Origin: Bacilli bacterium
GTDB taxonomy: Bacteria > Bacillota_I > Bacilli_A > RFN20 > CAG-826
Length of the DNA: 64,000 bases
NCBI GenBank assembly: GCA_024408655.1
Contig: JAKSUV010000001.1
Coordinates: forward strand, 131,544 to 195,543
Direction of reading: 5' to 3'
Shown here: piece after piece, positions 1 through 64,000 of the stretch
Layout: each line of letters starts with the position of its first letter
Position numbering within the stretch: position 1 is the first letter of the stretch
The notes under the pieces: generated by a model
What the model was told of the DNA's origin: nothing
Seen by the model: only the letters and a program-made list of their open reading frames with translations
Database searches by the model: none
Translations under genes and position numbers: made by a program

Positions 1-83
1 TTAAATAAATATAATCGACAATTATTTCAATGAATTATTCTAGTTAAAGTGCAGCGAATCATTAGCTAGCATATAATAAAAGC

Positions 84-746
84 ATGCTCAAAGATTGGAA
101 TTTATTGTTTAACAAAATTAAAGCAGAACCATACGCTCATAAGTTACGGGCGTTTCTTGATGAGGAGTATGCCCGTTACACTATTTATCCGCCACGCGCT
201 TTAATGCATAACGCGTTTAACCAAACTAATCCTGCTACATTAAAAGTAGTCATTCTTGGGCAAGATCCTTATCACGAACCGCAACAAGCCATGGGGTTAT
301 CATTTTCAGTTCCTAGTGGGGTAGCCTTGCCACCCAGTTTACAAAACATCTACAAAGAAATTGAAAATGAATATGGCGAAAAGATGAAAGAAGATGGTGA
401 TCTTACCTATTTAGCGAAACAAGGCTGTTTATTACTTAACACCATCTTATCCGTCCGGGCACATCAACCTTTAAGTCATGATATTAAAGAATACGCATCT
501 TTTATTGCGGATGTTTTAAAATACATCGACACTTTAAATCAACCGATTGTTTTTATGCTTTGGGGTGGCCATGCGAAAAAATATAAACAGTACATTCATA
601 ATCCCCATCGTCTTATTTTAGAAAGCGTGCATCCATCACCTTTAAGCGCGAATCGGGGTGGCTGGTTTCATCATCAACATTTTAAACGTGCGAACGAATA
701 TTTAGCGAAGAATGGTGTTGACACCATTGACTGGATAAATCACTAA
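84..746 (+). CDS. ung: Uracil-DNA glycosylase
   Basis: Family 1 uracil-DNA glycosylase, which removes uracil from DNA to start base-excision repair in the cytoplasm. The 220-residue length is normal for the family. Visible motifs are the catalytic water-activating loop GQDPYH at residues 59-64 (Asp61), the LLLNT segment near 117-121 that holds the uracil-specific Asn, and the HPSPLS minor-groove loop at 184-189. A TATAAT box at 72-77 ends 6 nt before the ATG and there is no Shine-Dalgarno sequence, so the mRNA is predicted to be leaderless. The promoter of the next gene lies inside its 3' end. Confidence 0.97.
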   Translation: MLKDWNLLFNKIKAEPYAHKLRAFLDEEYARYTIYPPRALMHNAFNQTNPATLKVVILGQDPYHEPQQAMGLSFSVPSGVALPPSLQNIYKEIENEYGEKMKEDGDLTYLAKQGCLLLNTILSVRAHQPLSHDIKEYASFIADVLKYIDTLNQPIVFMLWGGHAKKYKQYIHNPHRLILESVHPSPLSANRGGWFHHQHFKRANEYLAKNGVDTIDWINH

Positions 747-755
747 TTTTATAAT
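727..755 (+). promoter_or_regulatory. Promoter of the thiT riboswitch transcript
   Basis: TTGACT at 727-732 and TATAAT at 750-755 are separated by 17 nt, a near-consensus housekeeping promoter. It overlaps the 3' end of ung and places the transcription start near 762, at the beginning of the TPP aptamer. Confidence 0.75.
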
Positions 756-760
756 ACTTT

Positions 761-831
761 TGGGAGCTAGGAAACTGGCTGAGAGGGCGCGAAGCCGACC
801 ATACCTGATCTAGGTAATGCTAGCGGAGGGA
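761..831 (+). promoter_or_regulatory. TPP riboswitch (THI element)
   Basis: The conserved TPP aptamer elements are present: the CTGAGA core at 777-782, then ACCTGATCTAGGTAATG and the AGCGGAGGGA 3' segment. The GGAGGG that belongs to the aptamer core is also the only Shine-Dalgarno sequence for the start at 835, and no terminator follows. Ligand binding should therefore hide the ribosome binding site directly, a translational OFF switch with practically no separate expression platform. Confidence 0.95.
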
Positions 832-834
832 AAA

Positions 835-1383
835 ATGAATAAATACACAATTCGAGATATTACCGAAATCGCTATCTTCAGTGCTATCGCGATTGTTTTA
901 AATTTACCTGTCTTTAAAATTCATATTGCTTCGGACGCTGGTTCAATTTCTTTTACGATGGTTCCTTTATTTATCATCGCGATTCGTCATAGTTGGTGGA
1001 AAAGCTTAATCGCTAGTAGCGTGGTCTATGGTCTTATCGCTTGTTTGATCGGCGGACACGGCATCATTACTTATCCACTTGATTACGCGTTAGCTTATAG
1101 TGGTGTCGTTTTTATTTCACTTATGAATAAAAAGATCTTAGCGGAGAACAAAATGAGTTATGTTTATCTATTCCTCGCTTCTTTATTAGCGGTTTTACTC
1201 CGCTACATCGCTTCGACCTTATCAAGTATCTTTCTTTATGATTTAGCGTTTGTACCTGCGCTAGTATATAACGCCCCGTATATTTTTATATCAGGAGCAA
1301 TTGCGATTACTATATCTTTATTGCTTTTAAAACCACTAAAAATTATTAACCAAAAGTATCCAAAGATAAAAGAAATACAATAA
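835..1383 (+). CDS. thiT: Thiamine-specific ECF transporter S-component ThiT
   Basis: Substrate-binding membrane subunit of an energy-coupling-factor transporter for thiamine. The protein is 182 residues with about six hydrophobic segments. The N-terminal LTEIAIF-like helix start, the Gly-His loop followed by a Tyr-rich stretch, and the length resemble YuaJ/ThiT proteins. The ATG at 835 is preferred over the upstream in-frame ATG at 817 because 817 lies inside the aptamer and GGAGGG precedes 835. The TPP riboswitch supports the substrate. The shared ECF ATPases and T-component are not in this window. Confidence 0.9.
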   Translation: MNKYTIRDITEIAIFSAIAIVLNLPVFKIHIASDAGSISFTMVPLFIIAIRHSWWKSLIASSVVYGLIACLIGGHGIITYPLDYALAYSGVVFISLMNKKILAENKMSYVYLFLASLLAVLLRYIASTLSSIFLYDLAFVPALVYNAPYIFISGAIAITISLLLLKPLKIINQKYPKIKEIQ

Positions 1384-1429
1384 ATATTGTAATTAGGGTA
1401 AAATAGAAAACGCATAGCGAGGTAGTCTC

Positions 1430-2443
1430 ATGTTTAAACAAGCAAACGAAAACAAAGATAAAAACGCGGGTTTTGTGGATGATAAAGGTCAACCTTTAAC
1501 CGCGAAAAAAGTGGAAGAAGAAAAGAATCCAAACGACGTTGATTTAAAAGCGCCCATCGAATATAACGATGAGCATGTGAAGAAAATTGAAGACGGACGG
1601 AAAGCGTTTTTAAAGATCGTCCGGAAACAAAACATTGTGAAATGGATTGTGGCCGCTTTAGCGATTGGTTTACTCATTTTCTCTTGGATTTATTTTATCC
1701 AACGCGATTTCTTAAAATGGCTTGGCTTTGTCTTAACCGGCGTTTGTGTGGCTATCATTATTGCCTATTACTTTATTGGTAAAAAGTTCAACGATAAGAA
1801 GATGGGCATTTATCTAAAAATCTTCTATGGTGAAACTAACGCTTCGGTTTTTGCAAACCCCAAGTTCTCTGAAGTTCATGGTGATGTCGCGGGTAAGATT
1901 GATAATGACGACTTCAATAATGCGAAACTTTATAAAGATGTCTCGACGATTGGTAGCCGGAACGTAGTGAAATTTAAAGTGAAAGACGCGAACGCGAAAA
2001 TTTGTGATTTAGCCGCACAAAAAACCACGCTTAAACAATTAGAGCCACTCTTTATTGGTAAATATTTAATCGCCGATAATAAGTATACGGGCGAAGATCC
2101 AGTCTTTATTTATCTACCAGGCAATAGTCGTTCTTTACCGCCAAATAACTTTGACGGTGTCGAAAAAGTTGTGACTACTAAGAAACTAGTGGTGTATTCT
2201 AACGCCAAAAACTATGGCTCTGTTTTTACGAACAAAGTAAGAAATTTAGTCACAAGTTTAATTACTAATAACATCTTAGTGGACTGCTCTATCTCCATTT
2301 GTAAAGGCCATACCTATTTTGCCTTAGGTTATGATGATTGCTTAATGGTGTTACCCCTCCAAGACAAATTTAATCCGATCCCCTTAGAGCGGTTTAAAAA
2401 AGACATGGATATCGTCGCGGATATTATTGCTGAATTAAATTAA
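1430..2443 (+). CDS. Two-TM membrane protein of unknown function
   Basis: I do not recognise this 337-residue protein. A charged, Lys/Asp/Glu-rich N-terminus (about 1-65) precedes two closely spaced transmembrane segments (about 70-90 and 94-116), followed by a soluble region of about 220 residues with no motif I can name. Both termini are likely cytoplasmic. GAGG lies 8 nt upstream of the ATG and TAAAAT at 1399-1404 is a possible -10 box. The next gene starts 1 nt after the stop, so the two are probably co-transcribed. Confidence 0.75.
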   Translation: MFKQANENKDKNAGFVDDKGQPLTAKKVEEEKNPNDVDLKAPIEYNDEHVKKIEDGRKAFLKIVRKQNIVKWIVAALAIGLLIFSWIYFIQRDFLKWLGFVLTGVCVAIIIAYYFIGKKFNDKKMGIYLKIFYGETNASVFANPKFSEVHGDVAGKIDNDDFNNAKLYKDVSTIGSRNVVKFKVKDANAKICDLAAQKTTLKQLEPLFIGKYLIADNKYTGEDPVFIYLPGNSRSLPPNNFDGVEKVVTTKKLVVYSNAKNYGSVFTNKVRNLVTSLITNNILVDCSISICKGHTYFALGYDDCLMVLPLQDKFNPIPLERFKKDMDIVADIIAELN

Positions 2444-2444
2444 T

Positions 2445-3002
2445 ATGTCGCTTTATCACCGCTTCGTTCAGATTCAAGCGTACAAGCACGATGGGAGCTT
2501 CCACCGGCTTTGGAGTCACGCTTTTGTGGTGCGTGATGATGAAGATTTTATTGTGGTAGTGAGTAATCGTGCCCGGGTGATTGAAAGTAATGAACACCGG
2601 TGGCACACCAAAGAAAAAGCGGCTTTTATTTTCTCGAAGAGTGAATGGTTTAATACGATTGCCACTTTACGTGAAGATGGCATTCACTTCTACGTAAACA
2701 TTGCTTCGCCCGCGATTATCGACCAAGGAATGATTAAGTTTATTGATTACGATTTAGATATAAAAAGTTTCCCTAGCGGCTTTAATAAAGTACTCGATAT
2801 TAATGAATTTAATGTACATTGCCGCAAGTATGGTTATTCTGAAGACTTAAAAAGCATTCTTAAATACGCTCTAGAAGTAAATCTTGCGCGCTTAGAAAAC
2901 CACGAAGCACCATACCAAAAAGAATTAATCGATCAATATATCGCTAACTTTGATAATTATGTAATTAAGCAAGCTGAGTCAAAGCCGCAAGGACGAGATT
3001 AG
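2445..3002 (+). CDS. DUF402 nucleoside tri-/diphosphatase family protein
   Basis: A 185-residue DUF402 protein like Bacillus YgaC and the staphylococcal Ntdp enzymes, which hydrolyse nucleoside tri- and diphosphates with divalent metals. The family pattern is clear: HAFVVRDDEDFIVVVSNR around 26-43, EHRWHTKE near 50-57, an FSKSEWFN segment, then an acidic YDLDIK stretch that would hold metal-binding Asp residues. It starts 1 nt after the previous stop with no Shine-Dalgarno sequence. Its last 38 nt overlap the end of the convergent reductase gene. The enzymatic role is inferred from the family. Confidence 0.85.
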   Translation: MSLYHRFVQIQAYKHDGSFHRLWSHAFVVRDDEDFIVVVSNRARVIESNEHRWHTKEKAAFIFSKSEWFNTIATLREDGIHFYVNIASPAIIDQGMIKFIDYDLDIKSFPSGFNKVLDINEFNVHCRKYGYSEDLKSILKYALEVNLARLENHEAPYQKELIDQYIANFDNYVIKQAESKPQGRD

Positions 3003-3858
3003 CTTCCGCCTTACCCGGTTCAATCCGGCGTTTTTTATCTTGGTAAGTTAGGCAATCGCCAATCGCGTAAACGCGGGCGCTTAACGCGTGTTTTTCGTTA
3101 CCCTTAAGGAAGTTACCTTCGTGGGGATAATTAAATGGTGTCATCGTGGGGATGCAGCCATAGTTAACAATCACATAGTCAACCGGGATTTCAATCATCT
3201 CTTCGCTATTGACGTTTTTAATGGTGATACTTGTACAATGATCACCCGTTAAAGCAATATGATGAGGAACATAGGGGAGATGAACTTTTAAAGTCTTACA
3301 ATCTTTAATGGTGTCAGTGTTCCCTCTAAACTCAGTCCGGCGGTGCACTAAATGAACATCATCGGAGTGCATCGAAATCTCTTTCGCCCAGTCAAGCGCA
3401 GAGTCGCCACCGCCAAAAATCGCCACCCGTTTATTGGCTAAAAAACTAAAGTCAGAAATGGTGTAAATAATATTCTTGCATTCTGCTTCGTGTTCCACTC
3501 CTAATGGACGTGGGGTATAACTACCTAAACCAATCGCAATTACCGCATAGTCAAAATCAAAATTACCGGCGGTTGTAATAAGGGTTACTTTGTTATCGTC
3601 CTCTTTAATATCGTTAACCTTCGTGTTTAGTTTAATGTTATCTTTACAAATTTGTAAAGTTAATGCTTCCACGAATTTCATCGCTTCTTGATTCATAAAG
3701 CCCTCAACATCGAGGAATTTTTTGGCGGGGTATAAATGGATTTGTCCACCCACCTTTCCACTCGCTTCAAAAACGGTGTAATCTAGGTGTGCTTTTTCGC
3801 ATAAACTAGCGAAATATAAACCGATGGGTCCGCCCCCAATAATGGCAATCTTTTTCAT
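2965..3858 (-). CDS. Ferredoxin/flavodoxin-NADP+ reductase of the thioredoxin-reductase-like type
   Basis: A 297-residue FAD and NAD(P)H oxidoreductase. The N-terminal GGGPIGLYFA (8-17) is the FAD dinucleotide-binding loop, GGGDSALDWA near 150 is the NADPH-binding loop, and a late IGDC motif closes the FAD site. The CxxC redox pair of true thioredoxin reductases is absent, which fits the YumC-type ferredoxin-NADP reductases. The small ferredoxin at 33 kb is a possible partner (inference). On the minus strand TATAAT ends 7 nt before the ATG, so the mRNA is predicted leaderless; the promoter is back-to-back with that of tsaE. Confidence 0.88.
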   Translation of the reverse strand: MKKIAIIGGGPIGLYFASLCEKAHLDYTVFEASGKVGGQIHLYPAKKFLDVEGFMNQEAMKFVEALTLQICKDNIKLNTKVNDIKEDDNKVTLITTAGNFDFDYAVIAIGLGSYTPRPLGVEHEAECKNIIYTISDFSFLANKRVAIFGGGDSALDWAKEISMHSDDVHLVHRRTEFRGNTDTIKDCKTLKVHLPYVPHHIALTGDHCTSITIKNVNSEEMIEIPVDYVIVNYGCIPTMTPFNYPHEGNFLKGNEKHALSARVYAIGDCLTYQDKKRRIEPGKAEANLVLAALTQLA

Positions 3859-3906
3859 ATCAAGTATTATAACAAAATTGTTATAGTGTGCTATACTTTT
3901 CGCGTT

Positions 3907-4359
3907 ATGAATTACAAATTCATGAGCCGAAATAAAAAGGACACTTTGCTTTTAGCGAAAAAGCTCGCGAAACTTTTATGCGCTCATGATGTCGTGACTC
4001 TTACGGGCGACTTAGGTGCAGGAAAAACCACGTTTGTGGGTGGAGTACTTCATACCTTAGGAGTGAAAGAAGATGTCATTTCACCAACGTTTAATATTTT
4101 GAAGTGTTATTTTGATGCACCAATCCCACTTTATCACATCGATGCTTATCGCTTAGAAGATAGTAACAAAGATATTGGTTTAGAAGAATATATTGAAGGC
4201 GATGGGATTGCTCTTATTGAATGGCCAAACTTTATCGCGGGCTTACTAAAGATTCCGCATTTAGAAATTGATATTAAAAATTTAGGTGGCACCAAACGGG
4301 CGTTTACTTTAAAAGCTAAAGATAGCTACTACCAAAAGAAGCTCAAGGAGTTAGCATGA
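3907..4359 (+). CDS. tsaE: tRNA t6A biosynthesis ATPase TsaE
   Basis: ATPase of the TsaB-TsaD-TsaE complex that makes N6-threonylcarbamoyladenosine at tRNA position 37. The P-loop GDLGAGKTT lies at residues 34-42 and is followed by the family's SPTF-type segment. I start at 3907: an in-frame ATG at 3886 lies upstream of the TATACT box (3892-3897), which ends 9 nt before 3907, giving a leaderless start. A further in-frame ATG at 3922 is possible. It is the first gene of the tsaE-tsaB-rimI-tsaD operon and overlaps tsaB by 4 nt. Confidence 0.93.
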   Translation: MNYKFMSRNKKDTLLLAKKLAKLLCAHDVVTLTGDLGAGKTTFVGGVLHTLGVKEDVISPTFNILKCYFDAPIPLYHIDAYRLEDSNKDIGLEEYIEGDGIALIEWPNFIAGLLKIPHLEIDIKNLGGTKRAFTLKAKDSYYQKKLKELA

Positions 4360-4949
4360 ATTATTTATTACTTGATAGTTCTAACGTTACGCTTAATGTT
4401 GGTTTATCTAAGGGTGGCAAGTTAATTGATCACATCGCTTATCCGTGCTTTCAACGGCAAAGCGAATCGATGGTGCCGGAGATTAAAAAAATATTAAAGC
4501 GTAATCAACTTAAACCTACTAGCTTAGCCGGTATTATGGTTACGATTGGTCCAGGTTCTTATACGGGTTTACGGATTGCTTTAACTATCGCTAAAGTGAT
4601 GGCGTTTGCGTTAAAAATTCCGCTTTATCCTATTTCTACGCTTAAAGTAAATAGTGTCTTAAATGCACCTTCGATTGTCTTATTTAACGCTCGGAGTAAT
4701 CGGAGCTATATTGCAATTTTTAACAAAAATAAAACCTTGTTAAAAGAACAAGCGCTATCTAATGAAGAAGTTAAAAAACTTATTAAAAAGCACCATCATT
4801 ATCACCTCGTTGGTGATTTAAAATATCTTGATTTAGCCGGTGAACAAGTTGATGTTTTAGCCAACATGAACGCATTATTAAAAACGGTTAAACCGGTGCG
4901 TGATGTTAACCAAGTAAAGCCAATGTATCTAAAGGAGTCGTATCTATGA
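4356..4949 (+). CDS. tsaB: t6A complex scaffold TsaB
   Basis: Inactive ASKHA-fold paralogue of TsaD that scaffolds the t6A synthase. It carries the family signature GPGSYTGLR at 65-73 and an N-terminal LLLDSSN strand; at 197 residues it is somewhat short compared with the usual 220-230. It overlaps tsaE by 4 nt and rimI by 4 nt, which points to translational coupling. Confidence 0.93.
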   Translation: MNYLLLDSSNVTLNVGLSKGGKLIDHIAYPCFQRQSESMVPEIKKILKRNQLKPTSLAGIMVTIGPGSYTGLRIALTIAKVMAFALKIPLYPISTLKVNSVLNAPSIVLFNARSNRSYIAIFNKNKTLLKEQALSNEEVKKLIKKHHHYHLVGDLKYLDLAGEQVDVLANMNALLKTVKPVRDVNQVKPMYLKESYL

Positions 4950-5389
4950 TTCGCTTTGCGAAGAGTAAAGATTTAGTGGCATTATCAACGATTGAAGATA
5001 AAACTTTTCAAGACGGTCATTATTCTTTAGAACAATTAACTTATGAATATCGTGATAACCCATTCGCCAAGATTTTAGTAGATGAAGAAGAGCTAATCCG
5101 TGGGTTTTTAATTTATATGGTAACTTTTAATAGTGCGACGATTGTACAAATCGCGGTGCATCCAGAATATCAACGACAAGGCATCGCCACTAATTTATTA
5201 AAGGCAATGGAAAAAGAATTGTTAAAACCAGGCTATGGTGTGATTGAAAATGTAACGCTAGAAGTAAGAAAAAAGAACAAAAGTGCGTACGCTCTTTACG
5301 CGAAAAATGGTTATCAAGATGTTTGTGTAAAAAAAGGTTATTACCCTAATGGTGATGACGCAGTTTATATGATGAAGGTGTTACTCTAA
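4946..5389 (+). CDS. rimI: Ribosomal-protein-alanine N-acetyltransferase RimI
   Basis: GNAT-fold acetyltransferase of 147 residues. The acetyl-CoA motif appears as HPEYQRQGIATNLL (about 72-85), followed by LEVRKKNKSAYALYAKNGY, typical of RimI. It would acetylate the N-terminal Ala of S18, although targets in this lineage are unknown. It sits between tsaB and tsaD as in many Bacillota and overlaps tsaD by 1 nt. Confidence 0.9.
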   Translation: MIRFAKSKDLVALSTIEDKTFQDGHYSLEQLTYEYRDNPFAKILVDEEELIRGFLIYMVTFNSATIVQIAVHPEYQRQGIATNLLKAMEKELLKPGYGVIENVTLEVRKKNKSAYALYAKNGYQDVCVKKGYYPNGDDAVYMMKVLL

Positions 5390-6399
5390 TGGCGTTAATT
5401 TTAGCAATCGAAAGTAGTTGTGATGAGACAAGTGTTGCCATTATTAAAGATGGTCGTCTTTTAAGTAACGCTGTTTCTACCCAAATCGCGATGCACCGTT
5501 TATATGGTGGTGTAATGCCTGAAATTGCTTCGCGTCTACATAACGAAAATATTACGATTGTTTTAGATGCGGCACTTAAAGAAGCCAAGATTAAATTAAC
5601 TGATCTTGATGCGGTAGCGGTGACGCGTGGCCCAGGCTTAATTGGCGCACTTCATGTTGGTTTACAAGCGGCGAAAACTATTGCGATGCTTTATGATATT
5701 CCGTTAATTCCCGTTCATCACTTAGCCGCCCATATTTACGCGAGTGAATACGTGGCCAAACTTAAATTCCCACTTCTTTCGTTAGTGGTGAGTGGTGGTA
5801 ATACGGAACTTGTCTATATGAAGAAACAGTTGGATTTTAAGATTATTGGCGAGACGAAAGACGACGCGATTGGCGAATGCTTTGATAAAGTCGCACGTGT
5901 CTTAGGCCTACCTTATCCAGGTGGTATCCCAATTGATAAATTAGCGAAAGAAGGAAAACATACTTATCAGTTACCTTCGCCATTAGCGAAGAAGGGCTAT
6001 GATTTTTCTTATTCAGGTTTAAAGACAGCGGTCATTAATTTAGTGAACCAAGAGAAGATGAAGAAACATAAGATTAACGTCAAAGATATGTGCCGCTCAT
6101 TTGAAGATACCGCGGTTGAGATGGTCATTGCCAAAACGATTAAAGCCGCTAAGCAATATAAAGTTAAACAGATTGTTTTAGCGGGCGGAGTATCCGCTAA
6201 CTCTTATTTACGCGCAGAGATAGTAAGACGCCTAAAAGCGAGTGGAATTGAAATTGTTTTACCACCGATTTGGTGCACGACTGATAATGCCGCCATGATT
6301 GCTAAACTAGCTGAACATTTATATCAAAAGAAACTTTTCGCTCCGCTTACTCTCGCGGTCGATCCAAATTGGAAAATTGATCAATATAAGGTATTTTAA
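5389..6399 (+). CDS. tsaD: tRNA N6-adenosine threonylcarbamoyltransferase TsaD
   Basis: Catalytic subunit of the t6A synthase, 336 residues. It shows the metal-binding HHLAAH motif at 110-115, the SGGNTEL nucleotide-binding loop near 136-142, the ESSCDET start and the late GGVSAN motif. It is the last t6A gene of the operon; a glycosyltransferase starts 5 nt downstream. Confidence 0.96.
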   Translation: MALILAIESSCDETSVAIIKDGRLLSNAVSTQIAMHRLYGGVMPEIASRLHNENITIVLDAALKEAKIKLTDLDAVAVTRGPGLIGALHVGLQAAKTIAMLYDIPLIPVHHLAAHIYASEYVAKLKFPLLSLVVSGGNTELVYMKKQLDFKIIGETKDDAIGECFDKVARVLGLPYPGGIPIDKLAKEGKHTYQLPSPLAKKGYDFSYSGLKTAVINLVNQEKMKKHKINVKDMCRSFEDTAVEMVIAKTIKAAKQYKVKQIVLAGGVSANSYLRAEIVRRLKASGIEIVLPPIWCTTDNAAMIAKLAEHLYQKKLFAPLTLAVDPNWKIDQYKVF

Positions 6400-6404
6400 T
6401 AAGT

Positions 6405-7529
6405 ATGGTGAAGGTATTACACATCACTAATTATTACTATCCACACGTTGGTGGGATTGAAACTGCGACTCGCGATATCGTGAACGCGCTTAAAAGTAGT
6501 GGTCAATATGAACAACGCGTGATTTGTTTTGGTGATGGTCCACACATTGTTGATGATGTTCGTATCACCCGTGTTCCGTACGCTTTTAAATTCCGTTCGC
6601 AACCGATTTCACTTAGCTATCGCCGTAAATTACGCGAATTAGTCACTAAGTTTGCGCCGGAGATTGTTCTAATCCATACGCCTAATCCCTTAGTGGAATT
6701 TTATTTCCAACACATTGATTTTCGTGGCAAAGTAATTGTTTATCACCACCTCGATATCTGGCGGCAAAAGATTTTAAAACATTTAGTGAAACCAATCGAA
6801 TATCGGACCAAGCGTCGAGCGGATGTCATCTTATGTCATTCCCAACAATACGTGGATGGTAGTAAAGAACTTCAGCACTTTAAAGAGAAGGTAAAAATTA
6901 TTCCTCTTTGCTATAAAGAAAGTGATTTTGTTTTAGACGAAAAACAGCAAGAAGAAGTAGCGAAGATTAAAAAACGTTATCGCGGGAAAACTTTATTATT
7001 CTTCTCAGGCCGCCACACACCCACCAAGGGATTAAATCTCGCTCTTAAAGCCGTGAAGAATATGGATAATGTTCTCTTCTTAGTGGGACGGGTGGGCGAA
7101 ATTAATCGCCATCTTGAACACGCGATTGATCGGGGTGGACCTAATGTGATTTATCTAGGTCAATTAGACCGCGAACAATATATTAAATATCTCCACGCTT
7201 GTGATTTTTATCTTTTCCCTTCGATTGCCAAAAATGAAGCTTTCCCGATTACTCTTATCGAGGTAATCGCGTTAGGTAAATCCCCGATTACTTTTACTAT
7301 CCCTGGGAGTGGTGTGAATTATATTTCTAAGGGTGAGGAAACCGGGATTGAATGCCCCAATAAAGATGTTACCGCCTTCCGTGACGCAATTAATGTTTTA
7401 AGATCGAACAAGGCGTTAAGAAATCGTTATGCGGAGAATGGTATGGCACGGGCTAAAGAGCTATTTAATTACCAACAATTCGCGAACGCTTTTACTAAGT
7501 TATTTAGCGAAATAAGTAAAACAATCTAA
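6405..7529 (+). CDS. Glycosyltransferase family 4 protein
   Basis: A 374-residue GT-B glycosyltransferase. The N-terminal domain has the typical YYYPHVGGIETATRD start (9-23), and the C-terminal donor domain has FFSGRHTPTKGLNLAL and the acidic E-x7-E type pattern around NEAFPITLIEVIALG. It probably transfers a sugar from a nucleotide donor to a lipid or polysaccharide precursor at the membrane; acceptor and donor cannot be read from sequence. It starts 5 nt after tsaD without a clear Shine-Dalgarno sequence. Confidence 0.88.
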   Translation: MVKVLHITNYYYPHVGGIETATRDIVNALKSSGQYEQRVICFGDGPHIVDDVRITRVPYAFKFRSQPISLSYRRKLRELVTKFAPEIVLIHTPNPLVEFYFQHIDFRGKVIVYHHLDIWRQKILKHLVKPIEYRTKRRADVILCHSQQYVDGSKELQHFKEKVKIIPLCYKESDFVLDEKQQEEVAKIKKRYRGKTLLFFSGRHTPTKGLNLALKAVKNMDNVLFLVGRVGEINRHLEHAIDRGGPNVIYLGQLDREQYIKYLHACDFYLFPSIAKNEAFPITLIEVIALGKSPITFTIPGSGVNYISKGEETGIECPNKDVTAFRDAINVLRSNKALRNRYAENGMARAKELFNYQQFANAFTKLFSEISKTI

Positions 7530-7553
7530 AAAAATTGCTATAATTTTTTTGTT

Positions 7554-8945
7554 ATGGATAAGTTTTTAGTTCGTCAGTTATACGCGATTGCGTATGACAA
7601 AAAATCTAAGACCGCCGAAAACGGTTTTAACGGAGCGGAAGTCGCTCTTGAAGGCTGGGTGAGAACTAATCGCAACAACGGTTCAATTGGTTTCATCGAA
7701 TTTAATGATGGCACTTGTTTTAAAAATATTCAGATCGTTTATGATCAAGCCAAAGTTAAGGATTTTGCAAAGATTAGTAAACTCGCTACTGGTGAAGCTA
7801 TCGCAGTGTTCGGTAATTTTCTCTTCACGCCAAACGCGAAACAACCTTTTGAAATCGCGGCGAAAGAAATTAAATCAATTGGCGCATGTGTAGAAGACTA
7901 TCCATTACAAAAGAAAAGACATAGTTTTGAATTCTTAAGAGACATTGCTCATCTTCGTCCACGGGCTAACACCTTTAACGCGGTGAACCGGGTGCGGAAT
8001 GCCTTAGCGATGGCGATTCACACCTATTTCCAAGGTGAAGGCTTTATGTGGGTCCATACACCAATCTTTACCGCTAACGATGCGGAAGGGGCGGGTGAAA
8101 CATTTAACGTCTATACCGGTAAGAGTCCCGATAAATTCTTTGGCCGTCCGGTGTGTTTAACTGTCTCTGGTCAACTCCACGTCGAAACCTTTGCGATGGC
8201 CTTCCGCGATGTTTACACTTTCGGTCCAACCTTCCGGGCAGAAGAGTCACACACAACGACACACGCTTCAGAATTCTGGATGGTCGAACCAGAAATTGCC
8301 TTTGCGGATTTAAACGATGATATGAAAGTCATTGAGGCGTCTTTAAAATTCTGCATTGATTATGTCTTAAAGCATTGTCCTGATGAAATGAACTTCTTTA
8401 ACACGATGATTGATAAGACTTTATTAGATCGTTTAAAGCATGTCCTTAATAGTGAATTTAAACGTTTAGATTATACGGATGCGATTAAGTTACTTGAAGA
8501 CGCTGTGAAGAATGGTCATAAATTTGAAAATAAGAATATTAAGTGGGGAATGGATTTACAAACCGAACACGAACGTTATATCACTGAACAAGTGGTGAAA
8601 GGTCCGGTCTTCATCATTAACTATCCAAAAGATATTAAAGCGTTCTATATGCGACTTAACGATGATCAAAAGACGGTTGCCGCTTGTGACTTATTAGTGC
8701 CCCAAATTGGTGAACTCGTTGGTGGTAGTCAACGCGAAGAACGGTATGACTATCTCAAGAAAAAGATGGACGAAATTGGTAACACCAAAGGCTTAGAATG
8801 GTATCTTGATTTACGGAAATACGGCGGTTGTCCACACGCGGGCTTTGGCATCGGCTTTGATCGACTCTTAATGTATGTCACCGGAATGGGTAACATCCGC
8901 GATGTTCAACCCTTCCCGCGGACACCTGGTAGTGTAAAATATTAA
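7554..8945 (+). CDS. asnS: Asparaginyl-tRNA synthetase
   Basis: Class IIb synthetase of 463 residues: an N-terminal OB-fold anticodon domain (about 1-120) with the GWVRTNRNN strand, then the catalytic core with motif 2 FRAEESHTTTHASEFWMVEPE and a C-terminal motif 3 GFGIGFDRLLMY. The HASEFWMVEPE form is typical of AsnRS. The genome also has gatCAB, whose role is then likely Gln-tRNA formation. The extended -10 TGCTATAAT (TATAAT 7539-7544) ends 9 nt before the ATG, another predicted leaderless start. Confidence 0.96.
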   Translation: MDKFLVRQLYAIAYDKKSKTAENGFNGAEVALEGWVRTNRNNGSIGFIEFNDGTCFKNIQIVYDQAKVKDFAKISKLATGEAIAVFGNFLFTPNAKQPFEIAAKEIKSIGACVEDYPLQKKRHSFEFLRDIAHLRPRANTFNAVNRVRNALAMAIHTYFQGEGFMWVHTPIFTANDAEGAGETFNVYTGKSPDKFFGRPVCLTVSGQLHVETFAMAFRDVYTFGPTFRAEESHTTTHASEFWMVEPEIAFADLNDDMKVIEASLKFCIDYVLKHCPDEMNFFNTMIDKTLLDRLKHVLNSEFKRLDYTDAIKLLEDAVKNGHKFENKNIKWGMDLQTEHERYITEQVVKGPVFIINYPKDIKAFYMRLNDDQKTVAACDLLVPQIGELVGGSQREERYDYLKKKMDEIGNTKGLEWYLDLRKYGGCPHAGFGIGFDRLLMYVTGMGNIRDVQPFPRTPGSVKY

Positions 8946-8946
8946 T

Positions 8947-9108
8947 ATGGAAAACGAAGAGAATTTTAATTTATTACCTGATGAAGAAAAGCGTGCGCTT
9001 TTAACTAAGCGTTCGCATCGCCGTTTATTTCTCGCCTTTTTAATAATTGATATTGCTCTATTCGCGTATTTAATTTACGCGTTAATTATGCTCTTTATGA
9101 ACCTTTAG
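8947..9108 (+). CDS. Small single-pass membrane protein (53 aa)
   Basis: A 53-residue protein starting 1 nt after the asnS stop. It has an acidic stretch, a short basic cluster (KRSHRR near 21-26) and one strongly hydrophobic helix (about 27-50). The layout predicts a single-pass membrane protein with a cytoplasmic N-terminus. It overlaps the convergent gene by 14 nt. I do not recognise it; a protein of the same design ends the operon at 24984-25139. Confidence 0.6.
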   Translation: MENEENFNLLPDEEKRALLTKRSHRRLFLAFLIIDIALFAYLIYALIMLFMNL

Positions 9109-9766
9109 TCGGCGTCGTTTCGGCGTCGTTTTTATTTTGGTTAAATTCGGGTGTTTCTAGCGATGGATTAAACACGGTTTTGGCTAAACGTTTAAGTTTA
9201 AACGCGCGAGCAATATGTGCTTGAGTAGTAACTAATAACCAAGTACCGCCAACAAATAAACACGGGACAATAATATAACTAGCCCACGCGGCGGCGACAA
9301 AGTGAGGCGTGTTTAAAAGCGGGGGCCAATCAGCGATAATCCACATCCCAAAAACTTGAACCCGTTTAACATGAGCAAAATCCCAGAGCCACATCACGCT
9401 CCCAAAGCCCGTGTCCTTATCAAAAAGATTAAAGAGCCAGGTTTTACTAATGGCGCCATTAATAATATAGATGATACCCGCGAGCGTTAAAATTAAGAAT
9501 GCGGGCGTCGCTTGACGGGCAAATAATTGATTATTCTTTTTATGGCCTAAACGGCGGAAACCTTTTTCGGTTGTGACAACCTTCGCGGTCACGACATCAT
9601 ACATCATTGTGCTCGCTCTTTTCCCTTGTTTCTTCATGGTTTTCTCAACGAGCAAACCGATATAACCAACAATCACAAACACTAAAAGAATTAACACAAC
9701 TAAAGTGATGAGCACCCGCTTTTCGTTTTCGCTTAAAGTTAATATGGGAAACTTACTATCAAACAT
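9095..9766 (-). CDS. Multi-pass membrane protein of unknown function
   Basis: A 223-residue protein with hydrophobic segments at about 16-40, 86-106 and 156-180, a Trp-rich loop between the last two, and a polar C-terminal tail rich in Asn, Glu and Thr. No motif I recognise. Its start overlaps the end of the upstream gene by 8 nt, so it belongs to an operon of three membrane-protein genes running leftward from 10966. Confidence 0.7.
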   Translation of the reverse strand: MFDSKFPILTLSENEKRVLITLVVLILLVFVIVGYIGLLVEKTMKKQGKRASTMMYDVVTAKVVTTEKGFRRLGHKKNNQLFARQATPAFLILTLAGIIYIINGAISKTWLFNLFDKDTGFGSVMWLWDFAHVKRVQVFGMWIIADWPPLLNTPHFVAAAWASYIIVPCLFVGGTWLLVTTQAHIARAFKLKRLAKTVFNPSLETPEFNQNKNDAETTPTKGS

Positions 9767-10088
9767 GTTGATTGTCTCCTGGTGTTGGATTTACCGCTGG
9801 TGTTGCTTCTGGTGTTGGCGTTTGTGTTGGCGCGGCTTGTTGAGCGGGCGCTTCTTTATTAGTAGTACCTGTTGCCGTATAGGTATTTAATAACGCTTTC
9901 GCCTGTACATCTTCGGGGAACGGAGCGAAGAATTTTTCGCCCTTAAAGAAATGTTTGATACCACGAATCACTTCAACAAAATAAATAATGATGTTATAAA
10001 GTAGCCAAAGTGCTAAGAAGGCGACTAAAAATGGGGAAATGATAATGTAGAGGATACCAAGGCCGAAGCGTTTCAAAAACTCTAACAT
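9759..10088 (-). CDS. Membrane protein with Pro/Thr/Ala-rich tail
   Basis: A 109-residue protein with a long hydrophobic N-terminal region (about 8-41, one or two helices), an amphipathic middle, and a low-complexity tail (about 75-109) with repeated Pro-Thr and Gln/Ala residues. The tail resembles a flexible linker. It overlaps both neighbours by 7-8 nt, so the three products may act together. No function recognised. Confidence 0.65.
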   Translation of the reverse strand: MLEFLKRFGLGILYIIISPFLVAFLALWLLYNIIIYFVEVIRGIKHFFKGEKFFAPFPEDVQAKALLNTYTATGTTNKEAPAQQAAPTQTPTPEATPAVNPTPGDNQHV

Positions 10089-10966
10089 ATTTGTTTTCTT
10101 CTTAAATTATATACGATGCGCGTAACAAAGATAATAAGATTCGCGCTGTTAAATAAAAGTAAAGTGTGGGGCATTTTAACCACTTGGTAAAGCGAAAAGA
10201 CTAAAACAATGGATAAGAAGATTCCGGCTCCACTAATGACGGCGATGACTTTTTCTTTTTTACTAATCATCTGGACTAATTCATGAACACCAATAAAAAG
10301 AGCAAGCATCATAAAGAAGTAAGCAAACGCAGTGCTAATAAAGCTACAAGGAATCACTAATAAAGCGAAAACAAAACCAAAGGTGGGTAAGAACGTTTCC
10401 CATAAATAATTTTCTTCATAATGGAACTTTTTTAACTCATTAGTAAGGACGATATAGGAGAACACCATTTGCACTAAACTAATGAAATAGACAAATGGTA
10501 AAACGATCTCATGAATGTATGGAATATCACTAACTTTAAACCAAAAAAGGAATTGTTCGATTGTGTTCACTTCGTAAAGAAAGTCAATTAACGGAATGAA
10601 CACAAATGTCATCGCGCATTGAACAATCGAGGTCATGAGTAAAGCGTAGGTGGGGTGCATTTTCTTACGAAAACTAACACCAAAAAGAAAGCCCGTTAAT
10701 AAACTTGGCAGTAAATAGAAGACCGTGTAACTAGCGTTCCAGGCCATCGCAATAAACGAGACACCAATCGCGGCAATCGCGTAGATAGGGTAATAACGCC
10801 ACTTACATAATAACGCCACAACCGCACTAAAAAACGGTAGCAGAATCATGATAAAAACACCCGCTACCGGAAAAAGCGCGGATAAGATAGCCATAACAAC
10901 ATCAATCGCCGCAATAATTGCCATGAAGGCCATGTTTTGGAGTAAGGTTTCTTTCTCTTTAAACAT
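10082..10966 (-). CDS. Polytopic membrane protein, YybS/DUF2232-like
   Basis: A very hydrophobic 294-residue protein with about eight predicted membrane segments and few charged residues. The general look resembles YybS/DUF2232 membrane proteins, but I cannot confirm that from motifs. I start at 10966 because on the minus strand TATAAT (plus coordinates 977-982 of the 10-kb block, i.e. 10977-10982) ends 10 nt before this ATG; an in-frame start at 11032 would lie upstream of that promoter. First gene of the leftward membrane-protein operon. Confidence 0.65.
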   Translation of the reverse strand: MFKEKETLLQNMAFMAIIAAIDVVMAILSALFPVAGVFIMILLPFFSAVVALLCKWRYYPIYAIAAIGVSFIAMAWNASYTVFYLLPSLLTGFLFGVSFRKKMHPTYALLMTSIVQCAMTFVFIPLIDFLYEVNTIEQFLFWFKVSDIPYIHEIVLPFVYFISLVQMVFSYIVLTNELKKFHYEENYLWETFLPTFGFVFALLVIPCSFISTAFAYFFMMLALFIGVHELVQMISKKEKVIAVISGAGIFLSIVLVFSLYQVVKMPHTLLLFNSANLIIFVTRIVYNLRRKQIC

Positions 10967-11021
10967 CGTTATTGTTATTATAGCCCTAAAATCTATATTT
11001 ATTCTATAAATATAAAAAGAT

Positions 11022-11030
11022 ATTCGCGTC
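11022..11030 (+). promoter_or_regulatory. ATTCGCGTC upstream element, copy A
   Basis: ATTCGCGTC preceded by an A/T-rich run and followed by a T-run, 43 nt before the start at 11074. The same element occurs at 11429-11437 and, on the minus strand, at 32953-32961, each 39-43 nt before a start codon. In all three, 29-31 nt separate it from the Shine-Dalgarno sequence. Confidence 0.55.
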
Positions 11031-11073
11031 AATCAATACGTTTTTAGCGCATTTATTAATAAGAGGTATTGAT

Positions 11074-11394
11074 ATGGAAAAGAAAAAATTGATGACCGTT
11101 GGGGAAATAAGAAAAATTCCCGATAATTTATCCCATCTATACAAAATTCCGGTGTATGATGAAAAAGGAGACAAACTAGTGAAACCTAAAAATCCGAAAC
11201 GGAAAAATAAGTACACACTTAATCAACTTGGCGAGAGGGTTGATAAACTTGGTGAACGAGTTGATCAATTAGTCGCCACTGTTATGGTTTTAGCAGAAAC
11301 AGTTGATAAAGGCTTTAAACAAATTAACGCTCGAATTGATTATATTGTTAAAGCCAATAGTCTTAAAGACATCCCTAGTGCAAGCGCTAAGTAA
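11074..11394 (+). CDS. Small coiled-coil protein, paralogue of 32620-32910
   Basis: A 106-residue protein. Residues 1-45 are basic; residues about 48-90 form heptad-like repeats (LGERVDKLGERVDQL) ending in a VDKGFKQINARIDYI stretch. The last stretch matches the MNTGFKQVNTRIDGIEARLDY stretch in the 96-residue protein at 32620-32910, so the two are related. The helical repeat resembles oligomerisation modules found in phage and surface proteins. AAGAGG precedes the ATG. It shares the ATTCGCGTC element with its paralogue and the next gene. Function unknown. Confidence 0.7.
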   Translation: MEKKKLMTVGEIRKIPDNLSHLYKIPVYDEKGDKLVKPKNPKRKNKYTLNQLGERVDKLGERVDQLVATVMVLAETVDKGFKQINARIDYIVKANSLKDIPSASAK

Positions 11395-11428
11395 TAAAAA
11401 TTATATTTATAAATAAATATAGATAAAT

Positions 11429-11437
11429 ATTCGCGTC
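11429..11437 (+). promoter_or_regulatory. ATTCGCGTC upstream element, copy B
   Basis: Second copy of the element, 39 nt before the start at 11477. It is followed by a T-run and TTCCG, then AGGAGG, the same order as in copies A and C. Confidence 0.55.
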
Positions 11438-11476
11438 ATTTAATCGTTTTTTCCGTATGTTCTTATAGGAGGACAA

Positions 11477-11935
11477 ATGATGCGAAAAATATTTTTAACT
11501 TTATTAACCCCTCTAACATTAGTTGCGTGTGCTAATAGTGGAGGCGGAGGTAGTGATCCGGTGATTCCGGTTCACGATTATAGCGAGGTCGAACATCTTG
11601 AGCGAAAATGGGAGACATTATTTAGCCAGCCAGAAGATCACTATTACCTATATTGCTATGGTGTTCATTGTCGTTCATGCCACAAAATTAAAAACGAAGT
11701 GATTGAGTACGCCTTACATGGCAACAAGACCATTTATTTTTGTGCAGAGGGCTATGTTGTTTATCCAGATGGTGACGTAGAAGAGACATTAGGAAAAACC
11801 GATATTATAGATGTGTTTATTATAGGCACGCCATCGATTTTAGAAGTCAAAAATGGCGTCATTTTAAATAATGGAGCGGGGAGCCAAACGGTCCTGGAAA
11901 TAATTAAAAGCGAAGATAGAAGTAATATTGTATAA
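11477..11935 (+). CDS. Thioredoxin-like lipoprotein
   Basis: A 152-residue secreted lipoprotein. A signal peptide ends in the lipobox LVAC (Cys18), followed by a Gly-rich linker. A thioredoxin fold is suggested by the CRSC pair at 65-68 directly after an aromatic beta strand and by a cis-Pro site GTPS (Pro119). Two further Cys residues flank the active site region. It may act as a thiol oxidoreductase or reductase outside the membrane. AGGAGG lies 5 nt upstream. A TATAAT promoter for pcrA overlaps its stop codon region. Confidence 0.78.
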   Translation: MMRKIFLTLLTPLTLVACANSGGGGSDPVIPVHDYSEVEHLERKWETLFSQPEDHYYLYCYGVHCRSCHKIKNEVIEYALHGNKTIYFCAEGYVVYPDGDVEETLGKTDIIDVFIIGTPSILEVKNGVILNNGAGSQTVLEIIKSEDRSNIV

Positions 11936-11944
11936 TATTACTTA

Positions 11945-16188
<4,244 letters not shown>

Positions 16189-16204
16189 GCATATAATATT
16201 TGCG

Positions 16205-16501
16205 ATGAAAGAAGTAACGTTAACAAGTCTTAAAGAAGCGGCGAATCGTCTTCTTTTTGATATGTCAGAAGCGGAATATAAAACCCTACTAGAAGAATTT
16301 AAAACGATTAGTAAACAAATGGCGTTAATCGCGGAAGATAAAAGCGTTGATAATTATTCACCAATGATTTATCCCTTCCCGGTTGCGACTGATTCTCTTC
16401 GTGAAGACATCCCTGCTCATCCCGAAAGTCGTGAAACGATTTTAAAGAATGCAAAAAATAAAATGGCGGGACAAATTAAACTCCCCAAGGTGGTTTCATG
16501 A
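16205..16501 (+). CDS. gatC: Asp/Glu-tRNA amidotransferase subunit C
   Basis: A 98-residue GatC, which tethers GatA and GatB in the amidotransferase that converts Glu-tRNA(Gln) to Gln-tRNA(Gln). It has the helical N-terminus (LKEAANRLLFDMSEAEYKTLLEEF) and the late PMIYPFP segment with an LREDIP motif typical of the subunit. TATAAT (16192-16197) ends 7 nt before the ATG, so it is predicted leaderless. It overlaps gatA by 4 nt. Confidence 0.9.
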   Translation: MKEVTLTSLKEAANRLLFDMSEAEYKTLLEEFKTISKQMALIAEDKSVDNYSPMIYPFPVATDSLREDIPAHPESRETILKNAKNKMAGQIKLPKVVS

Positions 16502-17955
16502 GTTATTTAGATTTAACCATCACCGCGATGCACGAAGCGTTAGTAAAGAAACAAGTAACGCCACTTGAATTAGTTACTGAAGCGATTAAACGCATCAAGG
16601 AAGACAAGAATAACGCGATTGAATATCTTTGTGAACAAGAGGCTTTAGCATTCGCTAAAACTCTTACTACACCTGAAAAAGATAATCCTTTATGGGGAAT
16701 TCCTTTTGCGGTGAAAGATAATATTTCAACGAAAGATATTCCTACTACCGCAAGCGCCGATATCTTAAATGGTTATGTCCCAATTTTTGATGCGACCGCC
16801 ATCAGTAAATTAAAAGCGAAAAAAGCGGTCATGATTGCGAAAACTACCCTTGATTCATTAGCGATGGGTGGCTCTGGTACTACCGGTCACTTAGGCAAAA
16901 CTTATAACCCCTATGATCCATCACATACTAGGATGATTGCGGGTTCTTCTTGTGGTTCGGCGAGTGTCGTTAGTGCGGGTATTGTTCCTTTTGCGTTAGG
17001 AAGTGACACCGGTGACTCCATTCGTAAACCCGCGAGCTTTGCCGGGCTCGTTGGTTTTAAACCTACTTGGGGCCGGATTTCCCGTTACGGTTTATTCCCC
17101 TTTGTCCCCAGTTTAGACGCTTTAGGTTTCTTTACCCGGAGCGTGGAAGACGCGGCGATTTTATTAAACGTTTTAGCGGGTCATGATGAAGCGGATTATA
17201 CTTCTAGTCGCGTTCCGGTTGAAGATTACACTAAAGAATTAAATAGTTCGTTAAAGGGCGTAAAAATCGCTGTTATCCAAGAAATTATTGATTCGTTTAC
17301 TGATCAAGATATTATTAAACGCTTTAACGAAACGATTAAGATTTATCAAAGCCTTGGCGCGAAAGTAGATTATGTCCACATGGATAAACATTTACTCATG
17401 ACCCTTTTCCCAACCTATTACATTATTTCTTGCGCGGAAGCGACGAGCAATAACGCGAATCTTGATGGCATTAAATTTGGTCCTTATTATGACGCGGATA
17501 ATTATCTTGAAGTCATGAAGAAAGCCCGGACCGCTGGTTTCTCAGAAAGAATTAAACGCCGGTTTGTTTTAGGTAGTTTTGCTTTAATGAAAGAAAACCA
17601 AAACGAGCTCTTTTTACGCGCCGCGAAGAACCGTCATAAGATTGTTGATGAGATAAATAAGATCTTCAAAGATTATGATGTGATTTACGCTCCCGCTTCG
17701 CCTTCAATTGCGCCGCGCTTTGATAGTGTCACTAACCAATTACAGGATGAATATTTAATTGCCGATAACTATATGTGTATTGGTAACTTTGGTGGTTATC
17801 CTTCCTTAACCCTTCCGGTTGGTTTTAAAGATAATATGCCCTTTGGGTTTAACTTAACCGCTAAACCCTTTATGGAAGCGAAACTTTTAAACATCGCTAA
17901 AGCCCTTGAAGATCAATTAGGTTATTTTAATCTCAGCGTGAGGAATAAAAAATGA
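16498..17955 (+). CDS. gatA: Glutamyl-tRNA(Gln) amidotransferase subunit A
   Basis: Amidase-signature glutaminase subunit, 485 residues. The Ser-cisSer-Lys triad is in place: Lys73 in AVKDNIS, the Gly/Ser loop GSSCGSAS (149-156), and GSDTGDSIRKPA shortly after with the nucleophilic Ser. The signature has Cys and Asp where Bacillus GatA has Gly, a variant I associate with Mollicutes-type GatA. It supplies ammonia to GatB. Overlaps gatC and gatB by 4 nt each. Confidence 0.96.
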   Translation: MSYLDLTITAMHEALVKKQVTPLELVTEAIKRIKEDKNNAIEYLCEQEALAFAKTLTTPEKDNPLWGIPFAVKDNISTKDIPTTASADILNGYVPIFDATAISKLKAKKAVMIAKTTLDSLAMGGSGTTGHLGKTYNPYDPSHTRMIAGSSCGSASVVSAGIVPFALGSDTGDSIRKPASFAGLVGFKPTWGRISRYGLFPFVPSLDALGFFTRSVEDAAILLNVLAGHDEADYTSSRVPVEDYTKELNSSLKGVKIAVIQEIIDSFTDQDIIKRFNETIKIYQSLGAKVDYVHMDKHLLMTLFPTYYIISCAEATSNNANLDGIKFGPYYDADNYLEVMKKARTAGFSERIKRRFVLGSFALMKENQNELFLRAAKNRHKIVDEINKIFKDYDVIYAPASPSIAPRFDSVTNQLQDEYLIADNYMCIGNFGGYPSLTLPVGFKDNMPFGFNLTAKPFMEAKLLNIAKALEDQLGYFNLSVRNKK

Positions 17956-19376
17956 ATTACGATGTCACTATTGGGCTAGAAATCCACGTTGAAATGAAGA
18001 CGAAATCGAAGATGTTTTCTTCTTCGCCAGTTGGCTTTATGCAAGAACCGAATACCTTAACAAGCGCGTATGATTTAGCCTTCCCGGGCACGATGCCAAT
18101 CCCTAATAAACAAGCGGTAATTAACGCGATTCAAGTTGCTCACGCTTTACATATGGAGATTGATCATGAACTTCATTTTGACCGCAAGAATTATTTTTAT
18201 AGTGATTTACCAAAAGGTTATCAAATCACTCAGGATAAACGCCCACTTGGTCATGATGGTTATTTAATGATTGGCAAAGAAAAAGTTTTAATTGAACGGT
18301 TACATCTAGAAGAAGATACAGCGAAACAATTGCACTTCCCGAAGTTCACCTTAGTGGACTATAACCGGGCGGGTATTCCTTTAATGGAAATTGTTACGAA
18401 ACCATGCATTCATAGCGCCGAAGTCGCCGCTAAATACGTGGAAACAATCCGTGAGATTGTGCTCTTCTTAGGCGTGAGTGATGGCAAGATGGAAGAAGGA
18501 CAATTACGTTGTGACGTTAATGTTTCCGTTAAACGCGCGGACAGTAAAACCTTAGGAACGAAAGTCGAAGTCAAAAACATTAACTCCTTTAACCACATTA
18601 AGATTGCGCTTGATTACGAGATTGCTCGACAAATTAAAGCGATTGAAAGTGGTGAAAAAATTATTCAAGAAACTCGCCGCTATGATGAAGAACATAAAGC
18701 TACTAAAGCCATGCGGGTGAAGACGGATTCGGTTGATTATAAATACTTTACCGAAGATAATTTGATCCCCATTAAATTAAGTGACGAGTTTATTAATGAC
18801 GCGATTAAAACTAGCCACGAATTAGCGAGTGAAAAACGGGAACGTTACCAAAAACAATTTGGTTTAAGTGAATATGATACGAACATCCTTTTAGCGAGTT
18901 TAGATATCGCTTCTTATTTTGATAATTGCGCAAAATTATCTAAACATTATAAGGCGATTGCTAACTGGTTAATGGTGGACATTACCGCCTATTTAAATAA
19001 AGCGGGTTTAAGTATTAAAGAGTTAACCATTACACCTAATCAACTAGTTGAACTCATTAATGAGATTGAGTTAGGTCATATCTCTAATAAACAGGGCCGT
19101 GAAGTGTTTGCGTGTATGTTAAAAGAACATCTCGATGTGAAGAAAGCGAAAGAAAAACTTGGCATTGTTAACCAAGATAGTAGCGATATAACGATTCGTC
19201 AGTTAGTGATTGAAGTATTAGATAATAACGCTCAATCAATTAGCGATTATCATCATGGTAAAGACCGCGCGCTTGGCTTTTTAATTGGCCAAGTAATGAA
19301 AAAGAGTGGCGGAAAAGTTAATCCTGCATTAACTAGTAAAATTATGATTGAAGAATTAAATAGGAGGAAGAAATAA
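17952..19376 (+). CDS. gatB: Aspartyl/glutamyl-tRNA amidotransferase subunit B
   Basis: A 474-residue GatB that phosphorylates and amidates misacylated tRNA. The IGLEIHVEMKTKSKMF start, the FDRKNYFYSDLPKGYQITQ segment and the GQLRCDVNVSV motif are diagnostic. The C-terminal YqeY-like tail with LIGQVMKKSGGKVNP is complete. Last gene of gatCAB; galE starts on the overlapping TAATG. Confidence 0.96.
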   Translation: MNYDVTIGLEIHVEMKTKSKMFSSSPVGFMQEPNTLTSAYDLAFPGTMPIPNKQAVINAIQVAHALHMEIDHELHFDRKNYFYSDLPKGYQITQDKRPLGHDGYLMIGKEKVLIERLHLEEDTAKQLHFPKFTLVDYNRAGIPLMEIVTKPCIHSAEVAAKYVETIREIVLFLGVSDGKMEEGQLRCDVNVSVKRADSKTLGTKVEVKNINSFNHIKIALDYEIARQIKAIESGEKIIQETRRYDEEHKATKAMRVKTDSVDYKYFTEDNLIPIKLSDEFINDAIKTSHELASEKRERYQKQFGLSEYDTNILLASLDIASYFDNCAKLSKHYKAIANWLMVDITAYLNKAGLSIKELTITPNQLVELINEIELGHISNKQGREVFACMLKEHLDVKKAKEKLGIVNQDSSDITIRQLVIEVLDNNAQSISDYHHGKDRALGFLIGQVMKKSGGKVNPALTSKIMIEELNRRKK

Positions 19377-20392
19377 TGAAGATTTGTGTGACAGGTGGAA
19401 TGGGTTATATTGGTTCCCATACTTGCGTTGAATTAATTAAAACGGGGCACACCCCAGTGATTATTGATAACCTGGTTAATTCCAATAAAGAAGTGCTTAA
19501 CCGCATTCAAAAAATTACCGGTGTTAAACCAGCCTTCTATGAGTTTGATGTCCGGGATGAAGCGAAGCTTGATGCTTGTTTTGCGTCAGAAAAATTTGAC
19601 GCCGTAATCCACTTTGCGGGCTTAAAAGCGGTGGGTGAGTCAGTCGAAAAACCAAAGCTTTATTTTGATAATAACGTGGGCTCGAGTGAGACCTTAATTA
19701 AGGTGATGAAAAAGCACCAAGTGAAAAACATTATCTTTTCTAGTAGCGCCACTGTCTATGGAACACCAAAACACGTTCCGCTACTTGAAACGGATCCAAT
19801 TGGTAAAGCCACTAATCCATACGGCCAAACAAAAATTGAAATTGAAAAGCTTTTGATGGCGGAATCTAAGCAAGATCCTAATATGAATATTGTTTTACTT
19901 CGTTACTTTAATCCAGTGGGCGCCCACCAAAGCGGACTCATGGGTGAAGATCCATGGGGAACGCCTAATAACTTAATGCCCTATATCACTCAAACCGCGG
20001 TTGGTCGACGGAAAGAACTCACCATCTTTGGTAAGGATTATCCAACAAAAGACGGCACCGGTGTGCGTGATTATATCCACGTGGTTGACTTAGCGTTAGG
20101 GCATGTCGCTGCCTTAAAAGCGATTAAAGAAAAATGGGGTTTAAAAATTTATAACCTCGGGACTGGAAGAGGCACTAGTGTTTTAGAATTAGTGACGACC
20201 TTTGCGCGAGTGAATAATGTCAAAGTTAATTATCAATTTGGTCCTCGTCGTGCGGGTGATGTCGCGGAAAATTACGCGGATGTTAAATTAGCGAAAAAAG
20301 AACTTGGTTGGTCCGCGCTTTATACCATCGAAGATATGTGTAAGGATGCCTATCATTGGCAAAAATTAAATCCCAATGGATACGCCCAATAA
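19376..20392 (+). CDS. galE: UDP-glucose 4-epimerase
   Basis: A 338-residue extended short-chain dehydrogenase. GGMGYIGSH at 7-15 binds NAD, and the catalytic Ser/Tyr-x3-Lys set appears as SSSATVYG followed by NPYGQTKIE (about 147-155). It interconverts UDP-glucose and UDP-galactose and here probably feeds the two downstream polysaccharide genes. GAGGAAG precedes the start. It overlaps the next gene by 17 nt. Confidence 0.94.
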   Translation: MKICVTGGMGYIGSHTCVELIKTGHTPVIIDNLVNSNKEVLNRIQKITGVKPAFYEFDVRDEAKLDACFASEKFDAVIHFAGLKAVGESVEKPKLYFDNNVGSSETLIKVMKKHQVKNIIFSSSATVYGTPKHVPLLETDPIGKATNPYGQTKIEIEKLLMAESKQDPNMNIVLLRYFNPVGAHQSGLMGEDPWGTPNNLMPYITQTAVGRRKELTIFGKDYPTKDGTGVRDYIHVVDLALGHVAALKAIKEKWGLKIYNLGTGRGTSVLELVTTFARVNNVKVNYQFGPRRAGDVAENYADVKLAKKELGWSALYTIEDMCKDAYHWQKLNPNGYAQ

Positions 20393-21011
20393 CTTTAAAA
20401 GAAAATTGATATATCAATTGATTAAACGCTTGTTTGATCTTTTTGTGGCGCTTATTTCGTTATTAATTTTATCGCCACTTTTAATCATTATTTCCTTAGT
20501 GATTGTATTAACTTCACCGGGTGGTCCATTTTATCTAGATACTCGGTTAGGCAAAAACCATAAACCCTTTAAAGTGATTAAATTTCGTTCGATGAAAAAA
20601 GACGACCGGCCGATTGAAGAAATTTTATCGCCGGAAGATTATAAAGAATACCTTAAAGAATATAAATTAGATAATGATCCACGGATTACGAAAGTGGGGA
20701 AGGTTTTACGGAAAACATCGTTAGATGAATTACCCCAACTATTCAATATTCTCTTTGGGCAAATGTCGTTAATTGGTCCACGGCCGATTAAAGAAAAAGA
20801 GTATCAACTCCTTTGGCAAGGCCACGAAGATTTATTTTATGTTAAACCCGGTTTAACTGGTTATTGGGGCGCCCATGGTCGAAGTAATGTTCGTTACGAA
20901 GAACGGGTAAAGATGGAAATCTATTATGTCTATCACCGTTCCCTCGCTCTTGATATTAAGATTTTCTTTAAAACGATTGTGGTCGTTTTATCGGGCAAAG
21001 ACGCAAAATAA
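20376..21011 (+). CDS. Polyprenyl-phosphate sugar-1-phosphate transferase
   Basis: A 211-residue bacterial sugar transferase (WbaP/EpsL/PglC family) that starts glycan assembly by moving a sugar phosphate onto undecaprenyl phosphate. One re-entrant or transmembrane helix (about 18-42) precedes GPFYLDTRLGKN, KFRSM, the KTSLDELPQLFNIL motif and GPRP...KPGLTGYWG, all family hallmarks. The sugar cannot be told from sequence; galE upstream makes galactose or glucose plausible. Confidence 0.92.
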   Translation: MDTPNNFKRKLIYQLIKRLFDLFVALISLLILSPLLIIISLVIVLTSPGGPFYLDTRLGKNHKPFKVIKFRSMKKDDRPIEEILSPEDYKEYLKEYKLDNDPRITKVGKVLRKTSLDELPQLFNILFGQMSLIGPRPIKEKEYQLLWQGHEDLFYVKPGLTGYWGAHGRSNVRYEERVKMEIYYVYHRSLALDIKIFFKTIVVVLSGKDAK

Positions 21012-21058
21012 GTTTTATATACTATCTTGCTTAATTCTTGTAGAATTATAACCGTAGT

Positions 21059-23740
21059 ATGCATATCATCATCGATGCACGTAGTTTAAATCAGGGCAGT
21101 ATTGGTAGCCTTCTTTTAGGGTTACTTGAAAACCTTGATTATCAGCATCATGAATACGCGGTGATTGGTGATCGAAATCTACTCGAACCGTTAAATCTAC
21201 CATGTAAGATTATTCACGCTAAAGCGCGGCCTCACTCTTTCTTTGGTTATCTAAACCATAACCTCGCGAAAGTGATTAATGACTATGATTGTTATTTAAC
21301 CACTAACTACATGATTCCACGGGGCATAAAAATCAATAGTTATTTTATTATCCATGACATGCTCTTTACCGATTATACCAGACGGAATCATCGTTTTTAT
21401 ACGGATTGGATTAAACGCCGAATTGTGAAACGGAGTTACCGGATTGCGAATAAAATCTTTACCGTTTCGGAATTCACGAAGAAACGAATTGAAAACTATT
21501 TTGGAACCAAAAAAGAGATAACGGTTATTCATCCCGGCATTACGAAATCATTCCAACAATACATTGGTGAACCTGTTAAACGTGATAATTATTTACTTTA
21601 TGTTGGTCGTGACCTTCCACACCGGAACTTACGGCGGTTAATTACGGCCTTAGAAGAAAGTAAATGGCCACATGATTTACATATTGTGGTGCAAAAGAAA
21701 GTATTAACCTTCCGTGAAGCCCGTCGCTTTAAAAAGTTAGAAAAAAATCCTCACATCTTAGTGCAATACGATTTATCCGATGAAGCGTATGTGAATGAGT
21801 TAAAGCACGCTTACGCTTTAGTTAACCCAGCTTTCTATGAAGGCTTCGCTAGTAGTGTATTAGATGCGCGGTTTACCAATACTCCGTTAATTCTTTCTAA
21901 CATTGCCGCAAACCGTGAACTCGCTGATGAAGATGAAGCCATCTTCTTTAGTCCTTATCGCTTAAAAGAGATGAGTAAGGCCATGTCTTCACCCGTGATT
22001 GCAACGCCAATTACTCCCGCGATGGTTAAAAAATATGACAACCAAAAAATTGCCGAAACCATTAGCCAATCATTTGATAAGAAACAGCATAAGAACCACG
22101 ATTATCTAAACTTTGTCTTTAACGTTATTTACCAAATCTTAGTGGTAATCACGCCGCTAATTACTGCTCCCTATGTGGCGCGGATTCTTGGTCCTAGTAA
22201 TATTGGTCAATTCTCGTTTGCCTATACAATCGTTTGTTATTTTGTCATCACCGCTTCCTTAGGCTTTACTCAATACGCTCAACGGGCCATCGCGGAAAAG
22301 AAAGCGAACCGGGAAGATCAGACACGAGTCTTTTGGCAGATTGTTATTGTGCGGCTTGTTCCCGTCGCGTTAAGTTTAGGCATTCTCTTTATTCTTTATG
22401 CTTGTAATGTCTTTGGTGAATATTCTTCGCTTGTTTTGATCTTCTCAATCCTTGTTGCTGGTTCTGCCTTTGATATTAATTTTTATTTCCATGGGAAAGA
22501 GAACTTCTTCTTAGTCATGATTATTAACCTCATTATTCGCGTTGGTTTCTTAATTTCGATCTTCGCCTTTGTTCGTACCCCTTATGATCTTGATTTATAC
22601 ATTCTTTTATATTCGTTAATGGTGTTCGGAAGCTATTTATCGACGTGGATTGGGCTACCTTTTAACCTTGCCCGGGTAAAACTCAAGAATCTTGATTTTA
22701 AGAAACATATGAAATCAACTTTAGCCCTCTTTATTCCAGTAGCGGCCGTTTCTATTTACGCGATTTTAGATAAAACGTTAATTGGTGTTTTAGTGCATGG
22801 ACAAACTATTCAAAAAATTGGTTATATTTCAGTGATTGTGAATATTAGTGACTTAGAAAATGGTTACTATTTCCAAGCCGATCGAATTATTAAGGCTATT
22901 CTTTCCATTATCTTAGCTTTTGGCACGGTAATGAGCACTAAAAATGCGATTGAATATTCTTCCAAACGTCCAGATTTAATTCGTCAAAATGTTTACCGCT
23001 CCTTCCGGTTTGTTTTTGCGATTGGTGTTCCGATGGCTTTAGGTGCAATGGCGGTCGCTAACTCCTTTGTCCCCCTCTTCTTTGGTGAAGGCTATGATAA
23101 GGTGGCGTTACTTTTAATGATTTACGCTCCCGTTATTGTGATTGCGGGTTGTAGTAATATCTTGGGTGCTCAATATATGTTACCGATTAAGCGTGATAAA
23201 CAATACGCTATTTCGGTTGGTATTGGTTTTATCACTAACTTAGTGTTTAACTGCATCTTAATCCCTTTCTTTGGTTCCGTTGGGGCGATTATTGGTACCC
23301 TTATTTCGGAGTTCGCGATTCTCTTTGTCGAATATCTATATCTCCATGAATATTTATCACTAAAAGAGATTGGTAAGTTAGTGTGGCGGTATCTAGTCGC
23401 TGGTGGCGTAATGCTCTTAGCGTGTATGCTACTTTATTACCTATGTTTAGACGAAGCGCGATATGTGAATAATCTCGCGAATCTATTAATCTTAATGGGA
23501 ATGGGTGCCGCGATTTATTATGTTGTCTTATTAGCGTTACGGGATGAATATTTCTTTAACTATACGAAACTTATTCTTATTAAGATTGGCCACGCGTTTA
23601 AATATATGTCGCACTCCGTCTTAAGCCAGAGTGATACCGCGGCGGCCTTACTTAAAGTACCTAGTAAGTCACGGAATGTTAAAGACACCCACGCGGAAGT
23701 AATGAATCAAGGAAACGAAGATGGAAAAGAAAAAGAGTAA
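21059..23740 (+). CDS. Glycosyltransferase family 4 - Wzx-type flippase fusion
   Basis: One uninterrupted 893-residue frame that joins two normally separate proteins. Residues about 1-335 are a GT-B glycosyltransferase (IHDMLFTDYTR, VSEFTKKRIENYFG, IHPGI, the YVGRDLPHRNLRRL hinge, and NPAFYEGFASSVLDA). Residues about 350-830 are a polytopic oligosaccharide flippase of the Wzx/polysaccharide transport family with many membrane segments, starting FVFNVIYQILVVITPLITAP. The last 50 residues are polar. The enzyme would glycosylate and flip a lipid-linked glycan. TATAAC and TAGAAT boxes lie 6 and 12 nt before the start. Confidence 0.88.
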   Translation: MHIIIDARSLNQGSIGSLLLGLLENLDYQHHEYAVIGDRNLLEPLNLPCKIIHAKARPHSFFGYLNHNLAKVINDYDCYLTTNYMIPRGIKINSYFIIHDMLFTDYTRRNHRFYTDWIKRRIVKRSYRIANKIFTVSEFTKKRIENYFGTKKEITVIHPGITKSFQQYIGEPVKRDNYLLYVGRDLPHRNLRRLITALEESKWPHDLHIVVQKKVLTFREARRFKKLEKNPHILVQYDLSDEAYVNELKHAYALVNPAFYEGFASSVLDARFTNTPLILSNIAANRELADEDEAIFFSPYRLKEMSKAMSSPVIATPITPAMVKKYDNQKIAETISQSFDKKQHKNHDYLNFVFNVIYQILVVITPLITAPYVARILGPSNIGQFSFAYTIVCYFVITASLGFTQYAQRAIAEKKANREDQTRVFWQIVIVRLVPVALSLGILFILYACNVFGEYSSLVLIFSILVAGSAFDINFYFHGKENFFLVMIINLIIRVGFLISIFAFVRTPYDLDLYILLYSLMVFGSYLSTWIGLPFNLARVKLKNLDFKKHMKSTLALFIPVAAVSIYAILDKTLIGVLVHGQTIQKIGYISVIVNISDLENGYYFQADRIIKAILSIILAFGTVMSTKNAIEYSSKRPDLIRQNVYRSFRFVFAIGVPMALGAMAVANSFVPLFFGEGYDKVALLLMIYAPVIVIAGCSNILGAQYMLPIKRDKQYAISVGIGFITNLVFNCILIPFFGSVGAIIGTLISEFAILFVEYLYLHEYLSLKEIGKLVWRYLVAGGVMLLACMLLYYLCLDEARYVNNLANLLILMGMGAAIYYVVLLALRDEYFFNYTKLILIKIGHAFKYMSHSVLSQSDTAAALLKVPSKSRNVKDTHAEVMNQGNEDGKEKE

Positions 23741-24200
23741 TACACATCTAATTGCTAGTAACCGGAAAGCGCACTTTAACTATTTTTTAAGTGAGTTTAT
23801 TGAATGTGGGCTAGAACTAAAAGGGACGGAGATAAAATCATTACGTGTCCATGGAGTAACGCTTAATGATGCTTATGTTGTTTTTAAAAAAGGCGAAGCC
23901 TATGTCATTAATATGCATATCGCGCCTTACGAGAAAGGTAATATCTTTAATCATGAACCACTTCGTACCCGGCGTTTATTAATGCATAAGAAAGAAATCA
24001 TGCGTTATCAAGTCGCTGTGGAGACCACGAACCAAGTCTTAATCCCAACCAAGATGTATTTTAAGAAAGGGCGCGCGAAGTTAGAGATCGCTTTAGGTAA
24101 ACCCAAGAAACTTTATGATAAGCGGGAAGTGATTAAGAAGAAAGATCAACAACGCGAAATTCGGAAAGTGTTAAAGAATAAAGGGAAGGCGGTTTATTAA
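23721..24200 (+). CDS. smpB: SsrA-binding protein SmpB
   Basis: A 159-residue partner of tmRNA for rescue of stalled ribosomes. NRKAHFNYFLSEFIECGLELKGTEIKSL and the basic C-terminal tail (LYDKREVIKKKDQQREIRK) are diagnostic. It overlaps the flippase fusion by 20 nt and the ECF gene starts 1 nt after the stop. The tmRNA gene ssrA is not in this window. Confidence 0.96.
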   Translation: MEKKKSNTHLIASNRKAHFNYFLSEFIECGLELKGTEIKSLRVHGVTLNDAYVVFKKGEAYVINMHIAPYEKGNIFNHEPLRTRRLLMHKKEIMRYQVAVETTNQVLIPTKMYFKKGRAKLEIALGKPKKLYDKREVIKKKDQQREIRKVLKNKGKAVY

Positions 24201-24201
24201 G

Positions 24202-24981
24202 ATGAATGTTTATAAGATGAGCGTTCTTCAACGCATGGTATTAACTGCCTTAATGCTTGCCCTTTATACGGTAGCAACTCGTTTTGTAATGGTACCAGTA
24301 ACACCATATGTTCGTTTAAGTGCGGGGATTGCTATTTTAATTTTTTCATCCATTATGTTAGGCCCAATTGCTGGGGCAGTGATTGGTGTTGCCGGTGATT
24401 TACTTGGGGCGGTGATTATGCCTTATATGGGTAATGTGGTAATTAATCCGTTTATGACGATTTCTTATGGTTTAATGGGGGCAACACCAGCGCTAATCAT
24501 GATCTTATTTAGGAAGTTTAAAAAGAAAGATTTGATTTATTCTATCCTCTTTTTTACTTTACTCACTGTAATTGTTATTTCCCTAACTATTTATATGAGT
24601 ATCGCTCCTAGTATTACTTTATTTGACCATGAATTTACGATTAATTTAGTGGCACGTATCCTTGTCCCGATTATCGCGTTAATCATCATGAGTCTATTTG
24701 GTGTATTTACCTATTTCCTTAATAAACGCTTTAAGAAAAGACGAGAAGAATTACCTAATCTTCCTTCACCCTATCAAGTTTCCTTTATTGTCGTAGTGGT
24801 GGAGGTAGTATTTACTTTATTTATTAATGTCTTTGCTAAGATGTGGCTCATGGAAGTGAAGAATTTTGAAATTATCTTCTTCCCCTCCCTCTTTTTAGCG
24901 TTTATTTATATCCCCGCGAATACAGTGATTGTTACTTATTTATGTTTCTTAGCGAGTAAAACGATTAAAATAAGAGAGTAA
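24202..24981 (+). CDS. ECF transporter S-component, folate-like
   Basis: A 259-residue membrane protein with about six hydrophobic segments. The N-terminus (LQRMVLTALMLALYTVATRF), the Arg-containing LRLSAGIA-like strand and GPIAGAVIGVAGDLLGAVI look like FolT and related substrate-binding subunits. Substrate is uncertain: folate is my first guess, other vitamins are possible. No riboswitch is seen upstream, and it lies 1 nt after smpB. The ECF ATPase module is elsewhere in the genome. Confidence 0.75.
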   Translation: MNVYKMSVLQRMVLTALMLALYTVATRFVMVPVTPYVRLSAGIAILIFSSIMLGPIAGAVIGVAGDLLGAVIMPYMGNVVINPFMTISYGLMGATPALIMILFRKFKKKDLIYSILFFTLLTVIVISLTIYMSIAPSITLFDHEFTINLVARILVPIIALIIMSLFGVFTYFLNKRFKKRREELPNLPSPYQVSFIVVVVEVVFTLFINVFAKMWLMEVKNFEIIFFPSLFLAFIYIPANTVIVTYLCFLASKTIKIRE

Positions 24982-24983
24982 CT

Positions 24984-25139
24984 ATGAAGAAGAAAGTTCC
25001 TGATTTAGAACCAGAAATGACACCCGAAGAGGCGAAAAGACATAAACGCACCGTTAATGGCTTATTTATCTTTTGTGTAATTATTTTTCTTGCGATTGTA
25101 ATTATTTCAATCTTACTTGTTAACGGCGTCTTTGATTAA
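24984..25139 (+). CDS. Small single-pass membrane protein (51 aa)
   Basis: A 51-residue protein starting 2 nt after the ECF gene. An acidic stretch (LEPEMTPEEAK), a short basic cluster (KRHKR) and a hydrophobic helix of about 24 residues predict a single-pass protein with its N-terminus inside. Its stop codon overlaps the stop of the convergent permease gene. It has the same layout as the 53-residue protein at 8947-9108. Function unknown. Confidence 0.55.
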   Translation: MKKKVPDLEPEMTPEEAKRHKRTVNGLFIFCVIIFLAIVIISILLVNGVFD

Positions 25140-26107
25140 CGATCTTCGCGGAAGTAGTTTTGACCTAAGCCCGCTGGTGGTTGAAGTTTTTTACTGCCTA
25201 ATACGCTAGCAACGATGAGAACAACAATCGTTGCAACATAAGGGATGGTTCTAATTAAATTGGTAACAGCGGGATCGGTGAAAATAATTGGCAAAACGTT
25301 TAGCATACCAATGGCAAAACTAATAAGGATAGAAATCCAGCTATGCCAGGCGGAAAGAATAACAATGGATAAAGTAAGCCAGCCATAACTATCTACTGCA
25401 TCAGTAGGATCAATTGAGCCGCTATGGCAATCAAGTAAGAAAACAAGTCCACCAATACCAACAATAGCAGAGCCTATAATGGTGGAGAGATAACGATAGG
25501 CGTTCACATTAATACCAGCCGCATCCGCTGAAGCAGGATTTTCGCCAACCGCTCTTAAATTTAATCCAACTTTAGTCTTCGCTAATATAACTGACACTAC
25601 AACCGCTAAGATGATAGCGAAATAAGTAAAGAAACTGCCAGAAAGGAACATTTCACCAAACGTGCCAGCACTCATGTAACCAGGGAATAGGTTCTGAATT
25701 TGGCGTCCCGCCTCAACTAAACGGAGATTCCCGGTTGGCAAAACTGAAATTAAATAACGTGAAAGGCCAATGCCAAATGTAGTGATAGATAAACCAACAA
25801 TGTTTTGGTTGCATTTTAAGGAGACAGTAAGAACACAATAAATTAGACCGCCGATTGCGGCAAATAGCGTTGCGAAGATAATTGAAATTATAATAATCAG
25901 AGCGGTATTAAGCGGTGCATCAGCTGGAACGCCATTGACATATAATAGAGTGCCAAGGATGCCACCATAAGCGCCAAAGAACATAATGCCTGGAACGCCC
26001 ATATTAAGATGGCCGCCTTTTTCAATGATGGTGTCACCGGTTGCCCCAAAAATATACACTGCCATGTAGCGGATTGCGTTTTTAACTAATAAGGTAAGCG
26101 TAACCAT
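25136..26107 (-). CDS. Nucleoside ABC transporter permease (NupQ/YufQ type)
   Basis: A 323-residue BPD_transp_2 permease with about eight hydrophobic segments. GDTIIEKGGHLNMGVPGIMFFGAYGG at the N-terminus, GENPASADAAGINV near 190 (the coupling loop to the ATPase) and a late HSWISILISFAIGML segment match permeases of the guanosine/nucleoside uptake systems. It is the last gene of the four-gene minus-strand operon and overlaps the other permease gene by 1 nt. Confidence 0.9.
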   Translation of the reverse strand: MVTLTLLVKNAIRYMAVYIFGATGDTIIEKGGHLNMGVPGIMFFGAYGGILGTLLYVNGVPADAPLNTALIIIISIIFATLFAAIGGLIYCVLTVSLKCNQNIVGLSITTFGIGLSRYLISVLPTGNLRLVEAGRQIQNLFPGYMSAGTFGEMFLSGSFFTYFAIILAVVVSVILAKTKVGLNLRAVGENPASADAAGINVNAYRYLSTIIGSAIVGIGGLVFLLDCHSGSIDPTDAVDSYGWLTLSIVILSAWHSWISILISFAIGMLNVLPIIFTDPAVTNLIRTIPYVATIVVLIVASVLGSKKLQPPAGLGQNYFREDR

Positions 26108-27228
26108 TATTGCGCCTCCTTTTTCTTTTTAGGTTCAATTATTTTTTTATCACGTACTTTCACTTGATAGTTAATAAAGAATTCAGCAGTGACAACCACT
26201 AACATAACTAAGCCGATGATAACACCAGAGAAATAAGTGGAGTTAGCACCGATTAAGCTAGCCGCGTAAGTAGATCCTTGATCAAGGAATCCAACAAGGC
26301 AACTATAAATAGCAATTTCGGCAGGATTAAAGTGGCCAAGCCAAGCAATTAAGACAGCGGTAAATCCTCTGCCACTTATTAGCCCGCTTGATAATGTTGC
26401 AGTTTGGGCACACACGATTAAGAAACCAACTAAACCAGAAATAGCGCCGGACATTATCATTGTGCGAATGGCAATCCAAGACGATTTCATACCAATATAA
26501 CGAGCAGTATTAGTCGAATTGCCGATGACTGATAATTCATAGCCATGCTTAGTCTTTTTTAAATAGAAATATAGTAAGAAGGTAAGGACAACTGCAGCGA
26601 TGACAATTGGAATGTATTTAATGCCAAAAATTTTAATGATTGTCCGGTTAGGATCAATTTCCGGGAACGACTCTGGATGCGATGTATTGACAAAAGCGAT
26701 AACGAAAGCGGCTAAGAAGGTCGCGATATAGTTCATCATCAAAGTAAATAGGGTTTCGTTGGTTCGGCATTTAACTTTAAAAATAGCGGGAATAACTGCC
26801 CAAATAATTCCGGCCAAAACGCCACCTATCAAAGCCATAATAATAACCAATGTGTCCGGCATAGTAGATGGCATTTTTAATAGAATTATAGCGGTAACAA
26901 TTGCGCCTGCCATTGCTTGCCCTTCGCCGCCAATATTCCAGAACTTCATTCTAAAGGCCGGAGCAACTGCAATTGCTAATAATAAATAAATAGATATACC
27001 ACAGAGAAGAGTAATAATATCTTCACTATGGTTGAATGTGCCAACGAAAAGGCCTTTATAGAAATCAATAAACGGAGTGCCAGCAGTAGTTAAAAAAGTA
27101 GACATAACGCCGGCTAGTAGTAAGGCAACCAAAACTGCGCCGCCTCTAATTAGCCATGTAGTGCGTTTGGAAATACCGATACGTTTAACGGCGTAGAGAG
27201 GGAAATTAATTTTAGGCATTTTTGGCAT
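26107..27228 (-). CDS. Nucleoside ABC transporter permease (NupP/YufP type)
   Basis: A 373-residue permease with about nine hydrophobic segments. FRMKFWNIGGEGQAMAGAI, KTKHGYELSVIGNSTNTARYIGM (coupling loop) and GRGFTAVLIAWLGHFNPAEI are the family landmarks. It would form a heterodimer with the NupQ-like subunit. Its start overlaps the end of the ATPase gene by 17 nt. Confidence 0.9.
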   Translation of the reverse strand: MPKMPKINFPLYAVKRIGISKRTTWLIRGGAVLVALLLAGVMSTFLTTAGTPFIDFYKGLFVGTFNHSEDIITLLCGISIYLLLAIAVAPAFRMKFWNIGGEGQAMAGAIVTAIILLKMPSTMPDTLVIIMALIGGVLAGIIWAVIPAIFKVKCRTNETLFTLMMNYIATFLAAFVIAFVNTSHPESFPEIDPNRTIIKIFGIKYIPIVIAAVVLTFLLYFYLKKTKHGYELSVIGNSTNTARYIGMKSSWIAIRTMIMSGAISGLVGFLIVCAQTATLSSGLISGRGFTAVLIAWLGHFNPAEIAIYSCLVGFLDQGSTYAASLIGANSTYFSGVIIGLVMLVVVTAEFFINYQVKVRDKKIIEPKKKKEAQ

Positions 27229-29305
27229 GTTCCTTCCCTCCTGTCATTAATAAACCGATTTTTTCTTTTGTTACTTTAGTAGCATCAAAAATACCAGTCA
27301 CTTTACCATGGGCGAGTACTAATATGCGGTCACATAAATCAAGTAAAACATCGAGGTCTTCGCCAACATACATAACAGCCACTCCACTCCGTTTTTGTTC
27401 TTGTAATAAATTATAGATGGCATACGAGGAATTAATATCAAGTCCACGAACAGGATAAGCTGTCATAAAAACTTTAGGCGAGAAAGCAATCTCGCGTCCC
27501 ACTAATACTTTTTGAATATTACCACCGGATAGAGTGGCAACTCTAGTGTATTTACTGGGTGTAACTACTTCTAATTCTTTAATAACTTTGTCGGCTAATT
27601 GACCAGGTTTTTCCCGATGAACAAAAACGCCACGACCATGTTTATAAGTTCTTAGCATCATATTATCAACAATATCCATATTGCCGACCAATCCCATACC
27701 TAAGCGGTCTTCAGGAACGAAAGATAGATGGATGCCAGCTTCACGGATTTGGCGTGGATCCTTTTCGTCTAAGTTAACAATTTCGTTGTCATTAAAAATA
27801 ATTTTCTTTTCATCAACTAATTTTTGGATAGTGTGATTGCTGAAACCATAAACTTTCCGTAAAGCATGACGCCGAAGTTCTTTAACATTCGCGTTTGGCT
27901 TTTTCGCGTCAATTTTATATTGCTCACGAATTTTCTTAATTTCCGCTTTTTTCGCTTGGATTTGTTTAGCAATCTCCGCTTTTTTCTTTTTATCTTTTGT
28001 TTTAAATTTTAATTTAACAAGATTCCGTATATCAACTAAAAGTCCTTGGAATTTCGTCGGTGAACCATCTTTAAAACGAAGCATGCCGTCAGCTGATAGT
28101 TTCTTCACTTCTTCAAAAGTTTTATGTTGAATAGTGAGTGGTTGATCTTTTTTAGGATTAATTAAAGTCACTTTTCCTTTGCTAATTGGATATAGACCCG
28201 CGATGGCTTCTAAAAGTTCTTTTTGTCCATTACCAGAAATACCAGCAATACCAAGAATTTCACCTGAATAAGCAGTAAAAGACACATCATCTAACGCTAA
28301 GCCGCCTTCGCCATTTTGAACAGATAAATTTTTAACGATTAAGCGTTCCTTGCAATTAACTGGTTTAGTTCTTTTGATATCTAGCGATATTTTTTTACCA
28401 ACCATTAATTCAGTGAGTTTATCAATAGTTGCTTTTTTAGTTTCGATTTCTCCAACGTATTTACCTTGTCTTAAAATAACTACCTTATCAGAGATTTCTT
28501 TCACTTCGTTAAGTTTGTGCGTGATGATAATAATCGTATGACCGTGCTCTTTCATACTACGTAACGCTTTAAATAAGTGTTGGGTTTCTTGTGGAGTTAA
28601 AACAGCAGTTGGTTCATCAAGAATTAAAATATCCGCGCCACGGTTAATAGCTTTTACAATTTCTAATGTTTGCTTTTCACTAACAGACATGTCATAAACA
28701 TGTTTACTAGGATCAAGAATAAAACCATAACGTTTACAGAGAGTATCCATTCGTTTTTTAGCATCGCGTAAATTGTAACGACGTACGCGCCATTCACTGC
28801 GTTTTAAAGAACGAATTGTCGCATAATCTTCATGGGCTTGTTTTGATTGATTACGTAAGATTTCAGTATCAACTAGTTTCTCTTTTTTAATCATTGTATC
28901 TAATGATTTGATCTTCTTTTTGATTTCTCGCAAGGTACCTAATTCTTTCTCTTCGTTTTTAAGCACTTTATATTCTGGAGAATCTTCTCTTTTAAGACCT
29001 TCAGTCATATTTTCGGCGGCAGTAAAAGCATCCACTAACTTAAAGTGTTGGTGAATCATCCCAACTTGATAACGATATGCATCAATTGGCGATTTAATAT
29101 CAGCTTCTTTGCCGTTAATGTAAACTTTACCAGCGTCTTGTCGATAGATGCCGGCAATAACGTTCATTAAAGTGGTTTTACCGCTTCCGTTTTCTCCTAA
29201 GATAGCGTAGATTTTACCTTTTTCGACACTAAAAGAAACGTTTTGGTTAGCAATTACTTTACCAAATTTTTTAGTGACGTTTTCGAATCTTATCGCTTCT
29301 TTCAT
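27212..29305 (-). CDS. Nucleoside ABC transporter ATP-binding protein with two long helical insertions
   Basis: Double-domain ATPase of 697 residues; the family is usually about 510. The first cassette has Walker A GENGSGKTTLMN and the signature VSEKQTLEIVKAI with DEPTAVL; the second has GISGNGQKELLEAI and the SGGNIQK signature, with a Pro-Val-Arg-Gly sequence in place of the usual second Walker B acid set, as in many members of this family. Each cassette carries a charged Lys/Glu-rich helical insertion: about 100-185 and about 405-500. A hairpin terminator lies just upstream of its start. Confidence 0.9.
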   Translation of the reverse strand: MKEAIRFENVTKKFGKVIANQNVSFSVEKGKIYAILGENGSGKTTLMNVIAGIYRQDAGKVYINGKEADIKSPIDAYRYQVGMIHQHFKLVDAFTAAENMTEGLKREDSPEYKVLKNEEKELGTLREIKKKIKSLDTMIKKEKLVDTEILRNQSKQAHEDYATIRSLKRSEWRVRRYNLRDAKKRMDTLCKRYGFILDPSKHVYDMSVSEKQTLEIVKAINRGADILILDEPTAVLTPQETQHLFKALRSMKEHGHTIIIITHKLNEVKEISDKVVILRQGKYVGEIETKKATIDKLTELMVGKKISLDIKRTKPVNCKERLIVKNLSVQNGEGGLALDDVSFTAYSGEILGIAGISGNGQKELLEAIAGLYPISKGKVTLINPKKDQPLTIQHKTFEEVKKLSADGMLRFKDGSPTKFQGLLVDIRNLVKLKFKTKDKKKKAEIAKQIQAKKAEIKKIREQYKIDAKKPNANVKELRRHALRKVYGFSNHTIQKLVDEKKIIFNDNEIVNLDEKDPRQIREAGIHLSFVPEDRLGMGLVGNMDIVDNMMLRTYKHGRGVFVHREKPGQLADKVIKELEVVTPSKYTRVATLSGGNIQKVLVGREIAFSPKVFMTAYPVRGLDINSSYAIYNLLQEQKRSGVAVMYVGEDLDVLLDLCDRILVLAHGKVTGIFDATKVTKEKIGLLMTGGKEHAKNA

Positions 29306-29314
29306 AAATTAAAA

Positions 29315-29338
29315 TAAGGCCCGGTTCGCCGGGCCTTA
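29315..29338 (-). terminator. Intercistronic terminator-like hairpin between binding protein and ATPase
   Basis: A perfect 10-bp GC-rich stem with a 4-nt loop, followed on the minus strand by TTTTAATTT. It sits between the lipoprotein stop and the ATPase start of the same operon, so it should cut transcription after the binding-protein gene or protect its 3' end, raising the binding protein over the membrane complex. Confidence 0.8.
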
Positions 29339-29347
29339 CCTAGTTCA

Positions 29348-30700
29348 TTATTCAATTTCTATTCCGTCGATGATTAAATCGAATGATGGGGCGCTACGAT
29401 AATATGATTCCAAAACTTTATCATTTTCTTTATCGACAATATTTTTGTCCTTTGTTTTGTCGATGTTTCCATCTGCATTTATATCAACATAATATTCTTC
29501 TAATGTTCCGCTTACATCCGATGTGGCCGTATAGTCCTTGCCTTCATTATTTTCCCTACTTACTTTAAAATTATCAGTGTCAAATACTTCTATGCTTCCT
29601 TCTGAGACTCCTTTGATAACACCTTCAATGTCCGTAATATCGGTTGAGCTAAATTTATCTGGGTCTGTACTTGATTCGACCATTACAGAGCTTTCTTTAG
29701 CTACTTTGCCCGTTGCATCTACTAACATTTTACCAGTCCAATTGCGATTTTCTCCTTCATGTTGAATAGGCAAGCCATCAAAAGTATTTTCAATAACTTG
29801 CTTATAGTAAGGAGTCCAATTAATTCTAGAATGTCCAAGATAAGTTTTTGGGCATTGGTCTTCGGTTGACATGTTATATGTAATGTTAGGGACAGGTTTG
29901 GCGGCTTGTTCACAAGCTTCAGGCACTCCCATAGAGTCAGCATGTTGCGAAATTAGAACACATTCAGTGCCTTCTTCATCGCCTTTTTTTGTGATTAATC
30001 TTTGGGCTGATTGCTTTTCTAAATCATGGTCGTGCCATGAACTAGTATAAGTGACGCGCATGTGGAGTTTAGCAAGGTCTTGATCTTGCCATTCTCCTTT
30101 TTTCTGTAACGCGTATCTAACTCCTAAATACCAAGCAGTGTAACCAGAAATAACTTCAGCATATGGGTAAGCTCCGACATACCCAATATATGTATCTGTT
30201 CCCTTTGTTACTTTGTGTTTATTTACTAAGTATAATCCACCAATGTACCCAGCTACAAAACGACCTTGGTAGATAGAGGCAAAGGCGTTATGATAGTTAG
30301 AAATTCCGCTAGAGTATGCCATATCACCAGTTGCAGCCGAGAATAAAACATATGGGTTATCAATGGCGGCTTGTTTAATATGTTTATCATGACCGTAGCT
30401 ATCAGAGAAAACGATATTATAACCATCACGAGCGAATTGACCGGCCGCTTCAGTGGCTTTTTCAGATTCAGGGATGCCGGTTTTAATGTTAGTTGTTTCG
30501 ATTATATTTTTGCATTCTTTTGTAGCGGCGTTAAATGCGTCAATAAAGTTTTTGTCATATGTAGAATTTTCACCATTTAAACAAATAAGGCCAACCTTTA
30601 ATTTGTTTCCAGGTGTGTATGGTTTGTTTCCACCTCCGCAGCTAGTAGCCATAACAGCGGCTAACGCTAATGGAGCGATAAATTTTAATTGCTTTCTCAT
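29348..30700 (-). CDS. BMP-family nucleoside-binding lipoprotein
   Basis: Substrate-binding lipoprotein of 450 residues (BmpA/PnrA-like), anchored by Cys21 in the lipobox ATSC after a 20-residue signal peptide. The N-terminal KVGLICLNGENSTYDKNFIDAF, the FSDSYGHDKHI strand and the AGYIGGLYLV and GYVGAYPYAEVISGYTAWYLG segments are family features. It is about 100 residues longer than usual, with a C-terminal extension that holds an EF-hand-like loop DINADGNIDKTKD. First gene of the operon, with TTTAGGAGG before the start and a purine riboswitch upstream, which supports purine nucleoside uptake. Confidence 0.9.
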   Translation of the reverse strand: MRKQLKFIAPLALAAVMATSCGGGNKPYTPGNKLKVGLICLNGENSTYDKNFIDAFNAATKECKNIIETTNIKTGIPESEKATEAAGQFARDGYNIVFSDSYGHDKHIKQAAIDNPYVLFSAATGDMAYSSGISNYHNAFASIYQGRFVAGYIGGLYLVNKHKVTKGTDTYIGYVGAYPYAEVISGYTAWYLGVRYALQKKGEWQDQDLAKLHMRVTYTSSWHDHDLEKQSAQRLITKKGDEEGTECVLISQHADSMGVPEACEQAAKPVPNITYNMSTEDQCPKTYLGHSRINWTPYYKQVIENTFDGLPIQHEGENRNWTGKMLVDATGKVAKESSVMVESSTDPDKFSSTDITDIEGVIKGVSEGSIEVFDTDNFKVSRENNEGKDYTATSDVSGTLEEYYVDINADGNIDKTKDKNIVDKENDKVLESYYRSAPSFDLIIDGIEIE

Positions 30701-30723
30701 TTTTGTTTACCTCCTAAAAAAGT

Positions 30724-30744
30724 AAAAAGCTTCCGTATGGAAGC
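30724..30744 (-). terminator. Rho-independent terminator of the purine riboswitch
   Basis: On the minus strand GCTTCC-ATAC-GGAAGC is followed by TTTTT. It lies between the aptamer and the lipoprotein start and is the expression platform. A second, competing stem TAGGAA...TTCCTA lies just upstream of it. Confidence 0.85.
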
Positions 30745-30769
30745 CTCTCGACTAGGAATTATTTTCCTA

Positions 30770-30832
30770 TTCGTAGTGCTAGATTTATGGTCTAGTGTAG
30801 AGACTACCCACCTGATTAGGGTTTTATACGAA
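30770..30832 (-). promoter_or_regulatory. Purine riboswitch, guanine/hypoxanthine type
   Basis: On the minus strand the three-way junction can be drawn fully: P1 TTCGTA/TACGAA, J1/2 TAAAA, P2 ACCC/GGGT with loop TAATCAGGT, J2/3 AGTCTCTAC, P3 CTAGA/TCTAG with loop CCATAAA, and J3/1 CACTAC. The specificity position in J3/1 is C, which pairs with guanine or hypoxanthine and not adenine. With the terminator downstream this is a ligand-induced OFF switch for the nucleoside transporter. Confidence 0.92.
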
Positions 30833-30979
30833 GTTGATGTTTATCGCATCAACGTATTTATTATTACATAATAAGCAAGCGTTAAACTTGTGAAAGTGCT
30901 TACATCAATTAACTTTTGTTTATGTAATTGGTAATTGGCGTAGAATCAAAACGCAATAAATGGGATAATAAATAAGGAT

Positions 30980-31594
30980 ATGAACAAGTATAAAAATCAA
31001 TATCGGTTGAACGAAAAGATTGAAAACCTTATTTCGCCCAACGAAAAAATTATTTGGCAAGGTCGGCCCAAAAAGAATGCATTTATTTTAAATCGAATTA
31101 TCACGATGATGCCGTTTGCCTTGCTTTGGCTTGCGTTTGATGGACTTTTCATTTTCGCTTTCTTTCGTTTTATCATTGATCAAATCCCACCTGTATTCAT
31201 CGCCTTTATTGTGATCTTCTTTTTATTTCATTTGGCACCGGTATGGATTTGGGTTAGTCGGATTGTGATGGCTGCTCGTGAATATAAATTCACCGAATAC
31301 GCGGTCACTGATCGCAGAATTCTTGTTAAAAGTGGTGTAATTGCAGCGGGCTATACCTCTTTCTATTATCAAGAAATTAATGCGATTACGATTCACATTG
31401 GGTTAATCGACCGTCTTACCAAGGTTGGGGATATTGTTATTTCGCGAAACGGTACCCAAACTCCAGCGGGCGGCATTATTGATATCGAAAACCCCTACGA
31501 AGTTTATAAAATAATCGAAAAGGTGACGCGTGAAGTCGCCAGCGATATCGCCTACCCTAATTCTTATCGTCCAAACGGCGATGAACCAAAGTAA
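30980..31594 (+). CDS. Bacterial PH-domain membrane protein
   Basis: A 204-residue protein with IIWQGRPKKNAF at the N-terminus, two transmembrane segments (about 39-62 and 68-92) and a C-terminal bacterial PH domain (bPH2) that starts YKFTEYAVTDRRILVKSG. This matches YdbT/YdbS-like membrane proteins whose role is not established. AAGG lies close to the ATG and GATAAT about 14 nt upstream could be the -10 box. Confidence 0.8.
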   Translation: MNKYKNQYRLNEKIENLISPNEKIIWQGRPKKNAFILNRIITMMPFALLWLAFDGLFIFAFFRFIIDQIPPVFIAFIVIFFLFHLAPVWIWVSRIVMAAREYKFTEYAVTDRRILVKSGVIAAGYTSFYYQEINAITIHIGLIDRLTKVGDIVISRNGTQTPAGGIIDIENPYEVYKIIEKVTREVASDIAYPNSYRPNGDEPK

Positions 31595-31623
31595 ATTAAA
31601 ACTAGTTTTACTTTGATAAATGC

Positions 31624-31652
31624 TTGACACCATCTTATAAACTACCTATTAT
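31624..31652 (+). promoter_or_regulatory. rplM-rpsI promoter
   Basis: Consensus -35 TTGACA at 31624-31629, 17-nt spacer, -10 TATTAT at 31647-31652. This is the best-matching housekeeping promoter I found in the window. Transcription would start near 31660, leaving a leader of about 70 nt. Confidence 0.85.
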
Positions 31653-31659
31653 ATATAGC

Positions 31660-31708
31660 ACGGCTTAAAATTACTAAACCTTAATTTAGTCCCGGTAAGA
31701 ATAAATTA
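31660..31708 (+). promoter_or_regulatory. Candidate L13 autoregulatory leader
   Basis: The leader contains the hairpin ACTAAA-CCTTAA-TTTAGT framed by CACGG and CCCGGTAAG, and is followed by the AAAGGAG site. Ribosomal protein leaders that bind L13 are known in Bacillota at this place. The match to that family is from position and shape only. Confidence 0.5.
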
Positions 31709-31731
31709 CGTTAGTAAAGGAGAGTTTATTT

Positions 31732-32184
31732 ATGCAACGTCAAACAAGTCTAGCGAAAAGCCAAGACATTAAACGCGCCTGGTATGTCGTTGACGCGAAA
31801 GATCAACCATTAGGACGCTTAGCGAGTCAAGTCGCTATTTTACTCATGGGCAAGCATAAACCAACCTATACCCCAAATACCGATTGTGGTGACAATGTGA
31901 TTGTTATCAACGCGAAGCACGTCGCTTTAAGCGGAGATAAGATTCATAATAAGAAGTACTATAACGTGTCTGGGTTTGCAGGTGGTTTAAGAACGAGAAC
32001 CGCTGGGGAGATGTTAGAACACTATCCCGAAGAAATGATGCAAAGAGCGGTTTGGGGTATGATCCCAAAAGGCCCATTAGGTCGCCAAATGATTAAGAAA
32101 TTATTTGTCTATCCTGAGGATAAGCATGATCATGAAGCGCAAAAACCAGTTAAGTATGAATTAAAATACGGAGGTAAACGATAA
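31732..32184 (+). CDS. rplM: 50S ribosomal protein L13
   Basis: A 150-residue L13 with the family signature [16 protein letters not shown] near the N-terminus and [18 protein letters not shown] near 104-121. AAAGGAG lies 8-9 nt upstream. First gene of the rplM-rpsI operon; the stop TAA overlaps the rpsI ATG. Confidence 0.97.
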
Positions 32185-32573
32185 TGGCGAAAGAACAATT
32201 TCGCGGTACTGGTCGACGGAAAAGTAGCGTCGCCCGGGTCGTGATTACAAAAGGTAAAGGCAAAATTACTGTCAATGGCAAAGATGTCAAAGACTATATG
32301 CCTTACGAGACTTTAGTCATCGATTTAAAACAACCGTTAACTTTAACCGGTAATACCGAAAAGTATGATGTTAATGTTAATGTCTATGGTGGTGGCTTTA
32401 CTGGCCAAGCGGGTGCAATCCGTTTAGGTATTGCCCGGGCCTTACTTGATAGTGGGGCGGACCGTGCGACTTTAAAGGATGCGGGTATGTTAACTCGTAA
32501 CGCTCGCGCTAAAGAAAGAAAGAAGTACGGCTTAAAAGGTGCTCGACGCGCGCCACAATTCAGCAAGCGTTAA
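32184..32573 (+). CDS. rpsI: 30S ribosomal protein S9
   Basis: A 129-residue S9 with [12 protein letters not shown] at 9-20, [21 protein letters not shown] in the middle and the basic C-terminal tail ending QFSKR that reaches the P site. A strong bidirectional terminator follows. Confidence 0.97.
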
Positions 32574-32588
32574 CCAATCTATCAACTT

Positions 32589-32620
32589 AAAAGACCTCCC
32601 ATCAATGTTGGAGGTCTTTT
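32589..32620. terminator. Bidirectional terminator after rpsI
   Basis: An 11-bp stem AAAAGACCTCC / GGAGGTCTTTT with a 10-nt loop. It has a T-run on both strands and lies between the convergent rpsI and the coiled-coil gene, whose stop codon overlaps its edge, so it can serve both. Confidence 0.9.
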
Positions 32621-32910
32621 TATTTGTAATTGGTGGGTAACTTTTTAAGACCGTTATAGTCTAGACGCGCTTCAATACCGTCAATCCGCGTGTTAACTTG
32701 TTTAAACCCAGTGTTCATATCACTTCTTAAACCATCAATCATTTCGACTACATGGGCGAGTGTAATTTTCTTCGTTTTCTTTTTCATCACTGTCTTGCCG
32801 GGTGTTCCTTTAACTTTATAATACACCTTAAGAAATACATCTAGTGGACATTTTTTTAAAATCTCCATTACTTTTAATGCATTCATGAATTCACTTTCAT
32901 ATTTCTCCAT
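32620..32910 (-). CDS. Small coiled-coil protein, paralogue of 11074-11394
   Basis: A 96-residue protein. The N-terminal half is basic with an LKVMEILKKCPLDVFLKVYYKVKG-like helix; the C-terminal half is a heptad-type helix MIDGLRSDMNTGFKQVNTRIDG related to the end of the protein at 11074-11394. AGGAGG lies 6 nt before the ATG, and ATTCGCGTC (minus strand, 32953-32961) lies 42 nt upstream. Function unknown; oligomer formation is likely from the heptads. Confidence 0.7.
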   Translation of the reverse strand: MEKYESEFMNALKVMEILKKCPLDVFLKVYYKVKGTPGKTVMKKKTKKITLAHVVEMIDGLRSDMNTGFKQVNTRIDGIEARLDYNGLKKLPTNYK

Positions 32911-32952
32911 AAAATTCCTCCTACTTATATATACGTAGGAAGAACATCTAAA

Positions 32953-32961
32953 GACGCGAAT
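32953..32961 (-). promoter_or_regulatory. ATTCGCGTC upstream element, copy C
   Basis: Minus-strand copy of the element seen at 11022 and 11429, with a matching downstream TTCTTCC run, a TATATA region and AGGAGG at the same spacing. Confidence 0.55.
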
Positions 32962-33010
32962 TTATTAATATATTTATATAATAAATATAAAGTTTAATAC
33001 TTTAATCATT

Positions 33011-33033
33011 AAAAAAGCCGCCACACGGGCGGC
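33011..33033 (-). terminator. Terminator of the ferredoxin gene
   Basis: On the minus strand the GC-rich stem GCCGCC/GGCGGC with a 5-nt loop is followed by TTTTTT. It lies 20 nt after the ferredoxin stop codon. Confidence 0.88.
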
Positions 33034-33052
33034 CTCTTTATTGCTTTTAGTG

Positions 33053-33226
33053 TTATTCAGAAATCGCACTAACAGGGCAATTGGCTTTAACTTCGTCAGC
33101 CTTGTCGACTTCTTTAATGCATTCGGCTTTGCCATCGTTATCGAAGGTGAAAGCATCTGGGAATGCGCCGACACACGCACCACAACCGATGCATACGTCT
33201 TTATTTACTTTTAATTTTACTGCCAT
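33053..33226 (-). CDS. [4Fe-4S] ferredoxin
   Basis: A 57-residue single-cluster ferredoxin. The cluster ligands are three Cys in CIGCGAC (about residues 12-18) and the distal Cys of ANCP. The longer form that starts 15 nt upstream is rejected because GGAGG is placed 8 nt before the ATG at 33226. This type resembles the Bacillus and clostridial small electron carriers; the reductase at 2965-3858 is a candidate partner. Single-gene transcript with its own terminator. Confidence 0.92.
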   Translation of the reverse strand: MAVKLKVNKDVCIGCGACVGAFPDAFTFDNDGKAECIKEVDKADEVKANCPVSAISE

Positions 33227-33332
33227 AGTTACTACCTCCAACAGTAGTAAGATTATACCTTATTTATTATATAAATGGCAAATTGAACTTTTTGTTAAAA
33301 TAGTCCTAAAAAGGTTTTTCTTTATTACCATC

Positions 33333-33360
33333 TTGTTTTTATTAAATACTAATATATAAT
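33333..33360 (+). promoter_or_regulatory. Promoter of a candidate small RNA
   Basis: TTGTTT at 33333-33338 and TATAAT at 33355-33360, 16 nt apart, with no gene downstream on this strand. It is followed within 60 nt by a terminator-like hairpin. Confidence 0.6.
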
Positions 33361-33366
33361 GATAGT

Positions 33367-33416
33367 TGAATTGAGAGTCCATGGAATGCAATTGGAGCAC
33401 CGTTCGGCTCTCTTTT
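33367..33416 (+). ncRNA. Candidate small RNA of about 50 nt
   Basis: From the predicted start near 33367 the RNA contains GAGAG-T-CC (33373-33380) pairing with GGCTCTC (33406-33412), then TTTTT. An inner hairpin GAG-CA-CC-GTTC-GG-CTC competes with the longer stem. No convincing reading frame is present. It ends 5 nt before the end of the opposing nuclease-like gene, so it could also be just a terminator with an orphan promoter. Confidence 0.4.
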
Positions 33417-33420
33417 TATT

Positions 33421-33906
33421 TTATCTTTTGTAGAGCAATTTGTTATTTAGCAAAGATATCTTATCCTTTGGATACATAGTAATAATCTTATTAATTTTAG
33501 CGTCGATTTTGTTAATTAGGGCGACGTCTTTTTCAATGATTACAATAATGTTCACTTTGTTCCTAAATAATACATCGGTTACGATAATGTATCTTTTGCT
33601 TCTTTTTAAGGATTCATATATTTCTTTAGGATGATCTATAGCATTAAGGGTTTTAAATGCTTCTTCAATAGACAGCGCATGGAAATTATGTGAATTATTT
33701 CTTCCTCCACTTTTCATAGTTGCCCATAATGTACTCGGTCTGACATATATTGCGTTTTTAGTGAAAATGTAGTCTTTCACAAGAAGGTTTAAATGTTTGA
33801 GGTGGATGTTGTCTATTCGAATTTCACTATAGACATATTCCCTTCTTTTTAATTTTGATAATTCCTTTAAGGCATCTTTCTCTTTTTTAATGTTTATTAA
33901 TTTCAT
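33421..33906 (-). CDS. Putative BECR-fold (PBECR-like) nuclease
   Basis: A 161-residue protein. The N-terminal third is helical and basic; the rest alternates strands with short helices. The pattern HNFHALSIEEAFKTLNAIDHPKEIYES followed by KRYIIVTDVLFRNKVNIIVIIEKD and an ITMYPKDK end resembles phage-associated barnase/EndoU/RelE-like nuclease domains. That is a family-level impression without a search. A structured leader with a terminator-like end lies directly upstream. No obvious antitoxin gene is adjacent. Confidence 0.5.
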   Translation of the reverse strand: MKLINIKKEKDALKELSKLKRREYVYSEIRIDNIHLKHLNLLVKDYIFTKNAIYVRPSTLWATMKSGGRNNSHNFHALSIEEAFKTLNAIDHPKEIYESLKRSKRYIIVTDVLFRNKVNIIVIIEKDVALINKIDAKINKIITMYPKDKISLLNNKLLYKR

Positions 33907-33918
33907 AATTATGGAAAT

Positions 33919-34003
33919 AAAAAAGGGGCAAAAGTCCTCCCCTCTACACTAATGATAACACACCAATCTAGTCTTATGGGGACACTTTATCATTTTGCCC
34001 TTT
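33919..34003 (-). promoter_or_regulatory. Attenuator-like structured leader of the putative nuclease gene
   Basis: On the minus strand GGGCAAAA (34000-33993) pairs with TTTTGCCC (33933-33926), AATGATAA (33994-33987) with TTATCATT (33958-33951), and GTCCCC (33983-33978) with GGGG (33942-33939). The same GGGG can pair with CCCC (33928-33925), which is followed by six T, to form a terminator. The two states exclude each other, the normal design of a transcription attenuator. It ends 13 nt before the gene. Confidence 0.6.
33949..33993 (-). CDS. Possible 14-aa leader peptide in the attenuator
   Basis: An ATG with AAAGGG 4 nt upstream opens a 14-codon frame that ends in TAG inside the structured leader. 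It spans the arms that choose between the two stems, so ribosome position could set the choice. This is inference; the frame may be accidental. Confidence 0.3.
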   Translation of the reverse strand: MIKCPHKTRLVCYH

Positions 34004-34067
34004 ATGTATACATATATAGTGATAAATTAAACACAATGTTTAATAAATATAATAGAATATTGCTGTT

Positions 34068-34739
34068 ATGGAAAAGAAATTAGTAAGAATAGCGATTGAT
34101 GGACCAGCTGCTGCTGGTAAATCAACCATTGCGAAGATTATCGCAAAGAAACTTAATTATACCTATATGGATACCGGTGCGATGTATCGAGTTGTCACTT
34201 GGTATTGTTTAAAACACGGCATTAATTGCCAAGACGAGAAAGCGTGTGTGGCAGTAATTAATGATATTAAGATTGATTTAAGACCTGATAATACGGTTTA
34301 TTGTGGAGATATAGATGTTACTCGCGAGATTCGGACCCCGATTGTGAACGCGAATGTTTCCTATATTGCCGCGATGAAAGGTATTCGTTTAGTCTTATCC
34401 GGTATGCAAAAGGAATTTGCGAAAACCCATAACGTGGTCATGGATGGACGCGATATTGGCACCTACGTTATTCCTGACGCGGAAGTGAAGATCTTCATGA
34501 TTGCGAGTGTTGAATGTCGCGCGCAACGACGTTACAAGGAAAACATGGAAAAGAAGATTCCTTGCACCATCGAAGAAATTCGTGAAGACGTTAAGAAAAG
34601 AGACTATATCGATTCGCACCGCGACTTTGCACCTTTAAAGAAAGCCGATGATGCGATTGAACTTGATACTTCGCCTTTAACGATTCCAGAAGTCGTTGCG
34701 GCAATGATGAAGATTATTAATGATAAATTAGGAGCCTAG
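34068..34739 (+). CDS. cmk: Cytidylate kinase
   Basis: A 223-residue CMP/dCMP kinase. The P-loop GPAAAGKST is at about 11-19, YMDTGAMYR follows, and VVMDGRDIGTYVIPDAEVKIF is the family signature. It needs ATP to make CDP. A TAGAAT box ends 8 nt and a TATAAT box 14 nt before the start, without a Shine-Dalgarno sequence. It is followed by der 1 nt downstream. Confidence 0.96.
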   Translation: MEKKLVRIAIDGPAAAGKSTIAKIIAKKLNYTYMDTGAMYRVVTWYCLKHGINCQDEKACVAVINDIKIDLRPDNTVYCGDIDVTREIRTPIVNANVSYIAAMKGIRLVLSGMQKEFAKTHNVVMDGRDIGTYVIPDAEVKIFMIASVECRAQRRYKENMEKKIPCTIEEIREDVKKRDYIDSHRDFAPLKKADDAIELDTSPLTIPEVVAAMMKIINDKLGA

Positions 34740-34740
34740 T

Positions 34741-36045
34741 ATGGCTTTAGGCACGGTGGCAATTATTGGTTCACCTAACGTTGGTAAGTCCACGCTTTTT
34801 AATCGTATCGTTGGCGAGCGAAGAGCGATTGTTGATAATACGCCTGGAATTACCCGCGACCGCTTATACGCGAAGGCCACTTGGCTTACTAAAGACTTTT
34901 ATTTAATTGATACCGGTGGGATTGAACTTCATAAACGGCCCTTTCAAGAAGAGATTCGCGCCCAAGCAGAGATTGCTATTACGGAAGCAGATTTAATTGT
35001 GTTTGTCACCGACGCCAAGATTGGCCTAACCGATGATGATAAGTTAGTGGCCCGGATGCTTTATAAATGCCATAAACCAATTATCTTAGCGGTTAATAAA
35101 GTCGATAGCGTAGAAAAACTAGATGAAGCGAGTGAATTTTACGCGTTAGGACTAGGTGATCCACTACCGATTTCAAGTGAACACGGCATTGGGGTAGGCG
35201 ACTTACTTGATAAGATTGTTAAGACTTTACCAAAGAAACGTTACGTTGATTATCCAAACGCGATTAGCTTTGCCTTAATTGGTCGACCAAATGTTGGTAA
35301 ATCAACCTTATTAAATGCACTTTTAAATGAGAAACGGGCAATTGTTTCTAATATTGCGGGTACCACGCGTGACGCCACGGATACGCCTTTTACGCATGAT
35401 GGACAAAATTATGTCGCTATCGATACCGCGGGTTTAAAGAAGCGGGGTAAAATCTTTGAAAGCATTGATAAATATTCCGCTTTAAGAACCTTAAAAGCGA
35501 TTGACCGCGCTGAGATTGCGTTATTTTTAGTGGACGCTAGTGAAGGGCTTACGGAACAAGATAAACATGTAGTGGGTTATGCCCATGATGCAAATAAGGC
35601 GATTATCTTCTTAGTTAATAAATGGGATAACAAGAAAAAAGAATTTAATATCGCTTCTTTTACTAAAGACATTCGCCGCGAATTTAAATTCTTAGATTAT
35701 GTGCATATTCTTTTTATTAGTGCGCTTAAAAAACAACATCTTGATCAAGTCTATCAAGAATTATTAGCGACGCATGAAGCGTACCATCAACGGATTAAGA
35801 CCAGCACTTTAAACGATGTGGTGTTAGAAGCTATCCAAATGAACGAAGCCCCAGACTTTCACGGTGGGAGATTAAAGATTTATTACGCCGAAGAGATTAA
35901 TAGTGCGCCCCCAACTTTCGTTTTCTTTGCCAATAATCCCGAGTACGCGCATTTCTCGTACGTTCGCTATTTAGAGAACCGTTTACGGGATGCTTTTAGC
36001 TTCTATAACGTGCCGTTAAAAATTCTTTTCCGGAAGAAAAAATAG
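34741..36045 (+). CDS. der: Ribosome assembly GTPase Der (EngA)
   Basis: A 434-residue protein with two GTPase domains in tandem: P-loops GSPNVGKST at about 10-18 and GRPNVGKST at about 182-190, each with DTGG/DTAG and NKxD motifs, and a C-terminal KH-like domain. It acts in 50S assembly. cmk-der-hup is a common order in Bacillota. Confidence 0.97.
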   Translation: MALGTVAIIGSPNVGKSTLFNRIVGERRAIVDNTPGITRDRLYAKATWLTKDFYLIDTGGIELHKRPFQEEIRAQAEIAITEADLIVFVTDAKIGLTDDDKLVARMLYKCHKPIILAVNKVDSVEKLDEASEFYALGLGDPLPISSEHGIGVGDLLDKIVKTLPKKRYVDYPNAISFALIGRPNVGKSTLLNALLNEKRAIVSNIAGTTRDATDTPFTHDGQNYVAIDTAGLKKRGKIFESIDKYSALRTLKAIDRAEIALFLVDASEGLTEQDKHVVGYAHDANKAIIFLVNKWDNKKKEFNIASFTKDIRREFKFLDYVHILFISALKKQHLDQVYQELLATHEAYHQRIKTSTLNDVVLEAIQMNEAPDFHGGRLKIYYAEEINSAPPTFVFFANNPEYAHFSYVRYLENRLRDAFSFYNVPLKILFRKKK

Positions 36046-36109
36046 TATTTTCCCATCATATCTAACGATTATAGATTTTTCGCTCATTTTTCTTCTTGTA
36101 CGAAAAAAC

Positions 36110-36139
36110 TTGCAAAATGCCGATGATATGTGGTAATTT
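36110..36139 (+). promoter_or_regulatory. hup promoter
   Basis: TTGCAA at 36110-36115 and TAATTT at 36134-36139 with an 18-nt spacer. The leader is about 25 nt long with AAAGGAG near the start. Confidence 0.6.
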
Positions 36140-36170
36140 AGTAGTGCTGAATAAGCAAAGGAGAAATTTA

Positions 36171-36440
36171 ATGAACAAAGCAGAATTAGTTGAAGCTGTT
36201 GCCGCAAAAGCTAAACTTAGCAAAGCGGACGCAGAAGCTGCACTCAATGCCGTCATTTGTGCGACAGAAGGTGCTCTTAAGAAGGGCGACGAAGTCAGAT
36301 TAACTGGCTTTGGCACTTTTGCTCGTAAGAACAGAAAGGCCCGTACTGGTATCAACCCAGCTACTCGTAAGCCAATTAAGATTCCTGCCAGCAAGACTGT
36401 TGCTTTCAAAGTTTCTAAAGCTTTAAAAGCTAAACTTTAA
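36171..36440 (+). CDS. hup: HU family DNA-binding protein
   Basis: A 89-residue nucleoid protein. MNKAELVEAVA start, GFGTF at the turn, and the basic beta-arm RKNRKARTGINPATRKPIKIPAS are diagnostic. A longer frame starting at 36096 is rejected because it would pass through the promoter, and AAAGGAG lies 8 nt before 36171. Followed by a strong terminator. Confidence 0.97.
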   Translation: MNKAELVEAVAAKAKLSKADAEAALNAVICATEGALKKGDEVRLTGFGTFARKNRKARTGINPATRKPIKIPASKTVAFKVSKALKAKL

Positions 36441-36466
36441 TTCTAGGAATTAACAGTTTACTAAAA

Positions 36467-36492
36467 AGGACCGCTTCGGCGGTTCTTTTTTT
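36467..36492 (+). terminator. hup terminator
   Basis: An 8-bp stem (one G-T pair) around a TTCG tetraloop, followed by seven T. The T-run leads directly into the next promoter. Confidence 0.9.
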
Positions 36493-36508
36493 GGTATATA
36501 CTACTCTT

Positions 36509-37114
36509 ATGCTACCAAAAGAATTTATTAAACTCGCCAAACTATTTAAGCGTAATGGCTATCAATTATATTTAGTTGGTGGGAGTGCGCGTGATTATTT
36601 ACTTAAACGTCCTTTCTTTGATTTAGATTTAGCGAGTGAAGCTACGCCAAATGAGATAAAAGAATTCTTGCCCGATGCCGATTTTACCTTCGCGCGTTTT
36701 GGTAATGTTCATTTAAAACACATCGATATTACCACTTTCCGCGAAGAGGAAGATTATAGTGATTATCGTCATCCACGAAAAGTAGTGTTTACGCGTCAAA
36801 TGGAAAAAGATTATCCCCGGCGCGACTTTACCATTAACGCTTTATATATTGATGTTAATGAAAAAGTTTATGACTTTTCTCATGGGCTCGATGATTTAAA
36901 AGCGAAGATCATTCGTTTTATTGGTGATCCAACTACCCGGATTAAAGAAGATCCACTCCGAATCTTACGCGCGGAACGCTTCGCCAAAACTTTGGGCTTT
37001 CAAATTGAAGAAAACGCGTATTTAGCGATGAAAAAACTTTATAAATTAATCGATAAAATCAACACGAACAAAATTAAGCAAGAACTCGCGAAAGAGAAAA
37101 GTTCTCATATTTAA
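36509..37114 (+). CDS. cca: Short CCA-adding / poly(A) polymerase-type nucleotidyltransferase
   Basis: A 201-residue class II tRNA nucleotidyltransferase. Catalytic features are complete: LVGGSARD (22-29), the DLDLA acidic pair (38-42), YPRRDFTINAL and the nucleotide-binding EDPLRILRAERFA. It ends shortly after the neck helix, whereas family members usually have about 400 residues with body and tail domains. The stop is followed by the dnaD promoter, so no lost C-terminal part is present downstream. A TTG at 36491 is rejected because TATACT (36497-36502) ends 6 nt before the ATG, a textbook leaderless arrangement. Confidence 0.85.
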   Translation: MLPKEFIKLAKLFKRNGYQLYLVGGSARDYLLKRPFFDLDLASEATPNEIKEFLPDADFTFARFGNVHLKHIDITTFREEEDYSDYRHPRKVVFTRQMEKDYPRRDFTINALYIDVNEKVYDFSHGLDDLKAKIIRFIGDPTTRIKEDPLRILRAERFAKTLGFQIEENAYLAMKKLYKLIDKINTNKIKQELAKEKSSHI

Positions 37115-37141
37115 TAAATATGTGGTAATATATTTCTCCCT

Positions 37142-37801
37142 ATGAATAACAATACAATCTTAGCCATTAACTTCGAATACGCTTTAATGGAATTTTATAA
37201 AAAACTTTCTTTAAGCGAAAATGATGTTGCAGTGTTATTCATGATTAAGCATTTATTAGAACAAAATAATAGTTTAATTACGGCGGATTTATTAGCGATT
37301 AAAATGAACCTACCGGTGAGTGAGATTGACCAAATTTTAGTGAACTTAATGCATAAAAAGTATTTAGCCTACAATAAATCTTCTAAAGGCCTAGTCACCT
37401 CTCTTCATCCTTTAGAAGAGAAGTTAAGTGAAATGTATCAAATGGAAATCGCCAAAGACGCTAGTCAACGTTTTAACGAAGCTAATCTTAAAGCGATGAA
37501 GAATATCTACGAAGTCTTTGAACGGGAACTTGGTCGGACTTTATCACCGGTGGAATTATCCTTAATTGATGAATGGGTGATGAATGGTTATAGTGAAGAA
37601 GTGTGCGTTGAAGCTTTACACGAGGCCCTTAGTAAACGGAAGAATTCCCTAAAAGCCGTCGATAAGATTTTAATGAAATGGCAAGCGCGCGATGATATGG
37701 AAAACGTGGGACACACTGCGATTAGTGGGAACTGGAAGAAGAACATTAACCAAACTTTAGATATCGTCGAAAAAAAGTGGGGGAAGAACGATGAAAAGTA
37801 A
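37142..37801 (+). CDS. dnaD: DnaD-domain replication initiation protein
   Basis: A 219-residue protein: an N-terminal winged-helix region (about 20-95) and a C-terminal DnaD domain (about 120-195) with YEVFERELGRTLSPVELSLIDEW and the VCVEALHEAL helix. It helps load the replicative helicase. TAATAT ends 10 nt before the ATG, again without a Shine-Dalgarno sequence. It overlaps the next gene by 11 nt. Confidence 0.9.
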   Translation: MNNNTILAINFEYALMEFYKKLSLSENDVAVLFMIKHLLEQNNSLITADLLAIKMNLPVSEIDQILVNLMHKKYLAYNKSSKGLVTSLHPLEEKLSEMYQMEIAKDASQRFNEANLKAMKNIYEVFERELGRTLSPVELSLIDEWVMNGYSEEVCVEALHEALSKRKNSLKAVDKILMKWQARDDMENVGHTAISGNWKKNINQTLDIVEKKWGKNDEK

Positions 37802-38174
37802 AATTAAACACCATGGGATCTTTTGTGATATGTATTTAGTGCCCTTTTATTTTGTGGATCCAAAAAGCATTAAATTCCCAAAAGATTACCAAAAGAAATT
37901 TAAACCTTTTAAAAACGCGAGTGAAGTTTTACTCGCCTATGGCGAAACTATGATTATTATGCAACGTTGGATGAAACTTTATAAAAGTAGTAAGAAGAAA
38001 GCAAACGCTGAAATTAAACAAATCTTAAAGATTAAAGATCAATTAATTAATAAGTGCTTTACGACCCCTCACCAAAGCATTATGTTTTATTCAAGCGCGA
38101 TGAATGATCAATTTAACTATCTTTATTATTTAATTTTAAAAAGTTATAAGAGTTTATCGACAACCGCTAAATAG
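37791..38174 (+). CDS. Unknown protein, possibly YpoC-like
   Basis: A 127-residue basic protein without membrane segments. In Bacillus the order is dnaD-nth-ypoC-ponA-recU, and the VPFYF motif near the N-terminus together with the position between dnaD and recU makes a YpoC relative possible. That is inference from context; sequence evidence is weak. Its last 31 nt overlap the convergent recU end. Confidence 0.5.
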   Translation: MKSKIKHHGIFCDMYLVPFYFVDPKSIKFPKDYQKKFKPFKNASEVLLAYGETMIIMQRWMKLYKSSKKKANAEIKQILKIKDQLINKCFTTPHQSIMFYSSAMNDQFNYLYYLILKSYKSLSTTAK

Positions 38175-38722
38175 TGGTAACGGGGTAAAAGAGTGGGCTT
38201 AATTAAATACCCACTTTTTTTAATGTCTTTGATTGGAATGGATTTCCGTTTAGCGTGATGATAAAAGTTAATGACGTACTCCGCGGATAAATAATACACT
38301 TCGTGTAAACTTGTGAGTTCGATTAAAAAGAACGCAATCCCTCCGTGTTTTAACACCCGTTCTAGATGCTTAATTTGGTGTGGGGTAATGTTATTAAGTG
38401 GAAAAGAGGTGGGGTTCTTACTACTCTTAGCTTCAAAATCTAGATAACGACCTTTATACACCCCGTTATAGTCAGTCGTTGATTGTTTTTCAAAATAGGC
38501 GTGAGTGATTTTCGCTCCATGCGTGTAATCAACTTTCACGACATTGATTGGAGTTGGGCGTTTAGTAATGACGGCGATATCACGTTCAAGATAAAACTCA
38601 TTACTTTGGTTGATCGCGTCTTCAAAACTCATCCCGCGGTTAGCGGCACTCGCGATATGTTTATGGGGTTTACTCTTTTTGCTCGTTGGCGAGAAACTGT
38701 CACCGTTTGGATAGTTAATCAT
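38144..38722 (-). CDS. recU: Holliday junction resolvase RecU
   Basis: A 192-residue RecU that cuts Holliday junctions. The N-terminus has ANRGMSFEDAIN, and the nuclease core has DYNGVYKGRYLDFEAKSS with the catalytic Asp/Glu/Lys, followed by NITPHQIKHLERV. It overlaps the upstream hipA gene by 8 nt, so it appears to be translated from the toxin-antitoxin transcript or from an internal promoter. Confidence 0.92.
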   Translation of the reverse strand: MINYPNGDSFSPTSKKSKPHKHIASAANRGMSFEDAINQSNEFYLERDIAVITKRPTPINVVKVDYTHGAKITHAYFEKQSTTDYNGVYKGRYLDFEAKSSKNPTSFPLNNITPHQIKHLERVLKHGGIAFFLIELTSLHEVYYLSAEYVINFYHHAKRKSIPIKDIKKSGYLIKPTLLPRYHYLAVVDKLL

Positions 38723-39812
38723 ATTGAACCACCTCTTTTATCGTGTGCATGATTTCTTGGCAAACCTTTATATCAAGTTTAAAACGACGAGCCACCGCTA
38801 ATATATCATCGTCGCTTGGGTTAGGTGATCCGTTAACGGTCATTTCGTGTTCCAATTTATCTTTCGTTTTCGTGAGATCGTAGGCGGGAGATAAATAGTA
38901 ATGATTCATTTTTTCATCATAGATAAATGAAAAATTTTTACTATGATCATCTTTATTCATGTAATAAACGTTGAAGCACATTCGCCGGAACGCTTCATAT
39001 AAATCATTGGTTTTGCCGATGATAGAAATTACTTGGAAAAGATGAATATAGTCTAGATTAGCTAAGCGGTGGCTCGTTTCTAATATGGCGGCTAACGAAA
39101 TCATATGAATTGGTTTGTTACTTTGCCGATCAAATCGTTTTACACCAAAATATCCATGGCATTTTTTTGAAGGAAATAATTTAATTTCTGGGACATTAAT
39201 TCCGCACTCTTTGGCTAATAAGTTAGCGTGGTATTCTTCTTGCCCAATATTTTTCGAGTCGATATGCGATGGGAATTTAACAATCCAGTCTTCCTGCTTA
39301 ATTTTGATATGCGCTTTTGGGCGCGCGCCACCACTTGATCCGCCTAATTGATATATCTCATCTAAGGTTTTCTTTTGGTAGTCGTCATTTAAAAGTTCTT
39401 TGATTGCCTGCGCCATTTTATCAAAATCATAATTTTTATCATTAGGTAGACTAACTCCTTGGGTCGGCTCGTATTTTAATCCGCCTAAGCCGTTATTAGA
39501 TATTAAGGTTAGTTTCGTTAATGGTGATAATTTATCATAATCGATTCCTTGTCTTGCTAAATAGCGAGCGACTAATAGTTCGCCCCATCCATCTGGTAAA
39601 GAATCATTAAACACGCCGAATAAACTATATGGGTCTTTGGTGTTGATATATATTTGATTACTTAATTTCAAAGATAACGGAGAAATTGAAAAACCATTTT
39701 GTATCCATTCATCATCGTACTGAAAACTAATGCGTTGGTCCTTATTTCTTACTAAATAGCCAACAACGCGATCTTGATATTTAACGGTCACCTTATCGAT
39801 TTCTTTTATCAT
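38715..39812 (-). CDS. hipA: HipA-family serine/threonine kinase toxin
   Basis: A 365-residue HipA-like kinase. The N-terminal subdomain 1 (about 1-110) with SLFGVFNDSLPDGWG, the Gly-rich GGSSGGARPKAHI loop (about 160-172), the catalytic KDDHSKNFSF (about 295-304) and the metal-binding YDLT are all present, so the kinase looks intact. HipA phosphorylates aminoacyl-tRNA synthetases or other targets. It overlaps hipB by 4 nt. Confidence 0.9.
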   Translation of the reverse strand: MIKEIDKVTVKYQDRVVGYLVRNKDQRISFQYDDEWIQNGFSISPLSLKLSNQIYINTKDPYSLFGVFNDSLPDGWGELLVARYLARQGIDYDKLSPLTKLTLISNNGLGGLKYEPTQGVSLPNDKNYDFDKMAQAIKELLNDDYQKKTLDEIYQLGGSSGGARPKAHIKIKQEDWIVKFPSHIDSKNIGQEEYHANLLAKECGINVPEIKLFPSKKCHGYFGVKRFDRQSNKPIHMISLAAILETSHRLANLDYIHLFQVISIIGKTNDLYEAFRRMCFNVYYMNKDDHSKNFSFIYDEKMNHYYLSPAYDLTKTKDKLEHEMTVNGSPNPSDDDILAVARRFKLDIKVCQEIMHTIKEVVQYD

Positions 39813-40108
39813 GGCTGATAGTCCTTAAGATTAGTAATAATCGCGTGAGAAAAGACTTCGCGAAAATCTTCAATGCAATCTAAGGCCAAAGCGATTTTTA
39901 GTAATGAATTTAATGATATTTCGCCCGTTTTTTCGAAACGACGAATTGATCCATAGCTGACTTTGGCTTTTTCGGCTAAAGCTATTTGCGATATCTTTCT
40001 TTCTTTTCTCCGCGCAATAACATTACGTAAAATGATTAATTTCATTTTCTCTGGTGTAGTAATGCTAATAAAATCACCAATATCGATTAAGCGTGTTTGT
40101 TCTTTCAT
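39809..40108 (-). CDS. hipB: HipB-like antitoxin repressor
   Basis: A 99-residue protein with a Cro/C1 helix-turn-helix (about 30-80: LRNVIARRKERKISQIALAEKAKVSYGSIRRFEKTGEI). It should neutralise the kinase and repress its own operon. The -10 TAATAT ends 10 nt before the ATG and TTGCTT lies 16 nt upstream of it. Two related palindromes flank this promoter and are likely its operators. Confidence 0.88.
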   Translation of the reverse strand: MKEQTRLIDIGDFISITTPEKMKLIILRNVIARRKERKISQIALAEKAKVSYGSIRRFEKTGEISLNSLLKIALALDCIEDFREVFSHAIITNLKDYQP

Positions 40109-40112
40109 AATT

Positions 40113-40126
40113 GTTAATATATTATC
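40113..40126. promoter_or_regulatory. Candidate HipB operator, promoter-proximal
   Basis: GTTAATATATTATC, an imperfect copy of the palindrome at 40154-40167. It covers the hipB -10 box, so binding would block transcription. Confidence 0.5.
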
Positions 40127-40153
40127 ATTTTATAGATAAAAAGCAAGTAAAAC

Positions 40154-40167
40154 GCTAATATATTAGC
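40154..40167. promoter_or_regulatory. Candidate HipB operator, distal
   Basis: GCTAATATATTAGC, a perfect 14-bp palindrome 41 bp (about four helical turns) from the proximal site and just upstream of the hipB -35 region. Also upstream of rnpB by about 50 nt. Confidence 0.55.
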
Positions 40168-40218
40168 AATAATTATATAAAATAACTAACAAGAACCTGA
40201 GTGATAAATATGGCTGAT

Positions 40219-40247
40219 TTGCAAAATTATCATCAAGAATGTAATAT
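40219..40247 (+). promoter_or_regulatory. rnpB promoter
   Basis: TTGCAA at 40219-40224 and TAATAT at 40242-40247 with a 17-nt spacer. The predicted start near 40254 coincides with the 5' arm of RNase P helix P1. Confidence 0.8.
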
Positions 40248-40253
40248 ATCTAC

Positions 40254-40588
40254 ACTCCGACCTAGGTGACTACTAGTTAACTAGAGGAAAGTCCATGCTC
40301 GCACTAACTGAGATGTTAGTAGTGATTGTGCTAGCGGAAAAAATAACGCTAGGTATAGTGGTGTATAACGGCGGAACCGCATCCCTAAAGGATAATAAGT
40401 TCCTGAAAGTGCCACAGAGACGAGCTGCTAAGGAATTAGCAGAGTGAAACGTTGGTAAACCCCACAAGCGAGAAACCTAAATAATGGTAAGGGAAATAGG
40501 AACCACGAACTGAAGTGAGGACCTATAAGCAATGCTTAGATAAATTGTCACCCACGACAAAACATGGCTTATCGGGTCGGAGACCAAT
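40254..40588 (+). ncRNA. rnpB: RNase P RNA
   Basis: Catalytic RNA of RNase P, about 335 nt. Conserved segments in order: GAGGAAAGTCCATGCTCGCA, the CTGAAAGTGCCACAGAGACG stretch, GTGAAACG and GTAAACCCC, AAGCGAGAAACC, and ACAAAACATGGCTTATCGGG near the 3' end. The ends pair as P1: CTCCGACC (40255-40262) with GGTCGGAG (40575-40582). It is shorter than the Bacillus form (about 400 nt). A terminator follows immediately. Confidence 0.96.
40539..40588 (+). repeat. Direct repeat 1: rnpB 3' end
   Basis: The last 50 nt of rnpB, repeated at 41536-41585 with 46 of 50 positions identical. The offset between copies is 997 nt, and the KilA-N gene lies between them. Confidence 0.85.
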
Positions 40589-40613
40589 CTATCCAATCTT
40601 GGGTAGATTTTTT
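40587..40613 (+). terminator. rnpB terminator
   Basis: ATCTATCC pairs with GGGTAGAT (one G-T pair) and is followed by six T. On the opposite strand this stretch encodes the last residues of the KilA-N protein. Confidence 0.85.
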
Positions 40614-41425
40614 ATTTTATAAATCGCCTTTTCGTTATTTTTGTTAAAAAGTTCTTTCTCACGATTTGCTTCTTTGTTAAGCAATATAATCCGTTCTTTT
40701 TGGCCAATTTTCGCTTCAATTAGTTTCGCGTTTTGAAATTCAAGATTAGATAAGATGGCTAATTCAATTGATGAGGCATAATCGCGAATATTTCCTTTTT
40801 TGTCTTGATTGAATTCTCGCCACTCAGAGGCTTTTCTACCGAATAATGCAACGTTTAGTAAATCAGCTTCACTAGCGTATACACAATTCTTTTGTTCTTT
40901 AGTTAGTTCGATTTTTATTAAATTTTCTTTGATCGCATCAGTATGTATTAAGTAATTGAGTTTTGTTAGCATTCTTTTGCCATGCCATTCCAATTGTTCA
41001 GATTCAATTAACTTCAGGCGTTGAAATTCTTTAATCATATATAGTTTAATTTCGGGTGAAATCCACGCCGCAAATTCTAAAGCGATGTCCTTATGCGCAA
41101 AAGTTCCTCCGTCATAACGGCCGGATTTGGCTTTAATCCCAATGGCATTGGTAAGTTCTATCCATTTTTTAGGGGATATAGTAAAAGCGTTTTCTCCTGG
41201 CTTTGATTTAAACCCCTCGAAATCGGTGGGTTTAAAATTATTGTTATTTAATTTTTCCCAAAGTCGAAGGAATTGCAATGTATCGACACGTCTTAACCAA
41301 TTAGCTATAACTGAATTAGGATCATCGTCATTTTTAAAGCGCGCAATATCTGTCAGACTAATAAAGTCGTTATCGGATAGACCGGTGATATTAATTTTAA
41401 TATTCTTTATTAAAAGGCTATTCAT
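40589..41425 (-). CDS. KilA-N domain protein
   Basis: A 278-residue phage-type protein. The KilA-N DNA-binding domain covers about 15-140: FISLTDIARFKNDDDPNSVIANWLRR, then GRYDGGTFAHKDIALEFAAWISPEIKLYMIKEFQRLK. The C-terminal half is a charged helical region. Its stop codon begins exactly where the rnpB direct repeat ends, and its last codons are read from the rnpB terminator in antisense. TACAAT ends 9 nt before the ATG on the minus strand. No integrase or other phage gene is adjacent. Confidence 0.85.
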   Translation of the reverse strand: MNSLLIKNIKINITGLSDNDFISLTDIARFKNDDDPNSVIANWLRRVDTLQFLRLWEKLNNNNFKPTDFEGFKSKPGENAFTISPKKWIELTNAIGIKAKSGRYDGGTFAHKDIALEFAAWISPEIKLYMIKEFQRLKLIESEQLEWHGKRMLTKLNYLIHTDAIKENLIKIELTKEQKNCVYASEADLLNVALFGRKASEWREFNQDKKGNIRDYASSIELAILSNLEFQNAKLIEAKIGQKERIILLNKEANREKELFNKNNEKAIYKIKNLPKIG

Positions 41426-41490
41426 TATTAATTTATTGTACAGCCATTTTTAATAAATTGGTGTTCCAATGTTAACAATTTTATTTTTTT

Positions 41491-41585
41491 AATGCTTCTA
41501 CTAGTCAATATGTTAGTAGTGGTTAAGCTGGTTTTGATAAATTGTCACCTACGATAAAATATGGATTATCGGGTCGGAGACCAAT
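41491..41585 (+). pseudogene. Decayed partial copy of rnpB
   Basis: Positions 41536-41585 match the rnpB 3' end at 46 of 50 positions, and 41491-41530 resemble rnpB 40294-40334, sharing ATGCT, ACTA and ATGTTAGTAGTG in order. The roughly 200 nt in between are missing. All four mismatches in the 3' part replace a C by T or A, as expected for drift without selection in an AT-rich genome. There is no P1 5' arm, so it cannot be functional RNase P RNA. Confidence 0.7.
41536..41585 (+). repeat. Direct repeat 2: second rnpB 3' end
   Basis: Second copy of the 50-nt rnpB 3' segment, with four substitutions. It marks the right border of the KilA-N unit. Confidence 0.85.
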
Positions 41586-41664
41586 TATTAACTACAAATT
41601 GTTAATATATAAATCAAAATTATTTTAATGATGTATAATAAAAACGAATAGAGGTTTTCATCAT

Positions 41665-43689
41665 ATGAAAAAACTAGGATTCTTAATAATGCCATTAATG
41701 GCGGTATCGTTTTTAACCAATTGTAATAGTGTGGAACATTTTGTGACATTTGACTCTAATGGTGGAACGCATGTTGATACCCAAAGAGTTAAAGCGGGTG
41801 AGTTAGTTACACAACCGGACAATCCGACACGTGATGACTACGCTTTTTTAGGTTGGTACACTGATAATCAAACCTTTACAAAGCCATACAATTTTAAAAC
41901 GGCTGTCACCTCTGATATAACTTTATATGCTAACTGGGACACAGCGAAAACCACCTACACCATATTATTTAAAGAAGACGGAGTAGAGGATAGAAAAATT
42001 ACTGATATTGTTCCGGGCACCACTATTCACAAAGAAAATATTCCTCCGATTACGCCGAAAGAAGGGAAGACCATTGTTGGTTGGTGCACTGATGAAGCAG
42101 GGACGATGGTTTTTGATTTTGATAATATCCCTATTTGCCAAAATCATACTTTATACGCTGGGTGGAAGGATATTGATAAATGGACAATTACCTTTGATCC
42201 TAATGGTGGAACACTAGACCCTGGTGCGGCAGAATCTATTACAGTTAACGATGGTGCATATTTTACCGAAAGCATATCGGCTGAACAACAAATAGCAATA
42301 AAAGAAAACTTCCTTTTTGCGGGTTGGGGATTAACAAGTGACTCACATGACATCATTACGAAAGATTATGATTACCAAATTTGGGCTGATACAACGGTTT
42401 ATGCGGTTTATACTCCTACAGTTACAGCTAACGTTACTTTTGCCCCAGAAAGTGTGGGCTGCCGATTGCTTTATGGTGGTATACCATGTCCTGCAGGAGA
42501 ACCAGTCAAAGTTCCTGCCAATGTTCCGGTTACTTTAAAAATTGATGTCACTGATTATAGTAAATTTCTTCCAATATTTAGTGAGGCTGAGGGATTAACT
42601 ATTGTCGGTACTACCGAAAAAACATTTGATCCAATTAAGCAGGAAATAACCGTTCGTCTTAACACTGATGCTGATTGTAAAATAACCGCTACTACCAGTG
42701 CTCCACGAGCGAGCTTAGATGACTATACTTGGGAAGAAATTTCTAAAATTTCACAAATGGGTTTAGCTAATAAATATTTTAAGATTTACAATCCTAACGA
42801 TTCTGCGTTAAGCACCAAAAAAGTTCAATTAAAACACCAAGATTCAAACGCAAATGGCCAGATTGATTCAGATGAAATATACCAAACAGTGCGGATTATT
42901 GATTTTAATAAAGACGTTGATAAAAATAATAATCCAATTGGTATTACTTTTGAATTCGCTAACACAATTAGTGATGCGGATGGTCACTCGCTTACCACAC
43001 AATGGAATGACACTAGTGATAGCATGACCGCTAATTACAATTATTTAGCCTCAACCATCCGGAAAGCTCTTAATGGCACTGGCGATGCCGATCACTTTTT
43101 ATGGGCAGAAAGAGGACAAAATTCTTGGTCTAGTACTTACACGCAATCGGTATTAGAAATGTTACCTGATGGTAGCAATGGCGCTGATAATTTACTTGAC
43201 GCGTTAAAGGAACCCAAAAAATATGTCGCTTATAGAAATAGTGCCACCGCCGATTGGGAAGACAAGGTTATTCAAGATGGATTTGGTAATTATGACAAAC
43301 TCTTTTTGTTGTCTCCCCGCGAAATGGGCCTTGATGATAGATATCAAGAGGCAAAAAAACATACTTCGTCTTACACTTTTTACCGAAACGCGACTGAATA
43401 TAAAAATGTTATACGGGTAAAAAAACAAGCGGAAAACAAAAGTAGCTATACAGCAACCGGAGGAATTAGTTGGGAACCTCAATCAGGGCAAGCTTATACA
43501 GGGTCGGTTTCTAATTATGCTGGTTATAATTATAGTACAAAGTCTGATAACGGTGGTCATTATTGGCTCCGTTCACCATACGCAATTAATGTAGATAATC
43601 TAGGCTGGTATGTAAATATTACCGGAGCGGTCGACCATAATACGGTTTGCAGTAACGCATTTCCAGTCGCACCGTGTTTTTGTATTTGA
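41665..43689 (+). CDS. Surface lipoprotein with InlB-type repeats and C-terminal DUF6273-like domain (1 of 3)
   Basis: A 674-residue lipoprotein. The signal peptide ends in LTNC (Cys20). Three Listeria-Bacteroides (InlB B / Flg_new) repeats of about 65-75 residues follow (about 25-92, 95-167, 170-250), each ending in a LGWY...LYANW-type strand pair. After a linker, the C-terminal domain from about 350 has LSPREMG and YWLRSP and ends in PCFCI, as in DUF6273 proteins. An EF-hand-like loop DSNANGQIDSDE lies near 395-406. TATAAT (41634-41639) and AGAGG precede the start. The gene ends in TGA. Probably surface exposed; ligand unknown. Confidence 0.82.
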   Translation: MKKLGFLIMPLMAVSFLTNCNSVEHFVTFDSNGGTHVDTQRVKAGELVTQPDNPTRDDYAFLGWYTDNQTFTKPYNFKTAVTSDITLYANWDTAKTTYTILFKEDGVEDRKITDIVPGTTIHKENIPPITPKEGKTIVGWCTDEAGTMVFDFDNIPICQNHTLYAGWKDIDKWTITFDPNGGTLDPGAAESITVNDGAYFTESISAEQQIAIKENFLFAGWGLTSDSHDIITKDYDYQIWADTTVYAVYTPTVTANVTFAPESVGCRLLYGGIPCPAGEPVKVPANVPVTLKIDVTDYSKFLPIFSEAEGLTIVGTTEKTFDPIKQEITVRLNTDADCKITATTSAPRASLDDYTWEEISKISQMGLANKYFKIYNPNDSALSTKKVQLKHQDSNANGQIDSDEIYQTVRIIDFNKDVDKNNNPIGITFEFANTISDADGHSLTTQWNDTSDSMTANYNYLASTIRKALNGTGDADHFLWAERGQNSWSSTYTQSVLEMLPDGSNGADNLLDALKEPKKYVAYRNSATADWEDKVIQDGFGNYDKLFLLSPREMGLDDRYQEAKKHTSSYTFYRNATEYKNVIRVKKQAENKSSYTATGGISWEPQSGQAYTGSVSNYAGYNYSTKSDNGGHYWLRSPYAINVDNLGWYVNITGAVDHNTVCSNAFPVAPCFCI

Positions 43690-43718
43690 TAAATGGTGGA
43701 AGAAGGAAGGAAAAAGTG

Positions 43719-46118
43719 ATGAAAAAAATAGGATTGCTAGTTGTTCCCATTGTTGCCGTTTCGCTTTTAGCCAACTGTAACAATCATTCTCCTATTACTC
43801 ATACTTTTACCTTTACCGGTGAAAATTGTACGATTAATGGTGAAACTTCTTATTCCCATGATATTTATGAACAAGATAAAAACGTTCAATACACAATAAA
43901 ACCTAATAAGCACTTCGCACTACCAGAAACATTAGGTGGTGATGTGGTTAATTATGATAAGGCTACTGGTGTCATTACAATTCCAGAAGTAAAATCAGAT
44001 ATTAATGTGACCGCGGTGGCTGACCCGATTGAACAAGATACATGTCTTGTTTCTTTCGATGCATGCGGAGGTAAAGTAACTAGCACGAACCCAATAACAG
44101 TCGAACTTAGTCAACCCATTCAACCGCCGACTTTAGATGATCGAGAGGGGTACGATAAAAGCAAAGTGAAGTGGCTTGATAAATCTGGCAACGAATTTAA
44201 CTTTGAAGCAGGGACCACTAACGACATTGTTTTATACGCAAAATGGGGCGACATTAAACAATATAAGGTTTCCTTTAAAGATGACCAAGGTCGTCGAGTA
44301 ACTAGTGATCAATTTGTCAATTATGCAGAAAAAATACAACGCCCCGTTACTCCAAGTGTACCAGCAGGTTATAGTTTTGATAATTGGTATGATGCAGAGA
44401 GTGGTGGCTCAGTATATGATTTTGATAAGGAATTAAAGGGTCCAGAGCAAGAAATTACCATATATGCCCACTTTAATTTAATCGATTGCCATATTAACTA
44501 TGTTACAAATGGCGGAGTTATAACAGGCAGTCCTACTACATCGGTAAAATATGGTGAGACGATTATAACTGCTCCCACGATCGAACGCGAAGGCTTTGAT
44601 CCTAGAAAAGTAAGCTGGTGGTTGGATCCAGCAATGAGCACTCAACGCTTTGTTTTTGGCGACGCATCAACTGGTACGCCGGTGACCGGTAATATTGATT
44701 TATATGCCAGGTGGGATGTTCAAAAATTTGCCGTTGAGTTTTATGAAAATAACGATAAAGCTGAACCGACTATTCAAATAGTCGAACAAGGTAAAAAAGC
44801 TACTTATTATACACCAAAAAAGGGCAATCAAAAATTCCTTGGTTGGTATAGCGATAAAACACGAGAAACATTGTATGATTTTAATACACCGATTGAGAAA
44901 AGCGATATAAAATTATACGCCAAATGGGACAGCCCTTTCTATACTTTGACTTATCAAGTTTGTGACGTCAGTGGCACAACTTTTGTCGAACATTACGCGC
45001 CAACCGAGCCAACAGTAAAACCAGGCTGGGAGCCAACCTACGCTACTTATACTTTTGTTGGATGGTATACCGCGAAGGGTGAAGGTCAAGGCGAAGAATT
45101 TGAATTTGGCAAAACGCTTTCAAGCGATACATATATTTATGCCCATTGGGCAATTAATCCACCATCAACTATATGTACACTTAATTTTAATTTAGAAAAT
45201 TGCAAAGTCTACGATATGGATGGAAAAGAAGTTCCTACTGTCGCATATATTCCTGTTAGTCCATCGTTACCACCACCGTTAATGAAATTTCGCCTAGCTC
45301 CTAATGGTGGCGGTTTTAAGATGCCTAAGAATCCAGACGTTTTAGTTACTCGCGCTCAGGGTAGTGACCCAGTTGATTATACTTATTCAGAGGAAACCGG
45401 GGAAATTGAATTTACCGTTAGTGAAAATCTGAATATTGTTGCCTATAGTTACAATGTAGATATTAAATATTGGACTTGGTTAGATATTGATCGAGTATCT
45501 ACTATGGGTCGTGCTAAAGAATTTTTCAAAATTGGTGATGAAAAAGTAATTACGCTTTACAACACTCCTCATAAGGCAAGAATAATCGGTTTTGATCATG
45601 ATCCTTTGGCTAGTGATCCATCCAAATCTGCGGGTATTACTTTTGAATTTGAAAATGTTGTTACGAAAAACGGTACATATGCGGACACTCAATGGGATAA
45701 AAGATACAATACTAATTTCCCTGGATCTGTTTTTGACGGGACATTAAAATCCCTTTTAAACGATTTACCTCCTGATTTAAGTAAAGTAGTAAAGGAAGTA
45801 CATAAACCGGTCGGCGTTGGCAGAGATTATTCTGTTAAACAAGACTATTGTGCACGATTATTTGCACTGTCGGTTCGTGAAATGCATACCGGTGATATTG
45901 GTCATACAGCCGAGGAAGGCTCAACTTATGAATATTATCGCGGCAGCGTTTCAAAAGTTAAAACGATTGTCGATGGCGAAAGCGTATATTATTGGCTCCG
46001 TTCTCCATTTACGGATAACGATTTCGCCGCGCGATATGTTGATGATAACGGGACTTTTCAACACGCTGAAGTTAGTTGGGATCACACGAATGGTTTTTCG
46101 CCCGCTTTCTGTATTTAA
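43719..46118 (+). CDS. Surface lipoprotein with InlB-type repeats and C-terminal DUF6273-like domain (2 of 3)
   Basis: A 799-residue lipoprotein; signal peptide ends in LANC (Cys20). I start at 43719, where GAAGGAAGG precedes the ATG, and not at an upstream in-frame codon that overlaps the previous gene. An N-terminal module TFTFTGENCTINGETSYSHD is shared with the third paralogue. About five InlB-type repeats follow, then a domain with FALSVREMH and YYWLRSPF that ends PAFCI. It lies 29 nt after the first paralogue and 15 nt before the third, so the three are likely one transcript. Confidence 0.82.
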   Translation: MKKIGLLVVPIVAVSLLANCNNHSPITHTFTFTGENCTINGETSYSHDIYEQDKNVQYTIKPNKHFALPETLGGDVVNYDKATGVITIPEVKSDINVTAVADPIEQDTCLVSFDACGGKVTSTNPITVELSQPIQPPTLDDREGYDKSKVKWLDKSGNEFNFEAGTTNDIVLYAKWGDIKQYKVSFKDDQGRRVTSDQFVNYAEKIQRPVTPSVPAGYSFDNWYDAESGGSVYDFDKELKGPEQEITIYAHFNLIDCHINYVTNGGVITGSPTTSVKYGETIITAPTIEREGFDPRKVSWWLDPAMSTQRFVFGDASTGTPVTGNIDLYARWDVQKFAVEFYENNDKAEPTIQIVEQGKKATYYTPKKGNQKFLGWYSDKTRETLYDFNTPIEKSDIKLYAKWDSPFYTLTYQVCDVSGTTFVEHYAPTEPTVKPGWEPTYATYTFVGWYTAKGEGQGEEFEFGKTLSSDTYIYAHWAINPPSTICTLNFNLENCKVYDMDGKEVPTVAYIPVSPSLPPPLMKFRLAPNGGGFKMPKNPDVLVTRAQGSDPVDYTYSEETGEIEFTVSENLNIVAYSYNVDIKYWTWLDIDRVSTMGRAKEFFKIGDEKVITLYNTPHKARIIGFDHDPLASDPSKSAGITFEFENVVTKNGTYADTQWDKRYNTNFPGSVFDGTLKSLLNDLPPDLSKVVKEVHKPVGVGRDYSVKQDYCARLFALSVREMHTGDIGHTAEEGSTYEYYRGSVSKVKTIVDGESVYYWLRSPFTDNDFAARYVDDNGTFQHAEVSWDHTNGFSPAFCI

Positions 46119-46133
46119 TGGGAGGAATGATAG

Positions 46134-48605
46134 ATGATGAAAAAGTTTAATCTAATAATTGCCCCGTTAATGACTATATCTTTTTTGGCAAGCTGTGGTC
46201 CTAAAGATATGCACACCTTTACCTTTACGGGTGAACATTGCACGATTAACGGAGTTACATCTTATTCTCATGACATTCATGAGCGGGATAAAAATATTCA
46301 ATACACGATTGTTCCGAATCAAGGTTACGCGCTACCAAAACAATTAAGTGGCGATGCGGTTAATTACGACAAAGATACTGGTGTCATTACGATTCCGGAA
46401 ATAAAGTCGGATATTCATGTCACCGCGGTTTCTAAAGAAAGAGGGGAAGAATGTCTTGTTTCTTTTGATGCGGGTGGGGGCGAAGTTATTAGCGCTAATC
46501 CAGTCACGGTTGAAACCAATCAACCGATGGAAAAACCCACTTTATCCAATCGTCCTGGCTATGATGTTAATGCGGTTAAATGGTTTGATAAAAATGGTCA
46601 AGAATTTGATTTTGACAGGGGTCCTAGCGAAGATGTTATCTTGTACGCACAATGGGGCGATATTAAACAATATGACGTGAAATTTGTTATTGATAATGAG
46701 GAGGAACCTTCTTTAGCACAAACCGTTAAATATGGTTATAAAATACAACGCCCAACTACTCCAACTAAAGAAGGATACACTTTTGATAATTGGTATACAA
46801 ATGCTCAATATAATACAAAATTTAATTTTGATCAGATACTCACTGGCGAAAGCAAAAATATTGCGATTTATGGTCGATTTAAACAAACTATTTGTAACAT
46901 CACCTATAACGCTAACGGCGGGACGCTTGGTATGCATACTCCGTCTGTGCGTTATGGCGATAAGATTATGACTCCTCCAACCGTTACTAGAACCGGTTAT
47001 GATAGTAGCGAAGTAACATGGTGGCTTGATGAAGCAATGACAAGTCAACAATTTGTCTTTGGTGGAAAAGGAACACCAGTAGAAAGTGATATTAATTTAT
47101 ACGCTAAATGGGGCAAAATTAATACATTTGCTGTCTCTTTCTTTGAAAACAATGGTCAAAGTGAACCAACTATTCAAGAGGTTGAATACGGAGAAAAAGC
47201 CAGTTATTATCTCCCGACTAATGATGGGTATGTTTTCGATGGATGGTATGACAAAGATCCATCTGAGTCTGAGGCTTTACTATATGATTTTGATACGCCA
47301 ATCACTTCTAACGGCGTCAAAATATATGCAAAATGGGCAAAAGATGTTTCTTATAAGTTGACTTATCATTACGATAATGACGAAACTGGCAAAGACACTT
47401 ATACTGAGACCTATGCCTATAATAAAAAAACCGTTAAACCGAGCTGGGTGCCCACTTATTTTGCCCATACCTTTGTCGGCTGGTATGTATCTCCAGGCGA
47501 AGGCGAAACCGGTGACAAATTTAAATTTGGTACCTTGCTTACGGCTGACACCGATATTTACGCTCACTGGGTCTCATCAGAGCCTAAACCAGGTGCACGG
47601 ACTATTAATTTTGTTTGCACTAATTGTAACGCCTACGATGAAAATGACCGCCTGATTACTAGCATCAGTGTACCAGTTATTTCATACTCACCCCGTATGG
47701 CATTTCATTTTAAAGGTATTGAACCATATGATAATCCACTAAGATCATCAATTAAGGTCCTAAATTCGAGCGCAAAAGAACCGGTTGAATTTACATGGAA
47801 AAATCCATATGCGTGCGAAATTTTAGTCACGTTGAGTGATAATTTAACTATTTATGCGGAAGGTAGTGATTTAAAAGGGAAAACATTGAACGATTTTTCT
47901 TGGCCAGAAATTAGCGATATATCTTTCGGTGGGTTAGTTGGTGAAACAGCGTTTAAAGTCGGCGAGGAAAGACCTGTGACATTAATTGAGAAAGGTGTTG
48001 ACCAACCGTTCTCTCACACGTTGAGAATCATTGGTATTAATCATGATTATTTAGCCGATGGTACCGGAAAAGCTGGCATTACATTTGAATTTTCTAATCT
48101 TGTCACTAGCAAAAGCCATTACCTTTTTAGCTATAATTGGGGAGGAGATATTGATAATTATTCTACATCTACTCTTAACAATGCAATGAACAATGATATA
48201 TATAATATGTTGCCAGAGGTAATTAAGCAAATTATTAGGCCAGCCAAAAAAATGGTTGGAGAATCTGAATTTGGAAGTGGGGTTTGGGAGGCAACACCTT
48301 TTTATCCTAAACTTTTCCCATTAGCCTGTGCAGAAATGACCGCTGATGTGCCAGAAGGGACGACTCCTAATGAGGATGATAAAAATGGTGTTTATCAATA
48401 CTATAAAGATCACCCTGATTTAGATTCTCGAAAGAAAACTGGTATTTTTCCTGATATCACGGGCGATGATTGTAATTATTGGCTACGTTCGCCTAATAAA
48501 GACAGTTTAGATAAGGCGTTCATGCTAAGTCATTACAATGGAAAAATCATCAACGCGGAAGCTAATAGAATCTATGGCGCTGTTGCACCCGCTTTCTGCG
48601 TTTAA
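46134..48605 (+). CDS. Surface lipoprotein with InlB-type repeats and C-terminal DUF6273-like domain (3 of 3)
   Basis: An 823-residue lipoprotein; signal peptide ends in LASC (Cys21). It resembles the second paralogue over its whole length: the TFTFTGEHCTINGVTSYSHD module, about five InlB-type repeats, and a C-terminal domain with FPLACAEMT and YWLRSP that ends PAFCV. GGGAGG lies upstream of a double ATG. The similarity to the second copy at the N-terminus is high, so these two probably arose by tandem duplication. Confidence 0.82.
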   Translation: MMKKFNLIIAPLMTISFLASCGPKDMHTFTFTGEHCTINGVTSYSHDIHERDKNIQYTIVPNQGYALPKQLSGDAVNYDKDTGVITIPEIKSDIHVTAVSKERGEECLVSFDAGGGEVISANPVTVETNQPMEKPTLSNRPGYDVNAVKWFDKNGQEFDFDRGPSEDVILYAQWGDIKQYDVKFVIDNEEEPSLAQTVKYGYKIQRPTTPTKEGYTFDNWYTNAQYNTKFNFDQILTGESKNIAIYGRFKQTICNITYNANGGTLGMHTPSVRYGDKIMTPPTVTRTGYDSSEVTWWLDEAMTSQQFVFGGKGTPVESDINLYAKWGKINTFAVSFFENNGQSEPTIQEVEYGEKASYYLPTNDGYVFDGWYDKDPSESEALLYDFDTPITSNGVKIYAKWAKDVSYKLTYHYDNDETGKDTYTETYAYNKKTVKPSWVPTYFAHTFVGWYVSPGEGETGDKFKFGTLLTADTDIYAHWVSSEPKPGARTINFVCTNCNAYDENDRLITSISVPVISYSPRMAFHFKGIEPYDNPLRSSIKVLNSSAKEPVEFTWKNPYACEILVTLSDNLTIYAEGSDLKGKTLNDFSWPEISDISFGGLVGETAFKVGEERPVTLIEKGVDQPFSHTLRIIGINHDYLADGTGKAGITFEFSNLVTSKSHYLFSYNWGGDIDNYSTSTLNNAMNNDIYNMLPEVIKQIIRPAKKMVGESEFGSGVWEATPFYPKLFPLACAEMTADVPEGTTPNEDDKNGVYQYYKDHPDLDSRKKTGIFPDITGDDCNYWLRSPNKDSLDKAFMLSHYNGKIINAEANRIYGAVAPAFCV

Positions 48606-48663
48606 TCGTTTAGTAAGTGCGTTGTTTATTTAGTCGAAAAAATATTATATAATATTTTTGGTT

Positions 48664-49326
48664 ATGAATACGCCAACAAAAATTACTTTTTCGCGCATTA
48701 TCCTAGTCGTTTTAATGATCTTAGGTTTAGCGACGATTGAAATCTTATGTGCAGTGAATCGTGATTTCTTTCTTCCGATCTTTTCCATCTCACTAGGCGA
48801 TACCCCAATTAATGTTGTTTATTTTGTGGTGTGCATTATCTTTATCATTGCGGCTTCAACGGATGCCTTAGATGGTTATCTAGCAAGAAAAAATAACCAA
48901 GTGACTGATTTAGGTAAGTTCTTAGATCCCATTGCCGATAAATTATTAGTTAATTCTTTATTAATTTTCTTAGCGATTTATAACGAATTTGCTTCTTGGC
49001 CGGTTGGAAAACAATATATGATTCCTGCGTATTGCGTCATCTTAATGGTGGGACGCGATATTGTCGTTGACGCTTTAAGATTTATTGCCGCCCAAAAGAA
49101 GATTGTGATTGCAGCGAATATCTTTGGAAAAGCCAAAACCGTTGCGCAAATGATTACCATCCCACTCGTGTTATTAAATGGCTGGCCGTTTAGCTATTTT
49201 GACTACACTTGGCCCCAAGCGAGTCGGATTGTCGCCATCTTTGTTTATTTAACCACGGCTCTTTCCCTTATAAGTGGTGTAATCTATGTCATCCAAAACC
49301 GCAAGGTTTTAAAACCAAGTAAATAA
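48664..49326 (+). CDS. pgsA: CDP-diacylglycerol-glycerol-3-phosphate 3-phosphatidyltransferase
   Basis: A 220-residue membrane enzyme that makes phosphatidylglycerol phosphate. The CDP-alcohol phosphotransferase signature D-x2-DG-x2-AR-x8-G-x3-D-x3-D is complete in DALDGYLARKNNQVTDLGKF and the following DPIAD. Six or so membrane segments. The ATG at 48664 is preferred over a TTG 6 nt upstream because TATAAT (48648-48653) ends 10 nt before the ATG, giving a leaderless start. Confidence 0.94.
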   Translation: MNTPTKITFSRIILVVLMILGLATIEILCAVNRDFFLPIFSISLGDTPINVVYFVVCIIFIIAASTDALDGYLARKNNQVTDLGKFLDPIADKLLVNSLLIFLAIYNEFASWPVGKQYMIPAYCVILMVGRDIVVDALRFIAAQKKIVIAANIFGKAKTVAQMITIPLVLLNGWPFSYFDYTWPQASRIVAIFVYLTTALSLISGVIYVIQNRKVLKPSK

Positions 49327-49328
49327 AT

Positions 49329-49889
49329 ATGAATAATCAACAAATGCAAAATATTGAACAAAAGGCGAAGCACGTTTTTGTCATTGCTGATCCCCATTTC
49401 TTTCATTGGGAAATCGTTAAAGCGTGCCATCGGCCTTTTAAATCACTAAAAGAAATGCACAAAGTGTTAATGCAAAGATGGAATAAAGTGGTGAAAGATA
49501 ATGACATCGTTTATGTCTTAGGTGATTACGCTTTAAAACATAAAGATAAACAAAAACTTTTAAATTTAACCCATATGCTTAAAGGCCAAAAGATTTTAAT
49601 TATGGGTAACCATGATGCGAAAAAACCCCAATATTATCTAGACCTTGGATTTTTAGAAGCAGTAAGGAAACCTGTTCTATATAATCCCCATGTGATTTTA
49701 ATGCACGAGCCACCAAAACCGACGGATGTTAGTAAAGATTTTCTTTATATCTATGGGCATACACATCATAAGAAGACCCCACTAGATAGGGTGAAGAATT
49801 GTTGTTGTGTTTGTGTTGAAAAAACCAAATACGCACCCGTTGATTTAAATAAATTAATTAAAGGATTAAGCCATGGAAAACGCCGTTAA
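49329..49889 (+). CDS. Metallophosphoesterase
   Basis: A 186-residue calcineurin-like phosphoesterase. The five metal motifs are visible: ADPHFFH (about 20-26), GDYA (near 65), GNHDAKK (near 95), MHEPP and GHTHH. The family acts on nucleic acid or nucleotide phosphoesters; the substrate cannot be inferred. It starts 2 nt after pgsA and overlaps cinA by 17 nt, so it has entered the usual pgsA-cinA-recA order. Confidence 0.85.
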   Translation: MNNQQMQNIEQKAKHVFVIADPHFFHWEIVKACHRPFKSLKEMHKVLMQRWNKVVKDNDIVYVLGDYALKHKDKQKLLNLTHMLKGQKILIMGNHDAKKPQYYLDLGFLEAVRKPVLYNPHVILMHEPPKPTDVSKDFLYIYGHTHHKKTPLDRVKNCCCVCVEKTKYAPVDLNKLIKGLSHGKRR

Positions 49890-50361
49890 ATTAGTTAAGT
49901 TATTAACTAAACATCATTTAACCATTGGTAGTGTTGAATCATTAACCGCGGGTTTATTTGTGGCCACCTTGGCCGAAGTCCCAGGTGCTTCTAAAGTGGT
50001 TCGTGGTGGACTTGTAACATATCAAAGTAATTTTAAAACTGCCTTACTTGGTATTAAATCTACGAGCATTAAAAAGTATGGTGTTGTGAGTAAAGAGATT
50101 GCTACTGCAATGGCGAAAGAAGGCGAGAAGTTATTAAAGACTGATTTAGTGGTTACTTGCACGGGTAACGCAGGACCAAGTAAAGAACCTGGTGGTGCTC
50201 CCGTAGGAGGAGTTCATATCGCTATATTATGTAAACCAAAGCGTGATTTAATAAAAAATATTTATCATGTCTATCATGGCTCGAGAAACGCGATTAGAGC
50301 GAAGGTTGTGGCCACGATGATTGAGGAAACTTTAAAAATTGTGCGTCAACTGAAGAAGTGA
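49873..50361 (+). CDS. cinA: CinA C-terminal domain protein (nicotinamide-nucleotide amidase type)
   Basis: A 162-residue stand-alone C-terminal CinA domain (PncC-like), which deamidates NMN. GSVESLTAGLFVATLAEVPGASKVVRGGLVTYQ and CTGNAGPSKEPGGAPVG are diagnostic. The N-terminal MoaB-like domain found in full-length CinA of Bacillus and Streptococcus is absent. Ends in TGA. Located directly upstream of recA as usual. Confidence 0.9.
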   Translation: MENAVKLVKLLTKHHLTIGSVESLTAGLFVATLAEVPGASKVVRGGLVTYQSNFKTALLGIKSTSIKKYGVVSKEIATAMAKEGEKLLKTDLVVTCTGNAGPSKEPGGAPVGGVHIAILCKPKRDLIKNIYHVYHGSRNAIRAKVVATMIEETLKIVRQLKK

Positions 50362-50392
50362 TTTTCCGTATATATAATTAGGAGGACTAGAT

Positions 50393-51406
50393 ATGTCAAA
50401 AGAAGAAAAAAATGTTAATCTCGAAAATGCTTTAAAAAGTATTGAAAAGATTTATGGAAAAGGAAGCGTGATGCGCTTAGGCGACCGCCCACCCGTGGAT
50501 GTTGATACGATTTCTACTGGTTCCTTATTACTTGATAACACTTTAGGTGTTGGTGGTTATCCAAAAGGTCGGATTATTGAAATCTATGGACCCGAAAGTA
50601 GTGGCAAAACGACTTTAGCCTTACACGCGATTGCCGAAGCCCAAAAGAAAGGTGGGAAAGCGGCGTTTGTCGACGCTGAGCATTCAATTGATCCAGTGTA
50701 CGCGAAACACTTAGGAGTTGATATTGATGAATTAATCTTATCGCAACCTGATAGTGGTGAAGAGGCACTAGAAATTACTGAAATGTTAGCGCAATCAGGA
50801 GAAATTTCGATTATTGTGGTTGACTCGGTAGCCGCCTTAGTTCCCCAAGCGGAAATTGATGGCGTCATGAGTGATAACCAAGTTGGTTTACAAGCACGTT
50901 TAATGAGTAAAGCGATGCGTAAATTAGCGGGTGTTTTAAATAAAACTCACACCACAGTCATCTTTATTAACCAATTAAGAGAAAAGGTTGGGGTGATGTA
51001 TGGTAACCCCGAAACAACTACGGGTGGTCGCGCACTAAAATTCTATGCAACCGTTCGTTTAGATATCCGGCGGAGCGAAGCCATTAAAGATGGTAACGAT
51101 ATCATCGGTAACACCGTAAAAGTAAAAGTGGTGAAGAACAAAGTTGCGCCACCGTTTAAGAGTTGTTTAATTGACATTATTTATGGTCAAGGTATTTCGA
51201 TTCAAAGCGAAATTTTAGATATGGCCATTGCGAAGGGTTTTATCAAAAAAGCCGGCTCATGGTATGAACTTGATGGTGAAAAGATTGGACAAGGGCGCGA
51301 AACCGCGAAAGACTATCTAAAAGATCATCCAGCTTTAATTGATGACCTTCTTGCGCGGATTAAGGACGAGAAAGACGACAATCAAGCGAAAACAACAAAA
51401 GATTAG
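50393..51406 (+). CDS. recA: Recombinase RecA
   Basis: A 337-residue RecA. The P-loop GPESSGKT lies at 66-73, the MAW-type and L2 loops ([21 protein letters not shown]) follow, and the C-terminus is acidic. TATAAT (50373-50378) runs straight into TTAGGAGG, so the leader is only about 8-10 nt but carries a strong ribosome binding site. I saw no LexA-type CGAAC-N4-GTTCG box upstream. Confidence 0.98.
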
Positions 51407-51444
51407 ATAATTTGCTATAATGTAGAGAAGTAGGGAGATTTTCT

Positions 51445-52185
51445 ATGGCAAAAAAACAAGTAACAAAATTAGTTAGTAAAGATAAACAAGCCGCCCGAGT
51501 TGAAGCTCTCGCGCATTTAAAAATGCCTAGCGAGCACAAATTCTCAAATGGCTTAGGGATCTTAGCCGAATGGATTTTTAACTTTGCGATTCTTGCGGTT
51601 GGCTTAGTCGTTGGTGGTTTTGCTTTTCACTATGCAAGTAAAGAAGGCTTTGCAACCTATAACATTTGGATGACCTATGCGGCCGCCATTGCTTCTATTT
51701 TAGCGGGTCTTTCGCTTTGCGTTTACACCCTCTTTGGTCATAAACGCTCTCACGCTTTCTTATATATACCGTTTTACACAATTACCTTACTAGCGATTAT
51801 TTCGATTGCCGCTGACTGCTATAACGTGGATGTTTTAGGTGGGAAGTTTGTGGTTGGCACGATTTGCGCCGTGGCCGATGCAATTGTCGCGGTGATGGTG
51901 TTTGGCGCTGCCCAACGCTTAACGAACAAGAAACTAACAGGCATTTACTTATTAATTGCTTTGGTGGTCTCAGCAGCGATTAGTGTGCTCATGACCATTT
52001 ATACTCTTGATACTTTTGCTAGCTATACAATAGGTGAAAAAGTTATTTACTACATCCTTATTTGGTTAAATCCTTTATACGTGGTGGGTCTTATCTTAGC
52101 GTATCGCTCCCGGATTCATTACCGGAATCTCGTTGCGAACCAAGCCGCTGCGAATAAATTAGCCAAACAAATCCTAAAAAATTAA
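51445..52185 (+). CDS. Six-TM membrane protein of unknown function
   Basis: A 246-residue protein with a basic N-terminus (1-37) and six hydrophobic segments (about 40-62, 73-95, 101-122, 130-150, 160-185, 192-217). No motif recognised. TGCTATAAT (TATAAT 51416-51421) and AGGGAG precede the start, giving a short leader. A terminator follows, so it is a single-gene unit. Confidence 0.72.
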   Translation: MAKKQVTKLVSKDKQAARVEALAHLKMPSEHKFSNGLGILAEWIFNFAILAVGLVVGGFAFHYASKEGFATYNIWMTYAAAIASILAGLSLCVYTLFGHKRSHAFLYIPFYTITLLAIISIAADCYNVDVLGGKFVVGTICAVADAIVAVMVFGAAQRLTNKKLTGIYLLIALVVSAAISVLMTIYTLDTFASYTIGEKVIYYILIWLNPLYVVGLILAYRSRIHYRNLVANQAAANKLAKQILKN

Positions 52186-52202
52186 AAAGATAAGTTAAAA
52201 AC

Positions 52203-52227
52203 AAGCACCCCATAGGGGTGTTTTTTT
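52203..52227 (+). terminator. Terminator after the six-TM protein gene
   Basis: CACCCC-ATA-GGGGTG, extended by A-T pairs, followed by seven T. The loop is only three bases. Confidence 0.9.
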
Positions 52228-52287
52228 AAATTATTTGAAATTGCTTAATGCGTTTTGCTATAATCACCCCAGAGAGCGAGGTAATTT

Positions 52288-52932
52288 ATGGAACAAATCC
52301 CTGATATCTTCCGGCGTGGAAAAGTCGCCTATGAAGGAATGATTCAACATTTATTTAAACTTTATTGTGTTTTACCCTTAACCGCGCGGAAAGAATTATT
52401 TAACGATAAGAGTAAGAAACTAAATGATTCGCCTGATTCAATGGGCTTTAAGAATATGCGGAAGGATTTTAATGAACTTTTACAATATTCTTTATTAGAC
52501 ATTGGTACTTCGACTGAAAAAGTCTCATATCTAGAAATGTTATATATCGCTGATATTGGTGATTTTGAATTACGGCTCGATCACTATTTAGCGGATACCC
52601 TTAAAAAGAACGATAAGCGGTTTAAATGTACTTATTTAATGCTACCTGATCAAACCCCTGAAGATGTTCTTTATTTTAAAACTTGTATCTTTGAATACAT
52701 TGAACCCATTCGGGCGCGAATGATGAAAGCTTTCCAAGTGGTGAATCGGTTAAGTAAACGGAACCGCCTCTTAGATGTGTTACCAACCTTCGCGGAGATT
52801 TACGAAGCCTTTATTAGTGTTGATAACCGGAAAGAAAAAGAAGACCCTGCTTTAACCGCGAACGAAATGAAAGAAATCTTTTTTAATCACATCGACGATT
52901 ACAAAAAGAAAGTAAAAAGTTTACTTAAGTAA
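52288..52932 (+). CDS. Protein of unknown function
   Basis: A 214-residue soluble, mostly helical, charged protein. No domain recognised; the MEQIPDIFRRGKVAYEGMI start and a helical end with KKKVKSLLK give no clue. TTGAAA (52235-52240) and TATAAT (52259-52264), 18 nt apart, form a good promoter, and GAGAGCGAGG precedes the start. Its end is 6 nt from the end of the convergent transferase gene. Confidence 0.7.
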   Translation: MEQIPDIFRRGKVAYEGMIQHLFKLYCVLPLTARKELFNDKSKKLNDSPDSMGFKNMRKDFNELLQYSLLDIGTSTEKVSYLEMLYIADIGDFELRLDHYLADTLKKNDKRFKCTYLMLPDQTPEDVLYFKTCIFEYIEPIRARMMKAFQVVNRLSKRNRLLDVLPTFAEIYEAFISVDNRKEKEDPALTANEMKEIFFNHIDDYKKKVKSLLK

Positions 52933-52938
52933 ATAACA

Positions 52939-53556
52939 CTAGAGTTTAATTTCTTTGGCTTTATTGATGGGTTTTTGGTATGAACAAATAGCGAATTGAT
53001 GATGCGCGTGGATAAAGCTTTGGAATAAATAATTTTTAAGTAATTGTGAACGAAGATTAATTGTCGGCATTTTTATTTGTAGACCTTTACCAACACACTT
53101 AATATAACTTTCTTTTAAAGTCCAAATTCGGTAGAAGAACATTGAGCGGTGGTGAGACTGCTGATATCCATTTTGCTCTGCGCGATTAAAAACATAACTA
53201 GTTAATTTATCAATTTCCTCTTCGCGCTTCGTTGATTCAACATCCACGCCAATTTTCTCCTCACTAATCGCAGCGATAACATAATCACCGCCATGGGCGA
53301 GATTAAAATAAATTTTCTGACCCGCTAGATAGGGTTTACCATTTCGGTCAACGCGGAAGTCTTGATCGTGGTAAGTAATTTTTTGATCATCTAATAATTT
53401 AAGTAACAAGGTAAAAGCGGCTACACTCCGGATTTGATCAATGGGTTTTAAATAAGCATCCGCTCGTTTTTGCCGTGCCCTTGGTAGTTGCTGATAATAG
53501 TGTTGATACTTCTTCTCTTTTAATAGTGGTGTAATCTTCGCGTAATAAATTTTCAT
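52939..53556 (-). CDS. Sfp-type 4'-phosphopantetheinyl transferase
   Basis: A 205-residue enzyme that attaches phosphopantetheine from CoA to carrier proteins. It has the Sfp-type pattern: KPYLAG...FNLAHGGDYVI (about 73-91), IGVDVES (Mg-binding Asp and Glu near 97-103) and WTLKESYIKCVGKGL (about 142-156). No carrier-protein synthase is in the window, so it may serve fatty acid ACP. On the minus strand TATAGT ends 7 nt before the ATG, a predicted leaderless start. Confidence 0.88.
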   Translation of the reverse strand: MKIYYAKITPLLKEKKYQHYYQQLPRARQKRADAYLKPIDQIRSVAAFTLLLKLLDDQKITYHDQDFRVDRNGKPYLAGQKIYFNLAHGGDYVIAAISEEKIGVDVESTKREEEIDKLTSYVFNRAEQNGYQQSHHRSMFFYRIWTLKESYIKCVGKGLQIKMPTINLRSQLLKNYLFQSFIHAHHQFAICSYQKPINKAKEIKL

Positions 53557-53620
53557 CTTCTTAACTATAACATAGCCTTAGCAATTCTTATGCCCAAAAT
53601 AGCGGCCCTTTTCTATTTTT

Positions 53621-53650
53621 TTGTTTTTCTTAATAATTATTATATATAAT
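53621..53650 (+). promoter_or_regulatory. rny promoter
   Basis: TTGTTT at 53621-53626 and TATAAT at 53645-53650 with an 18-nt spacer. Transcription should start near 53657, about 97 nt before the start codon. Confidence 0.6.
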
Positions 53651-53658
53651 AGTTATGC

Positions 53659-53676
53659 GATACGAACGTTCGTATC
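53659..53676. promoter_or_regulatory. 18-bp perfect palindrome at the rny transcription start
   Basis: GATACGAACGTTCGTATC is a perfect inverted repeat beginning 8 nt after the -10 box. In DNA it could be an operator; in RNA it gives a 7-bp hairpin with an ACGT loop at the very 5' end of the rny mRNA. Confidence 0.6.
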
Positions 53677-53753
53677 CTAGTTAATATTTCTTAAAGTTAT
53701 ATATAAATCATATTTCTTTTAGTAACTATTACGATTTTTTAGGAGGAAGCCTT

Positions 53754-55316
53754 ATGACAGGTTTAGCTGGAGCCTTTCTCGCGATTGCCGTTGTCGCTAT
53801 TTTAGCGTGCATTGGTTTAGTCATCTTTTTAATTATCCAAAATAAAAAAGGTACTAATGCGAACAAGAAGGCCGAAAAAATTATTGCCGCTGCCGAAGAA
53901 AGAAGTAACAAAATACTTCATACCGCGCAGGTCGAGGCCAAACAAACCGCTTACGAAATGAAACAAGAAGCGGACAAAGAGATTAAGGAAAGAAAAGCCG
54001 AAGTGGTGAGCTTAGAAAACAAACTTAATCAACGGGAGAATAACATTGAACGTCGCGATGTTAATCTAAACGAAAAGGAAAAGATCTTAGACGCCAAGCA
54101 AGCAAAGCTTGATAGTGAATTAAAAGTCACCGAAAGTAAGCAAGCGGAGCTTCAAAAGAAGATTGATTCCATCATTGTCGAACTTGAAAAAGTCGCCAAG
54201 ATGAGCAAAGAAGAAGCGCGGAAAGAAGTCTTAGCCCAAGTGAAGGATAAGATGGATAACGAAATTACGGGTTATATGAAGAAACGCTTAGAAGAAGCGG
54301 AAGAAAAAGCCGCGGATAAAGCGCGTAACCTCATCGCTTTAGCCACTAATAAATATGCCCAAGACGAAATCACGATGCATAGTGTCACCACCGTTCAACT
54401 ACCAAGTGATGAAATGAAAGGGCGGATTATTGGTCGCGAAGGCCGGAACATTCACACGCTTGAACAATTACTCGGTGTTGATTTAATTATCGACGATACC
54501 CCCGAAGTCATTACCGTGAGTTCCTTCAATCCATTAAGACGTGAGATTGCTCGTCGGACTCTTGAATATTTAATGAAAGACGGACGCATCCAACCTTCAA
54601 GAATTGAAGAGTACGCGAAGAAAGCGGCGGAAGAAATGAATGAACAAATTCATAAAGCGGGACAAGATGCGGCCTTTAAATTAGGCTTACCCCACATTGC
54701 TCCCGAACTACTTGACTACGTCGGTCGTTTAAAATTTAGAAGTTCGTATGGTCAAAACGCTTATGACCACTCAATGGATGTTGCCTATTTAGCGGGTATT
54801 ATGGCCGCGGAATTAGGCTTAGACCAAGTCGCTGCCAAGCGCGCTGGTTTATTACACGATATTGGGAAAGCGATTGACTACGAAGTCGATGGCACCCACG
54901 TCGAACTTGGCGCTCGCTTAGCGAAAAAATATGGTGAACCTGATGTGGTCGTAAACGCGATTGCTTCGCACCATGGTGATAGTGAAAGTAAGTTCGTGAT
55001 TGCCACCTTAGTTGCGACCGCTGACACTTTAAGTGCAGCGCGTCCAGGCGCAAGAAGTGAAACCATGGAAACTTATATCCAACGGATTGAAGCGTTAGAG
55101 AAAGTTTGTACCGAAGAACCAGGTGTCGCCAAAGCCTTCGCGATGCAGTCCGGACGTGAAGTTCGTGTTATGGTGGTTCCAGAAGAAATTAACGATGATG
55201 CGGCCTTTAAATTAGCCAGAAAACTCAAAGAGAAGATTGAAGCCGGTGTCACCTATCCAGGCGAAATTAAGATTAACGTTATCCGGGAATACCGGGCGAG
55301 CGAAACCGCTAAATAA
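53754..55316 (+). CDS. rny: Ribonuclease Y
   Basis: A 520-residue membrane-anchored endoribonuclease that starts bulk mRNA decay. The N-terminal transmembrane helix (about 5-28) is followed by a long coiled coil (about 35-190), a KH domain with GRIIGREGRNIHTLEQLLGVD (about 225-245) and an HD domain with HDIGKAID (metal-binding His-Asp near 368). AGGAGG lies 8 nt upstream. It is followed 11 nt later by fucU. Confidence 0.97.
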   Translation: MTGLAGAFLAIAVVAILACIGLVIFLIIQNKKGTNANKKAEKIIAAAEERSNKILHTAQVEAKQTAYEMKQEADKEIKERKAEVVSLENKLNQRENNIERRDVNLNEKEKILDAKQAKLDSELKVTESKQAELQKKIDSIIVELEKVAKMSKEEARKEVLAQVKDKMDNEITGYMKKRLEEAEEKAADKARNLIALATNKYAQDEITMHSVTTVQLPSDEMKGRIIGREGRNIHTLEQLLGVDLIIDDTPEVITVSSFNPLRREIARRTLEYLMKDGRIQPSRIEEYAKKAAEEMNEQIHKAGQDAAFKLGLPHIAPELLDYVGRLKFRSSYGQNAYDHSMDVAYLAGIMAAELGLDQVAAKRAGLLHDIGKAIDYEVDGTHVELGARLAKKYGEPDVVVNAIASHHGDSESKFVIATLVATADTLSAARPGARSETMETYIQRIEALEKVCTEEPGVAKAFAMQSGREVRVMVVPEEINDDAAFKLARKLKEKIEAGVTYPGEIKINVIREYRASETAK

Positions 55317-55327
55317 GGGGAAGCATT

Positions 55328-55750
55328 ATGTTAAAAAACACTCCGAAACTCTTAAGTCCAGAATTACTCAAAGCGTTAAGCGAAATGGGGCATGGCGATG
55401 AACTTGTTATCGCGGACGCTAACTTTCCAGCGCACAGTATGAACGCGCACGTTATTCGGGCGGATGGTATTTCTGGTACGGATATGTTAAAAGCGATTTT
55501 AACGGTCATCCCACTTGATACCTATGCAAGTGAGAACTTCATGTTAATGGAAACCACGAATGGTGATCCGACTCCAACCATTTGGGCTGAATACGAGAAG
55601 ATTGCAAGTAGCCTAGATAAGAACGTGAAGAAAAAGATGATTGAACGCTTTGCCTTCTATGAAAGAAGTAAGAAAGCCTATCTTGTAATTGAGACCGGTG
55701 AAGAAAGAATCTACGGTAACATCATTTTAAAAAAAGGTGTTATTAAGTAA
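55328..55750 (+). CDS. fucU: L-fucose mutarotase / RbsD-FucU family protein
   Basis: A 140-residue sugar mutarotase of the RbsD/FucU family, which interconverts anomers of L-fucose (or ribose). ALSEMGHGDELVIADANFPAHSMN (about 16-39) holds the catalytic His and Asp, and the length suits FucU. GGGGAAG lies 6 nt upstream. It follows rny by 11 nt and ends at a terminator, so it is co-transcribed with rny and not with fucI, which lies 4 kb downstream. Confidence 0.88.
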   Translation: MLKNTPKLLSPELLKALSEMGHGDELVIADANFPAHSMNAHVIRADGISGTDMLKAILTVIPLDTYASENFMLMETTNGDPTPTIWAEYEKIASSLDKNVKKKMIERFAFYERSKKAYLVIETGEERIYGNIILKKGVIK

Positions 55751-55769
55751 TAGGTAAAGATTGTTAATC

Positions 55770-55797
55770 AAAAGGCGAGAAACACATCTCGCCTTTT
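55770..55797 (+). terminator. Terminator after fucU
   Basis: AAAGGCGAGA pairs with TCTCGCCTTT around a 6-nt loop and runs into a T-run. The GH127 promoter begins just after it. Confidence 0.92.
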
Positions 55798-55815
55798 TTG
55801 TTATATAATAACAAT

Positions 55816-58800
55816 ATGAAGAAGTTTTTAAAATTTTTAGTGCCAATGGCATCGCTTTGCGCGTTGGCGAGTTGTGGTGGTTCTCCTAATCCGCCGGTTT
55901 ATCAACATTTGCTTTATCGATTAGCTTTTAATGATAAAGAAAATCTAGGCAAGAATACAGGTAATGTTGGTCATTATGATGACGCTACTATTGAAGATGC
56001 CAACATGGAAGTTACTGGCACACTTAAAAGTTCCTCTGTTTTGACTTTTGGTGATGCTAATCACGGCACTAATTTTATTAGTCTGCCAGCTAATGTTTTA
56101 AATAATGATATAACGACGATTGCGATGTGGGTTCGTATACCTAATGATCTTTCATCGATGTCAGATCGACCGCTTTTTAGTATAGATTATGGCGATGAAT
56201 ACTTTTACGCTTTTCCCTATTCAACTGAATCATGGAGAGGTTATGCTCTATATTCAAAATTAAATGGTCGCGAAGAACAAAACTTAACCAAAGTACCAAA
56301 ATCTGAAAAAGTCCATGGTCAAGTGGCACCGTTTGGCGGAACACTAGAATCAACACCCGATGCTTGGCAATTAATTGGCTTCTCTTTTTCTTCAACTAGT
56401 TTGCATGTTTACCAAAACGGAAAGAAACTCTTGTCTTACGATGGTAATTATTCTTTTAAAAATAAAAATGTTTCTTCCTTTACAATTGGTACTTCCACTC
56501 ATTCAACTACCAACGATTTTGTTGGTTCTATTGCTGATGTTCGTGTTTATAATACAGAGATTAGCGAAGATGATTATTACCATGATTTCGACGCTAATTA
56601 TAAGGATTTTAATACCTTAAATTTAAATTTTAATAATCGAAGTTTAGATGATAGTGTCCGTGGTTATAACGGCGCTATCCATGACGAAGCAATAGAAAAT
56701 GTTAAATTCATTAACAAAGATAATCGTGATGTTGTCTACTTGAATGGTGAAGGCGAAAATAACGCTCGCTCTGGTTTCTTTTTGCCGCAGCAAGTTTTAA
56801 TGGGTCATAACGAATTAACCATTTCGACTAATATTTATATTGAACCACGCAATGAGGACGATACGCATTTGCGAGTTTTTGATTTTTCGTCTAATGACGG
56901 AATGCGTCATATGAACTTTAAATATAATTTATATGATACGAACCGTTGCGTATTGCGTATTGTGCCTGATGAGGACAAAGAGCAACAACAACCGGTTATT
57001 ACCAATCCTGATTATATTATGCCAATCCGTCGTTGGTTAAACCTTACGATGGTTATGACTGGTCATGGATGTAAGGTATATGTTGATGGTGAATTAATTA
57101 CTAGTAATGAAGAAGCTCAATACTATCCATCTTTCCTATATGATAACGAAAATTGTGGTTTCTATGTTGGGCGTACGAATTTTTATGGCGATAGACCATT
57201 ACATTGTTATATAGATGATTTTAAAATGTATTCAATGGCGTTAAGTGATTCAGATATCCAAGACTCTTTAGGACATGTTCATAGTGATGATGATAAAGCG
57301 GCGGTTGAACAAGCAGTTAGATCATTTAACATCAATCAATGTCTTCGTGATGGCGGTGGTCGTATTTATCCAAGTCGCCATTTAGATGATGGTGTAAAAG
57401 TAGATTTCACTTCTAAAAATTTGGATTTAATTGATCAAGAAGGTAACTTCCTTGCTCAAGGTAAAAAATGTGATTATACGATGACTTTCTCGCGTGGTGC
57501 TTATTCAATTAAAAAGAGCTATACACTAACTACTCCTACTTTAGTTCCAAGTATCGCTCGTAAAAACAATGATTTGTCTAAAGAAGCTTATAACGCTGCA
57601 TCTTACCAGCTATTAATGGAAAGCGAAAATTTAGATTGGATGCTTAGCTTAGATCCAGATCGTTTGCTTTATCATTATCGTTTGGTGTCGGGCGTTGACA
57701 CGAAAGGGGCCCAACCTTATGGTTCTTGGATCCGTCAAGGCTGTGGTGGGGAAGGCCAATTCCAAGGTCAATATGTCAGTGCTTTAGCGCATATTACTGC
57801 GATTGGTGATGCACTTGATGACGCAGAACAAATGAACGCAGCGCGTGATCGTTTACAGTATTTAATTGGTGAATTAGCAGAATGCCAAAACGAATATCCA
57901 AACCATAAATATGGGCAAGGTGAAGAATTTGGCTACTTAAATGGTTTTGCTCACGATGTGATGCGTGGATTAGAAGAAGGTGAATGTTCTTATGTTGGTC
58001 ATAGTGGTACTGGGCATGTTAATGAGGAGATGGGGTACAACGTTCCTTACGAAATTACCATTTGGGTACCATACTACATGTATCACAAGCAATTAATGAT
58101 GTTATATGACGTCATGACGTATGCTGACATGGGCGAAACGGAGGCGACTAACGCTATCCGTGAAAAGGCGAAAACAATGTTTTTAGCAGCTAATAAATGG
58201 TTAGCTCATCGCGTACTGAAGCTTAACGAAAAACAAAAAGAACAAGCGTTGGGAGTTGAATGGGGTGGTTGCGCGGAAACCCTCTACCTTGCATATCAAG
58301 CTGATCCTAATCATAATCCTGATTTCTTAAAAGCAGCACGCTTCTTTGAAGAAGATGGTTTACTTGAAGGCTTACATAGTAACAGTAACCTATTACCAGG
58401 CATTCACACTAATACAACTTTGCCAAAGATTATTTCTTATTGTGCGGCCTATGAAGTATTAGGTGATCCGTTCTATTTAACGGCAGCTGAAAATGCTTGG
58501 GATATGATGGTCAATCATATGAGTTTAGCTAATGGAGGTATTTCCATTAATGAGCACTACGAAAAACCTGACCACATTACTTTAAATAAATTTGGTGAAG
58601 AAACTTGTTGTTCGTATAATATGCTTCGCTTTACTGATCATCTCTATCGAATTACCGGCAATGTAAAATACGCGCATTATTTCGAAAAAGTTTTCTATAA
58701 CCATATTATGGCTTCGTTTGATACCGTTGGTTCAAAAGAAGCGTGTGGTGATGAACTTACCGCTGATCGTCGTACGTATCCAGGACCTCAATTAGCAGGT

Positions 58801-59652
58801 AAAACTTATACGACCTCAACCGACTTTGGTCATCATAAAGTTTATTCTTCTCCGGATGATTCTTTCTGGTGCTGTGTTGGAACGGGTAGTCAAACTTTCT
58901 CTCATTTAACATATGGTAATTTCTATGTGGATAATGAAGATGAAATATACGTTAATATGTATAACAACATTTCACTTAAGCGCACTAATATGAATCTCTC
59001 ATTTAGTGGCTTTAAAACCGATAATGCCACAGTAAAAGGTAGTGAGTATGTTGAAGTTACTAATAGCGGCGATAGCGAAGTTTCGTTAACAAATATTCAT
59101 TTCATTAAGCCATATTGGGTGGCGGAAGATCCGACGATGTCTATAGGCGGAACGCCGGTAGAATATACAGGTAATGATTATATGACGGCGAATGCTACTT
59201 TAGCGCAAAATCAAACGCTCAAAATTAGTCTACCAATGTCAATTACCGCGACTGAACAACGTGGTTATGAACTAGATAATCCTCCATCAACCGATCCATA
59301 TTCTTATGCGCTTCATTATGGTCCATATATGTTAGCGTTAGACATGGGTGGCGTTAATTTAAATACAGAATTCTATCTACATACCGGTAATGGTTCTTTC
59401 CAAAGTGGTCAAGTTGATTATTCAGGTTCACTTACTCAACTCATTGAAGTGGCGACCGGCGATTTTAATCAATATATCACGATGAGTGAAGCGACTTCGA
59501 CTGATTTATGTCACTACCATAGTGGTATTGCCTTTGCCTTTACAACAGAAAATCAAGGCGAATTAACTTTCCGCCCATTCATGGATATTTGTTACGAAAG
59601 ATATTCCATGTATATGCACTATGACCAAGAATTTACTGGTCACCTAAATTAA
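55816..59652 (+). CDS. Secreted GH127 glycosidase lipoprotein with two LamG-like domains
   Basis: A 1278-residue lipoprotein; signal peptide ends in LASC (Cys20). Two laminin-G/concanavalin-like sugar-binding domains cover about 30-240 and 250-470. The C-terminal half is a GH127 (DUF1680) catalytic barrel: E-T-C at 929-931 and the Cys pair WCCVG at 1019-1020 correspond to the zinc ligands and Cys nucleophile of beta-L-arabinofuranosidases. WGGCAETLYLAYQ is also family typical. Three additional neighbouring Cys residues are present. TATAAT ends 6 nt before the ATG (55816); an in-frame ATG at 55798 lies upstream of this box and is rejected. Confidence 0.88.
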   Translation: MKKFLKFLVPMASLCALASCGGSPNPPVYQHLLYRLAFNDKENLGKNTGNVGHYDDATIEDANMEVTGTLKSSSVLTFGDANHGTNFISLPANVLNNDITTIAMWVRIPNDLSSMSDRPLFSIDYGDEYFYAFPYSTESWRGYALYSKLNGREEQNLTKVPKSEKVHGQVAPFGGTLESTPDAWQLIGFSFSSTSLHVYQNGKKLLSYDGNYSFKNKNVSSFTIGTSTHSTTNDFVGSIADVRVYNTEISEDDYYHDFDANYKDFNTLNLNFNNRSLDDSVRGYNGAIHDEAIENVKFINKDNRDVVYLNGEGENNARSGFFLPQQVLMGHNELTISTNIYIEPRNEDDTHLRVFDFSSNDGMRHMNFKYNLYDTNRCVLRIVPDEDKEQQQPVITNPDYIMPIRRWLNLTMVMTGHGCKVYVDGELITSNEEAQYYPSFLYDNENCGFYVGRTNFYGDRPLHCYIDDFKMYSMALSDSDIQDSLGHVHSDDDKAAVEQAVRSFNINQCLRDGGGRIYPSRHLDDGVKVDFTSKNLDLIDQEGNFLAQGKKCDYTMTFSRGAYSIKKSYTLTTPTLVPSIARKNNDLSKEAYNAASYQLLMESENLDWMLSLDPDRLLYHYRLVSGVDTKGAQPYGSWIRQGCGGEGQFQGQYVSALAHITAIGDALDDAEQMNAARDRLQYLIGELAECQNEYPNHKYGQGEEFGYLNGFAHDVMRGLEEGECSYVGHSGTGHVNEEMGYNVPYEITIWVPYYMYHKQLMMLYDVMTYADMGETEATNAIREKAKTMFLAANKWLAHRVLKLNEKQKEQALGVEWGGCAETLYLAYQADPNHNPDFLKAARFFEEDGLLEGLHSNSNLLPGIHTNTTLPKIISYCAAYEVLGDPFYLTAAENAWDMMVNHMSLANGGISINEHYEKPDHITLNKFGEETCCSYNMLRFTDHLYRITGNVKYAHYFEKVFYNHIMASFDTVGSKEACGDELTADRRTYPGPQLAGKTYTTSTDFGHHKVYSSPDDSFWCCVGTGSQTFSHLTYGNFYVDNEDEIYVNMYNNISLKRTNMNLSFSGFKTDNATVKGSEYVEVTNSGDSEVSLTNIHFIKPYWVAEDPTMSIGGTPVEYTGNDYMTANATLAQNQTLKISLPMSITATEQRGYELDNPPSTDPYSYALHYGPYMLALDMGGVNLNTEFYLHTGNGSFQSGQVDYSGSLTQLIEVATGDFNQYITMSEATSTDLCHYHSGIAFAFTTENQGELTFRPFMDICYERYSMYMHYDQEFTGHLN

Positions 59653-59660
59653 TAAGCATA

Positions 59661-59680
59661 TAAATAGATAAATCTATTTA
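59661..59680. promoter_or_regulatory. 20-bp palindrome upstream of fucI
   Basis: TAAATAGATAAATCTATTTA, 8-bp arms around 4 bases. It ends 7 nt before a TATATT box at 59688-59693 and so covers the -35 region. Candidate operator for a sugar-responsive repressor. Confidence 0.5.
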
Positions 59681-59720
59681 ATTGTGCTATATTTTTAGTG
59701 TACATATAAGGAGATTTTCT

Positions 59721-61526
59721 ATGGCAAAATCGAGATTAATTGGTAATTACCCAGTGATTGGGATTCGCCCAACCATTGATGGTCGTCGGGGCAAAATTAA
59801 AGTAAGAGAAACCCTTGAAGACCAAACGATGAATATGGCGAAAGCCGCAAAGAAATTAATTGAGGATAATGTTCGTTATTCTAATGGCGAAAAAGTAAAA
59901 GTTATTATCGCCGACACAACGATTGGTCGAGTCGCCGAAGCGGCGGCTTGCGCTGATAAGTTTAAGAAAGCCGGTGTTGATATTACTTTAACCGTGACAC
60001 CGTGTTGGTGTTATGGCGCCGAAGTCATGGATATGGATCCCATGACGATTAAGGCGGTTTGGGGTTTTAACGGAACGGAAAGACCGGGTGCGGTTTTCTT
60101 AGCTAGTGTCTTAGCCACTCACGCCCAAAAAGGTTTACCAGCCTTTGGTATCTATGGTCACGAAGTCCAAGATAAGGATGACACATCGATTCCAAGTGAT
60201 GTCGCAGAAAAGATTTTACGCTTCGCTCGTTGCGCTGTCGCCGCTGCGACCATGCGCGGTAAGAGTTATTTACAAATTGGTAGCGTCACCATGGGTATTG
60301 GTGGTTCCATCATCGATCATAACTTCTTTGAAGAATATTTAGGCATGCGTGTTGAATCAATTGATGAAGTGGAAATTATTCGTCGGATTGAACAAGGTAT
60401 CTACGATAAGGAAGAATATAAGAAAGCCTTAGCGTGGGTGAAGAAATATTGTCGGCCAGATTTTGATAAGAACCCTAAGCAATACCAAAAGAGTGCGGCC
60501 GAAAAGAAGAAAGACTGGGAATTTACCGTCAAGATGGCGTGCATTATTGAAGATCTCTTTAATGGTAATAAGAAACTCCCGAAAGGTTGGGAAGAAGAAA
60601 TGGTGGGCCATAACGCGATTGTTGGTGGCTTCCAAGGACAAAGACAATGGACTGACTTCTATCCTAACTGCGACTTCCCAGAATCCATCCTTAACTCAAC
60701 ATTTGACTGGAATGGGGCGCGTGAACCCTATATCTTAGCGACCGAAAACGATACTTTAAACGGTACCACGATGTTATTTATGAAACTATTAACCGGTCGC
60801 GCTCAAATGTTTGCGGACGTGAGAACCTATTGGTCGAGTAAAGCTGTGAAACGGGTAACGGGTTATACCTTAGAAGGCCACGCTCATGACGCGGATGGCA
60901 TTATTCACTTAATTAACTCGGGTGCGTGCTGTGTTGATGCGTGCGGTGAAGTGAAAGATAAGAATGGTAAACCTGTCATGAAAAGATGGTGGGAAACAAC
61001 CCAAAAAGATATTGCGACGATTATGTCACATGTTTCTTGGCCCGAAGCCGATATGGGTTCCTTTAGAGGTGGCGGTTTCTCTTCTCGCTTTGTGACAAGA
61101 GCCGAAATGCCCGCCACGATGGCGCGCTTAAACATTGTGAAAGGTTTAGGCCCGGTGATGCAAATTGTGGAAGGTTGGACCGTTAAATTACCAGATAAGG
61201 TGAGTGATATTCTTTATAAACGGACTGACTATACCTGGCCTTGCACTTGGTTTACACCAAGAGTCACTAAGAGTGGTCCCGCGAAGTCTGCTTATGATGT
61301 GATGAATAACTGGGGTGCAAACCATGGTGCCATTTCTTATGGCCACATTGGTCAAGATTTAATCACGATGTGTTCAATCTTAAGAATCCCCGTTGCCTAT
61401 CATAACTGCGACGAAGATAAGATTTATCGTCCTGCCGCGTGGAATGCTTTTGGGATGTGTAAAGAAGGTCAAGACTATCGCGCTTGCGAAGCCTATGGCC
61501 CAATGTATAAAAATATTAGAAAGTAA
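59721..61526 (+). CDS. fucI: L-fucose isomerase
   Basis: A 601-residue FucI that converts L-fucose to L-fuculose and often D-arabinose to D-ribulose. [28 protein letters not shown] at the N-terminus, [11 protein letters not shown] and the [17 protein letters not shown] region with conserved His/Asp are family features; length is as in Escherichia FucI. I start at 59721 because AAGGAG lies 9 nt upstream; the in-frame ATG at 59682 would lie across the promoter. First gene of fucI-fucO-rhaD-rhaB. Confidence 0.95.
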
Positions 61527-61538
61527 GGAGAATATTTT

Positions 61539-62684
61539 ATGCCAAGATTTGTCTTAAACGAAACAAGTTACCATGGTGAAGGTGCGATTAGTAACGTCGT
61601 CACCGAAGTCAAGAACCGGGGATTAAAAAAAGCCCTCATTTGTACCACCCCTGAATTAATTAAATTCAAAGTGGTAAGCAAAGTGACTGATTTACTTAAG
61701 AAAGCCAAGCTTCCTTACGAAATCTATAGCAACATTAAACCTAATCCGACAATTGAAAACGTCCAGGGTGGGGTAAAAGCTTTTAAGAAAGCTAAAGCCG
61801 ATTACTTAATTGCGATTGGTGGTGGTAGTGCGATTGATACCTCAAAGGGTGTTGGGATCATTATGGCTAATCCGAAACACATTGATGTGAGAAGCCTTGA
61901 AGGTGCGGATGTTACGAAGAAGAAAGCTTTACCAATCATTGCAATCCCAACCACCGCTGGAACCGCTGCCGAAGTAACCATTAACTATGTTATTACCGAT
62001 ACCAAGAAGAAACGGAAATTCGTGTGCGCGGATGTTCACGATATCCCAGTTGTCGCCATTATTGATCCAATCATGATGTCGACGATGCCAAAAGGCTTAA
62101 CCGCCGCCACGGGTATGGATGCTTTAACTCACGCGATTGAAGGTTATATTACTAAAGGCGCTTGGGAATTAAGTGATATGTTCCATCTTGAAGCCATTCG
62201 TTTAATTAGCCAATATTTAAGAGCGGCCGTCAAGAATACGAAAGAAGGCCGTCGTGGTATGGCGTTAGGTCAATATATTGCCGGTATGGGCTTTAGCAAT
62301 GTTGGCTTAGGAATCGTTCATAGTATGGCGCACGCTTTAGGAGCGGTTTACGATACTCCACACGGTGTCGCTAATGCGATCTTACTTCCAACCATTATGA
62401 AATATAATGCACCGGCAACGGGTGAAAGATACCGCGAAATTGCCCGCGCGATGGGTGTTAAAAACGTCGATAAGATGAATAAAGCCCAATACCAAAAAGC
62501 GGCGATTGATGCAGTCAGTAAATTAAGTAAAGATGTTGGCATTCCGACTAACTTAAAACAGATTGCGAAAGCAAAAGACTTAGACTTCTTAGCGTCTAAC
62601 GCGATGAAGGATGCTTGTACACCAGGTAATCCACGGAAGCCAAGTAAAGCGGATATTATTAAACTTTATAAATCATTAATGTAA
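61539..62684 (+). CDS. fucO: Lactaldehyde reductase (iron-dependent alcohol dehydrogenase)
   Basis: A 381-residue group III alcohol dehydrogenase. GGGSAIDTSKGVGI (94-107) binds NAD, and the iron ligands lie in THAIEGYITKGA and HSMAHALGAVYDTPHG. In deoxysugar catabolism it reduces lactaldehyde to 1,2-propanediol to regenerate NAD+. AAGGAG precedes the start 12 nt after fucI. Confidence 0.92.
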   Translation: MPRFVLNETSYHGEGAISNVVTEVKNRGLKKALICTTPELIKFKVVSKVTDLLKKAKLPYEIYSNIKPNPTIENVQGGVKAFKKAKADYLIAIGGGSAIDTSKGVGIIMANPKHIDVRSLEGADVTKKKALPIIAIPTTAGTAAEVTINYVITDTKKKRKFVCADVHDIPVVAIIDPIMMSTMPKGLTAATGMDALTHAIEGYITKGAWELSDMFHLEAIRLISQYLRAAVKNTKEGRRGMALGQYIAGMGFSNVGLGIVHSMAHALGAVYDTPHGVANAILLPTIMKYNAPATGERYREIARAMGVKNVDKMNKAQYQKAAIDAVSKLSKDVGIPTNLKQIAKAKDLDFLASNAMKDACTPGNPRKPSKADIIKLYKSLM

Positions 62685-62704
62685 TTGTCATTAAGGAGTA
62701 ACTT

Positions 62705-63535
62705 ATGAAGAAATTTATTGATTCGCCTTTTGTGAAGGCGATGAGCGAAGTCACGGCGAATATGTACCGCCAAGGCTGGGACGAACGCAATGGTGGTAAT
62801 ATCTCTTATCTTATTGATGATAAGTACATCAAACAATATTTCCCCAAAGAAAAAGTCATTCGGGATATTCCGATGACTTTTGCCGCTGACCCAATTGTGC
62901 GGAACAAATGTTTCCTCGTCACTGGTACTGGTAAATATTTTAAAAACGTCATGAAAGATCCAGAGACTAACCTTGGTTTAGTTCGGATTGCGAAAAATGG
63001 TAAAGTTGCTCATTTATTATGGGGCTATAAAGGTGGAGGTAAATTCACAAGTGAATTCCCTGCCCACATTATGTGCCACACCGAACGCTTAAAAGTTAAT
63101 CCCAATAACCGGATTATTATGCATACTCACCCAACCTACACAATGTGTATGGGTGCCTCAACCCCAGTAAGCGAAAAAGAATTTACTAAACGTTTATGGA
63201 CGAGTAATACCGAAGCGATTGTTGTCTTCCCCGAAGGTATTGGTGTGCTTCCTTGTATGGTCTGTGGCACGAATCTCATTGGTGAAGAAACCGCGAAGAA
63301 GATGCGGAAGTTTAGAATCGTGAGTTGGACGAACCACGGTATCTATGGTTGTGGTAACGATATGGATGAAGCCTTTGGCTTAATCGAAACGGTGGAGAAG
63401 ACTGCGATGGTGTATATGATCTCGCTTGGTCACGTCGTCAATGTGATTCCACCAAAAGTGTTAGTTGGCTTATGTAAGCTTTGGCACTTACACCCCATGC
63501 ACGGAGTGTTTAAAGAACTCGATGTCATCAAATAA
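62705..63535 (+). CDS. rhaD: Rhamnulose-1-phosphate aldolase-type class II aldolase
   Basis: A 276-residue zinc aldolase. It matches RhaD, not the shorter FucA (about 215 residues), in length and in GWDERNGGN (about 24-32), VTGTGKYFKNV, LWG and HTHPT (about 139-143) and the late NHGIYG His. It cleaves ketose-1-phosphate into dihydroxyacetone phosphate and L-lactaldehyde. Its end overlaps the kinase gene by 14 nt. Confidence 0.93.
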   Translation: MKKFIDSPFVKAMSEVTANMYRQGWDERNGGNISYLIDDKYIKQYFPKEKVIRDIPMTFAADPIVRNKCFLVTGTGKYFKNVMKDPETNLGLVRIAKNGKVAHLLWGYKGGGKFTSEFPAHIMCHTERLKVNPNNRIIMHTHPTYTMCMGASTPVSEKEFTKRLWTSNTEAIVVFPEGIGVLPCMVCGTNLIGEETAKKMRKFRIVSWTNHGIYGCGNDMDEAFGLIETVEKTAMVYMISLGHVVNVIPPKVLVGLCKLWHLHPMHGVFKELDVIK

Positions 63536-64000
63536 TTATATTGCGATTGATTTAGGCGCCACGAGTGGTCGCGTGATCGTTATTAGCGAAAATCACGTGG
63601 ACGAAATTTATCGTTTTAAAGATTATCTTAAAAACGAGAATAATTCTTTAGTGTGGGATGTTGACGCGATTTTTCAGTCTATCATCACTGGGCTTAAGCT
63701 CGCAGTCAAAAAATATCACACGATTAAATCTTTAGCGATTGATTCCTGGGGTGTTGACTACGCTTTATTAAAGGGTGATGAGTTAATTAAACCAGTTTAT
63801 GCCTACCGTGATGCACGGACACAAACCTCGGTTAAAGAAACACTAAAACTCATTAGTGAAGATGAGCTATATCAATTAACCGGTACCCAAAATAATCCAA
63901 TTAATACGATTCACCAATTAATGGATGATTTAAAGAAAGGTCGCCTAAAAGAAGCAACTGATTTCTTGTTTATTCCAGAATACTTTACTTACCGTCTAAC
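63522..64000 (+). CDS. rhaB: Rhamnulokinase-type FGGY carbohydrate kinase (5' part, cut by window end)
   Basis: The first 159 codons of an FGGY kinase run to the window edge. The phosphate loop DLGATSGRVIV near the N-terminus, LVWDVDAIFQSI, the SLAIDSWGVDYALL segment and PVYAYRDARTQ match RhaB. It would phosphorylate L-rhamnulose or L-fuculose. It starts inside the end of rhaD, so the two are translationally coupled. Confidence 0.9.
   Translation, partial: MSSNNYIAIDLGATSGRVIVISENHVDEIYRFKDYLKNENNSLVWDVDAIFQSIITGLKLAVKKYHTIKSLAIDSWGVDYALLKGDELIKPVYAYRDARTQTSVKETLKLISEDELYQLTGTQNNPINTIHQLMDDLKKGRLKEATDFLFIPEYFTYRL

Follow-up and report, generated by a model that had tools for sequence, protein, structure and literature searches.

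A gene for a MuF_C-like predicted nuclease and a small structured RNA on the opposite strand: a candidate toxin/RNA-antitoxin pair in one family of Bacilli

How is a predicted nuclease gene controlled when it is preceded by a leader that can fold into alternative hairpins? The question is raised by a locus in a stretch of 64,000 nucleotides from an uncultured gut bacterium of the Bacilli (GenBank assembly GCA_024408655.1, contig JAKSUV010000001.1, positions 131,544 to 195,543; hereafter the window), for which a sequence-only reading had proposed translation-dependent attenuation of a BECR-type nuclease gene or, alternatively, the end of a small mobile element. The main feature of the locus is another one, overlooked by that reading: a conserved RNA encoded on the other strand, at the gene's 3' end (Table 1). 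Protein-blocking RNA antitoxins are known for few toxin families, and the classical ones have the RNA upstream in the same operon. With moderate confidence, we regard the locus as a pair of an RNA antitoxin and a nuclease toxin, type III-like in principle.

Table 1. Features of the locus, in positions of the window.
Feature	Position	Strand	Remarks
161-aa solo MuF_C-like (phage BECR) nuclease, predicted toxin	33421..33906	-	Pfam, AlphaFold2 fold, conserved residues
85-nt leader	33919..34003	-	AAAGGG at 34003; base stem 34000-33993/33933-33926, inner stem, apical hairpin; U6 at 33924-33919
Short terminator-like hairpin	33919..33945	-	33945-33939/33928-33922, U6 33924-33919
14-codon frame ATG..TAG (MIKCPHKTRLVCYH)	33949..33993	-	preceded by AAAGGG
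Small structured RNA (candidate RNA antitoxin)	33366..33422	+	R1, linkage, covariation; convergent with the nuclease gene
Small-RNA hairpin	33373..33412	+	7-bp outer stem, inner stem, conserved AUUGG loop
U-rich tract TTTTTATTTTA, predicted intrinsic terminator of the small RNA	33413..33423	+	terminator-like site 33394-33411
Small-RNA predicted promoter	33333..33360	+	TTGTTT, 16 nt, TATAAT

The protein matched the Pfam family MuF_C (PF18819) with an E value of 5.3e-6 and 26.9 bits, just under the cutoff of 27.6. MuF_C, the only Pfam family returned for the nuclease homologues, which are 149-178 aa long, matched 23 of 25 of them at E<0.01 (best 9.8e-10). An AlphaFold2 model of moderate confidence (pLDDT 78, pTM 0.78) retrieved phage MuF C-terminal/nuclease domains from BFVD with Foldseek at E values of 1e-6 to 8e-4; among solved structures (PDB), no match to the model was found below E 0.001, and none was ToxN-like. 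N5, N33, N40, F48, K50, H73 and H76 were invariant in the 25 sequences, and K140 and T143 were present in at least 90% of them. The active site of the BECR fold is made of a His plus a Ser/Thr in PBECR domains, MuF-C among them (PMC5512222), and the conserved H73, H76 and T143 fit such a site. The family match and the fold, together with a conserved His and a C-terminal Ser/Thr, establish the protein as a member of the MuF_C/PBECR group, with predicted nuclease activity and toxicity; the proposed BECR-type nuclease gene is thus borne out as far as sequence match and modelled fold go. Searches of PHROGs, PADLOC and NCBIfam gave no match for the window protein and no consistent match for its homologues, and IMG/VR and phage and plasmid collections contained no relative of it. 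The protein shares its Pfam family, fold and likely His...Thr site with the PBECR/MuF_C domains of phage and polyvalent proteins, and solo versions have been noted previously in phages and mobile elements (PMC5512222). It differs from these in belonging to a solo chromosomal family that occurs in one bacterial family and is accompanied by an RNA of its own; the literature searched, which took in only a minority of subscription journals and preprints, described no RNA partner for any MuF_C protein.

Upstream of the gene, the leader lies in the interval that separates it from cmk on the minus strand. The nested stems, the U6 tract and the 14-codon frame with its AAAGGG are all present as first described, and so is a terminator-like hairpin between the promoter region and the gene. 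In the minimum-free-energy fold, the base stem formed by GGGCAAAA and UUUUGCCC is combined with an inner stem, GUCCCC/GGGG-GGAC, and with a hairpin at the apex. This fold has an energy of -25.5 kcal/mol, compared with -17.3 ± 3.2 kcal/mol for dinucleotide shuffles (z -2.6; 1 of 200 shuffles as good), and the copy in the genome G003 gave a z score of -3.3; since both copies fold better than their shuffles, the structure goes beyond chance. The alternative is a shorter hairpin, GAGGGG.../CCCCUUU with the U6, which reuses the GGGG and CCCC arms of the long fold and is weak when taken by itself (-8.7 kcal/mol, z -0.7).

Such a leader, with a short frame led by a Shine-Dalgarno (SD) sequence, alternative hairpins and a U tract, resembles the erm and cat translation attenuators, and one may suppose that ribosomes stalling in the 14-codon frame, which overlaps one of the arms, switch the fold and induce the nuclease, so that the leader senses translation or its inhibition. 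We consider this very unlikely, despite the better-than-shuffled fold and despite the presence of a short SD-led frame and a terminator before the homologue of the genome G001 as well. The two proposed conformations each place a stem directly before the U6 and hence both predict termination; the closed fold is itself terminator-like, since its base stem adjoins the U tract. No state of the leader frees this tract unless a ribosome covers the arms, and a mutually exclusive terminator and antiterminator pair, as in an erm or cat type of device, is absent from it. When the intergenic region was shuffled with its dinucleotides kept, 6.4% of the resulting sequences contained an SD-led frame of at least 14 codons, and the frame is not strong evidence.

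Conservation points the same way. The leader is confined to the window's genome (G000) and G003, two near-identical genomes in which it is 99% identical, and most of the 31 distinct homologues are without it, an observation that the sequence-only reading had itself named as refuting its model. A clear terminator precedes the gene in three of the 31, namely in the window, G003 and G001; that of G001, whose protein is 56% identical, is a different one (GAGAGGCTTGCCTCTCTTTTTT; GAGAGGCUUGCCUCUC-U6), its leader has no overall fold (z -0.2), and its leader peptide is MCTQKQ where G000 and G003 have MIKCPHKTRLVCYH. Frame and leader are thus not conserved with the nuclease gene, and the function of the downstream gene also differs from that in the erm and cat systems. 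The idea of a mobile-element end fares no better: a search of the window's genome for further copies of the 85 nt returned the one copy only, and in the genome G002 the gap is empty. The leader hairpins are a real but local feature, probably a terminator or brake on the gene rather than a translation sensor.

Other homologues are preceded by other arrangements. Five loci (L006, L011-L014) have leaderless promoters with a palindrome TTATTACAT..ATGTAATAA, four (L035, L038, L040, L041) have a short leader whose Shine-Dalgarno sequence could be paired with, and thereby masked by, a pyrimidine run located upstream of it, and the remaining ones show no recognisable device before the gene. Weak expression of the nuclease may therefore be a common theme, of which the terminator would be the version of the window's lineage. 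The leader would be a terminator, either constitutive or relieved in part, and would hold expression of the nuclease below that of the RNA; other lineages would seemingly use other forms of weak expression.

Past the stop codon of the nuclease gene, the other strand carries in succession TTGTTT-16-TATAAT, GAGAGTCCATGGAATGCAATTGGAGCACCGTTCGGCTCTC and the U tract, which would give an RNA of about 50 nt whose terminator overlaps the nuclease stop codon. A covariance model, R1, was built from an alignment of 20 such RNAs; the window copy, which is part of the seed, scored 62 bits (E 5e-14 in a 1.1-kb stretch). The leader had been considered as a copy of this RNA and was rejected, R1 giving it 10 bits. 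In 70 distinct rows of the 3' hairpin, 88.3% of the cells were paired, both partners varied in 10 of 12 pairs, and covariation scored 0.432, against 0.203 ± 0.013 for shuffled and 0.04-0.14 for slid alignments. RNAalifold on a plain MAFFT alignment of the short forms found the inner stem only; the outer stem was placed manually before the test on the 70 rows, so that the alignment leans towards it. The shuffled and slid controls are far lower, however, and the structure of the long forms (see below) was predicted by RNAalifold independently. G-U cells outnumbered A-C cells by 106 to 23, and this wobble asymmetry fixes the strand of the RNA; single-sequence folds of the reverse strand failed in L034 and L037 and were weaker in L035 and L038. 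A -10 box of at least 5/6 was present in 35 of 38 short-form RNAs, compared with 39% of shuffled 30-mers. Lax and strict Rfam searches of the window region, eight long-form loci and single RNAs returned nothing credible.

Of the 31 distinct nuclease genes that are intact, 30 have the RNA within about 300 nt, and in all 30 it is encoded on the opposite strand: 23 are convergent, 6 divergent upstream and 1 has RNAs on both sides. The count includes 28 genes whose own locus gave an R1 match no more than 300 nt away, L052, taken from the wider locus L102 where an RNA lies on each side, and L053, which has the RNA scaffold (see below) at its contig edge. The sole unlinked gene (L050) ends 47 nt before the end of its contig, and no intact nuclease gene among the 31 was without the RNA where its flank was present. 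In G002, the site occupied in the window has no module and the flanking genes are 184 nt apart.

One could hold that these RNAs form a small-RNA family of their own, or are bidirectional terminators, and adjoin the genes by chance. More than 20 of the RNAs lie away from any nuclease gene, one of them syntenic beside tRNA-Leu in G000, G003 and probably G001, and such orphans could reflect an independent function, or the RNA may act on something else. The linkage and the fixed orientation, the separate promoters, the covarying inner stem and the conserved AUUGG loop nevertheless make a chance association quite unlikely, and the divergent RNAs, being located upstream, cannot serve as terminators of the gene.

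The orphan beside tRNA-Leu in the window's genome (G000:C9:36153-36209; L088 3001-3057) has a 40-nt hairpin identical to that of the RNA beside the G001 nuclease, which is 56% identical to the window protein. Several RNAs, including some without a nuclease gene, are head to head with a gene for an XRE-type regulator of about 300 aa (L097, L100 at 18060, L120, L121), which may share or control the RNA promoter region.

Several of the orphans adjoin decayed nuclease genes. Stem pairing amounted to 94% in orphans and 92% in nine RNAs beside decayed nuclease genes, and to 84% in the linked RNAs, which are the most diverse set. RNAs that stay intact where the nuclease gene is lost, with no lone intact nuclease gene, form the asymmetry expected of an antitoxin. 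The data on linkage and structure would fit any dedicated RNA partner, including an activator, a guide or a substrate of the nuclease in a ribonucleoprotein effector, and the long forms described below, in which a conserved scaffold of about 110 nt stands before a variable 3' hairpin, could be read in this sense. Yet a cofactor without its enzyme should decay, whereas orphans are more numerous among the RNAs than among the nucleases, and RNAs survive next to nuclease genes that are dead; an effector role is therefore unlikely.

An inhibitory RNA could act on the mRNA or on the protein. As in type I toxin-antitoxin systems, RNA and toxin are in many loci encoded on opposite strands, and in the 23 convergent loci the 3' ends of the two genes overlap. 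Moreover, in one lineage of the genus g17 (L040, L041, L055), 16-21 nt of the scaffold RNA are complementary to a stretch of the nuclease mRNA around codons 9-16, a match at the sequence level that would fit antisense control in that lineage, and L030 has an RNA-mRNA match of 18 nt. In the divergent loci, on the other hand, the genes do not overlap, and outside the short 3' overlap complementarity was inconsistent across loci, and a simple score for it did not exceed chance for the window and most of the other loci. The RNA also retains a compact covarying fold, and its partner is a globular, nuclease-like protein of the length given above rather than a small hydrophobic peptide. A type I antitoxin that base-pairs with the nuclease mRNA thus appears decidedly improbable, and, given the chance level of complementarity, binding of the protein is the most likely mode of action.

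Taken together, these results lead us to favour a pair in which the solo MuF_C/BECR-fold protein would be an endoribonuclease that harms the cell, and the short folded RNA, expressed from a separate promoter on the other strand, would keep it in check, most likely by binding and blocking the protein, which is the principle of type III systems. Orphan RNAs would then be harmless remnants or antidotes against incoming copies. We give about an even chance to the wider proposal of a new RNA-protein toxin-antitoxin family, in which MuF_C/BECR toxins, akin to effector domains of phages, are neutralised by a modular opposite-strand RNA, made of a variable 3' hairpin to which the conserved scaffold may or may not be added, and orphans serve as antidotes against foreign copies.

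The type III systems ToxIN, CptIN and TenpIN, and likewise AvcID and AbiF/RCd22, consist of a small protein and a dedicated small structured RNA, the protein being an endoribonuclease in ToxIN. A further point of likeness is the terminator before the nuclease gene in the window copy, and the tandem RNA units of some loci may be another. By definition, a type III antitoxin RNA lies upstream of the toxin in the same operon, with a terminator between the two (PMC5086642); here, this order was found in none of the 30 linked loci, the RNA having a separate predicted promoter and being encoded on the opposite strand, either after the gene or divergent from it. The protein has a MuF_C/BECR fold instead of that of ToxN, and no homology to ToxN/AbiQ, CptN or TenpN was detected in the Pfam and PDB comparisons. 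The RNA fold is another one as well, absent from Rfam; usually there is a single RNA unit, and orphan RNAs are many. AvcID and AbiF/RCd22 indicate that type III-like action reaches beyond ToxN (PMC10511110, PMC12373285). If our reading is true, a phage-type nuclease fold with a new opposite-strand structured RNA would widen the class of RNA antitoxins, short covarying RNA ligands would be available for the MuF_C/BECR fold, and the persistence of orphan RNAs beside dead toxin genes would be explained.

Both parts were found only in the window's own family, which is represented here by MAGs only. Searches of 279 genomes of the order with the protein and of a sample of 395 genomes of the class with R1 gave nothing outside this family; a search for the scaffold motif in 392 genomes of the phylum gave nothing beyond the family.

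In some loci the RNA is longer, the folded scaffold standing in front of the variable 3' hairpin, and a second type of scaffold is present in others. The alignment of 19 long forms contained 30 pairs in 8 helices (97.9% paired), with a covariation score of 0.591 against 0.237 when shuffled and at most 0.10 when slid. Mostly the RNA is one unit; two or three complete units occur in L005, L031, L036, L100, L114 and L117, and in L005 and L031 each unit has a separate -10 box and U tract. In L100 (G204:C8), some 2 kb separates two nuclease/RNA pairs, each of them with two long RNAs in tandem, and an additional orphan RNA lies about 14 kb further on; in total, R1 has seven matches in the G204 genome, which contains four nuclease genes. 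Arthrobacter phages also have the P3 hairpin of the long scaffold (stem, GGGCCCAUAAAAAGGUACA, stem, GAAUGG), with a 4-bp stem of its own, in the interval that separates the portal gene from the head gene next to it (L189 9607-9635; L190 2501-2544, which is Arthrobacter phage Jasmine 9596-9639), and this resemblance may reflect chance, convergence or a shared protein-binding motif.
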